NCBI RefSeq assembly: GCF_019173455.1
Contig: NZ_JADPQH010000001.1
Span: 310,001-374,000, forward strand
Length of the DNA: 64,000 nt
Origin: Nesterenkonia sp. Act20
GTDB taxonomy: Bacteria; Actinomycetota; Actinomycetes; Actinomycetales; Micrococcaceae
Direction of reading: 5' to 3'
Part shown: piece by piece, positions 1-64,000 of the stretch
Layout of the letters: every line of letters starts with the position of its first letter
Numbering within the stretch: position 1 is the stretch's first letter
Program-made: the position numbers and the translations under genes
Notes under the pieces: model-generated
Told to the model about the DNA's origin: nothing
Databases searched by the model: none
Seen by the model: only the letters and a program-made list of their open reading frames with translations

Positions 1-421
1 CCGGCTTCACGCGGAAGGACGGACGGTCCACGCGCTTGCCGTTGACCGTGATGTGGCGATGAACCACGAACTGGCGAGCCTGGGCGATGGTGCGGGCGAA
101 GCCCGAACGCAGAACCAAGGCATCAAGCCGTGACTCGAGCAGCTCGATGAGGTTCTCACCGGTCAGGCCCTCGTGCATGCGCTTGGCCTCTTCGTAGTAG
201 CGCGTCATCTGCGCCTCACGGATGCCGTACTGCGCGCGCAGACGCTGCTTCTCCTTCAGACGCACGGCGTAGTCGGAATCCTGACGACGACGCGTACGTC
301 CATGCTGGCCGGGGCCGTAGGGGCGGCGGTCCAGGTACTTCTGAGCCTTGGGGGTCAGCGCGATGCCAAGGGCACGCGATGCCTTCACAGTCCGACGACT
401 GCGCAATGGTGATGTGGGCAT
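1..421 (-). CDS. rpsD: 30S ribosomal protein S4, partial (N-terminal part)
   Basis: S4 is a primary 16S rRNA binding protein that nucleates assembly of the small-subunit body. The visible 140 residues begin MPTSPLRSRRTVKASRALGI and include the family hallmarks RRPYGPGQHG, SDYAVRLKEKQRLRAQYG and an S4 RNA-binding domain start (ESRLDALVLRSGFA, then QARQFVVHRHITVNGKRVDRPSF). The gene runs off the left edge; actinobacterial S4 is about 205-210 residues, so roughly 65 are missing. The start is an ATG at 421; 310 bp without a gene precede it. Identification is certain. Confidence 0.97.
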   Translation of the reverse strand, partial: MPTSPLRSRRTVKASRALGIALTPKAQKYLDRRPYGPGQHGRTRRRQDSDYAVRLKEKQRLRAQYGIREAQMTRYYEEAKRMHEGLTGENLIELLESRLDALVLRSGFARTIAQARQFVVHRHITVNGKRVDRPSFRVKP

Positions 422-641
422 TGACTGCCTTTCTGTCGTGTCGGCGATTGATGTTTAGCCCTGATCGCGACAAACGATCAGGTACCTGGCCTCCGGGATC
501 CCAGAACCGGAGAGCGTGAGCTGCCGAAAGCTCACTTCACTGCGACCTCGCATCGGCACACGGAAACCCATCCACGTTCTGAGGGGGATGTCCGAATGCA
601 GGATCATCTCTTGACATGCGAGGCCTGCCAGACAGCACAAC

Positions 642-671
642 AGCCTAGCATCGGGGACGACAGAACCCCAA
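642..671 (-). promoter_or_regulatory. Candidate rpsD promoter
   Basis: Read leftward there is TTGGGG (666-671), an 18-bp spacer and TAGGCT (642-647). TAGGCT is the same -10 hexamer seen before several other genes in this window. The -35 element lies inside the upstream terminator stem. Inference from sequence only. Confidence 0.35.
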
Positions 672-697
672 TCATCACCAGGATGATCGGGGTTCTG
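661..697 (-). terminator. Terminator of the lipB-lipA-DUF4191 operon
   Basis: Inverted repeat with arms CAGAACCCCAATCATC and GATGATCGGGGTTCTG (one A-C mismatch) and a short loop, 36 bp past the DUF4191 stop codon in the direction of transcription. There is no long U-tract, as is common for actinobacterial hairpins. Confidence 0.7.
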
Positions 698-732
698 GCA
701 GCTGTGAATTGCCGGCTGAGATGCTGGGGAGG

Positions 733-1530
733 CTAGCCGCGCAACGCCTTGCGGTCAGGGCGGGTGCGATAGGGATCGACGCCCTTGGGGATCGGGGGCC
801 GGGAGATCGGCAGCGCCGCAAGGCGACGCTCGACGGCGTTGACCTCGTGCTTCGTGAGCTTCTTGTCCAGCTTCTTGATCGCCCGGTTCAGCTTCTGCAG
901 CGGGACCTGCTGGTCTCCGCGGCCGGCCTGGATGATGTGGATCGGAACTCCGGTGTCGCGCAGGATGGGGCTGAAGCGCTTGCGCGTCTTCTGCACCAGC
1001 TTGCTCACCCGGTGCGAGGGGCCCTCGGTGACCAGGATCAGCCCGGGCTTGCCCACGACTCGGAAGATCGCGTCCTGGGTCTTGGGGTCCATGGCCACAG
1101 GCTCTTCAGTGACGATCCAACCGCGCTTGAGCGTGCTCAGCGCTGCGGCTGCCGCACCTGGACGGCCCTCGATCCGGGAGAAGGCCGCTTTCTCGGCGCG
1201 TCGATTCATCAGAATCATCGCGGCAAGCAGGGCCAGGGGCAGAGCGATCAGAAGCCCGGTGACCCAGTTCAGCAGCAGGGTGACGATCAGGAAGATCACC
1301 GCGAACGTGGCGAAGAACGCCAGCGCCATCCACCACCCGATGTTCGGGTCATAGGAGCGGGTCATCGAGAAGACCTGTTTGATCCGGGCGAAGAAGCCGT
1401 CCTGCTTATTGGCCTTCTTACGGGCTTTGCGGTCCCGCTTCTCTGCCTTCTGCTGGGCCCGGAGGTTCTTGAGCGCGGTCTTCGCCTCCGCCTTGGAGGA
1501 GACCGGGGGAGTGGTGTCAGCTGGTGCCAT
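733..1530 (-). CDS. DUF4191 family integral membrane protein
   Basis: A 265-residue protein of unknown function, conserved in actinobacteria next to lipA. The first 50 residues are Lys/Arg-rich (for example AEKRDRKARKKANKQ), then two adjacent hydrophobic segments at about residues 66-105 (WWMALAFFATFAVIFLIVTL and GLLIALPLALLAAMILM), then a soluble basic C-terminal domain of about 155 residues with ARG/KKLDKKLTKHEV patches. This implies a hairpin-like membrane anchor with both ends in the cytoplasm. It is the last gene of the lipB-lipA run, 23 bp after lipA. Positional conservation beside lipA suggests, but does not show, a link to lipoate metabolism. Confidence 0.85.
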   Translation of the reverse strand: MAPADTTPPVSSKAEAKTALKNLRAQQKAEKRDRKARKKANKQDGFFARIKQVFSMTRSYDPNIGWWMALAFFATFAVIFLIVTLLLNWVTGLLIALPLALLAAMILMNRRAEKAAFSRIEGRPGAAAAALSTLKRGWIVTEEPVAMDPKTQDAIFRVVGKPGLILVTEGPSHRVSKLVQKTRKRFSPILRDTGVPIHIIQAGRGDQQVPLQKLNRAIKKLDKKLTKHEVNAVERRLAALPISRPPIPKGVDPYRTRPDRKALRG

Positions 1531-1553
1531 AGTGACCCCAGTCTACCGCAGGC

Positions 1554-2561
1554 TCAGAAGCCCGCCGCGACCAGAGTGGAGGCCTCCTGCTTGGTGGCTC
1601 CCGAGGGTTCGATGTGGGCCAGGGCGGCCGGGATCTCCCAGCCCTTCTTCTGCATCGCCTTGGCCCAGAGCGAGCCAGCCCGGTAAGAGGAACGGACCAG
1701 CGGTCCCGACATGACACCGAGGAAACCGATCTCTTCGGCCTCTTGGGAGATGTCCAGGAACTCCTGGGGCTTGACCCAGCGATCCACCGGAAGGTGCCGT
1801 GGCGTGGGACGCAGGTACTGGGTGATGGTCAGCAGATCACATCCGGCGTCGTGCAGGTCCTGCAGGGCCTCGGAGACCTCTTCGCGGGTCTCGCCCATGC
1901 CCAGGATGAGGTTGGACTTGGTGATCATGCCGTGCGCCCGGCCCTGGGTGAGCACGTCCAGGGACCGCTCGTAGCGGAACGCCGGACGGATGCGGCGGAA
2001 GATGCGCGGGACCGTCTCGACGTTGTGGGCGAAGACCTCGGGAGCTGCCTCACAGATCCCAGCGATGTTCTCCTCGCGACCCGAGAAGTCCGGGATGAGG
2101 ATCTCGACGCCGGTGCCGGGATTCAGCTCGTGGATCTTGCGGATCGTCTCGGCGTAGAGCCACACGCCCTCATCCGGGAGGTCATCGCGCGCGACCCCGG
2201 TGACGGTGGCATAGCGCAGCTGCATCTCCTGCACGGACTGGGCCACCTGCAGCGGCTCGGACTCGTCGATGGCACCCGGCCGACCGGTGTCGATCTCACA
2301 GAAGTCACAGCGTCGGGTGCAGGCGGAGCCGCCGATGAGGAAGGTGGCCTCGCGGTCCTCCCAGCACTCGAAGATGTTGGGGCAGCCGGCCTCTTCGCAG
2401 ACCGTGTGCAGCCCCTTCTCGCCGACCCGCTTCTTCATCGCGGCGAATTCATCGCCCATCTTGACCTTGGTGCGCATCCATTCAGGTTTGCGCTCCACTG
2501 GAATCGAGGCGTTTCGTGCTTCGACGCGCAGCATGCGTCGACCTTCAGGTGCCACAGTCAC
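1554..2561 (-). CDS. lipA: Lipoyl synthase
   Basis: Radical-SAM enzyme that inserts two sulfur atoms into protein-bound octanoyl groups to make lipoyl cofactors. The 335 residues contain the auxiliary cluster motif C55-x4-C60-x5-C66 ([12 protein letters not shown]), the radical SAM motif C81-x3-C85-x2-C88 (CTRRCDFC) and the C-terminal RSSYRAG, whose serine ligates the auxiliary cluster in characterised LipA. Length is normal. The start is a GTG whose GTGA overlaps the lipB stop codon, so translation is coupled to lipB. Its substrates are the lipoyl domains of E2 proteins such as the one at 5171-7069. Confidence 0.97.
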
Positions 2562-3325
2562 TGTGGGACTCCTTCTGTTGTTCGAGAGATGTCGCAGCCG
2601 CGCTGGCTGACACGTGGGTTGTGGGAGCCGGCAGAGCCTGCTGCACCTTGAGGAGCAGCCTGGAGAGCGGGCGAGGGTGTGCTCCTGAGCAGCTGAGGCA
2701 GGACGGACTGGAGTCGGGCGGTCACGCTGCCGGCGACCTCTTCGGGTGTGACCCGGCGCCCCAGCTCTGCGCTGATGCTCGTGGTGCCGGCGTCGCTGAT
2801 TCCACAGGGAATGATGTTCGCAAAGGGAGCGAGATCATTCGAGCAGTTCAGCGCGAATCCATGCATGGTCACGGAATGATGGACACGCAGACCGATCGCC
2901 GCGATCTTGCGCTGGCCCTCGCCATCGATCAGCCATACCCCGGAGCGACCCTCGACCTGGGTCCCGTGGATTCCGAAGTCCTCGGAGAGCAGGCTGATCA
3001 GCATCTTTTCCAGAACGCAGACATAATCCCTCACCAGGGAGGGGTCACGGAGATGCAGGATCGGGTACCCCACGAGTTGGCCGCGGCCGTGCCAGGTGAT
3101 CTTCCCCCCTCGGTCGACGTCGAGGACCGGCGTCCCGTCTTTGGGGCGATCCTGTGGCTCGGTGCGTCGTCCGGCGGTGTAGACGTCTGCATGCTCGAGC
3201 AGCAGCACCGTCGAGGGGGCTGTGCCCTCCTGTACAGCAGCGTGCAGCCGCTGCTGGACGGCATGCGTCTCGGAGTAGTCGAGAAGCTGGGGGTCGAAAC
3301 CCAGCCGCGTGAATGCGAGCTCCAT
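2558..3325 (-). CDS. lipB: Octanoyl-ACP:protein octanoyltransferase
   Basis: Transfers octanoate from acyl carrier protein to lipoyl domains, the step before LipA. Visible features are [12 protein letters not shown] (residues 72-83; most LipB proteins have HGPG, so the proline is Arg here), Lys140 in [11 protein letters not shown] and the catalytic Cys174 in IIPCGISD. The family core ends near residue 215; the last 40 residues are a low-complexity tail. The stop overlaps the GTG start of lipA. The ATG at 3325 lies 6 nt after a TAGGCT hexamer and has no Shine-Dalgarno sequence, so the mRNA is probably leaderless, which also supports this start. Confidence 0.96.
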
Positions 3326-3331
3326 GACACC

Positions 3332-3337
3332 AGCCTA
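3332..3337 (-). promoter_or_regulatory. lipB -10 hexamer (leaderless promoter)
   Basis: TAGGCT read leftward ends 6 nt before the lipB ATG, so transcription would begin at or next to the start codon. No clear -35 element was seen. Confidence 0.55.
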
Positions 3338-3418
3338 GACCCACATGGGTCTTCGAACGGGAACGTGTCGGACCAGTCCTGTGGATAACTCGGGTGCCAG
3401 GCAGGTGCCGGGTTCACA

Positions 3419-5092
3419 ATGATGTCTATGCAGCTGGTCAGAGATGATGCGGTTCCCGCGAGCGGAGACACGTCGTCACCCGCCGCCGGGCGGCGCTCCG
3501 AAGGTCCACGAGCCGCGGGGATCACGGTGGAGCGGATGCTCGGCGCGGGAGGCTCCTGCACCGTGTGGCTGGCAAGCTGGGATGGCTCAGCAGTGCCTCC
3601 CTGGCACCTGGTCGATGCGGTGCCTCCGTCGCGGTTCGCCCTGAAGCTGCCTCACTTGGAGGGTCTGCGACGCCCCGCCGCGGCGACGGCGGCCAAGGAG
3701 CTCCGGGCGCTGGACTGGCTGCGCCACGAGCATCTCGTGCGAGCGTACGGGGCGGTCGAGACCTCTCACGGTCTCGGACTCATGCTGGAACCATACTGCG
3801 CCGGTTCTCTGGGATCGGTGCTCCGCCGGGCGGGGCGACTCAGCACAGGCGAACTCGTCACCGTGCTCACCCCCATCGCCACCGCGCTGGAGAGTCTCCA
3901 TCAGCAAGGTGTGGTCCATGGTGATGTTTCTCCGGGGAACATACTGCTGGCTCCGGACGGGAAGCCAGCCCTGGGCGATCTCGCCGATGCCCAGGCGCTC
4001 GGCCTGCCGGGGGCCCACACCGGGACCGAAGGGTTCATCGCCCCGGAGGCGCTGGCGAACCGGTGGCGCAGTCCCGGCGCAGTCGGGACGCGACACCGAG
4101 CACCGTTGCTGCGAGTCGAGTCCGATGTGTTTTCACTCGCCGCTGTGGCCTGGTTCGCGCTGTGTGGCGCGGTGCCCGCGCGGACCCAGTACCGGGCGCC
4201 GCTGCAGGCCCTGCGCCCCGAGGTTCCCGATGGCCTGGTCGTGCTGCTGGAGTCCGCGCTGCAGGAGAATCCGCGGCTGCGGCCCGGTGCCGGGGACTTC
4301 GCGGTGGCGCTCTTTCGAGCGGCGGTGCCCACGCCGCTGGACCTGACTCCCTACGTGAATGAGGAAGTGGTGCCGGAGCTTCCCTCGGTGAATCACAGGT
4401 CGCCTCACCTTCGACGTGGCGCCGCCCTCGCCGTCACCCTGACGCTGCTGGGATCGGGCATCGGGGCCATAGTGCTCGCCCCACAGAACGACGGCGGCGA
4501 TCCTGGCGCAGCCTCGGCGGCTCAGATGCCAGTCGCACCGGGGAGCACAGAGGCACCGGAGGGTGCAGAGTCACCCGAAGGTACAGAGTCACCGGGGAGC
4601 ACAGAGGCAGCGGAGAGAACAGAGGCTGTGGAACGCCCCGAGACGGCGAGAGGGACGCGCGCTGAGGATCGGCTCGGCCCCGGAGCCCGGGCCGAGCTGC
4701 AGGAGACCCCTGACGCGGAGAACATGCTGCGACGCGAGGACCCGGCGGCGGCTCTGGAAGGGATCGCCTTGCTCAGAACACAGGCGCTGCGGCGCGCCGA
4801 CCCTGGCCTGGTGCAGCGATATACCGTGGAATCATCGCCGGCGAGGCTTGCCGATGAGGAATTGATCCGGAGTCTCCGTGCTCGGGGACTGAGCTACGAG
4901 GGTCGGGCACTGGAGATCGCGGTGCAGTCCGCCCGGGAGGCCTCGGGACATGCTCCCGGCGAACGTCGACTGCGGGTCAGGGTCACTGCCGCGGGGCTGC
5001 AGGGCGGCCCAGCCCAGACCCAACAGGTGGAGCTGGGACTGAAGCGGCACGGCGGCGTGTGGCTGCTGAACAGCGTGGATGAACCCGATTGA
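3419..5092 (+). CDS. Transmembrane serine/threonine protein kinase
   Basis: A 557-residue membrane kinase. The kinase domain covers about residues 36-300: glycine loop MLGAGGSCTVWLA, ATP lysine in RFALKLPH, catalytic loop HGDVSPGNILL (Arg of HRD replaced by Gly, catalytic Asp and Asn kept), DLA in place of DFG with the metal-binding Asp kept, and FIAPEAL for APE. One membrane helix follows at about 332-354, then five six-residue repeats of the type [A/S]PxxxE (residues 373-402) and a roughly 150-residue extracytoplasmic domain I do not recognise. It is probably active, as key residues remain. Substrates are unknown. It is divergent from lipB and convergent with sucB. Three in-frame ATGs (3419, 3422, 3428) make the exact start uncertain. 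Confidence 0.88.
   Translation: MMSMQLVRDDAVPASGDTSSPAAGRRSEGPRAAGITVERMLGAGGSCTVWLASWDGSAVPPWHLVDAVPPSRFALKLPHLEGLRRPAAATAAKELRALDWLRHEHLVRAYGAVETSHGLGLMLEPYCAGSLGSVLRRAGRLSTGELVTVLTPIATALESLHQQGVVHGDVSPGNILLAPDGKPALGDLADAQALGLPGAHTGTEGFIAPEALANRWRSPGAVGTRHRAPLLRVESDVFSLAAVAWFALCGAVPARTQYRAPLQALRPEVPDGLVVLLESALQENPRLRPGAGDFAVALFRAAVPTPLDLTPYVNEEVVPELPSVNHRSPHLRRGAALAVTLTLLGSGIGAIVLAPQNDGGDPGAASAAQMPVAPGSTEAPEGAESPEGTESPGSTEAAERTEAVERPETARGTRAEDRLGPGARAELQETPDAENMLRREDPAAALEGIALLRTQALRRADPGLVQRYTVESSPARLADEELIRSLRARGLSYEGRALEIAVQSAREASGHAPGERRLRVRVTAAGLQGGPAQTQQVELGLKRHGGVWLLNSVDEPD
4535..4624 (+). repeat. Five tandem 18-bp repeats in the kinase gene
   Basis: Five imperfect copies of an 18-bp unit of the form GCACCGGGGAGCACAGAG encode APGSTE, APEGAE, SPEGTE, SPGSTE and AAERTE just outside the membrane segment. 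The unit is a multiple of three, so copy-number change would keep the frame and alter stalk length. Confidence 0.85.
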
Positions 5093-5108
5093 TCCCGGGG
5101 GCCGGACG

Positions 5109-5148
5109 CGAAAAGAGGGCCCGCCGTGGTGGACGAGCCCTCTTTTCG
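5109..5148. terminator. Bidirectional terminator between kinase and sucB
   Basis: Perfect 12-bp stem CGAAAAGAGGGC / GCCCTCTTTTCG with a 16-nt loop lies between two convergent genes. The A-run on one side and T-run on the other give a U-rich 3' arm in both directions. Confidence 0.85.
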
Positions 5149-5170
5149 TGGAATCACACAGTGTTGACGG

Positions 5171-7069
5171 TCAGCTCTCGAGACCCAGCTGAGCCTCGAA
5201 GTTTCCGCCTTCCAACCGCGCCTTCAGCGTCTGCATGAACCGTCCGGCGTCGGCCCCGTCCACCAGACGGTGATCGTAGGTCAGGGACAGGTACATCATG
5301 TGCCGGATGCCGATGGTCTCATTGCCATCCCCGTCCTCGACGATCATGGGACGCTTCACGATCGCTCCGGTGCCCAGGATCGCGACCTGCGGCTGGTTGA
5401 TGATCGGGGTGTCGAACAGCGCCCCCACGGAACCGAAGTTGGTGATGGTGAAGGTGCCGCCGGAGAGCTCCCCGGGACCGATCTTGGACTTGCGCGTCCG
5501 GTCGGCCACATCGACGATCTTCTTGGCCAGCCCGGCCATGCTCAGGTCTCCGGCGTCGTTGATGACAGGGACCAGCAGGCCCTTTTCGGTGTCCACCGCC
5601 AGGCCGAGGTGCTCGCTGTCGTGGTAGGTGATCTGCTGGTTCGTCTCGTCATACTCGGCGTTCAGCTTGGGGTGCTGCTTGAGCGCCTCGGTGACTGCGG
5701 TCCCGATGAAGGGCAGGTAGGTGAGGTTCACGCCGTTCTGCTCGCGGAAGGAAGCCTTGGCCTTGGCCCGCAGGTTCACGATGCGTGTCATGTCGATCTC
5801 GTGGACCTGGGTCAGCTGAGCTGAGATGTCCAGCGACTCGTTCATCCGCTGGGCAATGACCTGTCGGATGCGGGGAGCCTTCTCGGTGGACCCACGCTTG
5901 GTGGTGTCTGCCTCGACCTTGGGGGCGGACTTCTCTGCTGCGCCCGCCGTCGGAGCCTCGCCGGAGGATGTGGACTGAGACTTCTTCGCCTCAGCGGCAT
6001 CGACGACGTCCTGCTTACGGATGCGACCACCAACACCGGTCCCCTTGACGTCTGAGAGGTCGACGCCTTCTTTCTTGGCGAGTCGACGCACCAGGGGAGT
6101 CACATAGCCCTCCGCCGAAGAGTCGGAAGAATCGGACTTCGCTTCCGAAGAACCGGAATCACTGGGCTTCTCAGACTTCGCAGGGGCCTCGGTCTTCTCG
6201 GACTTCGACGAGGAATCTTCGGTGCGCTCCTCGGGAGCGGGTTCCTCGGCAGGTTCCGACTTCTCCTTGCCGGCCTGCTCCGACTCAGCGGACTCGTCCT
6301 CGGAGGAACCTTCATCGCTGGAGGATTCGGACTCCTGATCCGGTTCGCTCTGCGCAGGCGAGGAGGATCCGCCACTGCCGGAGCCGACGAGTGCGAGGAC
6401 CGCCCCGACCTCGACGGTCTCGTCCTCGGAGACCTTGATCTCCTGGATGGTTCCTGCCACGGGGGAGGGAACCTCGGTGTCGACCTTGTCGGTGGAGACC
6501 TCCAGCAGGGGCTGGTCGACCTCGACCGTGTCACCGACCTCGACGAGCCAGCGGGTCACCGTGCCCTCAGTCACGGATTCACCCAGCTGGGGGAGCGTCA
6601 CCTCTTGAGATTCACCGTCCGAGTCGCCGGCGTCGGAGCCGCCCGCGTCCTGCTGGGGCGCCTTCTCCTCGGCGGCCTGCTCGGTGGCCTCTGGCTGCTC
6701 AGCCTCGGTGGCGGCGTCCTCGGCCTCTTCAGCATCAGCCTCGGAAGCGTCGTCATCCTGGTCCTGACCCTCACCGGAGTCGCTCTCCGCGGATGCCTCG
6801 GCCTCGTCGGAGGAGTCATCGCCGGAGCCGGAGCCGTCACCGATCTTGACCAGCGGAGCACCCACTTCCACGGTCTCGTCCTCGGCCACGAGGAGCTCTT
6901 CGATGGTGCCGGCGGCGGGGGAGGGCACCTCGGTGTCCACCTTGTCGGTGGAGACCTCCAGCAGCGGCTGGTCGACCTCGACGGTGTCACCGACCTCTAC
7001 GAGCCAGCGGGTCACGGTGCCTTCGGTGACTGATTCACCAAGGGCTGGAAGGTTCACGGTTTCAGACAT
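5171..7069 (-). CDS. sucB: 2-oxoglutarate/pyruvate dehydrogenase E2 (dihydrolipoyl acyltransferase)
   Basis: Core acyltransferase of a 2-oxoacid dehydrogenase complex. The order is lipoyl domain 1 (residues 3-77, lipoyl Lys43 in DKVD), acidic linker, lipoyl domain 2 (about 157-232, Lys195), a second long Asp/Glu/Ser-rich linker, E3-binding domain (about 330-365, [19 protein letters not shown]) and catalytic domain with His600 and Asp604 in [12 protein letters not shown]. The 632 residues are long for the family because of the linkers. In actinobacteria one such E2 can serve both pyruvate and 2-oxoglutarate complexes, so the exact substrate is not settled. It follows lpdA by 101 bp with an AGGAG ribosome site. 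Confidence 0.95.
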
Positions 7070-7170
7070 GGTGTCCGACTCCTACTCTCAAAGTTCGACG
7101 CAGCCTCACGGCTGGAGCGTTGTCTCAACGGGCGGTACTGGAAGGGCCCCGGCGGTCCGGGAGGTGTGGA

Positions 7171-8550
7171 TCAGCCGTGGAGCGGGTGACCGAAGAGCGC
7201 CATCGCAGCCTCGCCCATGGCTTCGTTCTGCGTGGGGTGGGCGTGGACCAGGGAGGCGACGTCTTCGGGGTACGCTTCCCAGTTCACGATCAGCTGAGCC
7301 TCGCCGACCTGCTCGCTGATGCGGGTGCCGATGCCGTGGACTCCGACGATCGGACCGCCCTTGACGCCGACCATCTTGATCAGACCGCCGGTGCCCAGGA
7401 TGGAGGACTTGCCGTTGCCTGCGAGGTTGTACTCGGTGATCTCGATCTGATCCTTGCCGTACTTCTCTTCAGCCGCGGGCTGGGTGTAGCCCACCGACAT
7501 GATCTCGGGGTCACAGTAGGTGACCTTGGGGATGTTGATGTCCTCGACGATCATCGGGTTGTTCCCGGCGATCTCTTCGGCGACGAAGATCCCCTGCTGG
7601 TACCCGCGATGGGCAAGCTGCAGACCCGGGACGATGTCCCCGATCGCATAGATGTTGCCGACGCCGGTGTGCAGCCGATCGTCGGTGATCACGAAGCCGC
7701 GATCCAGAGTGATGCCGACATCTTCGAAGCCGAAGCCCTCGGTGACGGGGCCGCGGCCGACCGCGACCAGGCAGATCTCGGCCTCGAAGGTCTTGCCGTC
7801 TTCGAGGGTGACCTTGACGCCGTCGTCGGTCTCTTTGACCTCGTTGAAGAAGGTGCCGGTGTTGAAGGTGATGCCACGCTTCTTGAAGGTGCGCTCAAGC
7901 TGCTTGACGATGGAGGGATCTTCATTGGGCACCAGCGAGGGCAGGCCCTCGATGATGGTGACTTCGGTGCCGTAGGAGGTCCACGCGGAGGCGAATTCGC
8001 AGCCGATGACGCCGCCGCCGAGCACGATGGCGGACTTCGGGGTGGAGTCCATCTCCAGCGCCTCGGTGGAGGTGATGATCTTCTTGCTCAGCGGAAGGCC
8101 GAACGTCTTGGAGGTGGAGCCGGTGGCGAGCACGATGTTCTTGCCGGTGTACCGGGTGCCGTCCACTTCGATCTCGTTCTGCGACACGAGCTTTCCTTCG
8201 CCGGAGATGACGGTGACCTTGCGCATCTTCAGCAGGCCCGTGAGGCCCTTGTACTTTCCGGCGACGATGCCGTCCTTGTACTCGCGGACCTTGGCCATGT
8301 CCACGCCCTCGAATGTGGTCTTGACGCCGTACTTCTCGGAGGAGCGGGCCTCGTCGGCGAGCTCAGCGGCATGCAGGTAGGCCTTGGTGGGGATGCAGCC
8401 CCAGTGCAGACACGTTCCGCCGAGCTTGTCCTTCTCGATGAGGCCCACGGTGAGGCCGTGCTGGACCGAGCGCAGCGCCGCAGCATAGCCTGCGCTGCCT
8501 CCGCCGAGAACGAGTACGTCGAATTCCTGAGGCTGGTCGGCCACTGTCAT
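7171..8550 (-). CDS. lpdA: Dihydrolipoyl dehydrogenase (E3)
   Basis: FAD enzyme that reoxidises dihydrolipoyl groups on E2 with NAD+. The 459 residues show the FAD-binding GGGSAGYAAA near the N-terminus, the redox disulfide Cys47/Cys52 in GGTCLHWGCIPTK, a second dinucleotide motif GGGVIGCEFAS, the FAD motif IYAIGDI and the C-terminal active-site HAHPTQNEAMGEA. Length and domain order are normal. It lies directly upstream of the E2 gene and probably shares its transcript. The ATG at 8550 has GGGAGCA just upstream. Confidence 0.97.
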   Translation of the reverse strand: MTVADQPQEFDVLVLGGGSAGYAAALRSVQHGLTVGLIEKDKLGGTCLHWGCIPTKAYLHAAELADEARSSEKYGVKTTFEGVDMAKVREYKDGIVAGKYKGLTGLLKMRKVTVISGEGKLVSQNEIEVDGTRYTGKNIVLATGSTSKTFGLPLSKKIITSTEALEMDSTPKSAIVLGGGVIGCEFASAWTSYGTEVTIIEGLPSLVPNEDPSIVKQLERTFKKRGITFNTGTFFNEVKETDDGVKVTLEDGKTFEAEICLVAVGRGPVTEGFGFEDVGITLDRGFVITDDRLHTGVGNIYAIGDIVPGLQLAHRGYQQGIFVAEEIAGNNPMIVEDINIPKVTYCDPEIMSVGYTQPAAEEKYGKDQIEITEYNLAGNGKSSILGTGGLIKMVGVKGGPIVGVHGIGTRISEQVGEAQLIVNWEAYPEDVASLVHAHPTQNEAMGEAAMALFGHPLHG

Positions 8551-8600
8551 TGCTCCCTTGCATCGAGTGAGACGTGAAGTTTCTTGATTTCGCCTGTGAA

Positions 8601-8636
8601 GCGCCGAGGGCGGGACGTTCGACCCGCCCTCGGCGC
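8601..8636 (-). terminator. Terminator after pepA
   Basis: A perfect 14-bp stem GCGCCGAGGGCGGG / CCCGCCCTCGGCGC with an 8-nt loop lies 57 bp past the pepA stop and 50 bp before the lpdA start. It separates pepA from the lpdA-sucB unit, so lpdA needs its own promoter in the remaining short space. Confidence 0.85.
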
Positions 8637-8693
8637 GTCACAGGTGTTCACTGCATTCAGCCTATCGCTTGTGCGGAGGCATCAGCCACTGGA

Positions 8694-10331
8694 TCAGCGG
8701 CTCAGGCCCTCGAGGTAGCTGATCAATGTGCGCACCATCACGCCGGTGCCTGACTTGTGGGTGTATCCGTAGGCGCCCTTCTCATTGAACGCGGGGCCGG
8801 CGATGTCCACATGCGCCCACGGGATCCGGCTGGATTCCGGGTCCAGAGCCTCGGCCGAGGCTCCGGCACGATTGCCCACGAACTCGCGCAGGAAGGCCGC
8901 GGCATTCATCATGCCGCCGAAGCGGTCACCCAGGTTGGTCAGGTCAGCGACCTCGGAGTCGAAGCCGGAGCGCGCCTCCTCGGGGATCGGCATGGGCCAC
9001 AGGCTCTCGCCTGCATCCTCGGCCGCCATCACGAGGGCCTCGCGCAGATCCTCGTTGCCCATGACGCCGGAGGTCCGGACGCCCAGAGCGATCATCTGAG
9101 CGCCGGTGAGCGTCGCGACGTCGATGATCGCGTCGGGCTGTTCCGCCGACGCGGCCACCAGACCGTCGGCGAGAACCAGACGGCCCTCGGCGTCGGTGTT
9201 CAGCACCTCGACGGTCTTGCCGCCGTGGATGGTGATCACATCTTCTGGGCGCTGCGCGGTGTCTGAGGGCATGTTCTCAGCCAGGCAGAGCCAGCCGGTG
9301 ACCTTGACCGGCAGGTTGAGGTCGGCGACGGCGCGCACGACGGCGGCCACCGTGGCCGCGCCTCCCATGTCCAGCTTCATCGTGGTCATTGCGGCTGCAG
9401 GCTTCAGCGAGAGCCCGCCGGAGTCGAAGGTGATGCCCTTGCCGACCAGCGCGATGTGCGCGACCGGCTTCGCGGGGGAGTGCTCCATGCGGACCAGTCG
9501 GGGCTTGCGGGAGGAGCCGCTGCCCACGCCGAGGATTCCGCCGAAGCCGTCGCGGGCCAGTTCCTTCTCGCCCCAGACCTTGGTCTTGACCTTGGCAGCA
9601 CGCGCTGAGCCGCCGGCATGTGCCGGGGCCTTCGTGCGATCGGCGAGCTCAGTGACGATATCCGCGAAGCTCTCTGGGAACAGGTGGCTGGGGGGAGTGT
9701 TGACCAGGTCGCGGGTCGCCCGGACGGCGGATCCGACGACGGCCGCGCGGTCAAGCGCCGCACGGGTCTGCTTGTCCTTGAGCTCGGTCAGGATCTGGAT
9801 GTCGCGCACCGGGGTCGAGGTGCGGGCCTCCTCGGAGCTGCGGAAGTGGTTGAAGGAGTAGGCGCCGATCGCGGCACCTTCGGCGATGGCTCCGACCTGC
9901 TCGACCGTGGAGGCGGGCAGGGCGATGGCCACGGATTCGACGCTGCCCAGCTGGCGCACCGCGGAGCCGGCGGCGCGGCGCAGGGCCTCCAGGGTGATGC
10001 CGCCGGAGGCTTCGCCGGTCAGCGATCCCACGCCGATCAGAACCAGGGTCTCGGAGCTGAAACCGTCCATGCCGGGCAGCCGAAGCAGCTGATCCGGAGC
10101 GCCGGTGGCTCCCAGCGCCTTCAGCGAGTCGGCCACTCCCTTGGCGGCCTCATCGGCCAGCGGGTTGGGAAGCAGGATCGGGCCCTGGGGGCTCTTCGCG
10201 ACGCCGAGCACGAGGGCGTCGGTCGCGGTCTTCTCGACCGAGGTCGATACGGTGGAGAGGCTGGGCTGAAAATCGTTGATCACATCTATCCCATCTGATT
10301 CCGAGGGTGACGGAATCTGCAAAGTCGTCAT
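8694..10331 (-). CDS. pepA: Leucyl aminopeptidase (M17 family)
   Basis: Di-metal aminopeptidase that removes N-terminal residues from peptides in the cytoplasm. The 545 residues include the M17 signature NTDAEGRL, the metal and catalytic lysine segment LVGKGITFDSGGLSLK, and MKLDMGGAA. Length is slightly above E. coli PepA (503) because of an N-terminal extension. A TAGGAT hexamer lies about 18 nt before the ATG and there is no obvious Shine-Dalgarno sequence. Divergent from the PAC2 gene. Confidence 0.96.
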   Translation of the reverse strand: MTTLQIPSPSESDGIDVINDFQPSLSTVSTSVEKTATDALVLGVAKSPQGPILLPNPLADEAAKGVADSLKALGATGAPDQLLRLPGMDGFSSETLVLIGVGSLTGEASGGITLEALRRAAGSAVRQLGSVESVAIALPASTVEQVGAIAEGAAIGAYSFNHFRSSEEARTSTPVRDIQILTELKDKQTRAALDRAAVVGSAVRATRDLVNTPPSHLFPESFADIVTELADRTKAPAHAGGSARAAKVKTKVWGEKELARDGFGGILGVGSGSSRKPRLVRMEHSPAKPVAHIALVGKGITFDSGGLSLKPAAAMTTMKLDMGGAATVAAVVRAVADLNLPVKVTGWLCLAENMPSDTAQRPEDVITIHGGKTVEVLNTDAEGRLVLADGLVAASAEQPDAIIDVATLTGAQMIALGVRTSGVMGNEDLREALVMAAEDAGESLWPMPIPEEARSGFDSEVADLTNLGDRFGGMMNAAAFLREFVGNRAGASAEALDPESSRIPWAHVDIAGPAFNEKGAYGYTHKSGTGVMVRTLISYLEGLSR

Positions 10332-10477
10332 GGTGGTTCTCGACCATCGATCCTAACCACAATCCGCGCGGGAATGCCTGCAGCTGGCATCCTGTTGTAC
10401 CTATGACTCTCTGGGTCGGCGGCTGGACACTCTCCGGTCGTGCCCACCCAGCCCCGACATTGAAGAGGAGCCGTCAG

Positions 10478-11650
10478 GTGAAGGACCCCCTGGATCTGCT
10501 GCATGTCCACCCCGCAGCCGATGCGAACGACGAGCCCGACTCCTCCGTGAACCTCGGCAGCCTGGCGACACCCGAGTCCACGGTCAGTGCCGAGGGGGGT
10601 GCGCTGGTGTTGCGCGAAGACCAGGTGCCCGCTCGGAGCCTGAGCATGCTGGTCTCCTGGTCCGGGCACACCGATGCGGGCAGCCTGAGCGAACAGCTCT
10701 CCGAGTCGCTGCTCAGCTCGCTTCCGCACCACCTGCTCGCCAGCTTCGACGTGGACGAACTCTTCGACTACCGATCACGACGTCCGCAGATCACGTTCAC
10801 CGACAATCAGTTCAGCGACTATAAGAGTCCTGCACTGGAGCTCTACGAGGTGCGCGATGCACTGGGCCACCCATTCCTCTTCCTCACCGGAGACGAACCG
10901 GACTACCAGTGGGAACGCGTCTCCACCGCGGTGCTGCAGCTCGTGGACCGTCTCGACGTGAAGCTGGTCGTGCTGGTGGACGCCCTGGGGCTGCCCACTC
11001 CGCACACCCGTCCCATCGGCGTGACCGCCCACGGCAACCGGCAAGACCTCATCGAGGGGATCTCCACCTGGGGACCGAGTGCCCAGATCGAGGCGGGCCT
11101 GAGCCAGTTCCTGGAGCTGCGCATGACCGAGGCGGAGCGCGACGTCGTCGGCTACACCCTGCACGTGCCGCACTATCTCGCCGGCGGAAAGTTCCCCCAT
11201 GTCGCCGTGGCGGCGATGGAGTACGCAGGCGCAGCGCTGGAGCTCATGCTCCCCACAGAGGAGCTCCGTGAGGCCTCCCGGCTGGTGGAGCACGACATCT
11301 CGCGCCAAGTCCGGCAGAACTCCGAGATCGAGGGCATGGTCGAACGCCTGGAGCGCAACTTCGACGAGTATGCGACGCCGCAGCAGCGGTCTCTTCTGGT
11401 CAAGGACGACGACGCCGTCCCGGACGCCGAAGAGCTCGGCGCGGCCGTGGAGGCCTACCTGCGTCACCATGACCCGGCCGAGGACGCGGCCGCCGCCGCC
11501 GAGGATGAGGCGCCGGACAGTCCTGCGGGCCTCGGCTCCCCCGAGTCATTGGAAGATTCTGGGACACCGGAGGGTTCTGGGACACCGCAGGAACCAGGTG
11601 CGGACCCCGCGGATCCGGAGACGGACGAGGATCCCCAGCAGGACCGCTGA
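10478..11650 (+). CDS. PAC2 family protein (proteasome-assembly-chaperone-like)
   Basis: A 390-residue protein of the PAC2 superfamily; archaeal and bacterial members resemble eukaryotic proteasome assembly chaperones, but the bacterial function is not established. Recognisable parts are LVSWSGHTDAGSLSEQL, FDYRSRRPQITF, LVVLVDALGLPTPHTRP and the conserved VPHYLAGGKFPHVAVAAMEY. The tail from about residue 310 is acidic and Pro/Gly-rich. I chose the GTG at 10478 because GAGGAG sits 7 nt upstream; longer in-frame starts would overlap the divergent pepA gene. It sits with DUF4192 and sigA, an arrangement I recall from related Micrococcaceae. Confidence 0.88.
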   Translation: MKDPLDLLHVHPAADANDEPDSSVNLGSLATPESTVSAEGGALVLREDQVPARSLSMLVSWSGHTDAGSLSEQLSESLLSSLPHHLLASFDVDELFDYRSRRPQITFTDNQFSDYKSPALELYEVRDALGHPFLFLTGDEPDYQWERVSTAVLQLVDRLDVKLVVLVDALGLPTPHTRPIGVTAHGNRQDLIEGISTWGPSAQIEAGLSQFLELRMTEAERDVVGYTLHVPHYLAGGKFPHVAVAAMEYAGAALELMLPTEELREASRLVEHDISRQVRQNSEIEGMVERLERNFDEYATPQQRSLLVKDDDAVPDAEELGAAVEAYLRHHDPAEDAAAAAEDEAPDSPAGLGSPESLEDSGTPEGSGTPQEPGADPADPETDEDPQQDR

Positions 11651-11761
11651 CCCGCGAGCAGGTTTTCCCCAGCGGCGGCCCCGGCTCCGCAGGCGCCCAG
11701 CTCCTCCACAGATCGGGCAGGTTCAAGGTCGCCCCGGTCCCGCTGCCTGCAGTCTTGGTCC

Positions 11762-13003
11762 ATGGACTCAGCGACACCTGCGGCACACCCCTTCGACGGG
11801 CCCCATGCTCCGGCCGCCGCGCCGACCGAGCGAGACAGCACCTCACGGCTGGACATCCAGCGACCCGGGGATTCAGCGCGACTCGTGGAGCACACCTTCG
11901 GCGGTCTCCCGCGCGACTCGCTCATCGTCATCGGGCTGCTGGACGGCTTCACTGGCGGACATATGCGGATCGACCTCAGCCCCGCCCTGGCCGACCCGTT
12001 CGCGTCGGCCCGGATGATCGCTGACTGCCTCGCGGGTCCCGGCGCTGAACCCGCACCCGAGGCGGCGATGGTCATGCTCATCGGCGAGGGGCCCGCGTCG
12101 ATCGAACAGGATGCCGCGTGGAGCAGCTGCCTCGAGGCCCTGGGGCTGATTCTGGAAGCTGAATACTGTGTGCGCATCGTGCAGTGCTGGTTCCTGGCCG
12201 CGGGGCATATCCGCGACCCGGCCTGCACGGAACACAGCTGCTGTGAGCTTCCGGGGCAGCCGGTCGATGAGCTGCTCGGTCCTTCGACTGAGCAGTCTGA
12301 GCCCGCAGTGCGCAGGCCCCGCCCCCTGCGTGACGCCGCAGAGCTCTTTCTGCGTCAGGCCCAGGCTCCGGATCCGACCGTGCTGGATCGCGTCCAGCGA
12401 AATCGTCGCAGCCCAGAACAGGGGTTGGATCCGGCAGCGGCTCAGCGACTGCTCCACCGTTGGGACGTCGTGCTGGAGGCGCTCACCCGAGGCATCGGGA
12501 CCGGGGCTGTTGAACACGCTCCAGAGCTGTTGAAGCAGCTGCAGAGCGCCTCCTCCAGGGACCTGCTCATTCCGCTGGCCACAGTCGGGCTGCCAGCCAC
12601 GCTGATAGGGCTGCAGGCAGAGCACGGCGATGGACGAGCACCGCAGGGCCCGGCCCAGGAGCGGCTGTTGGCCGACTACGCGTCTTCCTTCCTCGGCGAA
12701 ACTGGTCGACGCCCGGACTGGGAGCGTGTCGACGCTCTGGAGCAGGTTCTCGGTGAGCTGGTGCCCTATGCGGCGGGGTCTGAGCGAGAGAACCTCCTCT
12801 GCGTGATGGCATGGATCGAATGGGCCCGCGGCCGGGGCACCGCCGCAGGTTCCTTCATCGACCAATGTCTCGCTGAATTTCCAGACAATCAGTTCAGCCG
12901 GCTGATCGATCAGCTCATGCAGCTGAAGGGCGTCTGTCTCTGGGCCCGAGTGAAGAGGCACAGCTGGTCGTGGGCGCAGAACCAAGCTCAATCGCGCAGC
13001 TGA
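11762..13003 (+). CDS. DUF4192 family protein
   Basis: A 413-residue protein of unknown function, typical of actinobacteria and usually close to sigA. The diagnostic N-terminal segment is RLVEHTFGGLPRDSLIVIGL. The rest is alpha-helical in character, with an ALEQVLGELVPYAAGSERENLLCVMAWIEWARGRG stretch split over residues near 320-355, and no membrane segment or catalytic motif that I recognise. No Shine-Dalgarno site is visible before the ATG. It is 111 bp after the PAC2 gene and may be cotranscribed with it. Confidence 0.82.
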   Translation: MDSATPAAHPFDGPHAPAAAPTERDSTSRLDIQRPGDSARLVEHTFGGLPRDSLIVIGLLDGFTGGHMRIDLSPALADPFASARMIADCLAGPGAEPAPEAAMVMLIGEGPASIEQDAAWSSCLEALGLILEAEYCVRIVQCWFLAAGHIRDPACTEHSCCELPGQPVDELLGPSTEQSEPAVRRPRPLRDAAELFLRQAQAPDPTVLDRVQRNRRSPEQGLDPAAAQRLLHRWDVVLEALTRGIGTGAVEHAPELLKQLQSASSRDLLIPLATVGLPATLIGLQAEHGDGRAPQGPAQERLLADYASSFLGETGRRPDWERVDALEQVLGELVPYAAGSERENLLCVMAWIEWARGRGTAAGSFIDQCLAEFPDNQFSRLIDQLMQLKGVCLWARVKRHSWSWAQNQAQSRS

Positions 13004-13017
13004 GATTTTTTCTCAGA

Positions 13018-13046
13018 TTGGGAATGCGAGCCGAACACGCTATGTT
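13018..13046 (+). promoter_or_regulatory. Candidate sigA promoter
   Basis: TTGGGA (13018-13023), 17-bp spacer and TATGTT (13041-13046), giving a leader of about 160 nt before sigA. A second TTGACA at 13102-13107 lacks a convincing -10 at the right distance. Sequence inference only. Confidence 0.35.
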
Positions 13047-13212
13047 GTCAACTGCTGAGACCCTGCAACCATTGTTGGGATCACGCCGAGTGTGGGGGCT
13101 GTTGACAGCTCCCCAGAGGTTGTGACTTCAATAATGGCCTTGACAGGGTCATAGGTGTGTTGACCATCAAGTCCAGCGCATCTGCTTCATATGTCTAAGT
13201 CGGAAGGTCACC

Positions 13213-14637
<1,425 letters not shown>

Positions 14638-14655
14638 GCAGCACGTCCAGATGAC

Positions 14656-14699
14656 AGAGGGGGGGCGGCCCGGAGAATCTCCGGGCCGCCCCCCCCTCT
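14656..14699 (+). terminator. sigA terminator
   Basis: Very GC-rich hairpin: a G7 run plus CGGCCCGGA on the left pairs with TCCGGGCCG plus a C8 run on the right, 19 bp past the sigA stop. Confidence 0.85.
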
Positions 14700-14711
14700 G
14701 TCTCTGAAGAC

Positions 14712-14746
14712 CCCCGGGCGGCGCTGCGTCACAGCGCCGCCCGGGG
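14712..14746. terminator. Second hairpin, terminator for the DUF7455 gene
   Basis: Perfect 15-bp stem CCCCGGGCGGCGCTG / CAGCGCCGCCCGGGG with a 5-nt loop, 12 bp past the leftward DUF7455 stop. With the sigA hairpin it forms a double barrier between convergent genes. Confidence 0.8.
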
Positions 14747-14757
14747 TGTGTCTCGAC

Positions 14758-14973
14758 CTACTTGGCGGTCACCAGTCGATCCGACTCGTCGATCCACTCG
14801 ACGGTCTTCGGCCGCAGCGAATCCTCGACCTGCCGTGCATGGTGGTTGCAGAAGAGCAGAACGCCGGACGGCAGGGCCGCTCGCACATAGGCCTGTGCCC
14901 CGCAGCGATCGCAACGGTCAAGGGCAGTCAGGGTTGTCGGCTGATTTTCCAGGGTGCCAGTTGTTCCGGTCAT
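14758..14973 (-). CDS. DUF7455 family small zinc-ribbon-like protein
   Basis: A 71-residue conserved actinobacterial protein of unknown function, usually near sigA. It has CDRCGAQAYVRA (CxxC) followed by a hydrophobic strand and LLFCNHHARQ, so one Cys plus His residues could complete a zinc site. GAAGAG lies just before the ATG. It is convergent with sigA and divergent from parE. Confidence 0.8.
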   Translation of the reverse strand: MTGTTGTLENQPTTLTALDRCDRCGAQAYVRAALPSGVLLFCNHHARQVEDSLRPKTVEWIDESDRLVTAK

Positions 14974-15204
14974 GCTCTTCGCCTCCTCAGGGTGAATACT
15001 CCAGAGGTCCGCTGAGCGGGATGTCCCGCTTCAGGATCTCTTGGTGTTCCATAGAACCACGAAGAGCGACGTTTCATTCGCAGGAAGACCCCAGATGCGG
15101 CGAGCTTTCGCTGTGCGCGTAGCGGCTGCGGCGCTCCTGCGCCGCCAGGCCTCGGCACGCCACTACGATATGAGAGATTCACCCCCACCACAGGAGGACA
15201 CTGC

Positions 15205-17286
15205 GTGGCCAAGCGCTCCGAGTATGACGCCCGGCACCTATCGGTGCTGGAAGGCCTAGAGGCCGTCCGCAAGCGTCCCGGCATGTACATCGGCTCCACG
15301 GACTCGCGCGGCCTGATGCACTGCCTCTGGGAGATCATCGACAACTCAGTGGATGAAGCGCTGGCCGGCCACGCCTCCACGATATCGATCACCCTGCACC
15401 CGGACGACTCCGTCGAGGTCAGCGACGACGGCCGCGGCATCCCCGTGGACATCGAACCGCGCACGGGGCTCTCCGGACTGGAAGTGGTCTTCACCAAGCT
15501 CCACGCCGGAGGAAAGTTCGGCGGGGGCTCGTACAACGCCGTCGGAGGCCTGCACGGTGTGGGCGCCTCGGTGGTCAACGCCCTCTCGGCCCGACTGGAC
15601 GCCCAGGTCACCCGCGGCGGGAAGATCCACCAGCTCTCGTTCCGCCGGGGCGAGCCCGGTGTCTTTGCTGGCGCGAAACCAGATCCGGAGGCGGAGTTCA
15701 CGCCTGCCGCGGAGGGTTCCCCGCTGGACGTGGTCGGCAAGGCCAAGCGTGGCGTCACCGGCACCACCATCCGCTACTGGTCGGACCGACAGATCTTCAC
15801 CTCGGACGCCGGTTTCGACGATACCGAGATCGCCAACCGGGCGCGCCAGACCGCCTTCCTGGTGCCGGGACTGCGCATCACCGTCCGCGATGAGCGTGGT
15901 GCCGAGCCGCTGGAGGAGGTCTTCCAGTACGACGGTGGGATCAGCGAGTTTGCTGAACACCTCGCCAGTGATGCCTCGGTGACCGATATCTGGCGGATCC
16001 AGGGTCACGGCAAGTTCCACGAACGGATCCCGGTGCTCGCCGCCGACGGCCGGAGCCACATGGAGGACGTGGAGCGCGACTGCGAGGTGGACATCGCCCT
16101 GCGCTGGGGCATCGGTTACGAGACCACCGTGCGCAGCTTCGTCAACATCATCGCCACGCCCAAGGGCGGCACCCACCTGACCGGTTTCGAACAGGCCCTG
16201 CTGAAGAGCCTGCGCAAGACCGTGGACGCGAACGCGCGTCGGCTCAAGGCCGGCACCGACAAGCTGGAGAAGGACGACGTCCTCGCCGGTCTCACTGCCG
16301 TGGTGACCGTGCGGATCGCCGAGCCTCAGTTCGAGGGCCAGACCAAGGAGATTCTTGGCACGCCGGCCGCCCGCCAGATCGTCTCCCGGGTGGTCAGCAA
16401 GGAGCTGGAATCGCGGCTCGCCTCCACGAAGCGCGGAGACAAGCAGCAGGCCTCTGCCGTGCTGGAGAAGGTCGTCGCCGAGATGAAGTCCCGCATCTCG
16501 GCCAGGATGCACAAGGAGACCCAGCGCCGGAAGAACGCGCTGGAGACCTCCTCGATGCCGGCGAAGCTCGTCGAGTGCCGCTCCAAGGGTGTCGCGGAGA
16601 CCGAGCTGTTCATCGTCGAGGGCGACTCCGCTCTGGGCACCGCGAAGCTGGCGCGATCCTCAGACTTCCAGGCGCTGCTGCCCATCCGCGGCAAGATCCT
16701 CAATGTCCAGAAGGCCTCCGTGGCGGACATGCTCTCGAACACCGAATGCGCGGCGCTGCTGCAGGTCATCGGCGCGGGCTCGGGACGCAGCTTCGATATC
16801 GAGGCTGCACGCTACGGCAAGGTGGTGCTGATGACCGATGCCGATGTCGATGGTGCCCACATCCGCACGCTGCTCCTGACCCTCTTCTTCCGCTACATGC
16901 GACCCATGATCGAGGCCGGGCGGGTCTTCGCCGCAGTCCCGCCGCTGCATCGGGTGGAGGTCATCCATCCCGGCCGCCGCGCGAACGAGGTCAAGTACAC
17001 CTACTCCGAGGCGGAGCTGAACCGTCTGCTGGCGGAGCTGGAAGAGCAGAAGCTGAACTACAAGGAGCCGATCCAGCGCTATAAAGGGCTGGGGGAGATG
17101 GACGCCGATCAGCTCTCCGAGACCACGATGGACCCGGAGCATCGGGCGCTGCGTCGTATCAGGGTCCAGGACGCCGAAGCCGCAGAACGGGTCTTCGACC
17201 TGCTCATGGGTTCCGTGGTCGCACCTCGAAAGGACTTCATCATTGAAGGGTCGCAGGCCTTGGATCGCGAGCGGATCGACGCCTGA
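15205..17286 (+). CDS. parE: DNA topoisomerase IV subunit B (ParE/GyrB family)
   Basis: ATPase subunit of a type IIA topoisomerase. The 693 residues include the GHKL ATP site (EIIDNSVDEALAG near residue 43, DDGRGIPV, GLHGVGASVVNAL), the TOPRIM motifs EGDSALG (about residue 471) and TDADVDGAHI (about 544) and the C-terminal QRYKGLGEMD. In related genomes the copy near sigA is annotated topoisomerase IV B, while gyrB lies by the origin; the A subunit is not in this window, so ParE rather than GyrB is inference. The start is a GTG with AGGAGG upstream; a TACGAT hexamer at 15164-15169 may be the -10. Confidence 0.93.
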   Translation: MAKRSEYDARHLSVLEGLEAVRKRPGMYIGSTDSRGLMHCLWEIIDNSVDEALAGHASTISITLHPDDSVEVSDDGRGIPVDIEPRTGLSGLEVVFTKLHAGGKFGGGSYNAVGGLHGVGASVVNALSARLDAQVTRGGKIHQLSFRRGEPGVFAGAKPDPEAEFTPAAEGSPLDVVGKAKRGVTGTTIRYWSDRQIFTSDAGFDDTEIANRARQTAFLVPGLRITVRDERGAEPLEEVFQYDGGISEFAEHLASDASVTDIWRIQGHGKFHERIPVLAADGRSHMEDVERDCEVDIALRWGIGYETTVRSFVNIIATPKGGTHLTGFEQALLKSLRKTVDANARRLKAGTDKLEKDDVLAGLTAVVTVRIAEPQFEGQTKEILGTPAARQIVSRVVSKELESRLASTKRGDKQQASAVLEKVVAEMKSRISARMHKETQRRKNALETSSMPAKLVECRSKGVAETELFIVEGDSALGTAKLARSSDFQALLPIRGKILNVQKASVADMLSNTECAALLQVIGAGSGRSFDIEAARYGKVVLMTDADVDGAHIRTLLLTLFFRYMRPMIEAGRVFAAVPPLHRVEVIHPGRRANEVKYTYSEAELNRLLAELEEQKLNYKEPIQRYKGLGEMDADQLSETTMDPEHRALRRIRVQDAEAAERVFDLLMGSVVAPRKDFIIEGSQALDRERIDA

Positions 17287-17338
17287 GGCTGCGCCGGCTT
17301 CGGCTCTCTGTCCCAGGAGGACCCTCCGACGCGTATAG

Positions 17339-17355
17339 TTCTACCGCGTGTAGAA
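17339..17355. promoter_or_regulatory. Inverted repeat upstream of ctaB
   Basis: Perfect 6-5-6 inverted repeat TTCTAC-CGCGT-GTAGAA, about 100 bp before the ctaB start codon and 52 bp after the parE stop. Its size and position fit an operator for a dimeric regulator; the regulator is unknown to me. The AT content makes a terminator less likely. Confidence 0.4.
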
Positions 17356-17456
17356 ATAATTCGTGCAATAGGCTGGTTGGCCCTGATGACCACCTCCGCG
17401 ACCGGTACACTGAACGACGACGACGAGTGCACCTTGACCCCAATGTGAGCTGAGAC

Positions 17457-18428
17457 GTGACCCAACAGACTTCTGTCGCCCCGACCGGCGATGCCGCCTC
17501 CGCAGCCGACGGCGCGGTGGTCGAGCAGCCTCGATGGCGACGCAAGGTGGCTGCCTACTGGTCGCTGACCAAACCGCGCGTCATCGAGCTGCTTCTGGTC
17601 ACCACCCTGCCCACGATGTTCTTCGCCGAGCAGGGCGTTCCGAGCTTCTGGCTGGCCCTGGCCACATTGGTGGGCGGTGCGATGGCTGCCGGATCGGCGG
17701 GAGCATTCAACTGCTATATCGACCGCGATATGGACAAGTTGATGAACCGCACCAAGAAGCGCCCACTGGTGACCGGGGAGCTGAGTCCTCGCGAGGCACT
17801 CATCTTCGCTTCAGCGCTGGGCCTGGCTGCGATCGCGGTGCTGTGGTTCGGCACCAACCCGCTGGCCGCAGGTCTCGGCGCCGCCGCGATCTTCTTCTAC
17901 GTGGTCGTCTACACCATGATTCTGAAGCGACGGACCGAGCAGAACATCATCTGGGGCGGCATCGCTGGATGCTTCCCGGTGGTGATCGCCTGGGCCGCTG
18001 TCAGGGAGACGTTGGAATGGCCCGCAGTGGTGCTGTTCGTGGTCATCTTCCTGTGGACGCCCCCGCACTACTGGCCACTGTCGATGAAGTACCGCACGGA
18101 CTACCAGACCGCCCATGTGCCCATGCTGGGCGCCATCGCGACCGCGCAGACAGTCTCGGTGCAGGTGGTGCTCTACGCGTGGGCCACCGTGATGTGCTCG
18201 TTGCTGCTGATCCCCATGGGCTGGGCCGGCATCACCTACTCCGCCTTCGCCCTGGTGGCCGGCGCCTGGTTCATCTTCGAGGCCCACGCCCTGCATCGTC
18301 AGGCAGGAGACGGCAGCCTCACCGACAAGAAGGCCATGAAGGTCTTCCACCTGTCGATCCTCTATCTCACCCTGCTGTTCATCGGACTGTGGGTGGACCC
18401 CTTCATCGGCTCGCCGCTGATGGGTTGA
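17457..18428 (+). CDS. ctaB: Protoheme IX farnesyltransferase (heme O synthase)
   Basis: UbiA-family membrane prenyltransferase that farnesylates heme B to heme O for terminal oxidases. The 323 residues have about nine membrane helices. The prenyl-diphosphate/Mg motif is [20 protein letters not shown]; the second motif region is [23 protein letters not shown]. Start is a GTG with only a weak purine stretch before it. Heme-copper oxidase genes are not in the window. The last 67 bp overlap the convergent CBS-like gene. Confidence 0.95.
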
Positions 18429-18919
18429 GCCTTCGCCCGCCAGGCGCCGATGGCCTCGGGATGGACGATCCCAGCAGGCTCCTCATGGTCAAGGACCAGC
18501 AACGGCCGCGTGGAGTCCAGCGTAGAGTTCAGCAGAAGCTCCCGGATCGAGGTGCTCCGCTGAATGGGCTGATCGCCGGAGCGAATGACCCCCGCGCAGC
18601 GTCTCCTCGACCAGCCGTCAGGGTCCTGCTCCTGCAGCCGAGAGAGATCCGCGCGGGTGATCAGACCGATCGCACGGTAGGAGAGATTCAGCACGACGGC
18701 GGTCTCGGAGTGTTCCAGCACCCGGGCCGCATCCGCCAGTGAGCGGGTCCCCAAGATGGTGGCGCCCAGCGGGGCCATGATCTCGTCCATCTCGAACATG
18801 TCCACTCTCCTCGATGGGTAGTGGCGTGCCGCCTTCGCAGCGGCTCCGCCCGGTGATCTGAGGTCCTTGCGAAGTGAGGCTGCGACGCCGCGTGGTTCGC
18901 CCTGCAGTGGTCGTGTCAT
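18362..18919 (-). CDS. CBS-domain-like protein
   Basis: A 185-residue protein. Residues from about 48 onward resemble a CBS pair: [24 protein letters not shown], then [15 protein letters not shown], and a second repeat with [39 protein letters not shown] pairs usually bind adenosyl ligands. There is no attached enzyme domain. I start at the ATG at 18919 because AGGAG sits 6 nt upstream; a longer frame to 19012 lacks such a site. The 3' end overlaps convergent ctaB by 67 bp, so the true stop-proximal sequence is shared between two reading frames. Confidence 0.65.
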
Positions 18920-19105
18920 AGCTGCTCCTGAGAGTGATGATCCGAGCCCACTGCTGAACTCCATCGTCAGTCTAGCCAGTGCTTCTCCGCGGGAGAAGTG
19001 GTGAGGCCTCACTCTTCGAGCGCAGTGCGCGGACCTGATCGTCGAGTAAACTTGGACCGGACGAAGCGGTCTCCATGACCGCGGCCCTAGCGGATCGGAG
19101 TCGCG

Positions 19106-19909
19106 ATGAGCACAGAGCCGAAGCTGAGCGAGGCTGCTCTGAACACCGATACCGTCGATGATGCTGTCTTGGATGCCATCAACACCGAAGCTGCAGAACT
19201 CAACGTCTCAGCCGACCTGCAGGTGCTCATTCAGGGTGACAGTGACATCTCGAGTTTCCTCCGCGGTCTGGCCGAAGCCACCGCGGAGCGATTCAGCGGG
19301 ACTCAGCCGGTGCTCTGCGGCATCATCCTCGATCGATCCAAGCGCAATGTGGTGGTGGCCGCGAGCAGCCCAGAGGCGGAACGGCTGGACGAGGTCCAGG
19401 CCGGCTTCGACGAGGGACCCTGCCTGGAGGCTCAGCGCACGAACACGGTGATCAGCGTGGCAGACGTGCGCTCGGAGCAGCGGTGGCCGGGATATATGGC
19501 AGCGGTGCGGAAGTTCGGCATGCGCAGCGTCCTCGCCATGCCGCTCACACTGCAGTCAGAGGCCCACGCAGCCATGAACCTCTACACGAGCACACCAGAG
19601 GCCTTCGGACCGGCGGAGATCGCGGCTGCCCGCCGCTACGCGGACCTCGCGTCCAAGGTCGGCGTCATCGCCCTGCGTCTGGCCGCGTACTCCGAGAACG
19701 TGGAGCACCTTCAGGCGGCGATGCAGTCGCGCACCGCGATTGACATCGCTGTAGGGGTCGTCATGGCGCAGAACCGCTGCAGCCAGGACGAGGCCTTCGG
19801 GATTCTTCGCCAGGCCTCCAGCCACCGCAATGTGAAGCTGCGGGTGCTCGCTGAGGAACTGGTGTCCTCTGTGGGACGTGCGACCCCCACCACGAGTTTC
19901 GACACCTAG
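19106..19909 (+). CDS. GAF and ANTAR domain RNA-binding regulator
   Basis: A 267-residue predicted antiterminator. The GAF domain (about residues 45-200) includes FDEGPCLEAQRTNTVISVAD and AMPLTLQSEAHAAMNLYT. The ANTAR domain at the C-terminus has LQAAMQSRTAIDIAVGVVMAQ and QDEAFGILRQASSHRNVKLR, the three-helix signature that binds paired RNA hairpins. Targets cannot be assigned from this window. GGAG precedes the ATG, and TAAACT near 19047 could be the -10. Convergent with yigZ, 7 bp apart. Confidence 0.92.
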   Translation: MSTEPKLSEAALNTDTVDDAVLDAINTEAAELNVSADLQVLIQGDSDISSFLRGLAEATAERFSGTQPVLCGIILDRSKRNVVVAASSPEAERLDEVQAGFDEGPCLEAQRTNTVISVADVRSEQRWPGYMAAVRKFGMRSVLAMPLTLQSEAHAAMNLYTSTPEAFGPAEIAAARRYADLASKVGVIALRLAAYSENVEHLQAAMQSRTAIDIAVGVVMAQNRCSQDEAFGILRQASSHRNVKLRVLAEELVSSVGRATPTTSFDT

Positions 19910-19916
19910 ACCGTGC

Positions 19917-20615
19917 TCAGTCGCCGCTCAGGTCCACCCAGTGATGCCCCGCCGGCTCCGGGACGACTGCTCCTGAGCTGAGTCTTGCCACGTGCCTGTG
20001 CAGCTCGGCGATCTGCGACGTGCTGTCCCGCACCGCAAGCAGCAGCTGTGCTGCGGAGCCGTCCAGACTGTAGTCGGTGCCCATCACGTCCACGCCGAAT
20101 GCTCGGAGTTCATTCTCCCACCGTCCCGACTCGACGATGGGGGAGGCAACCTCGAAGCGCCGCATCCTCACCCGTGTGATGAGGTCGCCCTGATCAGCAC
20201 TTCTGTGAAGTGCGTCGAGTACAGAGTCAGAATAGGCGCTCACCAGCCCGCCGGCGCCGAGCAGGGTGCCCCCGAACCAGCGGGTCACCACGGCAAGGAT
20301 GTCACTGAGGTCAGCTGCCCCGCTGGGCATGTCGGACTTCAGCAGTGCTGCCAGCATCGGGGCGCCCGCGGTGCCGGAGGGTTCGCCGTCGTCCTGTCCG
20401 CGATGGATCGAGCGTTCGGGGCCCATGACCCACGCGCTGCAGTGGTGCCTGGCCGTGGGATTGGCCTGGCGCAGCCCGGACAGCACGCGCTGCGCCTCCT
20501 CGGGCGTCTCGACGCGGCGGAGCACCGTCTCGAATCGGGAGCGCCTCCGCACGATCTCTTGATGGACCTGCGCGCCGCGTCTCAGGACGGTGTAGGACTC
20601 AGCGTGCTCGGGCAT
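19917..20615 (-). CDS. YigZ/IMPACT family protein
   Basis: A 232-residue member of the UPF0029 family (E. coli YigZ, eukaryotic IMPACT), of uncertain function in bacteria. Diagnostic segments are ANPTARHHCSAWVMG, DDGEPSGTAGAPMLAAL and AVVTRWFGGTLLGAGGLV. I place the start at the ATG at 20615, which gives the usual length; TAGACT ends 7 nt upstream and there is no Shine-Dalgarno site, so the mRNA is probably leaderless. Confidence 0.9.
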   Translation of the reverse strand: MPEHAESYTVLRRGAQVHQEIVRRRSRFETVLRRVETPEEAQRVLSGLRQANPTARHHCSAWVMGPERSIHRGQDDGEPSGTAGAPMLAALLKSDMPSGAADLSDILAVVTRWFGGTLLGAGGLVSAYSDSVLDALHRSADQGDLITRVRMRRFEVASPIVESGRWENELRAFGVDVMGTDYSLDGSAAQLLLAVRDSTSQIAELHRHVARLSSGAVVPEPAGHHWVDLSGD

Positions 20616-20622
20616 AGCGGGA

Positions 20623-20628
20623 AGTCTA
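20623..20628 (-). promoter_or_regulatory. yigZ -10 hexamer (leaderless promoter)
   Basis: TAGACT read leftward ends 7 nt before the yigZ ATG and overlaps the stop codon of the upstream GAF regulator gene. No clear -35 was identified. Confidence 0.5.
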
Positions 20629-21828
20629 CGATGCCGCACCGCTCTCCACCCCAGCAATGAGTGCGGCGCGCTCGGGTGCCGAAGCAGGAAGCAGCCGAAG
20701 GGCCAGCCTGATCGCCTCCTGGTCCTCCGATGCCTCAGGCAGCTGGAGGTACCGCCAAAGTTCCTCGGTGGTTCCGTCGGAGAGGATGCTCTCGCGCAGC
20801 TGGGTGGAGAGCTCGCGGCGCACGCGGAGGACCCCGGGAGCCTCACTTCCGGGCAGCAGCTCTCCCGAGTAGATCTCCAGCGCGTGCTGCCGATCGCCCG
20901 CGGTGAGCGCAGCCTTGACCTCCTGGGCATCCAGCTGCAGCGGCGGGCTGAGCCGATAGGGACGCGAGAGCAGCTCGAACGGGCCCGGACCTCGACTCAG
21001 CAGCAGCCGACGCAGCCTCACGAGCTCGGCCCGCACGGCGACCTCATGAGCAGGTTCGCCATAGAGCAGCTCTGCCAGCTCCTCCGCTGAGAGCCCGTGT
21101 CCTGTGCGTTGCTGTCCGTGCCAACTGAGCAGGAACAGGATCTCGGCGTGGCGCAGGCCCAACCGCTGCTCCGAGCCGGAGGTGCTCAGCGTCGCAGCGC
21201 GTCGGCCCAAGGTGTCCAAGCGGGTGGGGGAGCGCTCCATCGGAAGCAGTCGGAGTTGTGCCTCTGCCGCAGAGATCGCCGCCCAGAGCAACGGCAGCGA
21301 GTGCACCGCCACGGCGTGGTCGCCTCCGGTCAGATCGACCACCCCGAGGAGCTCACCGGTGCCGGGGTGGTGCACGGGGGCCGCCGAGCAGGAGAAGCGG
21401 TGGGCGGTGTAGGCGAAGTGCTGTTCGCGATGCACCTGTGCGCCGCGCCCGGTGGCAAGTGCGAGTCCGGGCGCTGAGGTACCGATCGCCCGCTCGGACC
21501 AGTTGGCTCCAGGCTGGAAGCCGGAGAGCTCCCCCTGACGCAGCGTCTCCCGGGCCCCATCGACCCAGAGCAGAGTGCCTCTTGCATCCCCGATCGCTAC
21601 GATCAGGCCGGCTTCGGTGGCCGGCTGCACCAGCAGTCGACGCAGCACCGGCAGCACGAGGCTCAATGGGTGAGCCCGGCGGTGGCTTGCCAGCTCTGCG
21701 CCGTCGAGTTCGATCGGCGGCAGCGCACGGATCGGGTCATCCACCTTCTGCGCCGACCGGCGCCAAGACTCCCGCAGTGCAGGGGGCAGGCTGGACCAGG
21801 TGTTCGGCTCCGTAGGGAGAGCCTGCAT
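20626..21828 (-). CDS. GAF-domain transcriptional regulator (AcoR-like, no AAA+ domain)
   Basis: A 400-residue regulator, divergent from the aldehyde dehydrogenase gene. The N-terminal half resembles the sensory part of AcoR-type activators (LRESWRRSAQ, GFQPGANWSERAIGTSAPGLALATGRGAQVHREQHF). There is no sigma-54-interacting AAA+ segment; instead, the C-terminal half has a winged-helix-like region (LSAEELAELLYGE, RAELVRLRRLL). This build is common in actinobacteria, which lack sigma-54. By position it probably controls the aldehyde dehydrogenase/DUF779 operon in response to an aldehyde or alcohol. The ATG at 21828 has AGGAG 6 nt upstream. Confidence 0.85.
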   Translation of the reverse strand: MQALPTEPNTWSSLPPALRESWRRSAQKVDDPIRALPPIELDGAELASHRRAHPLSLVLPVLRRLLVQPATEAGLIVAIGDARGTLLWVDGARETLRQGELSGFQPGANWSERAIGTSAPGLALATGRGAQVHREQHFAYTAHRFSCSAAPVHHPGTGELLGVVDLTGGDHAVAVHSLPLLWAAISAAEAQLRLLPMERSPTRLDTLGRRAATLSTSGSEQRLGLRHAEILFLLSWHGQQRTGHGLSAEELAELLYGEPAHEVAVRAELVRLRRLLLSRGPGPFELLSRPYRLSPPLQLDAQEVKAALTAGDRQHALEIYSGELLPGSEAPGVLRVRRELSTQLRESILSDGTTEELWRYLQLPEASEDQEAIRLALRLLPASAPERAALIAGVESGAAS

Positions 21829-21851
21829 CGCAGCTCCTGATGATCGTGGAT

Positions 21852-21867
21852 TGTGGTAAGGATCACA
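21852..21867. promoter_or_regulatory. Possible operator between regulator and aldehyde dehydrogenase
   Basis: Inverted repeat TGTG-N8-CACA, 24 bp upstream of the regulator start and 113 bp before the aldehyde dehydrogenase start. AcoR/MimR-type GAF regulators bind TGTG...CACA-like palindromes, which motivates the call; the arms are only 4 bp, so chance is possible. Confidence 0.35.
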
Positions 21868-21980
21868 GTCTAATCCTGCAACCTTCATGCAACCTCCCTG
21901 GGTCTACGCTGACCATCAGGTGACCCACATCACATTCTCATGCGGGTCCCGCGAGCAGTGTCGAGAGGAAGGGAAGACTC

Positions 21981-23504
21981 ATGAGCATCTATGCACAGCC
22001 CGGGACCGAGGGTGGTCTGCTGAGCTACAAACCGCGCTACGAGAACTACATCGGGGGTGAGTGGGTCCCACCGGTGAAGGGTGAGTACTTCGAGAATCCA
22101 TCGCCGGTCACGGGGAAGACCTTCACCGAAGTGCCGCGCTCCACAGCAGAGGACATCGAGCTTGCGCTAGACGCAGCCCACCGCGCAGCTCCTGCCTGGG
22201 GAAAGACCTCGGTGGCCGAGCGTGCGGTGGTGCTGAACAAGATCGCGGATCGGATCGAATCCAACCTCGAGATGCTTGCGGTGGCCGAGACCTGGGAGAA
22301 CGGCAAGCCCGTGCGGGAGACTCTCGCTGCAGACCTTCCGCTTGCAGTGGACCATTTCCGCTACTTCGCCGGGGCCATCAGAGCGCAGGAGGGTGGCATC
22401 AGCGAGATCGACGGCGACACGGTGGCGTATCACTTCCATGAGCCCCTCGGCGTGGTCGGCCAGATCATTCCGTGGAACTTCCCCATCCTGATGGCGACCT
22501 GGAAGCTTGCCCCGGCCATCTCGGCGGGCAACGCCGTCGTCCTCAAGCCTGCGGAACAGACCCCGGCGTCGATCCTCGTGCTCATGGAGCTGATCGGTGA
22601 CCTGCTGCCGGCGGGTGTGCTGAACGTGGTCAACGGCTTCGGCGCTGAGGCCGGCGCTCCTCTGGCCTCGAGCCCCAGGATCCGCAAGATCGCGTTCACG
22701 GGGGAGACCACCACCGGCCGCCTGATCATGCAGTACGCCTCGCAGAACCTGATTCCGATGACGCTGGAGCTCGGTGGCAAGAGCCCGAACCTCTTCTTCG
22801 CCGACGTCGCACGCGAAGACGACGCCTTCTACGACAAGGCGCTGGAGGGGTTCACCATGTTCGCGCTGAACCAGGGAGAGGTCTGCACCTGTCCCTCCAG
22901 GGCGCTGATCCAGTCCAGCATCTACGAGCAGTTCCTGGGAGACGCCGTCGAGCGCACCAAGCTGGTCAAGCAGGGGAACCCTCTGGACACCGAGACGCAG
23001 GTCGGCGCCCAGGCCAGCAATGATCAGCTGGAGAAGATCCTCAGCTACATCGACATCGGTCAGCAGGAGGGTGCGGAGGTCCTCACCGGCGGCAGTCGCG
23101 CCGATCTGGGCGGGGACCTCGCGGAGGGCTACTATGTGGAGCCCACGATCTTCAAGGGTTCGAACTCCATGCGGATCTTCCAGGAGGAGATCTTCGGCCC
23201 CGTGGTCTCGGTGACCGAATTCAAGGACTACGCCGAAGGCATCCAGATCGCCAACGACACCCTCTACGGACTCGGCGCGGGTGTCTGGTCCCGGGAGGCC
23301 AACATCGCCTACCGGGCCGGGCGGGACATCCAGGCCGGGCGCGTCTGGACCAACTGCTATCACCAATATCCGGCCCACGCAGCCTTCGGCGGCTACAAGA
23401 ACTCCGGGATCGGTCGGGAGAATCACCTGATGATGCTCTCGCACTACCAGCAGACCAAGAACATGCTGGTCAGCTACAGCGAAGACAAGCTGGGCTTCTT
23501 CTAG
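21981..23504 (+). CDS. Aldehyde dehydrogenase (acetaldehyde/ExaC type)
   Basis: NAD-dependent aldehyde dehydrogenase, 507 residues, close to the acetaldehyde dehydrogenase group of alcohol- and acetoin-degrading bacteria. Visible features are the cofactor motif [34 protein letters not shown], catalytic Glu in LELGGKSPN, catalytic Cys in [11 protein letters not shown] and [17 protein letters not shown]-like sequence precedes the ATG. The DUF779 gene follows by 8 bp, a pairing known for this group, and a GAF regulator diverges from it. Confidence 0.93.
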
Positions 23505-23512
23505 GAGGGACC

Positions 23513-23902
23513 ATGAGTGTTGCACGCATCGCCGTCACCGACGCCGCGGCTGAGCTGCTGCGGAAGCTGCGGGAGAGCCACGGCAAGCCACTGATGTTTC
23601 ACCAGTCTGGAGGGTGTTGCGACGGGTCGGCGCCGATGTGCTTCACTCAAGGCACGTTCCTCACCGGCCCAGCAGATGTGCTGCTGGGCCGGCTGGAGCC
23701 TGGGACCCCAGAACCCGTCCCGGTCTGGATCTCACAGGCCCAGTTCCAGTACTGGTCCCATACGCATATCACCATCGATGTGACCCCGGGACGAGGGGCA
23801 GGCTTCAGCATCGAGGGTCCAACCGGGATGCGCTTCATCATTCGGTCCAGGATATTCACGGACGAAGAGTCCCAGGACCTGGAGCCGGTCTCTGCAGGCT
23901 AG
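23513..23902 (+). CDS. DUF779 domain protein
   Basis: A 129-residue protein that commonly follows ExaC-type aldehyde dehydrogenase genes. Recognisable are LMFHQSGGCCDGSAPMCF, with three cysteines, VWISQAQFQYWSHTHITIDV and GRGAGFSIEG. Its function is unknown; the cysteines could bind metal. GGAGGGACC precedes the ATG and the gene lies 8 bp after the dehydrogenase, so they are one operon. Confidence 0.92.
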   Translation: MSVARIAVTDAAAELLRKLRESHGKPLMFHQSGGCCDGSAPMCFTQGTFLTGPADVLLGRLEPGTPEPVPVWISQAQFQYWSHTHITIDVTPGRGAGFSIEGPTGMRFIIRSRIFTDEESQDLEPVSAG

Positions 23903-23919
23903 CGGTCCGCGCGGTCGGC

Positions 23920-25293
<1,374 letters not shown>

Positions 25294-25340
25294 TCACCCA
25301 TCTCGGCGGATCACACGGGCTCTCGCCCCGGACTCCCGCG

Positions 25341-26555
25341 CTAGGTCAGCCCTGCGTCGCGCCGGGTTCGCCTGCTGGCATGCACGGAGTATCGCGGCAG
25401 CCAACGCAGCAGACCCGCGCTGGCCAGCGGGCCCATGGCCGCCGCCACCCACACGCCGCCGGCAAGTGTGCCGAGCGCCGCGCCGGCTGCCAGTGTGAGC
25501 GGACCAGCTGCGATGCCCAGGTCCTGAAGCAGCCTCCAGGCGCCGAGGAACTGCGGCCGGTCCTCGGGCGGGGCGATGTCCGAGGCGATGGTCATCATCA
25601 CGCCCGAGCCCAGGCCATTGCTGATGCCCAACAGCACCGCCACCAGAGCGAGGCCGGTCGCCGAGGCGCTGAGCGGCACCAGGGCCATCGCCAGGCCGAG
25701 ACCGACCATGGAGGGGACCCCGATCCAGAGACGGCCGAGCTGGTCCATGATCTTGCCCGCAGGATAGAACAGCAGCATGTCGATACCACCGGCGAGCCCG
25801 TAGATCAGCGAGATCGTGGTCGGATCCAGTCCGATGTGCTCTCCCCACAGCGGGATGACCTGCTGCCGGGCGCCGCGGACGGCTCCGACCAGCATTGAAG
25901 CGGTGCCCAGGGTGAGCAGCAGCTCCCGGTGTGCGGTGATGACGGCGCTGAATCCCTTGCGCGCCTGGCCTGGCGCGCGGACCGGCCGGGTATCCATCTC
26001 CGGGGCCAGCACGACGGTGACTCCCGCCGCGAGAGCGGTGAGCAGGGCCAGGAGGAACACTGCGCGCAGGTCGCCGAGAGCGATCACGCCCGCCCCGAGG
26101 AAGGGACCGATGAACTGTCCGATCCGGTGCACGCCGCCGAGGGTGGAGAGGACCCTGGCGCGCTGGTGGACCGGTGTGACCTGCGTCAGGTAGGAGTGCC
26201 GGGCCAGCTGGAACACCGCATTGGCCGCCCCGACCAGCAGAATGGCGATTCCCAGCGTGAGCAGCGAGGGCGCGAGGCCCGCTGCCAGGAACCCGAGTGC
26301 GGCCGCGCAGGAGGCGAGCAGCATGGCGCGCCGATCGCCCACTCGCGCCGCCAGTGCTCCTGCCGGCAGATCCGCGAGGATCTGTCCCACCGGAAGCATG
26401 GCGGCGATGATCCCTGCCACAGCCAGGGTGGCGCCACGCTGAACCGCGAAAGGCGCCAGCACCGGAATCATGGCCCCCACGCCGATGCTGAAGATGAACG
26501 CGGGGAGCAGAGCCCCCAGAAGGATCTGTCGTCGCGTGGAGCCGCCAGTGGTCAT
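25341..26555 (-). CDS. Major facilitator superfamily transporter
   Basis: A 404-residue, 12-helix membrane transporter. The loop 2-3 signature region reads ADLPAGALAARVGDRRAM and fits the drug:proton antiporter branch. Helix 4-5 carries HSYLTQVTPVHQRARVLS. The substrate cannot be told; efflux is the most likely direction. The ATG at 26555 lies 6 nt after TAGACT with no Shine-Dalgarno sequence. It is divergent from helY across 97 bp. Confidence 0.9.
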   Translation of the reverse strand: MTTGGSTRRQILLGALLPAFIFSIGVGAMIPVLAPFAVQRGATLAVAGIIAAMLPVGQILADLPAGALAARVGDRRAMLLASCAAALGFLAAGLAPSLLTLGIAILLVGAANAVFQLARHSYLTQVTPVHQRARVLSTLGGVHRIGQFIGPFLGAGVIALGDLRAVFLLALLTALAAGVTVVLAPEMDTRPVRAPGQARKGFSAVITAHRELLLTLGTASMLVGAVRGARQQVIPLWGEHIGLDPTTISLIYGLAGGIDMLLFYPAGKIMDQLGRLWIGVPSMVGLGLAMALVPLSASATGLALVAVLLGISNGLGSGVMMTIASDIAPPEDRPQFLGAWRLLQDLGIAAGPLTLAAGAALGTLAGGVWVAAAMGPLASAGLLRWLPRYSVHASRRTRRDAGLT

Positions 26556-26561
26556 CGCTGC

Positions 26562-26567
26562 AGTCTA
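26562..26567 (-). promoter_or_regulatory. MFS gene -10 hexamer (leaderless promoter)
   Basis: TAGACT read leftward ends 6 nt before the ATG of the transporter gene. Confidence 0.5.
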
Positions 26568-26640
26568 ACCAGCTCGGGGGCGAGCCCGAATGGAGCAGGC
26601 CGCCCTGTGTGGACGGGATCTGCACCCGGTGACGATGTCA

Positions 26641-26646
26641 TAGGCT
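26641..26646 (+). promoter_or_regulatory. helY -10 hexamer (leaderless promoter)
   Basis: TAGGCT ends 6 nt before the helY ATG at 26653. It forms a divergent pair with the similar element of the MFS gene 74 bp away. Confidence 0.5.
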
Positions 26647-26652
26647 GGACGC

Positions 26653-29600
26653 ATGAGTTCACCGGCCGAGCGCTATGCAGAGTCACGTCGACGAGCAGCA
26701 GAGGCCAAGTCTCAGCTCGGCGTCTTCCGCGCGTCCCAGGCATTCGACCTGGATGACTTCCAGCTTCAGGCGTGCCGCCATCTCGAGGCGGGTCGAGCCG
26801 TGCTCGTCGCGGCTCCCACCGGGGCAGGCAAGACCATCGTGGGTGAGTTCGCGGTCCACCTGGGCCTCGCCCACGGCACCAAGACCTTCTACACCACGCC
26901 GATCAAGGCGCTGTCGAACCAGAAATATCAGGAGCTGGTGGAGGACCACGGCTCTGAGCGTGTGGGGCTGCTGACCGGTGACACATCCATCAACTCCGAG
27001 GCGCAGATCGTGGTGATGACCACCGAGGTGCTGCGCAACATGCTCTACCAGGACTCTGCCACCCTCCGTGATCTCGGGTACGTGGTGATGGATGAGGTGC
27101 ACTATCTGGCGGATCGATTCCGCGGCGCCGTTTGGGAGGAGGTCATCATCCATCTTCCCGAACATGTGCAGGTGGCGGCCCTCTCGGCGACCGTCTCCAA
27201 CGCCGAGGAGTTCGGTGCGTGGTTGGACACGGTGCGTGGGGAGACCTCGGTGGTCGTCTCCGAGCACCGCCCCGTTCCGCTGACCCAGCACATGCTGGTG
27301 GACCATCAGCTCCATGATCTCTTCATCTCGGAGGACGACGGCGCCCCCGGCACTCTGGTCAACCCCGAGCTTCAGCGGCTGGCCCATCACTCCCAGGCAC
27401 CGATGTCTCGGCGCAGCGGCGGAAACCGCTCCCGGGGCAATGGTCGTGGCCGCGGACCCCACCGGGGTCCGAACCGGGGGCCGAACCGAGGGCCGGGCCG
27501 CGGAGCCGGAGACCGCTCCCGTGATGGAGACCCGCGTCGCCAGACGAGCAGCAGCCCGGCCGGCAAGCGTGGGGGAGGGGAGGTCTCGGGCATCTCCGGT
27601 TCGGCCGCGGGCCGCCCCCGGCTGAACCGTCCCAAGATGATCCGCGCGCTGGACCGCGAGGGTCTGCTGCCATGCATCGGGTTCATCTTCTCCCGCGTGG
27701 GATGTGAGGCGGCGGTCGAACAGTGCCTCAATGCCGGGATCGTGCTGACCACGCGTGAAGAAGCTGCCGAGATCACCTCCCGGGTGGAGCAGATGGGCTG
27801 GGAGCTGCCGGCCGAGGATCTCTCGGTCCTCGGGTTTGACAGCTTTCGCGAAGCCCTGATCAACGGCGTAGCCGCCCACCATGCCGGCATGCTTCCTCCG
27901 TTCAAGGAACTCGTCGAGGACATGTACGCCGAGGGCCTGCTCAAGGTCGTCTTCGCCACCGAGACGCTCGCCCTGGGAATCAACATGCCGGCGCGCACCG
28001 TGGTGCTGGAGAAGCTGGACAAATTCAACGGCGAGTCCCATGTGGACATCACCCCGGGGGAGTACACCCAGCTGACCGGTCGCGCCGGTCGGCGCGGAAT
28101 CGATGTGGAGGGCCACGCCGTCGTCGTCTGGCAGCCGGGCATGGACCCGCGCCAGGTCGCAGGATTGGCGTCGAAGCGGACCTACCCGCTGAATTCGAGC
28201 TTCAAGCCCTCCTACAACATGGCGGTGAACCTGACCGCCCAGTTCGGCCGACGTCGAGCCCGTACGATCCTCGAGTCCTCCTTCGCCCAGTTCCAGGCCG
28301 ACCGGTCCGTGGTCGGCATCGCCCGGGACGTGGCCAAGCGCGAGTCCTCCCTCGCCGGATACGAGGAGGCGATGACGTGTCACCTCGGCGATTTCCGGGA
28401 GTATGCCGCGCTGCGCCGTCGCCTCAACGAGGCGGAGAAGGACCAGGCCAAGTCGCGTCACCGGCAGCGGCGACGAGAGATCATCCGAGTATTGGCCGCG
28501 CTGCAGCCCGGGGACATCATCGAGGTGGCCGGCAAGCGTGGCTTCGGGGAGTCCCTCGTGGTGCACAGCGCCCCCGAACATGACCCCAGACCTGGAGTCA
28601 TCACCACCGATGGCAAGTTCCGCAATGTCACGGCGGAGGACTTCGGACAGCCCCCCGAGGTCATCTCCAGCATCCGGCTCCCGCGCAAACCGCAGGTGAA
28701 GGTTCCGAAGATTCGTCGTGATCTTGCCGCCTCAATGAGAGCTGCGCTGCATGAACGGGTTCCGGCCCGCAGCAGCGCCCCGAGTGCCGGTTTCGGCTTC
28801 GTCGAGGAGGAGCCCGACTCTGAGTCGCTCGAAGACCTGCTGGCGCAGCTGAGGCGCCACCCCTGCCACGGGTGCAGCGAGCGGGAGGATCATGCGCGCT
28901 GGGCCGAGCGCGGATGGAAGCTCCAGCGAGAGATAGATCAGTTGAAGGTCAAGATCGATCGGCGCACCGGCTCCATCGCGAAGATCTTTGACCGCGTCTG
29001 CGGGGTCCTGCATGAGCTCGGTCATATGGAAGTGGTGGACCCCGAACTCATGCCACAAGTCGGCCCACCCGAGCTGCTCCAGGACGCCAGCGCAGCGCCG
29101 GGTCCGCAGAGCGCCGGATCCTCCGACGACGAATGGTACGCGGCAGAATTCGCGGTGACCGACCGGGGGCAGCAGCTGCGACGGATCTACGGGGAGCGCG
29201 ACCTCTTCACCGGACTGCTCATGGAGCGTGGCGTGCTCTCAGCCCTCTCCGCCCAGGAGCTTGCAGCGTTCGCCACCGTTCTGGTCTATCAGGCCAAGCG
29301 TGAGGACGAGGGTTCGATGCCCGTCATGCCCACCAAACGTCTCGGGCAGGCCGCCCAGACCGGCCTTGAGGTTCATGCTGAACTTGAGACCCTGGAGAAG
29401 CGCCACCATCTCGAGCCCACCGCTGCTCCGGAACTCGGACTGGTCCTGCCCATGTACGCCTGGGCCGGCGGTCAGAGTCTGCGCAATGCGCTGAACGATT
29501 CACCGCTGGCCGCCGGGGACTTCGTGCGGTGGACCAAGCAGTGCATCGACACCTTGGATCAGCTCGCAAAGATCCCGCATACCCCGGCGAAGCTCGCCGC

Positions 29601-29694
29601 CCGCTGCCACGAAGCAGTGGAGCTCATCGGCCGGGGAGTGGTGGCATACTCCTCCGTGGCCTATCAGAACCTGGAGGAGCCCACAGATGACTGA
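26653..29694 (+). CDS. helY: HelY-type DEAD/DEAH RNA helicase (Ski2/Mtr4-like)
   Basis: A 1013-residue superfamily 2 helicase. Motif I is APTGAGKT (about residues 55-62), motif II DEVH, motif III LSATVSN and motif VI QLTGRAGRRGIDVEGH. The C-terminal half is the DSHCT-type arch and helical region of Ski2-like helicases. Between the two RecA lobes, about residues 250-300, lies a Gly/Arg/Pro-rich insert (for example RGRGPHRGPNRGPNRGPGRG) that looks like an RG-type RNA-binding linker. Likely role is RNA unwinding in degradation or ribosome metabolism. The stop overlaps the next gene by 8 nt. Confidence 0.94.
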   Translation: MSSPAERYAESRRRAAEAKSQLGVFRASQAFDLDDFQLQACRHLEAGRAVLVAAPTGAGKTIVGEFAVHLGLAHGTKTFYTTPIKALSNQKYQELVEDHGSERVGLLTGDTSINSEAQIVVMTTEVLRNMLYQDSATLRDLGYVVMDEVHYLADRFRGAVWEEVIIHLPEHVQVAALSATVSNAEEFGAWLDTVRGETSVVVSEHRPVPLTQHMLVDHQLHDLFISEDDGAPGTLVNPELQRLAHHSQAPMSRRSGGNRSRGNGRGRGPHRGPNRGPNRGPGRGAGDRSRDGDPRRQTSSSPAGKRGGGEVSGISGSAAGRPRLNRPKMIRALDREGLLPCIGFIFSRVGCEAAVEQCLNAGIVLTTREEAAEITSRVEQMGWELPAEDLSVLGFDSFREALINGVAAHHAGMLPPFKELVEDMYAEGLLKVVFATETLALGINMPARTVVLEKLDKFNGESHVDITPGEYTQLTGRAGRRGIDVEGHAVVVWQPGMDPRQVAGLASKRTYPLNSSFKPSYNMAVNLTAQFGRRRARTILESSFAQFQADRSVVGIARDVAKRESSLAGYEEAMTCHLGDFREYAALRRRLNEAEKDQAKSRHRQRRREIIRVLAALQPGDIIEVAGKRGFGESLVVHSAPEHDPRPGVITTDGKFRNVTAEDFGQPPEVISSIRLPRKPQVKVPKIRRDLAASMRAALHERVPARSSAPSAGFGFVEEEPDSESLEDLLAQLRRHPCHGCSEREDHARWAERGWKLQREIDQLKVKIDRRTGSIAKIFDRVCGVLHELGHMEVVDPELMPQVGPPELLQDASAAPGPQSAGSSDDEWYAAEFAVTDRGQQLRRIYGERDLFTGLLMERGVLSALSAQELAAFATVLVYQAKREDEGSMPVMPTKRLGQAAQTGLEVHAELETLEKRHHLEPTAAPELGLVLPMYAWAGGQSLRNALNDSPLAAGDFVRWTKQCIDTLDQLAKIPHTPAKLAARCHEAVELIGRGVVAYSSVAYQNLEEPTDD

Positions 29695-30934
29695 CAATGG
29701 TGCCGCACGCCGCGCGCGCGTGCTGACCAACGGCACGATCCATTCGCCTACCGAGCCCTATGCGGACGCCATGCTCGTCGAAGATGGGTTGATCGCCTGG
29801 GTCGGTTCCGCGGAGACGGCGGAGACCTTCGATGCCTCCACTCTGGAGGTGGAGGACCTTGACCGGGCCCTGGTCGCGCCGGCCTTCGTCGGTTGGGCGG
29901 ATGTCGCCGGGGGCGGCTCGTCCGGGCCGGACAGCGCGGGAGTCCAGGGACTCGCCGCTGCCGCGGTGCAGGCACTCGACGCTGCGGCGGCCCAGGGCTG
30001 TGGGGCCGTCCGGCTCAACGTGGAGCTCAGCGCCACAGGCCTGAGTGAGCCGTCTGCGTCAGAGACGCTGGAGGCGGTCTTCTCCGCTGCGGCAGCGCAC
30101 GCGGTGCGCGCCTACCCGGTGGTCACACTCACCGGGCTGAGTCTGCTCGACACCGGCGATCGGATGGAAGCCCTGGAGAGGGCCGTCTCCATGCTGGGGC
30201 CGGTGGATCTGCTGCTGGACCGGCCCGCGGCCGTCCAGCTCCTCGTCGGTGAGGTCGTGGATCAGCTCCTGGAGGTCCGGTTGGTCGCAGCCCAGGCCAA
30301 GCGTCAGCTTCTCCTGCGCGTGGCCGACGAAGGTGAGAGCGCTACGAGCAACCAGGCCCCAGCTCCTGCTGAGCTGGTGGCGGCGCTGGTGGACTCCACC
30401 TCGGCGATGCGCGCCCAGCGTCGAAGCACTCCGGGCGGACTGCCCACCGTCCTCGTGGGCTTCGACTCCGCAGAGCGTCAGGACTGGGAGGCGCTGCTCA
30501 ACACCGGGGTGCAGGTGCTGATCCGCGGCCGTGGCCACCTGGCCACGGCGCTGAGCGTAGGGGTGCCGGTCAGTGCGGTCGGTTCGCCGGACGAGAACCC
30601 ATGGGCGGTGGTGACGCGTCACGTCCACCATGAGCAGGATCCCGTCTCGGTGCGGGCTGGCTTCAACGCCCAGACCCGCGGGGCGTACAGGTCCCTGCCG
30701 GAGGCCAGCGGCACTGCCGCCACCGCCGCCCAGCTGGACCCCGGGGCCCGGGCGACCTACGGAGTCTGGGAAGTGGATTCCCTGGCCGTGCAGACGCCTG
30801 ACTCCCGGACCGCGGCATGGAGCACCGATGTGCGCGCGCGCACGCCTCTGCTGCCATACCTCGATGGCGAGACGCTGCCTGCGCTCCGCGCAACGGTGAT
30901 CGATGGTGACCAGGTGCACCCGCGCACCAGCTGA
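29687..30934 (+). CDS. Amidohydrolase-like protein lacking the metal-binding HxH
   Basis: A 415-residue protein with the amidohydrolase N-terminal beta-sandwich: RVLTNGTIHSPTEPYADAMLVEDGLIAWVGS. Where active enzymes have PGFVDxHxH, this one has APAFVGWADVAG, and I see no His pair later in the barrel region that could replace it; LLLRVADEG stands where a metal histidine is expected. Metal-dependent hydrolysis is therefore unlikely. The ATGACTGA overlap with helY implies translational coupling, and ppm1 follows 71 bp later. It may be a pseudoenzyme with a binding or scaffolding role; the inference depends on my alignment by eye. Confidence 0.72.
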   Translation: MTDNGAARRARVLTNGTIHSPTEPYADAMLVEDGLIAWVGSAETAETFDASTLEVEDLDRALVAPAFVGWADVAGGGSSGPDSAGVQGLAAAAVQALDAAAAQGCGAVRLNVELSATGLSEPSASETLEAVFSAAAAHAVRAYPVVTLTGLSLLDTGDRMEALERAVSMLGPVDLLLDRPAAVQLLVGEVVDQLLEVRLVAAQAKRQLLLRVADEGESATSNQAPAPAELVAALVDSTSAMRAQRRSTPGGLPTVLVGFDSAERQDWEALLNTGVQVLIRGRGHLATALSVGVPVSAVGSPDENPWAVVTRHVHHEQDPVSVRAGFNAQTRGAYRSLPEASGTAATAAQLDPGARATYGVWEVDSLAVQTPDSRTAAWSTDVRARTPLLPYLDGETLPALRATVIDGDQVHPRTS

Positions 30935-31005
30935 AGGCTCCGCCGCACCTCCCATAGACTGGAACGGACCGGTCCCATCTACCTCGAAAAGGACTTGAGG
31001 CCCAC

Positions 31006-31740
31006 GTGAAGATCCTGACGATCATCCCCACCTACAACGAGATCGACGCACTGCCCGGCACGGTGCAGCGGCTTCGCGCTGCGGTGCCGGAGTCGGATGT
31101 GCTCATCGTCGACGACAACAGCCCCGATGGAACCGGTGATTTCGCAGACGAGCTGAGCCGGCAGGATGACCAGATCAACGTTTTGCACCGCACCTCCAAG
31201 AACGGACTGGGCGGGGCCTATATCGCGGGGTTCGGCTGGGGGCTCGAGGCGGGGTACGACGTGCTCGTCGAGCTCGATGCGGATGGGTCTCATCAGCCCG
31301 AGCAGCTGCCGAGCCTGCTGGCAAAGATCGATGAGGCCGACCTCGTGATCGGTTCGCGCTGGGTCCCCGGCGGGTCCGTGGTGAACTGGCCGCTGCATCG
31401 CGTAGCCATCTCGCGTGCAGGCAGCCTCTACTCGCGCACCCTGCTGGGCCTGAAGGTCCGCGACATCACAGCAGGGTTCCGAGTCTTCCGACGCTCAGTG
31501 CTCGAGGAGATCGATCTCACCAGCATCGAATCGGTCGGCTATGGCTTCCAGGTGGACATGACCTTTCGCGTGGCCAGCATGGGCAAGACCATCACCGAGG
31601 TGCCGATCACGTTCGTCGAGCGCACTCAGGGAGTCTCCAAGATGAGCTCAGACATCATCGCCGAGGCCATGGTCAATGTGACCCGATGGGGGCTCGCCGC
31701 GCGGGCCAGGACCTTGAAGTCCCGGCTGAGCGGCAGCTGA
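31006..31740 (+). CDS. ppm1: Polyprenol-phosphate mannosyltransferase (GT2)
   Basis: Transfers mannose from GDP-mannose to polyprenyl phosphate, giving the lipid donor for outer mannosylation of lipoglycans and proteins. The 244 residues match the soluble DPM1-like domain: LTIIPTYNEIDALPGTV, IVDDNSPDGTG, KNGLGGAYIAGF, VELDADGSHQPE (the DxD-type metal site) and ITAGFRVFRR. No membrane or acyltransferase domain is attached. Start is a GTG with GAGG upstream; TAGACT near 30954 may be the -10. Confidence 0.94.
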   Translation: MKILTIIPTYNEIDALPGTVQRLRAAVPESDVLIVDDNSPDGTGDFADELSRQDDQINVLHRTSKNGLGGAYIAGFGWGLEAGYDVLVELDADGSHQPEQLPSLLAKIDEADLVIGSRWVPGGSVVNWPLHRVAISRAGSLYSRTLLGLKVRDITAGFRVFRRSVLEEIDLTSIESVGYGFQVDMTFRVASMGKTITEVPITFVERTQGVSKMSSDIIAEAMVNVTRWGLAARARTLKSRLSGS

Positions 31741-31753
31741 GTCGGCACTGACG

Positions 31754-31806
31754 CAGACAGCGACGGCGTCCACCCGCACGTTCGGGGTGGACGCCGTCGC
31801 TGTCTG
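31754..31806. terminator. Bidirectional terminator between ppm1 and rbpA
   Basis: A 22-bp near-perfect stem with arms beginning CAGACAGCGACGGCGTCCA and ending TGGACGCCGTCGCTGTCTG and a loop of about 9 nt lies between convergent genes. Confidence 0.88.
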
Positions 31807-31826
31807 TACCTCTGGACGTCGGTGGG

Positions 31827-32168
31827 TCAGGCGGCCTCGCCGCGGCGCTCCCGGAGCAGCTTGAGCCGATCCTCCAGAATCACTTCAAGGTCCTCAGTGG
31901 AACGCCGTTCCAGCAGCATGTCCCAGTGAGTTCGTACGGCCTTCTCCGGCTCGGCATCGGGACGGTCCACATCGACGCGCAGACCTTCCTTACCCGTGGG
32001 GGAGACCCAGGTGGCGGGCACCTCTGCCTCGGCGGAGAACATCACCCGCATGATCTCACCGTCTTCGGTGCGGTACTCGATCTCCTGGCGGGGTGCCGGC
32101 TCGACACCCTGCTCGGTTTCCATGGACTGTGCGCCGAGGCGCATGCCACGCAGGCTGCGATCGCTCAT
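31827..32168 (-). CDS. rbpA: RNA polymerase-binding protein RbpA
   Basis: Actinobacterial transcription factor that binds the principal sigma factor and RNA polymerase and stabilises open complexes. The 113 residues match the family along their length: MSDRSLRGMRLGAQSMETE, EPAPRQEIEYRTEDGE, FSAEAEVPATWVSPTGKEG and the sigma-interacting C-terminus (HWDMLLERRSTEDLEVILEDR with the following basic tail). The ATG at 32168 has GGAGG upstream. Both a TAGAGT hexamer and a sigma-R-type element precede it, which suggests stress induction. Confidence 0.97.
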   Translation of the reverse strand: MSDRSLRGMRLGAQSMETEQGVEPAPRQEIEYRTEDGEIMRVMFSAEAEVPATWVSPTGKEGLRVDVDRPDAEPEKAVRTHWDMLLERRSTEDLEVILEDRLKLLRERRGEAA

Positions 32169-32211
32169 CGATATTCCTCCAGTGTGATGGGCAGACTCAT
32201 TCTCGGTGTAC

Positions 32212-32238
32212 AACTCTAGAGCACGGCCGAGTTATTCC
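32212..32238 (-). promoter_or_regulatory. Sigma-R-type promoter of rbpA
   Basis: Read leftward: GGAAT (32234-32238), 19-nt spacer, GTT (32212-32214). This matches the ECF sigma-R consensus GGAAT-N18/19-GTT; rbpA is a known sigma-R target in Streptomyces coelicolor. A TAGAGT -10-like hexamer (32213-32218) overlaps and could serve SigA. Confidence 0.6.
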
Positions 32239-32301
32239 CCTAGCGGGGAAGAAGCCGTTCGGCACGGCGGCTGAACGCCTCGCCGGGAGAGCGTGCTCGG
32301 C

Positions 32302-33534
32302 TCAGCGCTGCTCTTCACCCATCGGTTCGGGCTCCGGCTGCGTGAACGTCGGCTGCGATTCGATGTCTGAACCCGTCTGGGCGGGGGAAGCGGTGCGCTG
32401 CTCTGCCACGGCAGCGTTGCCCACCTGCGCCTTTTTGGCCTCGTCTTCGATCTCCTCACGACTGGTGTAGTGCGGGTTCTCGTCGGTCACGGAGGTGCTC
32501 CGGGCCGATTCCGCGAGGTCAGCGATGGCCGATGAGATGGCAGGCTTGCCTCGGTTCTGCTTGGCGTCCTGCTCCTTCTCCAGGCGGCGCTGCTTCAGCC
32601 GCTCGGTGCGGGCCGCACGTTCGGCTTCGCGGTCTTCCAGGCTCACGCCCGGCTGGGTCGACTCAGGTCCGCCGAAAGCGCCGGCGAGGTTCTTCAGTGC
32701 GTCGCCGAACTCGCCGGGAATCATCCACATGGTGTTGGACTCCGACTTGGCGATCTCGGGAAGGATCTGCAGGTACTGGTAGGAGAGCAGCTCCGGTCCT
32801 GGCTCAGAATCGTGAACGGCGTTGAACACGGTCTCGATGGCCTGCGCCTCGGCGTTGGCGCCCAGGATTCGAGCCTGCGCATCACCTTCGGCCGCCAGGA
32901 TCGAGGCCTGTCGCTCACCTTCGGCGGTGAGGATCGCTGCCTGCTTGGTGCCCTCGGCCGTGAGGATGGCGGCGCGGCGTTCCCGCTCCGCGCGCATCTG
33001 CTTCTCCATGGAGTCCTGGATGGAGTGTGGCGGCTCGATGGCCTTGAGCTCCACTCGGGCGACGCGGATGCCCCAGCGACCGGTCACCTTGTCCAGCTCG
33101 CCGCGGAGCTGGCCATTGATCCGGTCACGTGAGGTCAGCGCCTCTTCCAGGTTCAATCCGCCCACCACGTTGCGCAGCGTGGTGGTGGTCAGCTGCTCCA
33201 CCGCGATGATGTAGTTCTGGATCTCATAGGTCGCGGCTTTGGGGTCGGTGATCTGGAAGTACACCACAGTGTCAATGGAGACCACGAGGTTGTCCTCGGT
33301 GATCACGGGCTGGGGCGGAAAGGACACGACCTGCTCACGCATGTCGAGCATCGGCAGCAGCCGGTCGATGAAGGGGACGAGCAGGGTCAGACCCGGTCCC
33401 TGGGTGCGCTGGTACTTGCCGAGGCGCTCGATCAGGCCGGCGCGAGCCTGGGGAATGATGCGCACGCTCCGGGCGATGATGATCACCACGAGCGCCACCA
33501 GGACCACGAGAACTATCAGTGCGGTGAATTCCAT
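32302..33534 (-). CDS. SPFH/band 7 (stomatin-like) membrane protein
   Basis: A 410-residue membrane-anchored scaffold of the stomatin/prohibitin family. One N-terminal helix (LIVLVVLVALVVIIIARSV) is followed by the SPFH domain (GLIERLGKYQRTQGPGLTLLVPFID, RNVVGGLNLEEALTSRD), an alpha-helical Glu/Ala-rich segment (REAAILTAEG-type repeats near residues 200-240) and an acidic disordered tail. I start at the ATG at 33534; a GTG at 33561 would add nine residues before the anchor. It follows the NfeD gene by 38 bp, a conserved pair that forms membrane microdomains in other bacteria. Confidence 0.92.
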   Translation of the reverse strand: MEFTALIVLVVLVALVVIIIARSVRIIPQARAGLIERLGKYQRTQGPGLTLLVPFIDRLLPMLDMREQVVSFPPQPVITEDNLVVSIDTVVYFQITDPKAATYEIQNYIIAVEQLTTTTLRNVVGGLNLEEALTSRDRINGQLRGELDKVTGRWGIRVARVELKAIEPPHSIQDSMEKQMRAERERRAAILTAEGTKQAAILTAEGERQASILAAEGDAQARILGANAEAQAIETVFNAVHDSEPGPELLSYQYLQILPEIAKSESNTMWMIPGEFGDALKNLAGAFGGPESTQPGVSLEDREAERAARTERLKQRRLEKEQDAKQNRGKPAISSAIADLAESARSTSVTDENPHYTSREEIEDEAKKAQVGNAAVAEQRTASPAQTGSDIESQPTFTQPEPEPMGEEQR

Positions 33535-33572
33535 TGCGTTCCGATCTATACGTGTGGGCACCTGAGGATCTC

Positions 33573-34088
33573 TCAGGCCCCTTCCGGTCGGGGACTGTCA
33601 GGCCCCAGAGTGTCGGGCCGGTTCTCATCCCATTCGATCTCCCGCGTTGCTCGCAGGTACAGCGTTGCCCCGTCCACGGACTCGACGACGGCGGACATGC
33701 CAGGTTCAATTCTGGAGTCGCCCGAGGTGCGGGCAGTCCAGGTGTCTCCGTCGACTTCGGCGAGGCCGGAGTCTGCGGTGATGGCCTCCAGCGGACGAGC
33801 TTCCATCCCAGCCATCCGATCGATGTTGGTGAGCTGGTCCTCTGGGCCCTTCTTCAAGTGTTTGAGCGCCACCGGACGAACCGCGCCGAGCATCAGCAGC
33901 GCCGTCGCGCAGCCCACGATCACCTGGAGCCAGGGTTCACCACCGGCGAGTGCGACGGTGGTGGCGGCACCTGCGCCGACCGCGAGCATGAGGAACAGCA
34001 GATCAAGCGTGATGGCTTCGAGCAGCAGCAGTCCCAGGGCAAGTGCGAGCCACGGCGCCCAGAGGTTATCGCCGAACCACTCGATCAT
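33573..34088 (-). CDS. NfeD family membrane protein
   Basis: A 171-residue short NfeD protein. It has three to four hydrophobic segments in the first 75 residues (LALALGLLLLEAITLDLLFL, LMLAVGAGAATTVALAGG, LQVIVGCATALLMLGAV) and a C-terminal OB-fold-like domain (SGLAEVDGDTWTARTSGD, GMSAVVESVDGATLYLR). It is the usual operon partner of SPFH proteins. The ATG at 34088 has GAGGAG upstream, and TAGGCT at 34124-34129 is the likely -10. Confidence 0.9.
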   Translation of the reverse strand: MIEWFGDNLWAPWLALALGLLLLEAITLDLLFLMLAVGAGAATTVALAGGEPWLQVIVGCATALLMLGAVRPVALKHLKKGPEDQLTNIDRMAGMEARPLEAITADSGLAEVDGDTWTARTSGDSRIEPGMSAVVESVDGATLYLRATREIEWDENRPDTLGPDSPRPEGA

Positions 34089-34126
34089 CTCAGCTCCTCG
34101 TCAGCCCTTGATTCCCTGACATCAGC

Positions 34127-35047
34127 CTATCCGCGCCAGAGGCTCACGTCGAGATCGACGGTGATGTGTGACACTCCACCGCTTTCGGCATGTGCGCGCA
34201 GCTCCGCATGCTCTCGATGATGTCCCGCCGGCCCCATGAAGACCAGGTCAGCGACCAGGTCCGTCTCCACGGGGATCGCCGAGACGACGCGCTGGGTTGA
34301 CTCCGGGAGACCGAACCCCGGCGCCATCTGGGACAGAAGCTGATCCAGCTTCTCGCCCTGCATGCCCAACAGTCCGGTCTCGCGCAGCTCGGCGAGGTGG
34401 CCCTGCCGGGGCGTGACGACCACCGCCGTCCCGCCCGGCCGGAGAACCCGCGCATACTCGCTGACGTTTCGCGGTGCGAAGACGTCGATCAGCAGGTCCA
34501 CACTGTCCTCGAGGAGGGGGAGGGGTTCCCAGAGGTCCCAGGCAAGCGCGAGGGCCCGCGGGTGGCGGGCCGCTCGTTTGAGGCCAGCCGTAGAAAGGTC
34601 CAGTGCGATGCCGCGGCTGTCCGGGTGGGCGTCGAGCAGCTGGTGGAGATAGTGCCCGGTGCCGGCGCCGCAGTCCAGGATCAAGGGGGCCGATTCCGGC
34701 AGCTCGACATGGGTCAGCAGGGCGCTGAGTGCGGCGAACACGCCAGCGGACTGCACGCGTTCTCGGGCCATGATCATCTGTGCGGTGTCCGGGGTGAAGC
34801 GGGTCCCACGTCCTGCCAAAAGGTTGACATAACCCTGTCGTGCCGCGTCGAAGCTGTGGCCGTTGGCGCAGGTGAGGCCCGCGAGTGCTCGGTCTTGCCG
34901 CCGAGGGGCAATCCCGTGAGCCGACTCAGAGTCCTCAGATCCTGCAGACTGAGTGTCCAGCCGTGCGGATCGAGGATCCCAGGACCTAGAACAAAGTTCC
35001 AAGGGCATGGCGCAGTGGGGGCAGCTCAACGGCCAGGAGGTGTTCAC
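34127..35047 (-). CDS. RlmA-like 23S rRNA (guanine-N1)-methyltransferase
   Basis: A 306-residue SAM-dependent methyltransferase resembling RlmA(I)/RlmA(II), which methylate G745 or G748 of 23S rRNA; RlmA(II)/TlrB enzymes can affect macrolide sensitivity. The N-terminal zinc module has CPHC (residues 9-12) and CANGH; an extra 30-residue stretch separates the two halves. SAM motif I is LILDCGAGTGHYLHQLL, then DLLIDVFAPRNVSEYARVLRPGG. Start is a GTG. The exact target nucleotide cannot be assigned. The 183-bp gap to the divergent DUF3054 gene has an AT-rich centre. Confidence 0.85.
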   Translation of the reverse strand: MNTSWPLSCPHCAMPLELCSRSWDPRSARLDTQSAGSEDSESAHGIAPRRQDRALAGLTCANGHSFDAARQGYVNLLAGRGTRFTPDTAQMIMARERVQSAGVFAALSALLTHVELPESAPLILDCGAGTGHYLHQLLDAHPDSRGIALDLSTAGLKRAARHPRALALAWDLWEPLPLLEDSVDLLIDVFAPRNVSEYARVLRPGGTAVVVTPRQGHLAELRETGLLGMQGEKLDQLLSQMAPGFGLPESTQRVVSAIPVETDLVADLVFMGPAGHHREHAELRAHAESGGVSHITVDLDVSLWRG

Positions 35048-35218
35048 CGTGTCTACGTTATCGGCCCAGTGGTCTCGGTGTGGCGAGCGGCTGGTGCAGT
35101 TAGCACGGACGATGCCTCACGCCGGGTGCCGGTACGCGCGGATCAACCCCGAGCTCATTTTCACGCTGACTGTAAAGCGCCGATAATCTACATTATGTCA
35201 ACTTACGCTCATGCGGCC

Positions 35219-35224
35219 TAGACT
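35219..35224 (+). promoter_or_regulatory. DUF3054 gene -10 hexamer (leaderless promoter)
   Basis: TAGACT ends 6 nt before the ATG at 35231. TGTCAA at 35196-35201, 17 bp upstream of the hexamer, is a weak -35 candidate. Confidence 0.5.
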
Positions 35225-35230
35225 ACGTCC

Positions 35231-35656
35231 ATGTCCTCACCAGCTGCTCCATCCACTGTTCGCCTCGGCTCGCCTCGCGAGGTCCTCCCCTGGGCGCTGC
35301 TGGCAATCGACGGTCTGCTGGTGATCGGCTTCGCCGCGATGGGAAACCGCAATCACGCCACGGGCCTGGCGGTGACCGATGTGCTGCAGACTGCGACCCC
35401 GTTTCTCCTCGGTCTGCTGGTCAGTTCTCTCGCGGTGCGTTTCTGGCGCCGTCCCTCGAGGCTGTGGCCCGATGCCGCCGTGGTGATCCTCGGCACTGTC
35501 GCGCTGGGTATGGCCCTTCGGGTCCTCAGCGGCACAGGCGGAGCCCAGTGGACCTTTGTTCTGGTGGCATCGGGCGTGCTGGGCGTGCTGCTGCTGGTCA
35601 GGAGAATCGTCAGTTCACGGCTCGTGACCTTAGGGAACAAGCCCATTAGAGGCTAA
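35231..35656 (+). CDS. DUF3054 family membrane protein
   Basis: A 141-residue protein with four predicted membrane helices. The family mark is the short loop FAAMGNRNHATGL after helix 1, followed by TPFLLGLLVSSLAVRF and TVALGMALRVLSGTG. Function is unknown; it is widespread in actinobacteria. It is alone between divergent and tandem genes. Confidence 0.88.
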   Translation: MSSPAAPSTVRLGSPREVLPWALLAIDGLLVIGFAAMGNRNHATGLAVTDVLQTATPFLLGLLVSSLAVRFWRRPSRLWPDAAVVILGTVALGMALRVLSGTGGAQWTFVLVASGVLGVLLLVRRIVSSRLVTLGNKPIRG

Positions 35657-35785
35657 ACGCGCGGTGATATCCAGGCAACGCCAAGGTAGAAGTCGATACC
35701 GTGGTGTCTGTAAGGGTAACTGGCGGAGTGAGGAATGACAGCGCTCCCCGGTCTGCCTTCGAAAGCCGTCAAGAGGAGACACATC

Positions 35786-36973
35786 GTGAAAGCAGTGACA
35801 TGGCAGGGCCATCACAAAGTCAGCGTTGACGAGGTCCCGGATCCGCAGATCCAGCAGGCCAACGACGCGATCATCGAAGTCACCTCCACCGCCATCTGCG
35901 GCTCGGATCTTCATCTCTATGAGGTGCTTGGTCCGTTCATGACACCTGGTGACATTCTCGGCCACGAGCCCATGGGCCGCGTGGTCGAGGCAGGCCCGGA
36001 GTCGAACCTGACCGCCGGGGACCGCGTCGTCATCCCCTTCCAGATCTCCTGCGGCAGCTGCTTCATGTGTCAGCGCGGCCTGCAGACCCAGTGTGAGGTC
36101 ACCCAGGTCCGCGATCAGGGCATGGGCGCCGCACTCTACGGCTTCTCCGCCATGTACGGTGCCGTGCCGGGCGGTCAGGCCGAGTACCTGCGCGTGCCCC
36201 ATGCCGACTACAGCCCGATCAAGGTGGGCAACGAGCTCCCCGATCACCGTTACCTCTTCCTCTCTGATGTCATCCCCACCGCCTGGCAGGGTGTCGCGTA
36301 CACCGGCTTGAAGAGCGGGGACAGCATCGCGATCATCGGGCTCGGACCGATCGGCCAGTTCGCTGCCCGCATCGCCAAGCACCACGGCATGAAGGTCTAT
36401 GCGATCGATCCCGTGGCCGAGCGTCGCGAGATGGCTGCCCGCCACGGCGTGATGGTCTTCGACACGGGCGAGGAGTCCATTGAGCAGATCCGTGAGGCCA
36501 CCGACGGTCGCGGACCCGACGGCGTCGTCGACGCGGTCGGAATGGAAGCCCACGGCTCCCCCATCGCCAAGGCCGCGCAGATCTCGGCGCAGTTCGTGCC
36601 CGATGCCGTCGGCAAGGCGATGATGCAGACGGTCGGGGTCGACCGGCTTGCAGCCCTGTACTCGGCCATCGAGCTCGTACGTCGCGGAGGCACCATCTCG
36701 CTGAGCGGCGTATACGGCGGAGCGGCCAGCCCGCTCCCGCTGATCACGATGTTCGACAAGCAGATCACCGTGAAGATGGGCCAGGCCAACGTGAAGAACT
36801 GGGTCGACAAGATTCTTCCTCTGGTCGAAGACCCGAAGGACCCGCTGGGTGTCGACGACTTCATCACGCACACTCTGCCGCTCACCGGAGCCCCGGGTGC
36901 CTACGACATGTTCCAGAAGAAGGAAGACGGCTGCATCAAGGTCGTGCTGGACCCCACTTTGGCGTCAGCCTGA
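35786..36973 (+). CDS. Zinc-dependent alcohol/formaldehyde-type dehydrogenase
   Basis: Medium-chain dehydrogenase of 395 residues, of the subgroup often annotated as glutathione-dependent formaldehyde dehydrogenase-like. Catalytic zinc ligands lie in AICGSDLH and GHEPMGRV; the structural zinc lobe is CGSCFMCQRGLQTQC; the NAD motif is IIGLGPIGQFAARIAK. Glutathione is not expected in this lineage, so the true substrate is open. Start is a GTG with AGAGGAGAC upstream; an earlier in-frame start at 35735 lacks support. It leads a rightward group with a stress SDR and DUF7218. Confidence 0.9.
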   Translation: MKAVTWQGHHKVSVDEVPDPQIQQANDAIIEVTSTAICGSDLHLYEVLGPFMTPGDILGHEPMGRVVEAGPESNLTAGDRVVIPFQISCGSCFMCQRGLQTQCEVTQVRDQGMGAALYGFSAMYGAVPGGQAEYLRVPHADYSPIKVGNELPDHRYLFLSDVIPTAWQGVAYTGLKSGDSIAIIGLGPIGQFAARIAKHHGMKVYAIDPVAERREMAARHGVMVFDTGEESIEQIREATDGRGPDGVVDAVGMEAHGSPIAKAAQISAQFVPDAVGKAMMQTVGVDRLAALYSAIELVRRGGTISLSGVYGGAASPLPLITMFDKQITVKMGQANVKNWVDKILPLVEDPKDPLGVDDFITHTLPLTGAPGAYDMFQKKEDGCIKVVLDPTLASA

Positions 36974-37034
36974 ACCTCCCAGCCAGTTTCTGTGCGGCAG
37001 AGTCCGCCCTGAGGTTTCCCGAAGGGAGACAGAT

Positions 37035-37925
37035 ATGACCACTGATCCAACTTCTATGCAGGATCCACGCACCAAGTACCGGAATGATGCTCTGCCGGAG
37101 CAGGAGCAGTCAGCTCAGCCGGGCCTCACCGGAGCCACGGATCCCTCCCCCGATCACGGTGAACAGAGCTGGGTTGGACGCGGCCGCCTGCACGGCAGAC
37201 GGACGTTGATCACCGGTGGGGACTCCGGGATTGGTCGCGCGACAGCGATCGCCTTCGCTCGTGAAGGTTCCGATGTCGCGATCGCCCATCTGCCCGAAGA
37301 GGAGCAGGACGCTCAAGACACGGCAGCCCTGGTGCGCGAGGCCGGCCGGACCTGTGTGACCTACCCGGTGGACATCACGGTCGAGTCAGAAGCCACGGAG
37401 ATCGTCCGTCGCACGGTGGAGGATCTCGGTGGCATCGATGTCCTGATCCTCAACGCCGCGTACCAGCGGGCTCGGACGGGGATTGACTCGGTGCCCACGG
37501 AAGAGGTGCGCAAGGTGTTCGAGACGAACCTCATTGCGCAGATCGTCACCACCCGTGAAGCGGTGCCACACATGAACCCTGGGGCCTCCATCATCGTGAC
37601 CACCTCGATCCAGGCCGCAGAGCCGAAGCCGGTGCTGTTCGACTATGCGATGTCCAAGGCAGCCCAGGTGGCGTTCATCGAATCCATGGCGACGGAACTG
37701 GCGGAGAAGGGGATACGCGTCAACGGCGTGGCTCCCGGACCGATCTGGACCCCGCTGATTCCCGCGACAGGGTTCGACGGCGTCGCTGAGTTCGGCCAGG
37801 ACACTCCCCTGGGCCGACCAGGACAGCCCGCAGAACTCGCGGGTGCCTACGTCTATCTCGCCAGCGAGGAAGCCTCCTATGTCTCCGGGTCGGTCCTTCC
37901 GGTCACTGGTGGCAAGGGCTTCTGA
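37035..37925 (+). CDS. SDR oxidoreductase, general stress protein 39-like
   Basis: Short-chain dehydrogenase of 296 residues. An N-terminal arm (KYRNDALPEQEQ, DPSPDHGEQSWVGRG) matches the layout of Bacillus GSP39/YdaD-type proteins. The NAD(P) site is TGGDSGIGRA, then NAA, Ser in TTSIQA and the catalytic YAMSK. Substrate unknown. The start ATG at 37035 has GGGAGAC upstream. It lies 61 bp after the alcohol dehydrogenase and 47 bp before the DUF7218 gene. Confidence 0.92.
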   Translation: MTTDPTSMQDPRTKYRNDALPEQEQSAQPGLTGATDPSPDHGEQSWVGRGRLHGRRTLITGGDSGIGRATAIAFAREGSDVAIAHLPEEEQDAQDTAALVREAGRTCVTYPVDITVESEATEIVRRTVEDLGGIDVLILNAAYQRARTGIDSVPTEEVRKVFETNLIAQIVTTREAVPHMNPGASIIVTTSIQAAEPKPVLFDYAMSKAAQVAFIESMATELAEKGIRVNGVAPGPIWTPLIPATGFDGVAEFGQDTPLGRPGQPAELAGAYVYLASEEASYVSGSVLPVTGGKGF

Positions 37926-37972
37926 GACAGTCCCAGTGAAGATCAGCACGCGAACTCAGAAAGGAGGTCCCC

Positions 37973-38230
37973 ATGGCAGGGTCCCCGATCAAGGACGAAG
38001 AGCTCTACGAACGCCTTCGTGAGGAGGGCAACTCCAAGGAGAAGTCCGCTCGTATCGCCAATGCAGCCGCAAACGAGGGCCGCAGCACGGAAGGCGAGAA
38101 GGGCGGCGAAGCCTCGAACTATGAGGACCGGACCGTGGCTGAGCTGCAGGATCGGGCCAAGGAACTTGGCCTCAGCGGATACTCAGACAAGAAGAAGGAT
38201 GAGTTGATCGACATGCTTCGCAATCACTGA
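37973..38230 (+). CDS. DUF7218 family protein with Rho N-terminal (SAP-like) motif
   Basis: An 85-residue, highly charged protein. The first half has IKDEELYERLREEGNSKEKS and a KSARIANAAANEG stretch; the second has a Rho_N/SAP-like helix pair RTVAELQDRAKELGLSG and KKDELIDMLRNH, which suggests nucleic-acid binding. A near-perfect AAAGGAGG ribosome site indicates strong translation. Its grouping with stress dehydrogenases and catalase suggests a stress role; function is unproven. Confidence 0.85.
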   Translation: MAGSPIKDEELYERLREEGNSKEKSARIANAAANEGRSTEGEKGGEASNYEDRTVAELQDRAKELGLSGYSDKKKDELIDMLRNH

Positions 38231-38244
38231 AGCAGACAGCTCAG

Positions 38245-38290
38245 ATACAGAGATGGCCGGACCCCTGCTGGGGCCCGGCCATCTCTGTAT
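38245..38290. terminator. Bidirectional terminator between DUF7218 gene and katA
   Basis: Stem of 21 bp with one mismatch, arms starting ATACAGAGATGGCCGG and ending CCGGCCATCTCTGTAT with a 4-nt loop, located between convergent genes. Confidence 0.88.
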
Positions 38291-38348
38291 TCTCAGTGGC
38301 TGAGCTGCGCTCGGCGTCTCCACTCAGGAGTCACCGAGTGAGCACAGT

Positions 38349-40028
38349 TCACTCGCTGTAGCTGAGGCTTCCCAGCTTGCCGGAGAGGACGTCTTCGGCA
38401 GTCACCTGGTGGTTGACCACCGAGGAGGTCCAGGTCCCCCATGCCTCGGGATCAATGGTGTCCCCGTTGTTTCCGAGGTTCGCGAGACGCTGCTCTTCCT
38501 CCTCGGTGAAGTTCTGCACAGCCAGTGGCTTGAGGTGCGACACGTCCTCCACCGTCAGACCGATGTTCTTCGCGATCCGCTGACCGTAGTCATCGTGGAT
38601 CATGAAGAAGTGCCAGACGATACGCTCCTGGACGTCGCGCTCGGACTGCTCCAGCATCCCGGTGAGGACGTTGATCAGCTCGTCGCGCTCCCAGTCCATC
38701 ATGGTGTTGTAGCGACCGCGTGCGTGGAGGTAGTCGTTGCGCCGGTCCAGATTCGCCTGCACGACCTGGCCACCCACGGCAGGAGCGTTGTTGGGCTGTG
38801 GCTCCGGCGACTCGTTCAGACCGTTGTGGATGGAGGGCTCGTAGTTCACATGCGGGTTCTGCTCCGGGTGGACATCGTTGCCGAAGGACATCAGTCCCCC
38901 GCGCTGGTTCGTGTAGACCTTCCCGTTGCGGCCCTTGGGCTGGTTGACCGGAAGCTGCAGGTAGTTCGGGCCCACGCGATAGCGCTGGGTATCGGAGTAG
39001 GAGAACGTTCGGCCGACCAGCATCTTGTCATCCGAGAAGTCCAGTCCGTCGACCAGGACACCGGTGCCCATTGCGATCTGCTCGTTCTCGTTGTGGAAGT
39101 CCTCGACATTGCGGTTCAGCGTCATGACACCGATCTCGCGCAGCGGGAACTGATCCTCGGGCCAGATCTTGGTGTCATCCAGGGGGTCCCAACCGAGCTC
39201 GGGGTGCTCGTGATCCTCCATGATCTGCACATAGACGTCCCACTGAGGGAAGTCGCCGCGTTCGATGGCCTCGTAGAGGTCCTTGGAGGCGTGGCCCAGG
39301 TCCTGCCCCTGCACCTTGGCAGCTTCGGCCTCGGTCATCGAGGCGACGCCGGCGCGCGGGTGGAAGTGGTACTTCACCAGGACGGTCTCGCCGTCGGCAT
39401 TGACCATCTTGTAGGTGTTGACGCCGAAGCCCTCCATGTGGCGGTAGGTCGCCGGGATTCCACGAGGGCTGAAGAGGTGGGTCAGCATGTGCATGGACTC
39501 GGGAGTCTGACCCATGAAGTCCAGGATGCGGTTGGGCTCCTGGCGGAAGGTGATCGGGTCCGGCTTCAGCGAGTGGATCACGTCAGGGAACTTGATCGCG
39601 TCACGGATGAAGAAGACCGAGAGGTTGTTGCCCACGAGGTCCCAGTTGCCGTCCTCGGTGTAGAACTTCACGGCGAAGCCGCGGGGGTCCCGGGCCGACT
39701 CCGAGGAATCCCGGCCGCCGATGACGGTGGAGAAGCGGATGGCCAGGTCGGTCTTCTTGCCCGCCTCCTGAAAGAGCTTGGCGCGGGTGTACTTCGACGC
39801 CGGCTCGTCGCCGATCATGCCGGTGGCTTCGAACTCGCCGTAGGCGACGAAGCCGCGCGCGTGGACGACGCGCTCGGGGATCCGCTCACGGTCGAAGTGG
39901 CTGATCTTCTCGAGGAACTGGTAGTTCTCCAGCGTGGCAGGTCCGCGGTTGCCCACGGTGCGCTGGTTCTGGTTGTTGGTGACAGGGTGGCCCTGTCGAG
40001 TGGTCAGGATCGGATCGGTCTGTGCCAA
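38349..40028 (-). CDS. katA: Heme catalase (monofunctional)
   Basis: Breaks down hydrogen peroxide. The 559 residues include catalytic His56 in ERVVHARG, Asn134 in LVGNN and the proximal heme tyrosine in [14 protein letters not shown]. The length is that of small-subunit catalases with a C-terminal extension of about 60 residues; there is no flavodoxin-like domain of large-subunit enzymes. Translation starts at a TTG at 40028 with AAGGAGAC upstream. The 151-bp gap upstream holds a perfect small palindrome at 40131-40145. No peroxide regulator gene is adjacent. Confidence 0.96.
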
Positions 40029-40130
40029 TTCGGTCTCCTTTCGCTGCAGTCCGGTGCCGGAATCTCAACGACTCACGGGGATCGGACCGGCCCGCCACAC
40101 GATGGGCAGGCTGATGGGGTGGACTCTCCC

Positions 40131-40145
40131 GAGCTTAGCAAGCTC
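40131..40145. promoter_or_regulatory. Palindrome upstream of katA
   Basis: Perfect 6-3-6 inverted repeat GAGCTT-AGC-AAGCTC, about 103 bp before the katA start and 35 bp after the upstream SDR-fusion stop codon. It could be an operator or a weak terminator for the leftward SDR-fusion gene. Confidence 0.35.
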
Positions 40146-40179
40146 ACCCTCTTATTACGAGTAGTTCAGAACAACGCCG

Positions 40180-41778
40180 TCATCGTGTCTTCTCGAAGGT
40201 CTCACGCTCGGTCCGGAACGCTCGGCGCCGGGCATAGCGATGCACGGTCTCCAGCTGGCCACGCTGGACTTCGGCGTCGTCGATCAGGGACTGGAAGACC
40301 TCCGGATCGACGCCGAGGGCATCGGCGTGTTCCTTCATCGTGGACCAGCCGTGCAGCTTGCCGGTCACGGCGGAGAGCATCATCTCAGCCTCCAGCACGA
40401 GGGTCGAGGGTGAACGGTCCAGTGGGAGCCGTCCGTTGGGCTTGAGTCGTCCGACCCGCTCCCCTGCCCACGCCACGGCGGCGGAGCCCATGGCGCGGGG
40501 AAAGCCCTGTCGCCTCATCAGCTCGAGGAGGAAGGCCCGTTCCCGCCGGATCGCTTCGGCGGCCTCGGAGATCTCCGGGAAGACGGGGGTGTCCACGTAG
40601 TCGGCGGCCATCCGTTTGATGCGATTGACCCCCACGGTGGCACCGGCCAGGTGATCCGCCATGTAGTGGCGGAGCAGCACGGGGTCCACCTGATCGTCCA
40701 GGTGGTGGCTCTTCGCGGGGAGCTCAGACCGGTCCTGAGCGTTCAGTTCGCGCGGACGAAGCGGCACCGAGGGTCTCCCCTCCCCCGCCGCCATGCCCTG
40801 GATCAGTTCTTCCAGGGCTTCGGCCGCGGTGTATCGGGGAGTCCAGTCGAGCTGGTCGCGGGCCTTGGTCACGTCCATCACCGGGACATGTCGGGCCAGG
40901 TCCAGCCATCCCTCATCCATAGGCAGCACCCGTGCGCGATGCGCCGCCTTGATCAGCGCCCGCACCGCCTTCGCCGGGAGCGGAAGCTGAAGGGCCACGG
41001 GGCTTGCTCCTGAGGTGACCCGGGCAATGGCCTTGCCATCGAGCAGATCGTCTGCGCAGATGTTGAACGCACCGTGCGCACCCAGCAGGGCAGCCTGCGC
41101 GTAGGCGGCAGCCAGGTCCTCGGCGTGCACTGCCTGTGTCCGGACCCCGGCAGGCAGCGGAACCACCGGCGGCCTCAGGAGCTGCAGCAGCTGAACCGGG
41201 GCGAGCTCCCCAGCGAAGTAGCGCTGGATCTCCGATCCGGCGCCGCGTTGGAAGACGAGACCCGGCCGCAGCCGTGCCAACGAGAAGTCGGGATGCTCCT
41301 GGAGGAACTCGTCCATGACACGTTCTTGAGCGACCTTGTCCACGCTGTAGTGCGAACCAGGGATCCCCTCGGTGGGCCAGTTCTCATCTCGCGGCGCAGC
41401 GTCCTCGGCCGGAGAATAGACCCCGACCGAGGAGGCCACCACGGCCTGACGGATGCCAGCGAGGGCGGCCGCCTGCAGGACGTGGCGGGTGCCGTCCACG
41501 TTCACCCGGCGCAGCAGGCTGCGCTCGCTGTTGGGCTGGATGAGCCAGGCCAGATGAATGACCGCGTCGCAGCCCTGCAGCGCCTGGGCAAGCTCCGGGA
41601 CGACCTCGCTGTACTGGATATCCGCCTGGTGCCACTGTGCTGCGGCATACGGCGCGGCATCCGTGTCCGGAAGTCGACGGGCGACTCCCAGGATGGAATC
41701 CACCTCGGGGCGGCTGCTCAGGTTATCGAGCACGGCTGTCCCGACGTTGCCGGTGGCTCCTATGACGGCGATGCGCAT
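40180..41778 (-). CDS. NAD-dependent epimerase/SDR fused to a conserved helical domain
   Basis: A 532-residue two-part protein. Residues 1 to about 335 are an extended SDR (MRIAVIGATGNVGTAVLDNL, IHLAWLIQP, VASSVGVYSP, catalytic HYSVDK). Residues about 365-532 are an all-helical domain (LLRHYMADHLAGATVGVNRI, ERAFLLELMRRQGFP, GERVGRLKPNGRLPLDRSPS, LEAEMMLSAVTGKL). I recall this domain as a separate hypothetical protein in many actinobacteria, so this looks like a fusion. Start is the ATG at 41778 with AGGAG upstream; a longer frame to 41985 would overlap the aldo/keto reductase gene. It follows that gene by 28 bp. Confidence 0.82.
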   Translation of the reverse strand: MRIAVIGATGNVGTAVLDNLSSRPEVDSILGVARRLPDTDAAPYAAAQWHQADIQYSEVVPELAQALQGCDAVIHLAWLIQPNSERSLLRRVNVDGTRHVLQAAALAGIRQAVVASSVGVYSPAEDAAPRDENWPTEGIPGSHYSVDKVAQERVMDEFLQEHPDFSLARLRPGLVFQRGAGSEIQRYFAGELAPVQLLQLLRPPVVPLPAGVRTQAVHAEDLAAAYAQAALLGAHGAFNICADDLLDGKAIARVTSGASPVALQLPLPAKAVRALIKAAHRARVLPMDEGWLDLARHVPVMDVTKARDQLDWTPRYTAAEALEELIQGMAAGEGRPSVPLRPRELNAQDRSELPAKSHHLDDQVDPVLLRHYMADHLAGATVGVNRIKRMAADYVDTPVFPEISEAAEAIRRERAFLLELMRRQGFPRAMGSAAVAWAGERVGRLKPNGRLPLDRSPSTLVLEAEMMLSAVTGKLHGWSTMKEHADALGVDPEVFQSLIDDAEVQRGQLETVHRYARRRAFRTERETFEKTR

Positions 41779-41806
41779 GTGAACTCCTGGAGATTCTCGG
41801 ACGGTG

Positions 41807-42796
41807 TCACCAGCGGCCGTGCACTGCTGGCGCGATCCGCTCGTCGTAGAGGGCCTTGACGCCCTGCTGGAAGGAATCGGAGAGCTGCGGGGTGGACCCG
41901 GCCTCCGCGTTCTGACGTGCCTGCTCGGGATTGCGCGCTCCCGGGATGACGGTGCTGACGCCGGAGGACTGGGTGATCCAGGCAAGTGCCGCCGTCGTCG
42001 GTTTCAGGCCCTCCTGCTGCGCAAGTTCGGAGAACTCGGCGGCGGCGTCGACACCGGTCGCGAAGTCGACTCCGGAGAAGGTCTCCCCGATGTCGAAGGC
42101 GTCACCGGAGCGGTTGTAGCTTCGGTGATCGGTCTCTTCAAAGGTGGTGTCCTTGGTATAGCGTCCACTGAGCAGACCGCTGGCCAGGGGCACACGGGCG
42201 ATGATGCCAACGCCTGCCTCACGGGCCGCCGGCAGCACAGCCTCGAGAGGCTTCTGCCGGAAGGCATTGAGGATGATCTGCACCGAGGCGACGTTGGGCC
42301 GGGCGATGGCGGCGAGTGCCTGGTCCACGGTCTCTACGCTCACCCCGTAGTGGGCGATGGCGCCGGATTCCACCAAGGCGTCGAGACGATCGAACACGGC
42401 GTCGGAGCTGTAGACATCATCTGTGGGGCAGTGCAGCTGCACCAGGTCCAGTGTGTCCATCCCGAGGTTCTTCCGGGAGCGATCAATCCAGGCCTGGAAG
42501 TTCTCCGCCGTGGCGTAGGCGAGGCTGGGCTCCTCAGCGCGGCGGATCATCTTCGTGGCGACCATTCCCGTCCAGGAGGGGTTCTTGGCCAGCCACTTGC
42601 CGATCAGCTGTTCGCTGAGTCCATCGCCGTAGACATCGGCGGTGTCGAACAGGGTGACGTCATGCTCGGCTGCGGCGTCCATGACGGCATAGGCATCGGA
42701 CTCTTCGACGCGGCCGAAGTCGCCGCCGAACTGCCAGGTTCCAAGACCGATGGTGGACACTTCGCGACCGGTGCGGCCGAGGACACGATGCTGCAT
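41807..42796 (-). CDS. Aldo/keto reductase
   Basis: NADPH-dependent oxidoreductase with a TIM-barrel, 329 residues. Catalytic tetrad elements are DTADVYGDG (Asp, Tyr), KMIRR in the Lys strand VATKMIRR and QLHCPTDD (His). The C-terminal VIPGARNPEQARQN is the cofactor phosphate region. Closest to the AKR12/Tas-like broad group; substrate unknown. Start at the ATG at 42796 with AGGAGG upstream. It forms an operon with the SDR fusion. Confidence 0.92.
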   Translation of the reverse strand: MQHRVLGRTGREVSTIGLGTWQFGGDFGRVEESDAYAVMDAAAEHDVTLFDTADVYGDGLSEQLIGKWLAKNPSWTGMVATKMIRRAEEPSLAYATAENFQAWIDRSRKNLGMDTLDLVQLHCPTDDVYSSDAVFDRLDALVESGAIAHYGVSVETVDQALAAIARPNVASVQIILNAFRQKPLEAVLPAAREAGVGIIARVPLASGLLSGRYTKDTTFEETDHRSYNRSGDAFDIGETFSGVDFATGVDAAAEFSELAQQEGLKPTTAALAWITQSSGVSTVIPGARNPEQARQNAEAGSTPQLSDSFQQGVKALYDERIAPAVHGRW

Positions 42797-42927
42797 AGGA
42801 GAACCTCCTGGGTAGACTGCGACGTTGCTTCCCACCCTACTCCTGGATCAGCAGTCATCGCCCGAGTCAGGTGTCACAGGGTTGTAGAATCCTGAGCTGA
42901 TTCGACTCGAAGAGTGTCCGGATACAC

Positions 42928-42963
42928 ATCAGGCCCGAAGTCCGGGCGGACTTCGGGCCTGAT
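42928..42963 (-). terminator. Terminator after tRNA-Ala
   Basis: Perfect 16-bp stem ATCAGGCCCGAAGTCC / GGACTTCGGGCCTGAT with a 4-nt loop, 5 bp past the CCA end of the tRNA gene in its direction of transcription. Confidence 0.85.
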
Positions 42964-42968
42964 CGTCG

Positions 42969-43044
42969 TGGTGGAGGTAAGGGGATTCGAACCCCTGACC
43001 TTCCGCATGCCATGCGGACGCGCTACCAGCTGCGCCATACCCCC
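42969..43044 (-). tRNA. tRNA-Ala (anticodon GGC)
   Basis: Read leftward the 76-nt gene begins GGGGGTATGGCGCAGC. The acceptor stem GGGGGTA pairs with TACCTCC (one G-T pair), the D-arm contains AGCTGGTAGC, the anticodon loop within CGCATGGCATGCG gives GGC, and the T-arm is GGGGTTCGAATCCCC. The discriminator is A and a CCA end is encoded (42969-42971). TAGAGT at 43100-43105 with TGCACA 17 bp further upstream may be its promoter; otherwise it is cut from the rsfS transcript. Confidence 0.96.
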
Positions 43045-43192
43045 ATGATATTGAACATCTGCCCTCCCGGATCAGCGTCCGGGCCGCGGCAACTCCCCTA
43101 CTCTACTGTGAATCCGAAGTGCTGTGCAAATCGACGCTCAGTGTCCGGAAGTCACCGTGGCCCCGGCGCTGACCTGGGGCTTAACCGTGAAC

Positions 43193-43564
43193 CTAGGCGG
43201 TCTCGGGGAGCTGCAGATCCACTTTGTCGACGTCGGCGTAGAGCCGATCCAGACCGTAGACAGCACGCTCTTCCTCGTGCTGAACATGGATGACCATGTG
43301 CCCATAGTCCAACAGGACCCAGGTGCCGGTTCCGCGTCCCTCGCGGCGCAGCGGGGATGAGCCGTGGGTCTCTTTGAGCTGACGCTCGACTTCGTCGACG
43401 ATGGCGCCGATCTGCCGTTCAGACGGTGCGGAGCAGACCAGGAAGGCGTCGGTGATACCCAGCCGCTCCCCCACGTCCAGCCCAACGATGTTCGTGGCGA
43501 GTTTGTCCGCGGCCGCTGCTGCGGCGGTGCGGAGTTCGGTGAGCACAAGTTCGGTGATAGCCAT
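43193..43564 (-). CDS. rsfS: Ribosome silencing factor RsfS
   Basis: Binds uL14 on the 50S subunit and blocks subunit joining in starvation. The 123 residues match the family: LDVGERLGITDAFLVCSA, RQIGAIVDEVE, TWVLLDYGHMVIHVQHEEERAVYGLDRLYAD. It lies 12 bp after the acidic membrane-protein gene and downstream of nadD, the conserved nadD-rsfS arrangement. Length is typical. Confidence 0.97.
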   Translation of the reverse strand: MAITELVLTELRTAAAAAADKLATNIVGLDVGERLGITDAFLVCSAPSERQIGAIVDEVERQLKETHGSSPLRREGRGTGTWVLLDYGHMVIHVQHEEERAVYGLDRLYADVDKVDLQLPETA

Positions 43565-43576
43565 AGACGTCCAAGC

Positions 43577-45004
<1,428 letters not shown>

Positions 45005-45131
45005 CGTCCAGCCTCCTGAAGGCCCTGGTCAGGCTGTGCTGCCCGAGCCAGAACATTGCCTGCGAATTGATCGGTCTCATCAAAGGAGCACCAGTGTCCA
45101 TCGTATGCCGCGCCACGGCGGTGCGGCACGC

Positions 45132-45782
45132 TCAACGCGCGGAGGAGGTGGAATCCGGCTGATAGAGCCGATGCTTGGCGATGTACTGCACGACCCCATC
45201 GGGGACGAGGTACCAGACAGGCTTCTCCGCCCGCACACGCTCTCGACAGTCCGTCGAGGAGATGGCCATCGCTGGGATCTCCATCAGCGAGATCTCCTTG
45301 GTGCGTCCGAAATCCTCGGAGGCGTAGCCGGGGCGCGTCACTGAGACGAAGTGCGCGAGCTCCCACAGCTCATCTACGTTCTTCCAGGACATGATCTGTG
45401 CCATGGCGTCTGCCCCGGTGATGAAGAACAGCTCGGCATCCGGGTACATCTCACGGAAGTCTCGGAGCGTGTCGATGGTGTAGGTGGCCCCGCCCCGGTC
45501 GATGTCCACACGGGAGACGGTGAATCGCGGGTTGGCAGCGGTGGCGACCACGGTGAGCAGATAGCGATGTTCAGCTTCTGCGACCTCCCGGCCGGCCTTC
45601 TGCCAGGGCTGGCCGGTGGGGACGAAGATGACCTCGTCGAGCTCGAACTCCGTCGCCACCTCGCTGGCGGCCACCAGGTGTCCGTGGTGGATCGGATCGA
45701 AGGTTCCGCCCATGATCCCCAGCCGAAGCGGACCGGGCGCCCGCTCAGAGGTGGCGGCTGCCCGCGGGTGTCGTTGAGCCAA
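45132..45782 (-). CDS. nadD: Nicotinate-nucleotide adenylyltransferase
   Basis: Makes nicotinate adenine dinucleotide from NaMN and ATP in NAD synthesis. The 216 residues include [18 protein letters not shown] (nucleotidyltransferase HxGH), [10 protein letters not shown] and [11 protein letters not shown]. Starting at the internal ATG would delete the first beta strand, so the TTG at 45782, 5 bp after the preceding gene's stop codon, is the only sensible start; no clear Shine-Dalgarno site is visible, so translation may be coupled to the small membrane protein. Confidence 0.95.
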
Positions 45783-45787
45783 CGGCG

Positions 45788-45973
45788 TCAGTGGTCGCCG
45801 TGGGTCTGGGCCGGCAGCTCGCGGCCCTTGTTGGCGAAGCCGAGCGTCACCAGCAGCAGCAGGAGCAGCAGGGCGAACATGATGATGCCGTACCAGTGGG
45901 CCTCGATAGGCAGCGCGTGGTGTTCTTCAGTCTCGGCGCCGAGGACGGTGGCGAGCACGTGCAGGTTGAGCAT
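45788..45973 (-). CDS. Small single-pass membrane protein
   Basis: A 61-residue protein with one membrane helix ([20 protein letters not shown]) preceded by a His/Glu-containing segment ([16 protein letters not shown]). I recall a similar small gene between proA and nadD in Arthrobacter relatives, so it is probably real. GGGAGAAGC precedes the ATG. Function unknown. Confidence 0.75.
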
Positions 45974-46039
45974 GCTTCTCCCTCATATGGGATGAACGAC
46001 GATGTGAACGCGGATTTATCGGTCCCCAGTGTACGGGAA

Positions 46040-47461
46040 CTATTGACGGACCTGACCCTCGCCGCGCACGACCCACTTGGTGGTGGTCAGCTCGGCCATG
46101 CCCATCGGGCCTCGGGCGTGCATCTTCTGAGTGGAGATGCCCACTTCGGCTCCCAGGCCGAACTGCCCGCCATCGGTGAAACGCGTGGAGGCGTTGACGA
46201 TGACCGCGGCCGCATCAACCTCAGCGACGAAACGATCGGCGTTGGCCACAGAGTCGGTGACGATGGCCTCGGTGTGCCCGGTCGTCCACCGGCCGATGTG
46301 GGTGATCGCCTCCTCCAGGGAGTCGACCACGCCCACTGCCATCTCCAGGTCATGGAACTCCGTGGCGAAGTCTTCCTCGGTGGCCTCGCTGACGGTGCCG
46401 AAGGGCGCACGGTCCTGCGAGAGGTCCGCCGGCTCCTCGGCGGGGAGCCATTCACGCACTCGCGGGTCCACACGCAGGTTCACTCCTGAGCGCAGCAGTC
46501 CGCGAAGCACCTCCCGGCCTGCGTCCTCTGCCTGGGCGTGCAGCAAGAGGGTCTCAGCGGCATTGCAGACGCTGGGACGAGAAGTCTTGGAGTTCACCAC
46601 GATGTTCCGAGCGGTCTCCGGATTCGCATTGGCGTCCACATAGATGTGCACGTTGCCCTCGCCGGTCTCGATGACCGGAACCCGGGAGTTCTGCACCACG
46701 TGTTGGATGAGCTCGTGGCCGCCGCGCGGGATGAGCACGTCCACGGAGCCGCGCTGGGTCATCAGGGCGGTGGCGCCGGCTCTGCCGTAGGCGTCGATGG
46801 ACTGTACGGAGTCCACGGGCACGGAGGTGGTGCGCAGCGCCTCGCGGATGATGGCGAGCAGCATCTCATTGGTGTTCTTGGCTGCGGAGCCGCCGCGCAG
46901 GATGACGGCGTTTCCTGACTTCAGGCCCAGCGCCGCGATGTCCACGGTCACGTTGGGCCTGGCCTCGTAGATGACGCCCATGACACCCAGCGGGACGCTG
47001 ACCTGGGTCAGTCGAAGCCCGTTCGGCAGGGTGCGGCCCTGCAGCACACGCCCGACAGGGTCGCTGAGTCCCATGACCTCTTCCACGGAGGCGGCGAGAG
47101 CCTCGATCCTCTCCGGGCTCAGGGCCAGCCTGTCCAGGAGAGAGCGGCTGAGCCCGGCTTCACGGCCGCGCTCCAGGTCCTCGTCGTTGGCCTGGGTCAG
47201 CGAGGCTGCCGATTCGCGCAGTCCGGAGGCGACGGCGGCCAGGGTCCGGTCCTTGTGCTCACGATCCATGGCGCCCAGGCCGCGCGAGGCGGCCCGTGCC
47301 CGCGAGGTGACTTCGCGGATGCCTGACTCGATGTCCTGATCAGTGGCCTGACCAGCGTCCTGGTCGGTGTCACCGGCAGTGCTCTGAGCGCTGTTCTGCT
47401 CTTCGTCGCGGGCCGTGTCGTCGTCGGTGTGCTGGGTCTGCTGTTCCTCTGCCATGTTCAC
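46040..47461 (-). CDS. proA: Glutamate-5-semialdehyde dehydrogenase (gamma-glutamyl phosphate reductase)
   Basis: Second step of proline synthesis. The aldehyde-dehydrogenase-fold enzyme shows VIYEARPNVTVDIAAL, ILRGGSAAKNTN, IPRGGHELI, the catalytic Cys in SRPSVCNAAETLL and STRFTDGGQFGLGAEVGIST. The 473 residues exceed the usual 415-430 because of an N-terminal Asp/Gln-rich extension of about 45 residues (for example EEQQTQHTDDDTARDEEQNS). The GTG at 47461 overlaps the proB stop as GTGA; an ATG two codons later (47455) is an alternative start. Confidence 0.95.
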   Translation of the reverse strand: MNMAEEQQTQHTDDDTARDEEQNSAQSTAGDTDQDAGQATDQDIESGIREVTSRARAASRGLGAMDREHKDRTLAAVASGLRESAASLTQANDEDLERGREAGLSRSLLDRLALSPERIEALAASVEEVMGLSDPVGRVLQGRTLPNGLRLTQVSVPLGVMGVIYEARPNVTVDIAALGLKSGNAVILRGGSAAKNTNEMLLAIIREALRTTSVPVDSVQSIDAYGRAGATALMTQRGSVDVLIPRGGHELIQHVVQNSRVPVIETGEGNVHIYVDANANPETARNIVVNSKTSRPSVCNAAETLLLHAQAEDAGREVLRGLLRSGVNLRVDPRVREWLPAEEPADLSQDRAPFGTVSEATEEDFATEFHDLEMAVGVVDSLEEAITHIGRWTTGHTEAIVTDSVANADRFVAEVDAAAVIVNASTRFTDGGQFGLGAEVGISTQKMHARGPMGMAELTTTKWVVRGEGQVRQ

Positions 47462-48612
47462 AGCCTAGTCTCGATGCGGACGATGTCATCTGCGTGAATC
47501 ACTGCCCGTTCATATTCAGCGCCAAGGTCCGCGCCCAGATCGGCGGTGGAACGGCCCAGCATCTGCGGAAGTTCGGCGGAGGAATACCCCACCAGTCCCC
47601 TGGCGCGCACCGTCCCTTCCCGGTCGGTGATCTCCACCGGGTCAGAAGCCTCGAAGTCACCGCTGAGGGCGATGATCCCCGCACACAGCAGCGAGCGGCG
47701 GCCTTCGACGACGGCGGCGATGGCGCCGTCGTCGATGGTGAGCCGGCCCTTGGGATGGGCCAGGTGAGCGATCCAGGCCGATCGTGCCCCGCGCCTGCGG
47801 CCGCGAGCACCGAAAAAGGTTCCCACCTCCTCGCCCTGGAAGAGGCGCCGTGCGTTGGGTGCCGAGGTCAGCAGTGCGGGGATGCCGTTGGAGGCGGCGA
47901 TCTGCGCGGCCTCGACCTTGGTGACCATTCCCCCGGTGCCGACGCCGGCCTTGCCGCGTCGTCCGAGGGTGACGCCGCGCAGGTCTTCGGGACCGGCGAC
48001 ATAGGGCACCTGATGGCCCCCCTCGTCGGGGGGCCCGTCGTAGAGCGCATCGACATCGGAGAGCAGGATCAGCGCATCGGCGCGGAGCAGGTTCGCCGTC
48101 AGCGCCGCAAGCCGATCGTTGTCGCCGAATCGAATCTCGTGGGTGGCCACGGCATCGTTCTCATTGACCACCGGCACAGCCCCCAGGCTCAGCAGCTTCT
48201 CCAAGGTGCGCAGTGCGTTGGTGTACTGCGTGCGTCGCATGAGATCTTCTACGGTCAGCAGCACCTGCGAGACGGTGGTCTGGTACTGGGTGAAGGCACG
48301 CGTGTAATGCGCCAGGAGCAGACCCTGGCCGACGGCGGCGGCGGCCTGCTGGGTGGCGAGATCCTGCGGACGACTCCCCAGACCCAGCGGGGCCAGTCCT
48401 GCCGCGATGGCGCCGGAGGAGACCAGCACGACCTCGGTCCCCCGATCGCGCAGCACCTGCAGGTCAGCGACCAGCCGGTTCAACGCGTCCACGGAGATGC
48501 CTCCGTCGATGGTGGTGAGCGAGGAGGAGCCGATCTTCACCACCAGGCGCCTCGCCTGGCGCAGGTCTGCCCGGGAGGCGACCAGGGACTCGGTCAGGCG
48601 CGGGGTGCTCAT
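47458..48612 (-). CDS. proB: Glutamate 5-kinase
   Basis: First step of proline synthesis. The 384 residues have the amino-acid kinase domain ([61 protein letters not shown]) and a C-terminal PUA domain (about residues 285-370, [20 protein letters not shown]). PUA-bearing kinases of this type are often proline-inhibited. It overlaps obgE upstream (ATGA) and proA downstream (GTGA), so the three are translationally linked. Confidence 0.97.
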
Positions 48613-50306
48613 CGTGTGTCCGCCTCCACCTCATCAGCGCCGAAGCCCTCGTCCTGCAGGTCGTCCGGGTTGCCGTGCGGATAGTGGATCTCCACGCCGT
48701 CGGCGTCCTTGGTGCTGGTGGGTGCACCGTCATCGCGACGCTCGGCGGTCGCCGCCTCGGCGCGGCGCTTGGTCGGAGCGCCGTCCTGAGCGCGATAGTC
48801 GGCCTCCATCTCGGCACGCGTGGATGCCTTGGCGGCCCGACGATCAGCCTGATCCTGCTTCTTCTCGGCACGGGTGGGCCGGGAATGATCGTCGAAGCGC
48901 AGGTCGGTGCCACGCGGGCCACCCAGATGCTCGGCACCGGCTGCCATCGTGGGCTCCCAGTCGAAGACCACGCCGTCGAGCTCAGAGCCGATCACCACGG
49001 CATCGCCGGGCTTGGCGCCCTGTTTGAAGAGTTCATCTTCGATGCCCACAGCGACGAGCCGGTCGGCGAGGTAGCCGACGGCTTCGTCGTTGCCGAAGTC
49101 TGTCTGCACGATCCAGCGCTCGGGCTTGTCGCCGCGGACGCGCCAGAGCGGCTCCCCGCCCTTGGACTCAGCAGTGACGGTGAACTGCTTGCGGTTCACC
49201 GCCCGGGGGCGCACGGTCACCGGAACGGGAGCGGGTTCGATCTCCCGCTGGGCGCGAGCCTCGAGCACCAGTTCCGCCATGGCGAAGCCCAGGTCTCGGA
49301 GTCCGTCGCGGTTCAGTGCGGAGACGTCGAAGACGCGGTAGCCGCGCGAAGTCAGCTCCTCGCGGACCAGCTCGGCCATGGCCGCACCGTCGGGAAGATC
49401 AGTCTTGTTCAGCGCCACCAGCCGGGGCCGGTCGTTGAGCGGCACGGCATTCGAGGAGTTGTCCGCCGTGCCACCGGCTCCCTCCACTGCGTCAGGAGCA
49501 TAGGCCGCCAGTTCGGCCTCGATGGCGTCGAGGTCGCCGAGCGGGTCGCGGTCAGTCTCCAGTGAGGCACAGTCGAGGACGTGGACCAGAGCGGCGCAGC
49601 GCTCCACATGGCGCAGGAACTCATGTCCCAGACCCTTGCCCTCGGCGGCACCGGGGATGAGTCCCGGAACGTCCGCCACGGTGAAGCGGGTCTCTCCGGC
49701 CTCGACCACGCCCAGGTTCGGCACCAGCGTGGTGAACGGGTAGTCGGCAATCTTGGGGCGGGCTGCGCTCATCGCAGCGATCAAGCTGGATTTACCGGCG
49801 GAAGGGAAGCCGACCAGGGCGATGTCAGCCACGGACTTCAGCTCCAGGACCACGTCCTGAGCGTCGCCGGGAGTGCCCAGCAGAGCGAAACCGGGAGCTT
49901 TGCGCTTCTTGGAGGACAGGGCGGCATTGCCGAGACCGCCCTGACCGCCTTCAGCGATCGTGAACCGGGCACCTGGCTCGACGAGGTCCGCGAGCACGCG
50001 ACCCTCGCGGTCCTTGACCACGGTCCCCTCGGGCACCGGAAGCTCCAGCACCGGCCCACGCGTTCCGTGCCTGAGGTCGCCCTGGCCGACGCCGCCGTCC
50101 TGTCCGTGGCGGTGGGGGCGGTGGTGGTACTCCAGCAGCGTGGTGGTCTGCGGATCGACCACCAGCACCACTGAGCCGCCGTCGCCGCCGTTGCCGCCGT
50201 CGGGGCCGCCGAGGGGCTTGAACTTCTCGCGGTGCACGGAGACGCAGCCGTGGCCACCGTTACCGCCTGTGGTGTGGAGGACCACTCGGTCGACGAAATG
50301 TGCCAT
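48609..50306 (-). CDS. obgE: Obg/CgtA GTPase
   Basis: Essential GTPase in 50S ribosome maturation and stress signalling. The 565 residues contain the glycine-rich Obg fold (residues 1-158), G1 [11 protein letters not shown]3 [10 protein letters not shown]4 NKTDLP and the C-terminal OCT domain ([20 protein letters not shown] and following). A further charged tail of about 100 residues (Arg/Ala/Asp-rich) follows, longer than in E. coli. AAGGAG precedes the ATG. A terminator-like hairpin sits 38 nt upstream. It overlaps proB by ATGA. Confidence 0.97.
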
Positions 50307-50344
50307 GGCTGGAGACTCCTTGAAGAAGATGCTGACTTAAGACA

Positions 50345-50383
50345 AGTCGAGGGTGGGCCCATCAAGTGGGCCCACCCTCGACT
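50345..50383 (-). terminator. Hairpin between rpmA and obgE
   Basis: Perfect 17-bp stem AGTCGAGGGTGGGCCCA / TGGGCCCACCCTCGACT with a 5-nt loop, 30 bp past rpmA and only 38 nt before the obgE start codon. It looks like an intrinsic terminator without a U-tract and could be partial, letting some transcripts continue into obgE. Confidence 0.75.
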
Positions 50384-50413
50384 GTACGTACGAAACGTCT
50401 GTGCAGGCCTGGA

Positions 50414-50668
50414 TCAGGCTGCTGGGACGATGTTCACGACCTTACGCCCGCGGCGGCTGCCGAACTCGACAGCTCCGTTCGAGAGCGCGAAAAGCGTGTC
50501 GTCGCCACCGCGTCCGACATTGAGGCCGGGGTGGAACTTGGTGCCGCGCTGGCGGATGAGGATCTCACCAGCGTTGACGGTCTGACCGCCGAAGCGCTTC
50601 ACGCCCAGGTACTGTGCGTTGGAATCGCGGCCGTTGCGAGTCGAGCTCGCACCTTTTTTATGTGCCAT
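50414..50668 (-). CDS. rpmA: 50S ribosomal protein bL27
   Basis: Small ribosomal protein whose N-terminal tail reaches the peptidyl transferase centre. The 84 residues start directly with [19 protein letters not shown], without the cleavable leader found in Firmicutes, and include [20 protein letters not shown] and [11 protein letters not shown]. It lies 52 bp after rplU in the conserved rplU-rpmA-obgE order. Confidence 0.98.
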
Positions 50669-50720
50669 TGGGTCTGCCTACCTCTCGGGGAGAACGGGGA
50701 ATATGCGAACCTTGAACGCC

Positions 50721-51029
50721 TCAGGCGATCGAGGTCACCTTGATACGGGTGAGTTCTGAACGGTGACCCTGGCGCTTGCGGTAGCCGGTCTTGTTCTTGA
50801 ACTTCTCAATGACGATCTTCTTACCGCGGATGTTCTCCAGAACCTCGGCCTCGACTGAGACCTTGGCGAGCTCATCTGCTGCGGTAGTGACCTTGTCCCC
50901 GTCCACCAGCATCACTGCCGGCAGCTTAATGGTGCTGCCTGCCGCGCCCGGAACTCGGTCAACGGTCACGAGGTCTCCAACGGAAACCTTTTCCTGGCGG
51001 CCGCCAGCGCGGACAATCGCGTACACCAC
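50721..51029 (-). CDS. rplU: 50S ribosomal protein bL21
   Basis: A 102-residue 50S protein that binds 23S rRNA. The family start [19 protein letters not shown] is matched by the GTG at 51029, with a GAAGTGAG purine stretch upstream; a longer frame to 51056 would add a non-family extension. The C-terminus [20 protein letters not shown] is diagnostic. TTGACC at 51156-51161 could be a -35, which would give a leader of over 90 nt. Confidence 0.97.
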
Positions 51030-51191
51030 TTGGGACTCACTTCTCTCGATGATCATTTCGGACTAAACCAATCACACATCTCTGCGGGAAATCCTCTGCT
51101 GAGAAGTTCACCGCTGAGCTGTGCGGAAGACATGTTGGTGCCTATAACACCAAGGGTCAACCCTACGCGACGTGCTCGGTGACAGCAAGTT

Positions 51192-51218
51192 GGCCGGACC
51201 CGTCGAGCGGGCCCGGCC
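51192..51218 (-). terminator. rne terminator
   Basis: Hairpin GGCCGGACCCG / CGGGCCCGGCC with one A-C mismatch and loop TCGAG, 6 bp past the rne stop in the direction of transcription. Confidence 0.75.
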
Positions 51219-51224
51219 CGCTGC

Positions 51225-54173
51225 CTATTCGGGGCGTGCGATCTCTTCGGCCTTGACGCCCACTCCGAGCATCACCGGCTCAGCGGCTGCAGCCTTCTTG
51301 GGGGCCTGCGCAGCCGGCTGCTCCGTGGCAGCTGAGGAGAACGAGGTGCTCGCGGGCTTCTCGGCGGCAGCGATCTGCTGCACCTCCCCGGATGCGCCCT
51401 GGACCGAACCGGCAGCACGGCGACGACGGCGCGCTGGCCGCGCCGGGGTGCGCGGTTCACGCGAATCCAGCGCCTGCCCGAGGGTGTCCAGGGAGACCTG
51501 CTTCTCCTCGGCCGCCGTGGGCTTTGCTCCAGAACCTGCTGCCTCGCCCTTCTCGGCGCGCGGCAGCGGCACCTCTTCCCCACCGATCCGCAGCACCTCG
51601 GCGCTGGAGGGCTGGGGCGCGGAGTCTGCTGAGCTGGAATCATCCTGGCCGTCGTCGGATCCGGTGCTGGCTGCCGAGGCTGTGGAGCTCGTGCTGCCTG
51701 CCGGCTGACTGGCACTGCGGCGTCCGCTGCGACGCGAGCCGCGCGGCTGCTGCGCCTGGCTCTCTGCAGAGGCGCTCTGCTCCTCCTCCTCGGCGTGCTT
51801 GCTCGCCGTGGCGGCGGCCACCTGGGCGAGAGCCTGACGGGCCTTCTCCTGCCGCTCCTTCTCCTGCGGGTCCACCTCGGGAGTCGACTGCTGAGTCTCG
51901 GGCTCGTCATCACGACGGCTGCGGCCCTTGCGGCGCTTCTTGGCGGGCTTGGAGTTCTGCTGCTCGCCCTGTGAGGTGTAGGCGGCGCGGTGCTCGATGG
52001 GCTCCGCCTGCGTGACGACTCCGCGTCCGGCGCAGTGCTGGCAATCCTCGGAGAAGACCTCCAGCAGCCCGGTGCCCATCCGCTTGCGGGTCATCTGGAC
52101 CAGACCCAGCGAGGTGACCTCGGCGACCTGGTGCTTGGTCCGATCGCGGCCCAGGCACTCCACCATGCGGCGCAGCACCAGATCGCGGTTGGCCTCGAGG
52201 ACCATATCGATGAAGTCGATCACGATGATGCCGCCGATGTCGCGCAGGCGCAGCTGGCGCACCAGCTCTTCGGCTGCCTCAAGGTTGTTCTTCGTGACGG
52301 TCTCCTCGAGGTTGCCGCCGGACCCGGTGAATTTGCCGGTGTTGACGTCGACCACGGTCATCGCTTCGGTGCGGTCGAAGACCAGCGAACCGCCGGAGGG
52401 CAGGTTGACCTTGCGCTCCAGAGCCTTGTTGAGCTGCTCATCGATCCGATGATGGGCGAAGATGTCGTCAGCCTTCTGCTCTTCGGGGATCCACTGCTTC
52501 AGTCGATCGAGCAGGTGCGGCGCGACATAGGTGACGTAGGCCTCGATGTTGTCCCAGGTCTGCTCGCCCTGGACCTCCATGGAGGAGAAGTCCTCGTTGA
52601 AGACATCGCGCACCACCTTGATGGTCAGGTCCGGCTCCGCGTAGAACAGCTCCGGGGCCAGCACCTTCTTCTCCCCGGTCTGGCTCTGGATCTGCTCCCA
52701 GAGTGCTCGCAGCCGGTTGATGTCGTTGGTCAGCTCCTCCTCGGAGGCGCCTTCCGCCGCGGTGCGTACGATGACTCCGGCATTGTCCGGCATATGGTCC
52801 TTCAGGACCTTCTTCAGCCTCGCCCGCTCGGTGTCGGGGAGCTTGCGGGAGATGCCGGTCATGGAGCCGCCCGGGACGAAGACCAGATACCGGCCTGGCA
52901 GGGAGATCTGACTGGTCAGCCGGGCTCCCTTATGTCCCACGGGGTCCTTGGTCACCTGCACCAGGACCGAGTCACCGGACTTCAGTGCGTTCTCGATCTT
53001 GCGGGGGCCGCCGTTGAGCCGTGATGCGGCCCAGTCGACCTCACCGGCGTAGAGCACGGCATTGCGTCCGCGGCCGATGTCGACGAACGCCGCTTCCATG
53101 GAGGGCAGCACGTTCTGCACCTTGCCGAGGTAGACGTTGCCGATGAGCGAGTCCTGGGTGGTGTGGGACACGTAGTGCTCCGCCAGGACGCCGTCTTCCA
53201 GGACGCCGATCTGGATGCGCTCTCCGCGCTGGCGCACGATCATCTTGCGGTCCACTGACTCACGGCGCGCGAGGAACTCCGCCTCGGTGATGACCTGGCG
53301 TCGGCGACCGCCTTCGCGGGATGAACGACGACGCTGCCGCTTCGCCTCGAGCCTGGTGGAGCCCTTCAGGCCGGTCACCTTGTCCGAGGCGGGTGCTTCG
53401 GCGCTCTCGCGGGGAGCCCGCACGCGGGTGACGGTGTGGGCGTCATCTTCGTTGGACTCCACCTCGAGGTCCGAGGTGCCACGACGACGACGGCGGCGCT
53501 TGCGGATGACCGGGCCTTCGTCGTCCTTGCCCTGCGAGTCGTTTCGCGGCGAGGTGAACTCGTCACCGGAGTCGCTGGCGGAATCGGTGTCGGCGTCCGA
53601 CGCCGAGGATCCCTTCAAGTTCCGTGATCCCGAGCTGTCCCGCGAATCGCTGGCTTCGGAACCCTGTTCGGCGTTCTGACCGGAGTTCTTGCCGGCGTTC
53701 TGGGATTCTGAATCGTTCGTGGACTCGCCCGATTCAGAATCGGAGCCGCGGTTCTTGTTCCGGCCTCCGCGGCGGCGCTTGCGCCGTGAGCGGCGACCCG
53801 AGCCGTCCTCGTCCTCGGAGTCTCGATCCTGCGAGTACTCGGAATCGCTGCGCTGGGAGTTCTCCTGCGCGGCGGAGTCTTGCTGCGTCTGGCGGCCGCT
53901 GCCGCGGTCGTCCTCGTAGTCGCGATCCTGCGAATCGGGCTGCGGATCAGCGTCCTTGCTGGAGCGACGGCTCGTCTTCGGCTTGGCGGTGGTCAGGTCT
54001 GGGGCCTGGAACAGGACATTGACCGGGTCCGCCACGGGAGCCGACTCGGCCGGCTCAGAGGACTGGCTGGAGTCGGTCTCTGATCCGCTCTTCGGAGCCG
54101 GAGGGGCACTGAAGGGATTGAAGATGTCGTTATTGCCCGCCGTGTCGTCCGCGGGTGTCTCGTTGTGGGACAT
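51225..54173 (-). CDS. rne: Ribonuclease E/G family endoribonuclease
   Basis: Endonuclease for rRNA and mRNA processing. In the 982-residue protein, a Ser/Asp/Arg-rich disordered N-terminal half (to about residue 310, with RRKRRRGGRNKNRGSD and RKRRRRRRG patches) precedes the S1 domain (about 318-385) and the catalytic DNase-I-like part with VVDVNTGKF and GGIIVIDFIDM, then the zinc-link DCQHCAGRG near 700. A long Ser/Ala/Glu-rich C-terminal tail ends it. The catalytic core flanked by disordered arms on both sides is the actinobacterial arrangement. I start at the ATG at 54173, with AGGAG 10 nt upstream, rather than at 54200. Confidence 0.95.
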   Translation of the reverse strand: MSHNETPADDTAGNNDIFNPFSAPPAPKSGSETDSSQSSEPAESAPVADPVNVLFQAPDLTTAKPKTSRRSSKDADPQPDSQDRDYEDDRGSGRQTQQDSAAQENSQRSDSEYSQDRDSEDEDGSGRRSRRKRRRGGRNKNRGSDSESGESTNDSESQNAGKNSGQNAEQGSEASDSRDSSGSRNLKGSSASDADTDSASDSGDEFTSPRNDSQGKDDEGPVIRKRRRRRRGTSDLEVESNEDDAHTVTRVRAPRESAEAPASDKVTGLKGSTRLEAKRQRRRSSREGGRRRQVITEAEFLARRESVDRKMIVRQRGERIQIGVLEDGVLAEHYVSHTTQDSLIGNVYLGKVQNVLPSMEAAFVDIGRGRNAVLYAGEVDWAASRLNGGPRKIENALKSGDSVLVQVTKDPVGHKGARLTSQISLPGRYLVFVPGGSMTGISRKLPDTERARLKKVLKDHMPDNAGVIVRTAAEGASEEELTNDINRLRALWEQIQSQTGEKKVLAPELFYAEPDLTIKVVRDVFNEDFSSMEVQGEQTWDNIEAYVTYVAPHLLDRLKQWIPEEQKADDIFAHHRIDEQLNKALERKVNLPSGGSLVFDRTEAMTVVDVNTGKFTGSGGNLEETVTKNNLEAAEELVRQLRLRDIGGIIVIDFIDMVLEANRDLVLRRMVECLGRDRTKHQVAEVTSLGLVQMTRKRMGTGLLEVFSEDCQHCAGRGVVTQAEPIEHRAAYTSQGEQQNSKPAKKRRKGRSRRDDEPETQQSTPEVDPQEKERQEKARQALAQVAAATASKHAEEEEQSASAESQAQQPRGSRRSGRRSASQPAGSTSSTASAASTGSDDGQDDSSSADSAPQPSSAEVLRIGGEEVPLPRAEKGEAAGSGAKPTAAEEKQVSLDTLGQALDSREPRTPARPARRRRRAAGSVQGASGEVQQIAAAEKPASTSFSSAATEQPAAQAPKKAAAAEPVMLGVGVKAEEIARPE

Positions 54174-54557
54174 TATGGAATTGCTCCTGACCGCTCCCAC
54201 GGTGCCACACTCACCGCGTCCGCGGCTCTGCTTGGGTGGATTCAGCCGGTCGCGTTTCCCCTGGCTCTCACGACGGGTGCGACCTGCTCATTCCACGTAT
54301 TGATGTTGTCTCAAACCTATATTCAAGCTCCACTGGCCTTCCGGGCGCTGCTCCCGTTCTCGCGGAGCGCGCTCTGCGCGGCCTTCCAGTGGCTACTCAC
54401 CACTCCTGAGCATCTGCTGCGGGGTGTTCATCCACAGCGTCATTCATCCAATGCTGAAGCGATGGCGTGTAAGCCTTCTCGGTCTGCGGGTGTGGTCCGC
54501 TCGCCGATGCCACTCAGTATCGCATACCCCTCCAGCTATCCTGCGTAGAATCCCCGC
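54174..54557. other. Divergent promoter region between rne and the VKOR gene
   Basis: This 384-bp gap has no convincing gene; short ORFs on the + strand (for example 54165-54548) start inside rne or lack family signals. It should hold the leftward rne promoter and leader, which could be a site of RNase E autoregulation as known in E. coli, and the VKOR -10 at its right end. I saw no strong hairpin. Confidence 0.55.
54546..54551 (+). promoter_or_regulatory. VKOR gene -10 hexamer (leaderless promoter)
   Basis: TAGAAT ends 6 nt before the ATG at 54558, and no Shine-Dalgarno sequence is present. Confidence 0.5.
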
Positions 54558-55169
54558 ATGGCCCTTCACCCCACAGACCAGCGCACTCAGCCCCGCATCG
54601 TGTCCTCGCCGGCCCTCGGGCTCTGGCTGCTGGTGACGGCGATCATCGGCGCCGCGGCCAGTCTTGCGCTGATGCGTGAGCGCATCGCACTGTGGCAGGA
54701 CGCGGATTACACCACCGCCTGCGACATCAATCCGTGGGTCTCCTGCGGCCTGGTGATGGACTCCTGGCAGGCATCGACCTTCGGATTCCCGAACATCTTC
54801 CTGGGCGTCGTGGGCTTCCCGCTGGCGATCCTGGTGGCCGTCACGATCTTGGGCCGGGTGCAGCTTCCCCGCTGGTACTGGCTCGGACTTCAGGCGGGAG
54901 TCACCTTCGCATTCGGGTTCTGCATCTGGCTCTGGTCACAGGCGGTCTATTCCATCGGCGCACTGTGCCCGTACTGCATGATCGTCTGGGCCGCCGTCGT
55001 GCCGATGTTCATCGTCGTGACGGCGGGCAACATCGGCAGCGGGGTCATCCCGGCCGGTCCGCGGCTGCGCCGAATCTCCGCCGACTGGTGGTGGGTCGCC
55101 ATCGTGCTGATCTATCTGGTGGTGGTGGCCAGCATCATCGTGGCGTTCCCCAACGCCTTCACGGGCTGA
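54558..55169 (+). CDS. Vitamin K epoxide reductase family protein
   Basis: A 203-residue membrane oxidoreductase with about five helices. In actinobacteria, VKOR homologues reoxidise DsbA-like proteins with menaquinone. The loop cysteines are Cys55 and Cys63 (ACDINPWVSCG) and the active-site pair is Cys137-x2-Cys140 (ALCPYC). The conserved Ser/Asn-like segment FGFPNIFLGVVGFP is present. No DsbA-like partner gene is adjacent. Confidence 0.94.
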   Translation: MALHPTDQRTQPRIVSSPALGLWLLVTAIIGAAASLALMRERIALWQDADYTTACDINPWVSCGLVMDSWQASTFGFPNIFLGVVGFPLAILVAVTILGRVQLPRWYWLGLQAGVTFAFGFCIWLWSQAVYSIGALCPYCMIVWAAVVPMFIVVTAGNIGSGVIPAGPRLRRISADWWWVAIVLIYLVVVASIIVAFPNAFTG

Positions 55170-55255
55170 GAAGTCCCCTCCTGCCGCTGGGATATCGTGG
55201 AATCGGGCAAGCAATTCCCGCTTCACCTGAGACCTGCTGATATGGAGGGCTGGCT

Positions 55256-56365
55256 ATGTCCCAGACCGTAAATGCCGTCGTCGTCAAAGAGAAGAACGGA
55301 CCGGCTGTTCTCGAGCAGATCGTGGTTCCTGATCCGATCGCCGGTGAGGTCGTCGTCGACGTCCTGACCTGTGGCGTGTGCCAGACCGACCAGCACTACC
55401 AGCAGGGTGAGGTGGGCGATAACTTCCCTTATCTGCTCGGCCATGAGGCCACCGGCCGGGTCTCACAGATCGGTGAGGGCGTCACCAACGTCAAGGTCGG
55501 TGACACCGTCATCCTGAACTGGCGCGCCGTCTGTGGTGAATGCAGGGCGTGCCGCAAAGGCGAGCCTCAGTACTGCTTCGACACGCATAACGCAGAACAG
55601 AAGATGACGCTGACCGATGGCACCGAGCTCGAGGCTGCCCTGGGCATCGGCGCCTTCGCCGAGAAGACCCTCGTGGCAGCCGGTCAGTGCACCGTGGTCG
55701 AAGACCTTCCGGCAGAGTCCAACGCCGCCGTCGGTCTGCTCGGCTGCGGCATCATGGCGGGCATCGGCGCTGCCATCAACACCGGTGAGGTCAAGCGCGG
55801 CGAGTCCGTCGCAGTGATCGGCGTCGGCGGTGTCGGCACCGCCGCAGTGCTCGGCGCGAAGCTTGCCGGCGCGACCACCATCATCGCGGTGGACCTCGAC
55901 GAGCGAAAGCTGGCCACGGCGGCCGAGCTCGGCGCCACCCATATGGTCAATCCCAGCGAGACCGACGTCGTGGAGCGTATCCGTGAACTGACCGGCGGAT
56001 TCGGTGCAGACCTGGTCATCGATGCGGTCGGGCGTCCTGAGACCTATAAGCAGGCCTTCTACGCCCGCGACCTCGCCGGCCGCGTCGTGCTGGTCGGTGT
56101 CCCCGATCCCTCCCACACCCTGGAACTGCCGCTGGCCGACGTCTTCGGTCGCGGCGGCTCATTGAAGTCCTCCTGGTACGGCGACTGCCTGCCCTCCCGG
56201 GACTTCCCGATGCTGGTCAGTCACTATCGCAACGGAAACCTCGACCTGGATGCCTTCGTCACCGAACGCGTGGCGCTGGATCAGGTCCAGGAAGCCTTTG
56301 ACACGATGAACCGCGGTGAGGTGCTGCGCTCTGTCGTGGAGCTGCAGTCCGCCCCGAAGAATTGA
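55256..56365 (+). CDS. mscR: S-(hydroxymethyl)mycothiol dehydrogenase
   Basis: NAD/mycothiol-dependent formaldehyde dehydrogenase; the family also shows nitrosomycothiol reductase activity. The 369 residues show catalytic zinc ligands in [11 protein letters not shown] and LGHEATG, the structural zinc lobe [15 protein letters not shown] and the NAD motif [36 protein letters not shown] is typical of this class. GGAGGG precedes the ATG. The MBL hydrolase gene follows 8 bp later, the usual formaldehyde-detoxification pair. Confidence 0.94.
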
Positions 56366-56373
56366 GGACCCCC

Positions 56374-57030
56374 ATGAGCACCAGTTTTGAGAACCTTGTC
56401 ACCTCCGGCACCTTTTCGCTCGACGGCGGCACCTGGGAGGTGGACAACAACGTCTGGATCATCGGTGACGAGCACGAGGTCATCCTGATCGACCCCGCTC
56501 ACGACGCGGACGCCGTGGTGGAAGCCGTGGGCGCGCGTGCGGTCACCGACATCCTGCTCACTCACGGGCATGATGATCACATCAGCCAGGCCCTTCAGGT
56601 CCAGAAGCGCGTGGGCGGTCGGATCCATCTCAACCCCGAGGACCAGATGCTCTGGGACGCCGTCCACGAGGGCACTGTGCCCGATGTGGACATCACCGAC
56701 GGAGATCTCTTCACAGTGGGAGACGCCCAGCTGGTCGCGATCCACACTCCCGGGCACTCCCCCGGCTCCACGTGCTTCTACGCGTCGTCCCTCGCCGGGC
56801 CCGACGGCACGGTCCAGCCCGTGCTCTTCTCCGGGGACACGCTCTTCGCCGGTGGCCCAGGAGCGACGGGGCGATCCTTCTCCAGCTTTGAGACGATCAT
56901 CGAGTCGATCAGGACGCGGCTGTTCCAGGAGCTTCCCACGGAGACGCTGGTCAACACCGGGCACGGCCCCTCGACCTCGATCGGCGCGGAGTCTCCGCAT
57001 CTGCAGGAGTGGATCGATCGCGGCGAGTGA
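56374..57030 (+). CDS. Metallo-beta-lactamase-fold hydrolase of the MscR operon
   Basis: A 218-residue MBL-fold hydrolase. Metal ligands appear in LTHGHDDHIS (HxHxDH), HTPGHSPGSTCFY and LFSGDTLFAGGPG, with the last His in NTGHGPSTSI. Genes of this type follow mscR and are proposed to hydrolyse the S-formylmycothiol product. Start is the ATG at 56374 with GAGGACC upstream. Its stop codon abuts the stop codon of the convergent lipoate-family gene with no base between. Confidence 0.92.
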   Translation: MSTSFENLVTSGTFSLDGGTWEVDNNVWIIGDEHEVILIDPAHDADAVVEAVGARAVTDILLTHGHDDHISQALQVQKRVGGRIHLNPEDQMLWDAVHEGTVPDVDITDGDLFTVGDAQLVAIHTPGHSPGSTCFYASSLAGPDGTVQPVLFSGDTLFAGGPGATGRSFSSFETIIESIRTRLFQELPTETLVNTGHGPSTSIGAESPHLQEWIDRGE

Positions 57031-57810
57031 TCACCTGCGCAGCGCTGAAGTGCTGGAGGAGGTCGCCGGATTCTCCGCGATCTCCTCCAGCGCCCAGTGC
57101 CGCGCGTAGGCATCGAGCACCGACTGCTCCACCTCATCCACGGTGAGATCCAGGCCGAGCTCGGTGACTGAACCCGCTGTCAGCGGATCCCATGGAATCT
57201 CCAGCGCCGCATAGGCCTCCGAGAGCACCCGGCGAATGACCGCGCCGCCCTCCACAATGATGGAGGAGGAGAACAGCCACCCCGAGCTGATGACCCGCTG
57301 AGCTGTGCCGACGAGCTTGATGCGCCGGTCCGGGTCCACCAGGGAGATTCCGTGGACAGAATGATCCCCGAGGCAGTACTCACCCGGGATCGGACCGAGC
57401 CGGGCATCCACGCCGAGCTGGCCAAGCGCCTCCTGGAGCAGCTCCCCGAAGGCGGTGAAGCGCGCCTGGGTCTCGCGGATCGGATCACTGTCCGGTTCGA
57501 TGTGGTCGATCACCAGCGAGCCCTGGTGGTAGGCGGCAGCGCGTCCGCCGGCCCGGCGCACCAGCGGCGTGAAGCCTTGGTCCCGGCAGGCTGCCGCGGC
57601 GTCGTCGAACCCTGGAAGTCGCTGATCCCGCTGTCCGAAGGCGACTGTGGGCTCCGGTCGATACAGCCTGAGCAGCGGGGCCGGCTGGTCAGCGGAACGT
57701 CGGCCCTGGTTCCTGGTGCGCTGCAACAGCGCGAGGGCCAGCTCGAGGTCCCCGTGAGCACCATCGCTGGTCTGCTGTCGGTAGACCTCAAGCCGGCCCG
57801 CGTGCGTCAT
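57031..57810 (-). CDS. Lipoate-protein ligase/LipM-like acyltransferase
   Basis: A 259-residue member of the LplA/LipM/BPL superfamily. Visible are LLRLYRPEPTVAFGQRDQ, VRRAGGRAAAYHQGSLVID (residues 84-102), Cys146 in GEYCLGDHSVH and Lys165 in IKLVGTAQR, the acyl-binding lysine. LipM octanoyltransferases carry a catalytic Cys shortly before this Lys, whereas LplA ligases do not need it, so an octanoyl/lipoyl transferase role is possible. Because lipB is also present, this would be a second lipoylation or scavenging route. AAGAG lies just before the ATG. Confidence 0.78.
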   Translation of the reverse strand: MTHAGRLEVYRQQTSDGAHGDLELALALLQRTRNQGRRSADQPAPLLRLYRPEPTVAFGQRDQRLPGFDDAAAACRDQGFTPLVRRAGGRAAAYHQGSLVIDHIEPDSDPIRETQARFTAFGELLQEALGQLGVDARLGPIPGEYCLGDHSVHGISLVDPDRRIKLVGTAQRVISSGWLFSSSIIVEGGAVIRRVLSEAYAALEIPWDPLTAGSVTELGLDLTVDEVEQSVLDAYARHWALEEIAENPATSSSTSALRR

Positions 57811-57829
57811 CTCTTCGTCTCTGCTCGGT

Positions 57830-58858
<1,029 letters not shown>

Positions 58859-58899
58859 TCACGCCTGGTGGGCACCGCGGTTCATGACAGCTGCTGGGG

Positions 58900-61110
58900 T
58901 CACAACATGCAGGAGACGCAGCCGTCGACTTCGGTGCCTTCAAGCGCGAGCTGGCGAAGACGGATGTAGTAGAGCGTCTTGATGCCCTTGCGCCATGCAT
59001 AGATCTGGGCCTTGTTGATGTCGCGGGTGCTGGCGGTGTCCTTGAAGAACAATGTCAGTGACAGGCCCTGGTCCACGTGCTGAGTCGCCGCGGCGTAGGT
59101 GTCGATGATCTTCTCGTACCCGATCTCATAGGCATCCTGGTAGTACTCCAGGTTGTCGTTGGTGAGGTAGGGCGCGGGGTAGTAGACGCGGCCGAGCTTG
59201 CCTTCTTTGCGGATCTCGATCTTCGAGGCCACTGGGTGGATCGAGGAGGTCGAGTTGTTGATGTAGGAGATGGAGCCGGTCGGCGGCACCGCCTGCAGGT
59301 TCTGGTTGTAGATGCCGTGGGCCATGACCGAGGCCTTGAGCTCCAGCCAGTCAGCCTGGGTGGGGATGTTCACGTGGCCGAACAGGGTGCGGACCTTCTC
59401 GGTGGCAGGCTCCCAGGGCTGCTCGGTGTACTTGTCGAAGAACTCGCCGGTGGCATACTTCGAGTTCTCGAAGCCGTCGAAGCGCTGACCCGTCTCGATC
59501 GAGAGCTTGTTCGAGGAGCGAAGCGCGTGGTAGAGCACCGTGTAGAAGTAGATGTTGGTGAAATCGATGCCCTCTTCGGACCCATAGTGCACGCGTTCCC
59601 GCGCCAGGTAGCCGTGCAGGTTCATCTGGCCCAGGCCGATCGCGTGCGAGCGGCGGTTGCCCTCAGCGATCGAGGGCACCGAGTTGATGTAGGACATGTC
59701 CGAGACAGCGGTCAGCGTGCGGATCGCGGTCTCGATGGTCTGGCCGAAGTCCGGGGAGTCCATCGCCTTGGCGATGTTCATCGAGCCCAGGTTGCAGGAG
59801 ATGTCCTTGCCGATCTCGGAGTAGCTCAGGTCATCGGCGAACTCGCTGGGCTCCGAGACCTGAAGGATCTCCGAGCACAGGTTGGACATGGAGATCCGTC
59901 CGGCGATCGGGTTGGCCCGGTTCACCGTGTCTTCGAACATCACATACGGGTAACCGGACTCGAACTGGATCTCGGCCAGGGTCTGGAAGAACTCACGTGC
60001 GTTGATCTTGGTCTTGCGGATCCGCGCGTCGTCGACCATCTCGTGATACTTCTCAGTGACCGAGATCTCGCTGAATGCCTTCCCGTAGACGCGTTCCACG
60101 TCATAGGGGCTGAACAGGTACATCGGCTCGTTCTTCTTGGCGAGCTCGAATGTGATGTCCGGGACCACGACGCCGAGCGAGAGGGTCTTGATCCGGATCT
60201 TCTCGTCGGCGTTCTCACGCTTGGTGTCCAGGAAGCGGAAGATGTCCGGGTGGTGAGCGTTGAGATAGACCGCGCCGGCACCCTGGCGTGCGCCCAGCTG
60301 GTTCGCATAGGAGAAGGAGTCTTCCAGAAGCTTCATCACCGGGATCACACCGGAGGACTGGTTCTGGATGTGCTTGATCGGGGCGCCGTTCTCGCGGATG
60401 TTGGTCAGCGAGAGCGCCACGCCTCCCCCGCGCTTGGAAAGCTGCAGGGAGGAGTTGATCGCGCGGGCGATGGACTCCATGTTGTCTTCGATGCGCAGCA
60501 GGAAGCACGAGACGAGTTCGCCGCGCTGCTTCTTGCCTGAGTTCAGGAAGGTCGGGGTGGCAGGCTGGAAACGGCCGGAGATCATCTCATCGACCATCCG
60601 GTAAGCCAGCTGCTCGTCACCGCGGGCCAGATGCAGGGCGACCATGGTGACACGGTCCTCGTAGCGCTCCAGGTAACGGTCGCCGTCGAAGGTCTTCAGC
60701 GCGTAGGAAGTGTAGAACTTGAAGGCGCCCAAGAAGGTTGGGAAGCGGAACTTCGCAGCATAGGCACGATCGAAGATGGCGGTGATGAACTCGTCGGAGT
60801 ACTGCTCGAGCGTCTCGAACTCGTAGTAGTCGTTTTCAACCAGGTAGCCAAGCTTCTCCTGGAGGTTGTGGAAGAAGACCGTGTTGGTGTTCACGTGGTC
60901 CAGGAAGTACTGGCGGGCTGCGAGCTGATCCGCCTCGAACTGGATCTCACCCTCGGGTCCATAGAGGTTGAGCATGGCGTTGAGCTCGTGATAGCTCAGG
61001 CCCTGCCACTGGGCGGGCATCGCTTTGGCCAGCGGTGCGTCCATGGAGTCCCGGCCGTGCTGGGTCGGGGCGGTGCTCGCCGCATTCAGCGGCTTGGTTG
61101 CTGTTTCCAA
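58900..61110 (-). CDS. nrdE: Class Ib ribonucleotide reductase alpha subunit
   Basis: Catalytic subunit that reduces ribonucleoside diphosphates. The 736 residues contain the NrdE N-terminus ([20 protein letters not shown], no ATP cone), [14 protein letters not shown], the active-site [20 protein letters not shown] and the C-terminal redox pair CVSC. The TTG at 61110 overlaps nrdI by 25 nt; the ATG at 61044 is an alternative start that still leaves the whole conserved region. Part of nrdHIEF. Confidence 0.97.
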
Positions 61111-61514
61111 AACTCTTCCAATCCCTTTTCGACTGTGGCCACGTCTTCGGGTGTGCCCATCAGTTCAAATCTGTATAGATGAGGGACTCCGCATTTGGCG
61201 GCGACGATATCCCCTGCGATGCAATAACTCTCATAAAAGTTTGTGTTGCCCGCGCCGATCACTCCGCGCAGGAGGTTCCTGTTGGATTCAACATTGAGGA
61301 ACTTGATGACCTGCTTCGGCACCGAGCCTTCGCCGGCATCGGCGCCATAGGAGGGCAGGACCAGGACGAAGGGCTGCTCCGCCGCGAGGGTCTCATCCTT
61401 GGTCCGAAGCGGAAGTCTGGCGATCTCCCCCGCCCCGTGCTTCAGCTTCTCCACGAACCGGTGTGTGTTGTTCGACACCGAGGAGAAGTAGATCAGACGT
61501 GCCGTGGTGTTCAC
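61086..61514 (-). CDS. nrdI: Class Ib RNR flavodoxin NrdI
   Basis: Flavodoxin-like protein that supplies oxidant for assembly of the NrdF manganese-tyrosyl cofactor. The 142 residues include [44 protein letters not shown]. Start is a GTG at 61514, 7 bp after the nrdH stop codon. The gene order nrdH-nrdI-nrdE-nrdF is complete. Confidence 0.96.
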
Positions 61515-61521
61515 GGCTGCA

Positions 61522-61773
61522 TCAGGCGACCGAGCTGACCGCAGCGTGCTGGACAGCCAGCTCGGAGATCTTGTCGGGACGGAATCCGGACCAGTGGTCA
61601 GCGTCGGTGATCACGACGGGAGCCTGCATATATCCCAGTGCGCGCAGCCGCTCGAGGGCCTCGGCATCCTGGGTGATGTCGACGGTCTCGTAGGTCACGC
61701 CGTTCTTGTCCAGAGCGCGATACGTAGCGTTGCACTGGACGCAGGCAGGCTTGGTGTAGACAGTGACAGACAT
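61522..61773 (-). CDS. nrdH: Glutaredoxin-like NrdH redoxin
   Basis: Electron donor to NrdE. The 83 residues carry the redox motif CVQC (residues 11-14) in [17 protein letters not shown], and the NrdH-type [26 protein letters not shown] precedes the ATG. It is the first gene of the operon, 44 bp downstream of the nearer NrdR-like box. Confidence 0.97.
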
Positions 61774-61816
61774 GTGGCTCCCCGATTTTCTCCGTGGTGT
61801 TCTTACGATGCTTCAA

Positions 61817-61832
61817 TACTACATCTTGGGTT
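61817..61832. promoter_or_regulatory. NrdR-like box 1
   Basis: ATACTACATCTTGGGT matches the NrdR consensus ACACWATATATWGTGT at 12 of 16 positions. It lies 44 bp before nrdH. Confidence 0.6.
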
Positions 61833-61848
61833 CTGGGATATCACTAGC

Positions 61849-61864
61849 CACTAGATGCTGTACT
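61849..61864. promoter_or_regulatory. NrdR-like box 2
   Basis: CCACTAGATGCTGTAC matches the NrdR consensus at 11 of 16 positions and begins 32 bp from box 1, about three helical turns, the usual spacing for paired NrdR boxes. Confidence 0.6.
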
Positions 61865-61892
61865 CACACCCATGTAGTTCTCCACCGCGAGT

Positions 61893-61909
61893 CCACAGGA
61901 CCTGTGGAT
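61893..61909. promoter_or_regulatory. Palindrome TCCACAG-GAC-CTGTGGA
   Basis: Perfect 7-3-7 inverted repeat between the NrdR-like boxes and the alarmone synthetase gene. It could be an operator; the arms also resemble part of a DnaA box (TCCACA) but lack its TTA. Confidence 0.3.
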
Positions 61910-62243
61910 CATCACTTCGCTGCAATGACGCGGAACCAACGGGAGAGCTTCCCCTTCCTCCACAGCTGGGGAGGACGAAACTCCCAAGAAGAAGTTTCTG
62001 AGGAGACGGCGTGTCTCGGCGTGTCCTGGTGCTCCAGCAGAAGATGTTGAGTCCGCGCAGCCGAGAGGACACTAGATGTGGTGTTCTGAGTCTCCGGATT
62101 GGGGAGGTCTGAGAGCTTGGACAGACACCGTCGAGGGACTTCACAGACTGGGCACCTAGGGTCGAGAATCGAATCACCGGTCCTGTGGCCGGCGCCTCGC
62201 AGCTCCACGTTGCGGGTACCTGAACTCCGAGGAGATCTTCCCC

Positions 62244-63299
62244 ATGTCCGCTGGACGCCCTCCTGACACTGACAGTCAGTTTCTTCCCCCCGAGGCGCCC
62301 GATCTGGCCTCTATCGGCACCGACGGGCGACGGCTGGGAAACCGAGATCTGGACCGCCACCGGGCCACGACGCGGACACGGCAGAACACTGCGCGTCGCA
62401 GCGGCTCGACCGGGGCCCCGACGGCCAGCGCCAGCGGAAGAGTCTCGGGCAGCGAGAGCAACGTGTATCAGCAGCTGCTGTCTCAGCTGCACACGACATC
62501 CGGGACGCAGGGCGAGGACGTCGCCGTCCGGATGGCCGATATCCGCCGCCAGCTCACCGAATTTCAGCTGCACTATAAGTTCGGCATGGATGAGGTGCTG
62601 ACCAAGATCAATGTGCTGCGTGAGGAGTTCGAGCACACCCGCGACTACTCTCCGATCGAGCACGTGAACTACCGGCTCAAGTCCCTGGATCGGATCCTGG
62701 ACAAGGTCCAGCGCTACGGCTGTGAACCCACGCTGGAGAGCATCAAGCATTCCATTCGCGACATCGCCGGGATTCGGATCACCTGTTCCTTCGTCTCCGA
62801 TGCCTACTGGGTGGCGGAGATGCTGTGCAGCCAGCCCGACCTGCGCGTGGTGGAGGTCAAGGACTACATCCGGCGGCCCAAGCTCAACGGCTACCAGAGC
62901 CTTCATGTGATCGTCCAGGTGCCGGTCTTCTTGTCCAACCGCACCGAGTTCGTCTATGTGGAGGTCCAGATCCGCACCGTGGCCATGGACTTCTGGGCCT
63001 CGCTCGAGCACAAGATCTACTACACCTACGACGGCGAGGTCCCCGGGGACATCCTCGATGAGCTTCGCGACGCGGCTGTGCAGGCGGCGGCGCTGGACAA
63101 GCAGATGGCCTCGATCCGGGACCGGGTGACCGCGTTGAAGGATCAGGCTCCGGTCTCCGGTCAGGGCGCCACCGGACCGACTCCCAGCGATCGGACGACG
63201 GGCGCATGGTTCCCCTCCGACGACTCCATGGGCACGACGTGGCAGTGGGAGGACATCGCCAAGCATGCCGGCGGACCCCACGAGGGCCCCCAGGACTAG
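62244..63299 (+). CDS. Small alarmone synthetase (RelA/SpoT synthetase domain, RelQ-like)
   Basis: A 351-residue (p)ppGpp synthetase without hydrolase or ACT/TGS domains. The core, about residues 100-290, shows HVNYRLKSLDRILDKVQ, RDIAGIRITCSFVSDAYW, DYIRRPKLNGYQSLHVIVQ and EVQIRTVAMDFWASLEHKI. An N-terminal tail of about 75 Ser/Thr/Arg-rich residues and a C-terminal tail ending in TTWQWEDIAK are longer than in RelQ of Firmicutes (about 210 residues). GGAGAT lies before the ATG. Divergent from nrdHIEF. Confidence 0.93.
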   Translation: MSAGRPPDTDSQFLPPEAPDLASIGTDGRRLGNRDLDRHRATTRTRQNTARRSGSTGAPTASASGRVSGSESNVYQQLLSQLHTTSGTQGEDVAVRMADIRRQLTEFQLHYKFGMDEVLTKINVLREEFEHTRDYSPIEHVNYRLKSLDRILDKVQRYGCEPTLESIKHSIRDIAGIRITCSFVSDAYWVAEMLCSQPDLRVVEVKDYIRRPKLNGYQSLHVIVQVPVFLSNRTEFVYVEVQIRTVAMDFWASLEHKIYYTYDGEVPGDILDELRDAAVQAAALDKQMASIRDRVTALKDQAPVSGQGATGPTPSDRTTGAWFPSDDSMGTTWQWEDIAKHAGGPHEGPQD

Positions 63300-63354
63300 T
63301 CGGGGTCGAGATGCTCCGCTCAGGCCAACGGCTCTGCTGTAGGTCAGGTTCTGC

Positions 63355-64000
63355 TCAGTCCCAGAGCTCCGCGAAGTGCTGGATGGGCCCGTGGCCGGTT
63401 CCCACTTCGAGGGTCTCGGAGGCCTCGAGCGCGTGGGTCATCCATTGTTTGACCACCGGCAGGGCCTCGGTCCAGCTGTAGCCGCGGGCGGTGAGTGTGG
63501 CCAGGGCCGCGGAGACGGAGCATCCCGTGCCGTGAGTGTTCTGGGTGTGGATGCGCGGGGAGGTGAACTGTTCCTCGCGCGGGCGCACACCGTGCTGGAG
63601 CGGGTAGACCAGGGTGTCGACCACCTGCTGCTGCGCTGTGTCATCCTCCAGATGACCGCCCTTGGCCAGGACCACCACCTGGTGAGCGTCCGCCACGGTG
63701 CGCGCCTGGAGCACCATCGCCTGGGGGTCCTGCGCCTGTGCGGCTCCGGCGAGCAGCGCGAGCTCGGGCACGTTCGGGGTGATCAGCTCGGCACGGTGGA
63801 GAAACGCGATCAGCGCAGTCTCCGCAGCGGCGTCGAGCAGCCGGTCGCCCGAGGTGGCGACCATGACGGGGTCCAGGACCAGCCGTGGGCGCGAGTCGTC
63901 GTCGGCCCAGGTGGCGTCGAGCCAGTCAGCCACGGTGGTGATGATCTCCGCTGTTCCGAGCATGCCGATCTTGATCGCGTCGATGGCTACGTCCTCGGAG
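63355..64000 (-). CDS. thiD: Hydroxymethylpyrimidine/phosphomethylpyrimidine kinase, partial (C-terminal part)
   Basis: Thiamine pyrimidine kinase that phosphorylates HMP and HMP-P. The frame is open through the right edge, where DVAIDAIKIGMLG is read, so the N-terminus lies outside. Family segments are LVLDPVMVATSGDRLL, ELITPNVPELALL, VVLAKGGHLEDD and the anion-hole NTHGTGCSVSAALA. The visible 214 residues represent most of a roughly 270-residue protein. Confidence 0.95.
   Translation of the reverse strand, partial: SEDVAIDAIKIGMLGTAEIITTVADWLDATWADDDSRPRLVLDPVMVATSGDRLLDAAAETALIAFLHRAELITPNVPELALLAGAAQAQDPQAMVLQARTVADAHQVVVLAKGGHLEDDTAQQQVVDTLVYPLQHGVRPREEQFTSPRIHTQNTHGTGCSVSAALATLTARGYSWTEALPVVKQWMTHALEASETLEVGTGHGPIQHFAELWD

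Follow-up and report, generated by a model that had tools for sequence, protein, structure and literature searches.

Immediately downstream of the RNA helicase gene helY, Nesterenkonia sp. Act20 encodes a 415-residue protein that resembles an amidohydrolase stripped of the residues with which such enzymes hold their metal. What such a protein might do, whether it is being kept or lost, and whether its function is bound up with that of HelY are the questions raised by this locus. They are addressed here by computational analysis of a stretch of 64,000 nucleotides (contig NZ_JADPQH010000001.1, positions 310,001 to 374,000; hereafter the window), the relevant features of which are collected in Table 1. 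Among the papers listed by searches of an open literature library, none dealt with this gene pair or, by title, with this family.

The wider cluster around the 415-residue gene consists of helY, the pseudoenzyme gene, ppm1, and rbpA, where ppm1 denotes the ppm1-like glycosyltransferase gene at 31006-31740. An initial annotation of this DNA had placed the start codon of the pseudoenzyme gene inside the end of helY, and that reading is correct: the helY stop codon TGA lies at 29692-29694, so that the ATG at 29687 gives an overlap of 8 nt. The same overlap recurs in 10 of 20 congeneric loci under the start-choice rule of this analysis. The protein would probably be translated from the helY message by coupling in the window, and translation signals, together with the selection described below, are the sequence-level pointers that speak for expression of the gene.

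Table 1. Features of the helY region, in window coordinates.
Feature	Coordinates	Strand	Basis
helY, DSHCT-type DEAD/DEAH RNA helicase, 1013 aa	26653-29694	+	ORF; Pfam DEAD, Helicase_C, DSHCT
GGAGGAG, likely ribosome-binding site within the helY end, 7 nt 5' of the ATG	29673-29679	+	sequence reading
8-nt overlap of the pseudoenzyme ATG with the helY end	29687-29694	+	sequence reading
Metal-free amidohydrolase-fold pseudoenzyme, 415 aa, ATG start	29687-30934	+	ORF, comparison, model
N-terminal half of the composite beta-sandwich, residues 10-66	29714-29884	+	model strands E10-14, E28-32, E35-40, E53-57, E62-65
Site of the lost HxH, residues 64-75, APAFVGWADVAG	29876-29911	+	sequence comparison
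Compact eight-strand barrel without metal ligands, residues 67-313	29885-30625	+	model strands
C-terminal part with closing sandwich strands, residues 314-415	30626-30931	+	model
Most conserved family segment, residues 368-392, VQTPDSRTAAWSTDVRARTPLLPYL, candidate binding loop, partly low pLDDT	30788-30862	+	conservation, model
ppm1-like glycosyltransferase family 2, next gene	31006-31740	+	ORF
rbpA-like gene, opposite strand	31827-32213	-	ORF; named by eye from sequence

Fold and metal site of the 415-residue protein

The assignment to the amidohydrolases, originally made by eye, is supported by both profile comparison and predicted structure. The closest named relative, an uncultured Nesterenkonia, is 85-86% identical. 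Amidohydro_3 (PF07969) has no match in the window protein at E values up to 1 and matches none of 22 Nesterenkonia-group members at E values up to 0.01; none of these 22 reaches a Pfam cut-off, and Pfam finds in the window protein a sub-threshold fragment of a composite-domain model and nothing more. NCBIfam gave no match for the window protein, the sole member tried. Two full-length relatives encoded at the same gene position match PF07969 at 227-230 bits, and an hhalign comparison of the 22 Nesterenkonia-group proteins with 19 full-length forms gave a probability of 100, with 129 C-terminal columns aligned and 44% identity. These profile comparisons show homology to full-length Amidohydro_3 proteins of the YtcJ type in the same gene position. 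Within the source genome, the protein used as a query at E values up to 0.001 retrieved only itself, and a profile composed mostly of full forms (A3) retrieved a distant full-length relative (G000:C1:1424266-1425516, E 3.5e-35).

Searches of the PDB gave chance matches only with the single sequence (phmmer) and no structure below E 0.09 with a Nesterenkonia-only profile; profile A3 matched 3icj and 3igh at E about 1e-16 because it contains full-length rows. An AlphaFold2 model of the window protein (alignment A2; pLDDT 91.1, pTM 0.91) places sandwich strands at both ends of the chain and eight barrel strands in between, with the reservation that alignment A2 held 18 full-length rows, which may have guided the modelled barrel. 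VIA-align of the model returned amidohydrolases, the best being 6nbo (Z 30.2, rmsd 3.0, 332 residues aligned). As predicted, the fold is that of the amidohydrolase superfamily, a composite beta-sandwich with a (beta/alpha)8 barrel. The eight modelled strands speak against deletion of the barrel in the Nesterenkonia form and point instead to a barrel that has been compacted.

The 60 Micrococcaceae loci that we compared, picked among the best-scoring rows of the family search, comprise 21 full forms (532-569 aa) and 39 short forms (338-454 aa), lengths that are approximate because the start lying closest to the helY stop was taken for each. Where full-length relatives carry P(G/A)FVDSHxH, the window protein carries APAFVGWADVAG, and the loss of HxH that had been read from its sequence extends to every ligand column. 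These columns are the two His of HxH, the His of FHxIGD, the His of LEH, and the Asp of SDAP, at which the residues of the window protein are A, V, R, G, and S. All five ligands are present in 21/21 full forms, and the short forms have the ligand in 2, 0, 1, 0, and 3 of 39, respectively, with the HxH pair kept in none of the 39. HxH is likewise absent from every one of the 23 genomes sampled from the window's genus, the Nesterenkonia group (20 in the locus table plus G188, G276, and G283, with loci L009, L006, and L010). The initial annotation had allowed that intact HxH in all close homologues would reduce the gene to a decaying copy; the loss is instead common to the sampled homologues, which makes a decaying copy unlikely. 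Judged by its sequence, the protein lacks the residues (HxH, another two His, and an Asp) by which an active metal-dependent amidohydrolase is recognized.

That the protein is still an enzyme, with its metal site displaced or with a reaction that needs no metal, is very improbable. Seven His remain, of which H19, H284, and H312 are invariant across the 20 congeners counted, and the invariance of H284 and H312 is the observation in favor of such an activity. However, these two positions are His in 0/19 other short forms, and the predicted secondary structure suggests that they should sit at opposite ends of the barrel. No displaced site is therefore apparent, in agreement with the earlier remark that no later His looks like a metal ligand.

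Full and short forms across the order

The family search matched 291 of 295 Micrococcaceae genomes; three of the remaining four have a close relative by profile, and one (G271) gives distant matches only. Named records tell the same forms apart: among the best 80 of 417 loci, of which 78 were readable, HxH is found in 40/40 full forms and 0/38 short forms. The short forms without it belong to Nesterenkonia, Garicola, Rothia, Micrococcus, Citricoccus, and some Kocuria, and the full forms with it to Arthrobacter, Sinomonas, Glutamicibacter, Paeniglutamicibacter, and other Kocuria, along with a single Micrococcaceae MAG and a single record under the name Vibrio. The title of the latter (L131; WNZI01000004.1) names Vibrio cholerae strain 35D, but its helY-amidohydrolase-ppm1 locus is of the Arthrobacter type, and the record is probably mislabelled or contaminated.

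A quick helY tree, with branch support by SH-aLRT only, requires at least three changes of form as drawn, two of which are forced by starred branches. Its topology suggests one change on the Nesterenkonia/Micrococcus/Citricoccus side and one or two on the Rothia/Kocuria side, with full-form Kocuria lying between. The full form would be the ancestral state.

Both forms recur in other families of the order (149 genomes). Full forms bearing HxH were seen in loci of families f2, f5, f6 (genus g91), f7, f8, f14, f15, f16, f17 (genus g48), and f18. Apart from the full form of g91, family f6 has a short protein, matched in 60/60 genomes; the 20 f6 loci inspected all lack HxH and all carry the C-terminal loop WSTDxRAxTPxLP (the WSTD loop). 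Family f11, where the gene was matched in 42 of 47 genomes, has gone further: its protein of about 250 aa (226-248 residues when counted from YSxxDP as far as the stop, 28 loci) retains the sandwich parts and has nearly lost the barrel. Once strand 1 has ended, 49-57 residues lead up to the GVP motif (measurable in 7 of 12 f11 loci), as against 222 in the window protein. Near-complete loss of the barrel is confined to this family. HxH occurs in 0/30 f11 members and a WSTD-type loop, by regular expression, in 28/30; one of the two misses carries WSVDPRSRTPMLP, and a WSVD variant of the loop occurs in two members (L205 and L270). As an observation on match extent, the hits in three genomes of genus g11 (L297-L299) end before the WSTD end of the profile, at positions 23-501 of 545.

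The picture has exceptions. Genus g57 of family f17 (L219 and L220) has a full-length protein with neither HxH nor WSTD loop, encoded away from helY, which on sequence grounds is a separate route to metal-site loss. Relatives with HxH and without the WSTD pattern occur in f16 (L211), f15 (L217 and L218), and f8 (L287); with the f17 members, they show that the loop is not universal. Five f11 genomes (L291-L295) have helY and no match to the gene; directly 3' of helY they carry a gene that by eye resembles lnt, and the roughly 1 kb read there shows nothing of the pseudoenzyme gene. The job of the pseudoenzyme gene is thus dispensable in these five genomes and apparently in G271 of the Micrococcaceae. 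In several lineages, the protein was shortened while the composite beta-sandwich and the WSTDxRAxTPxLP loop stayed.

Selection, the retained parts and candidate partners

The earlier description of the gene as conserved is upheld by its substitution pattern. By the Nei-Gojobori method, in pairs that share members and so are not independent, dN/dS of the short forms is 0.10-0.39 in 12 of 13 pairs (dS is saturated in the thirteenth), indicating purifying selection; two usable full-form pairs of three gave 0.10 and 0.23, and helY in the same short-form pairs gave 0.04-0.12. The long frame is uninterrupted in 23/23 genus genomes and in 21 of 22 named Nesterenkonia-group records. The remaining record (L112, the Nesterenkonia pannonica DSM 29786 chromosome) has a broken gene frame and a helY that ends early, both perhaps sequencing errors. 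With catalytic residues lost and purifying selection retained, the protein is, as far as its sequence tells, a pseudoenzyme.

A gene in slow decay, held in place by its position in an operon, would also show a dN/dS above that of helY in the same pairs (0.21 versus 0.05 for the window and L072), and the repeated shortening, the five f11 genomes that lack the gene, and the broken frames of L112 are in keeping with it. We nevertheless regard this explanation as quite unlikely, given the intact frames across the genus, dN/dS values that lie well below 1 and near those of the full-form pairs, an invariant loop, and the retention of the same parts by different lineages. The narrower idea of a decaying copy is disfavored by dN/dS and by genus-wide retention.

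Constraint is distributed unevenly along the chain. Seven pairs from the window's subgroup gave dN/dS of 0.29-0.49 for residues 76-240, which shows partial relaxation in the middle of the protein, 0.04-0.17 for residues 241-340, and 0.07-0.21 from residue 341 to the end; the N-terminal part gave 0.05-0.22 in this subgroup, except for L072/L089 (1.08, with almost no synonymous change). Across the 39 short forms, mean column identity reaches 0.82 in residues 368-392 and falls to 0.24 in the least conserved stretch, residues 86-240. The WSTDxRAxTPxLP motif is thus the most conserved stretch of the protein, yet it is the least confidently modelled: residues 375-380 are the one place in the window model where pLDDT drops below 50 over at least three consecutive residues, and the low-pLDDT runs of a full-form model are 1-10 and 523-535, the second of which is the same loop. 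The low confidence may come from a shallow alignment rather than from a missing partner.

The barrel might serve as a ligand sensor that binds a small molecule without turnover and signals through the C-terminal loop. The eight predicted barrel strands and the invariance of H284 and W267 in the genus sample agree with such a role; however, a large share of the barrel evolves faster than the rest of the protein, and f11 has dispensed with most of the corresponding segment (about 49-57 residues remain, in 7 of 12 loci, against 222). We consider a sensor unlikely.

The reading that we favor, as reasonably probable, is that this member of the amidohydrolase superfamily is a pseudoenzyme without metal and that its composite domain still serves a non-catalytic function, probably one of binding. 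Loss of the ligands, a predicted fold that is kept, retention across the genus sample, and purifying selection are all shown for this protein, and the job of the 415-residue chain probably needs no chemistry. The retained function would be binding rather than catalysis, carried by the composite domain and the WSTDxRAxTPxLP loop, and the loop could become ordered on a partner, either a second copy of the protein or one of the products encoded by the helY-ppm1-rbpA cluster.

HelY is the first candidate among these products because of the probable translational coupling to helY. The initial annotation had gone further and raised the idea of a helicase accessory; in the strict sense, such a protein would bind HelY and alter its RNA-helicase or ribosome-linked work. 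The part of this claim that stands is the gene order within the family. Besides the overlap of the gene start with the helY end, helY lies directly upstream, at -29 to +176 nt, in 60/60 Micrococcaceae loci, and no more than 176 nt away in 77 of 80 named loci (the best 80 of 417), the exceptions being L169, at a distance of 759 nt, L139, which lies at a contig edge, and L112, with broken frames. It also adjoins the gene in 12/12 f11 loci and in 4/4 f8 loci, the latter with full forms. HelY of Streptomyces coelicolor is reported as ribosome-associated and WblC-dependent (PMC7157823).

The accessory role itself fares less well. The gene is coupled to helY in the loci sampled from the window's family and is not always found with and beside it elsewhere: in 8 of 10 f6 loci helY ends some 4 kb upstream and in the other two it was not seen, other DNA separates the two genes in f7 and f14, and no helY stands beside the gene in the loci read of f2, f5, f15, f16, f17, and f18. 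The five f11 genomes described above have helY without the gene. The ppm1-like gene is an equally constant neighbor in Micrococcaceae, downstream on the same strand in 60/60 loci, and rbpA-like matches occur in 59/60 (the exception is L044). Deletion of helY in Streptomyces is reported to have a marginal, twofold effect, on tetracycline sensitivity alone (PMC7157823). Given the f6 distance, the helY-only f11 genomes, the constancy of ppm1, and the marginal deletion phenotype, HelY is a candidate partner only, plausible as such, and a strict accessory role has a modest chance of being correct, somewhat better than that of the sensor.

HelY residues 250-309 (window 27400-27579) form an RG-rich insert between the two helicase domains. 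The RG-rich stretch varies across 60 HelY proteins, with a maximum R+G fraction per 60 residues of 0.28-0.72. A tie between this insert and the short form was considered and set aside; it is suggestive across genera, but within genus g6 there is no clear difference between short members (0.40-0.57) and full members (0.45-0.47).

More broadly, and with less assurance than we attach to the binding pseudoenzyme itself, we tentatively hypothesize that, in one actinobacterial order, the composite sandwich and WSTD loop of an amidohydrolase served a second purpose besides catalysis, one linked to the helY-ppm1-rbpA cluster. One lineage after another would then have given up the metal site, and one family almost all of the barrel as well, until what remained was a stand-alone adaptor made of the sandwich. 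The remaining protein would act on HelY or a neighbor without chemistry.

Relation to known systems

Amidohydrolase pseudoenzymes are already known, and the part that specialists would not expect is the natural deletion series within one conserved gene cluster, which runs from about 550 aa with the ligands through 340-450 aa without them to about 250 aa almost without a barrel. This series reveals the portion of the protein that selection preserves and opens the second function to direct testing. It also points to a possible partner for HelY and tells what kind of protein is encoded by a gene family without a Pfam name in the Nesterenkonia group.

The window protein shares common ancestry with Amidohydro_3 (PF07969; solved relatives 3icj and 3igh), including the composite sandwich and barrel. 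Unlike Amidohydro_3 proteins, it has no metal ligands, is about 120-150 residues shorter, and does not match the PF07969 model. Among the Foldseek matches of its predicted structure are CRMP1, CRMP2, and CRMP5 (4b3z, 6jv9, and 4b91), members of a group of non-enzymatic eukaryotic proteins from the dihydropyrimidinase branch.

By analogy, the closest precedent for the proposed mechanism comes from Pseudomonas aeruginosa, whose pseudo-dihydroorotase (pDHO) is a dihydroorotase homologue without activity and is reported to be needed for aspartate transcarbamoylase activity (PMC7053772). The likeness would be one of analogy only, an inactive amidohydrolase-fold chain kept for its role in the complex of another enzyme. 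The Pseudomonas protein differs in belonging to another subfamily, as a 45 kDa chain, and in having a known partner, where the window protein has a candidate one.
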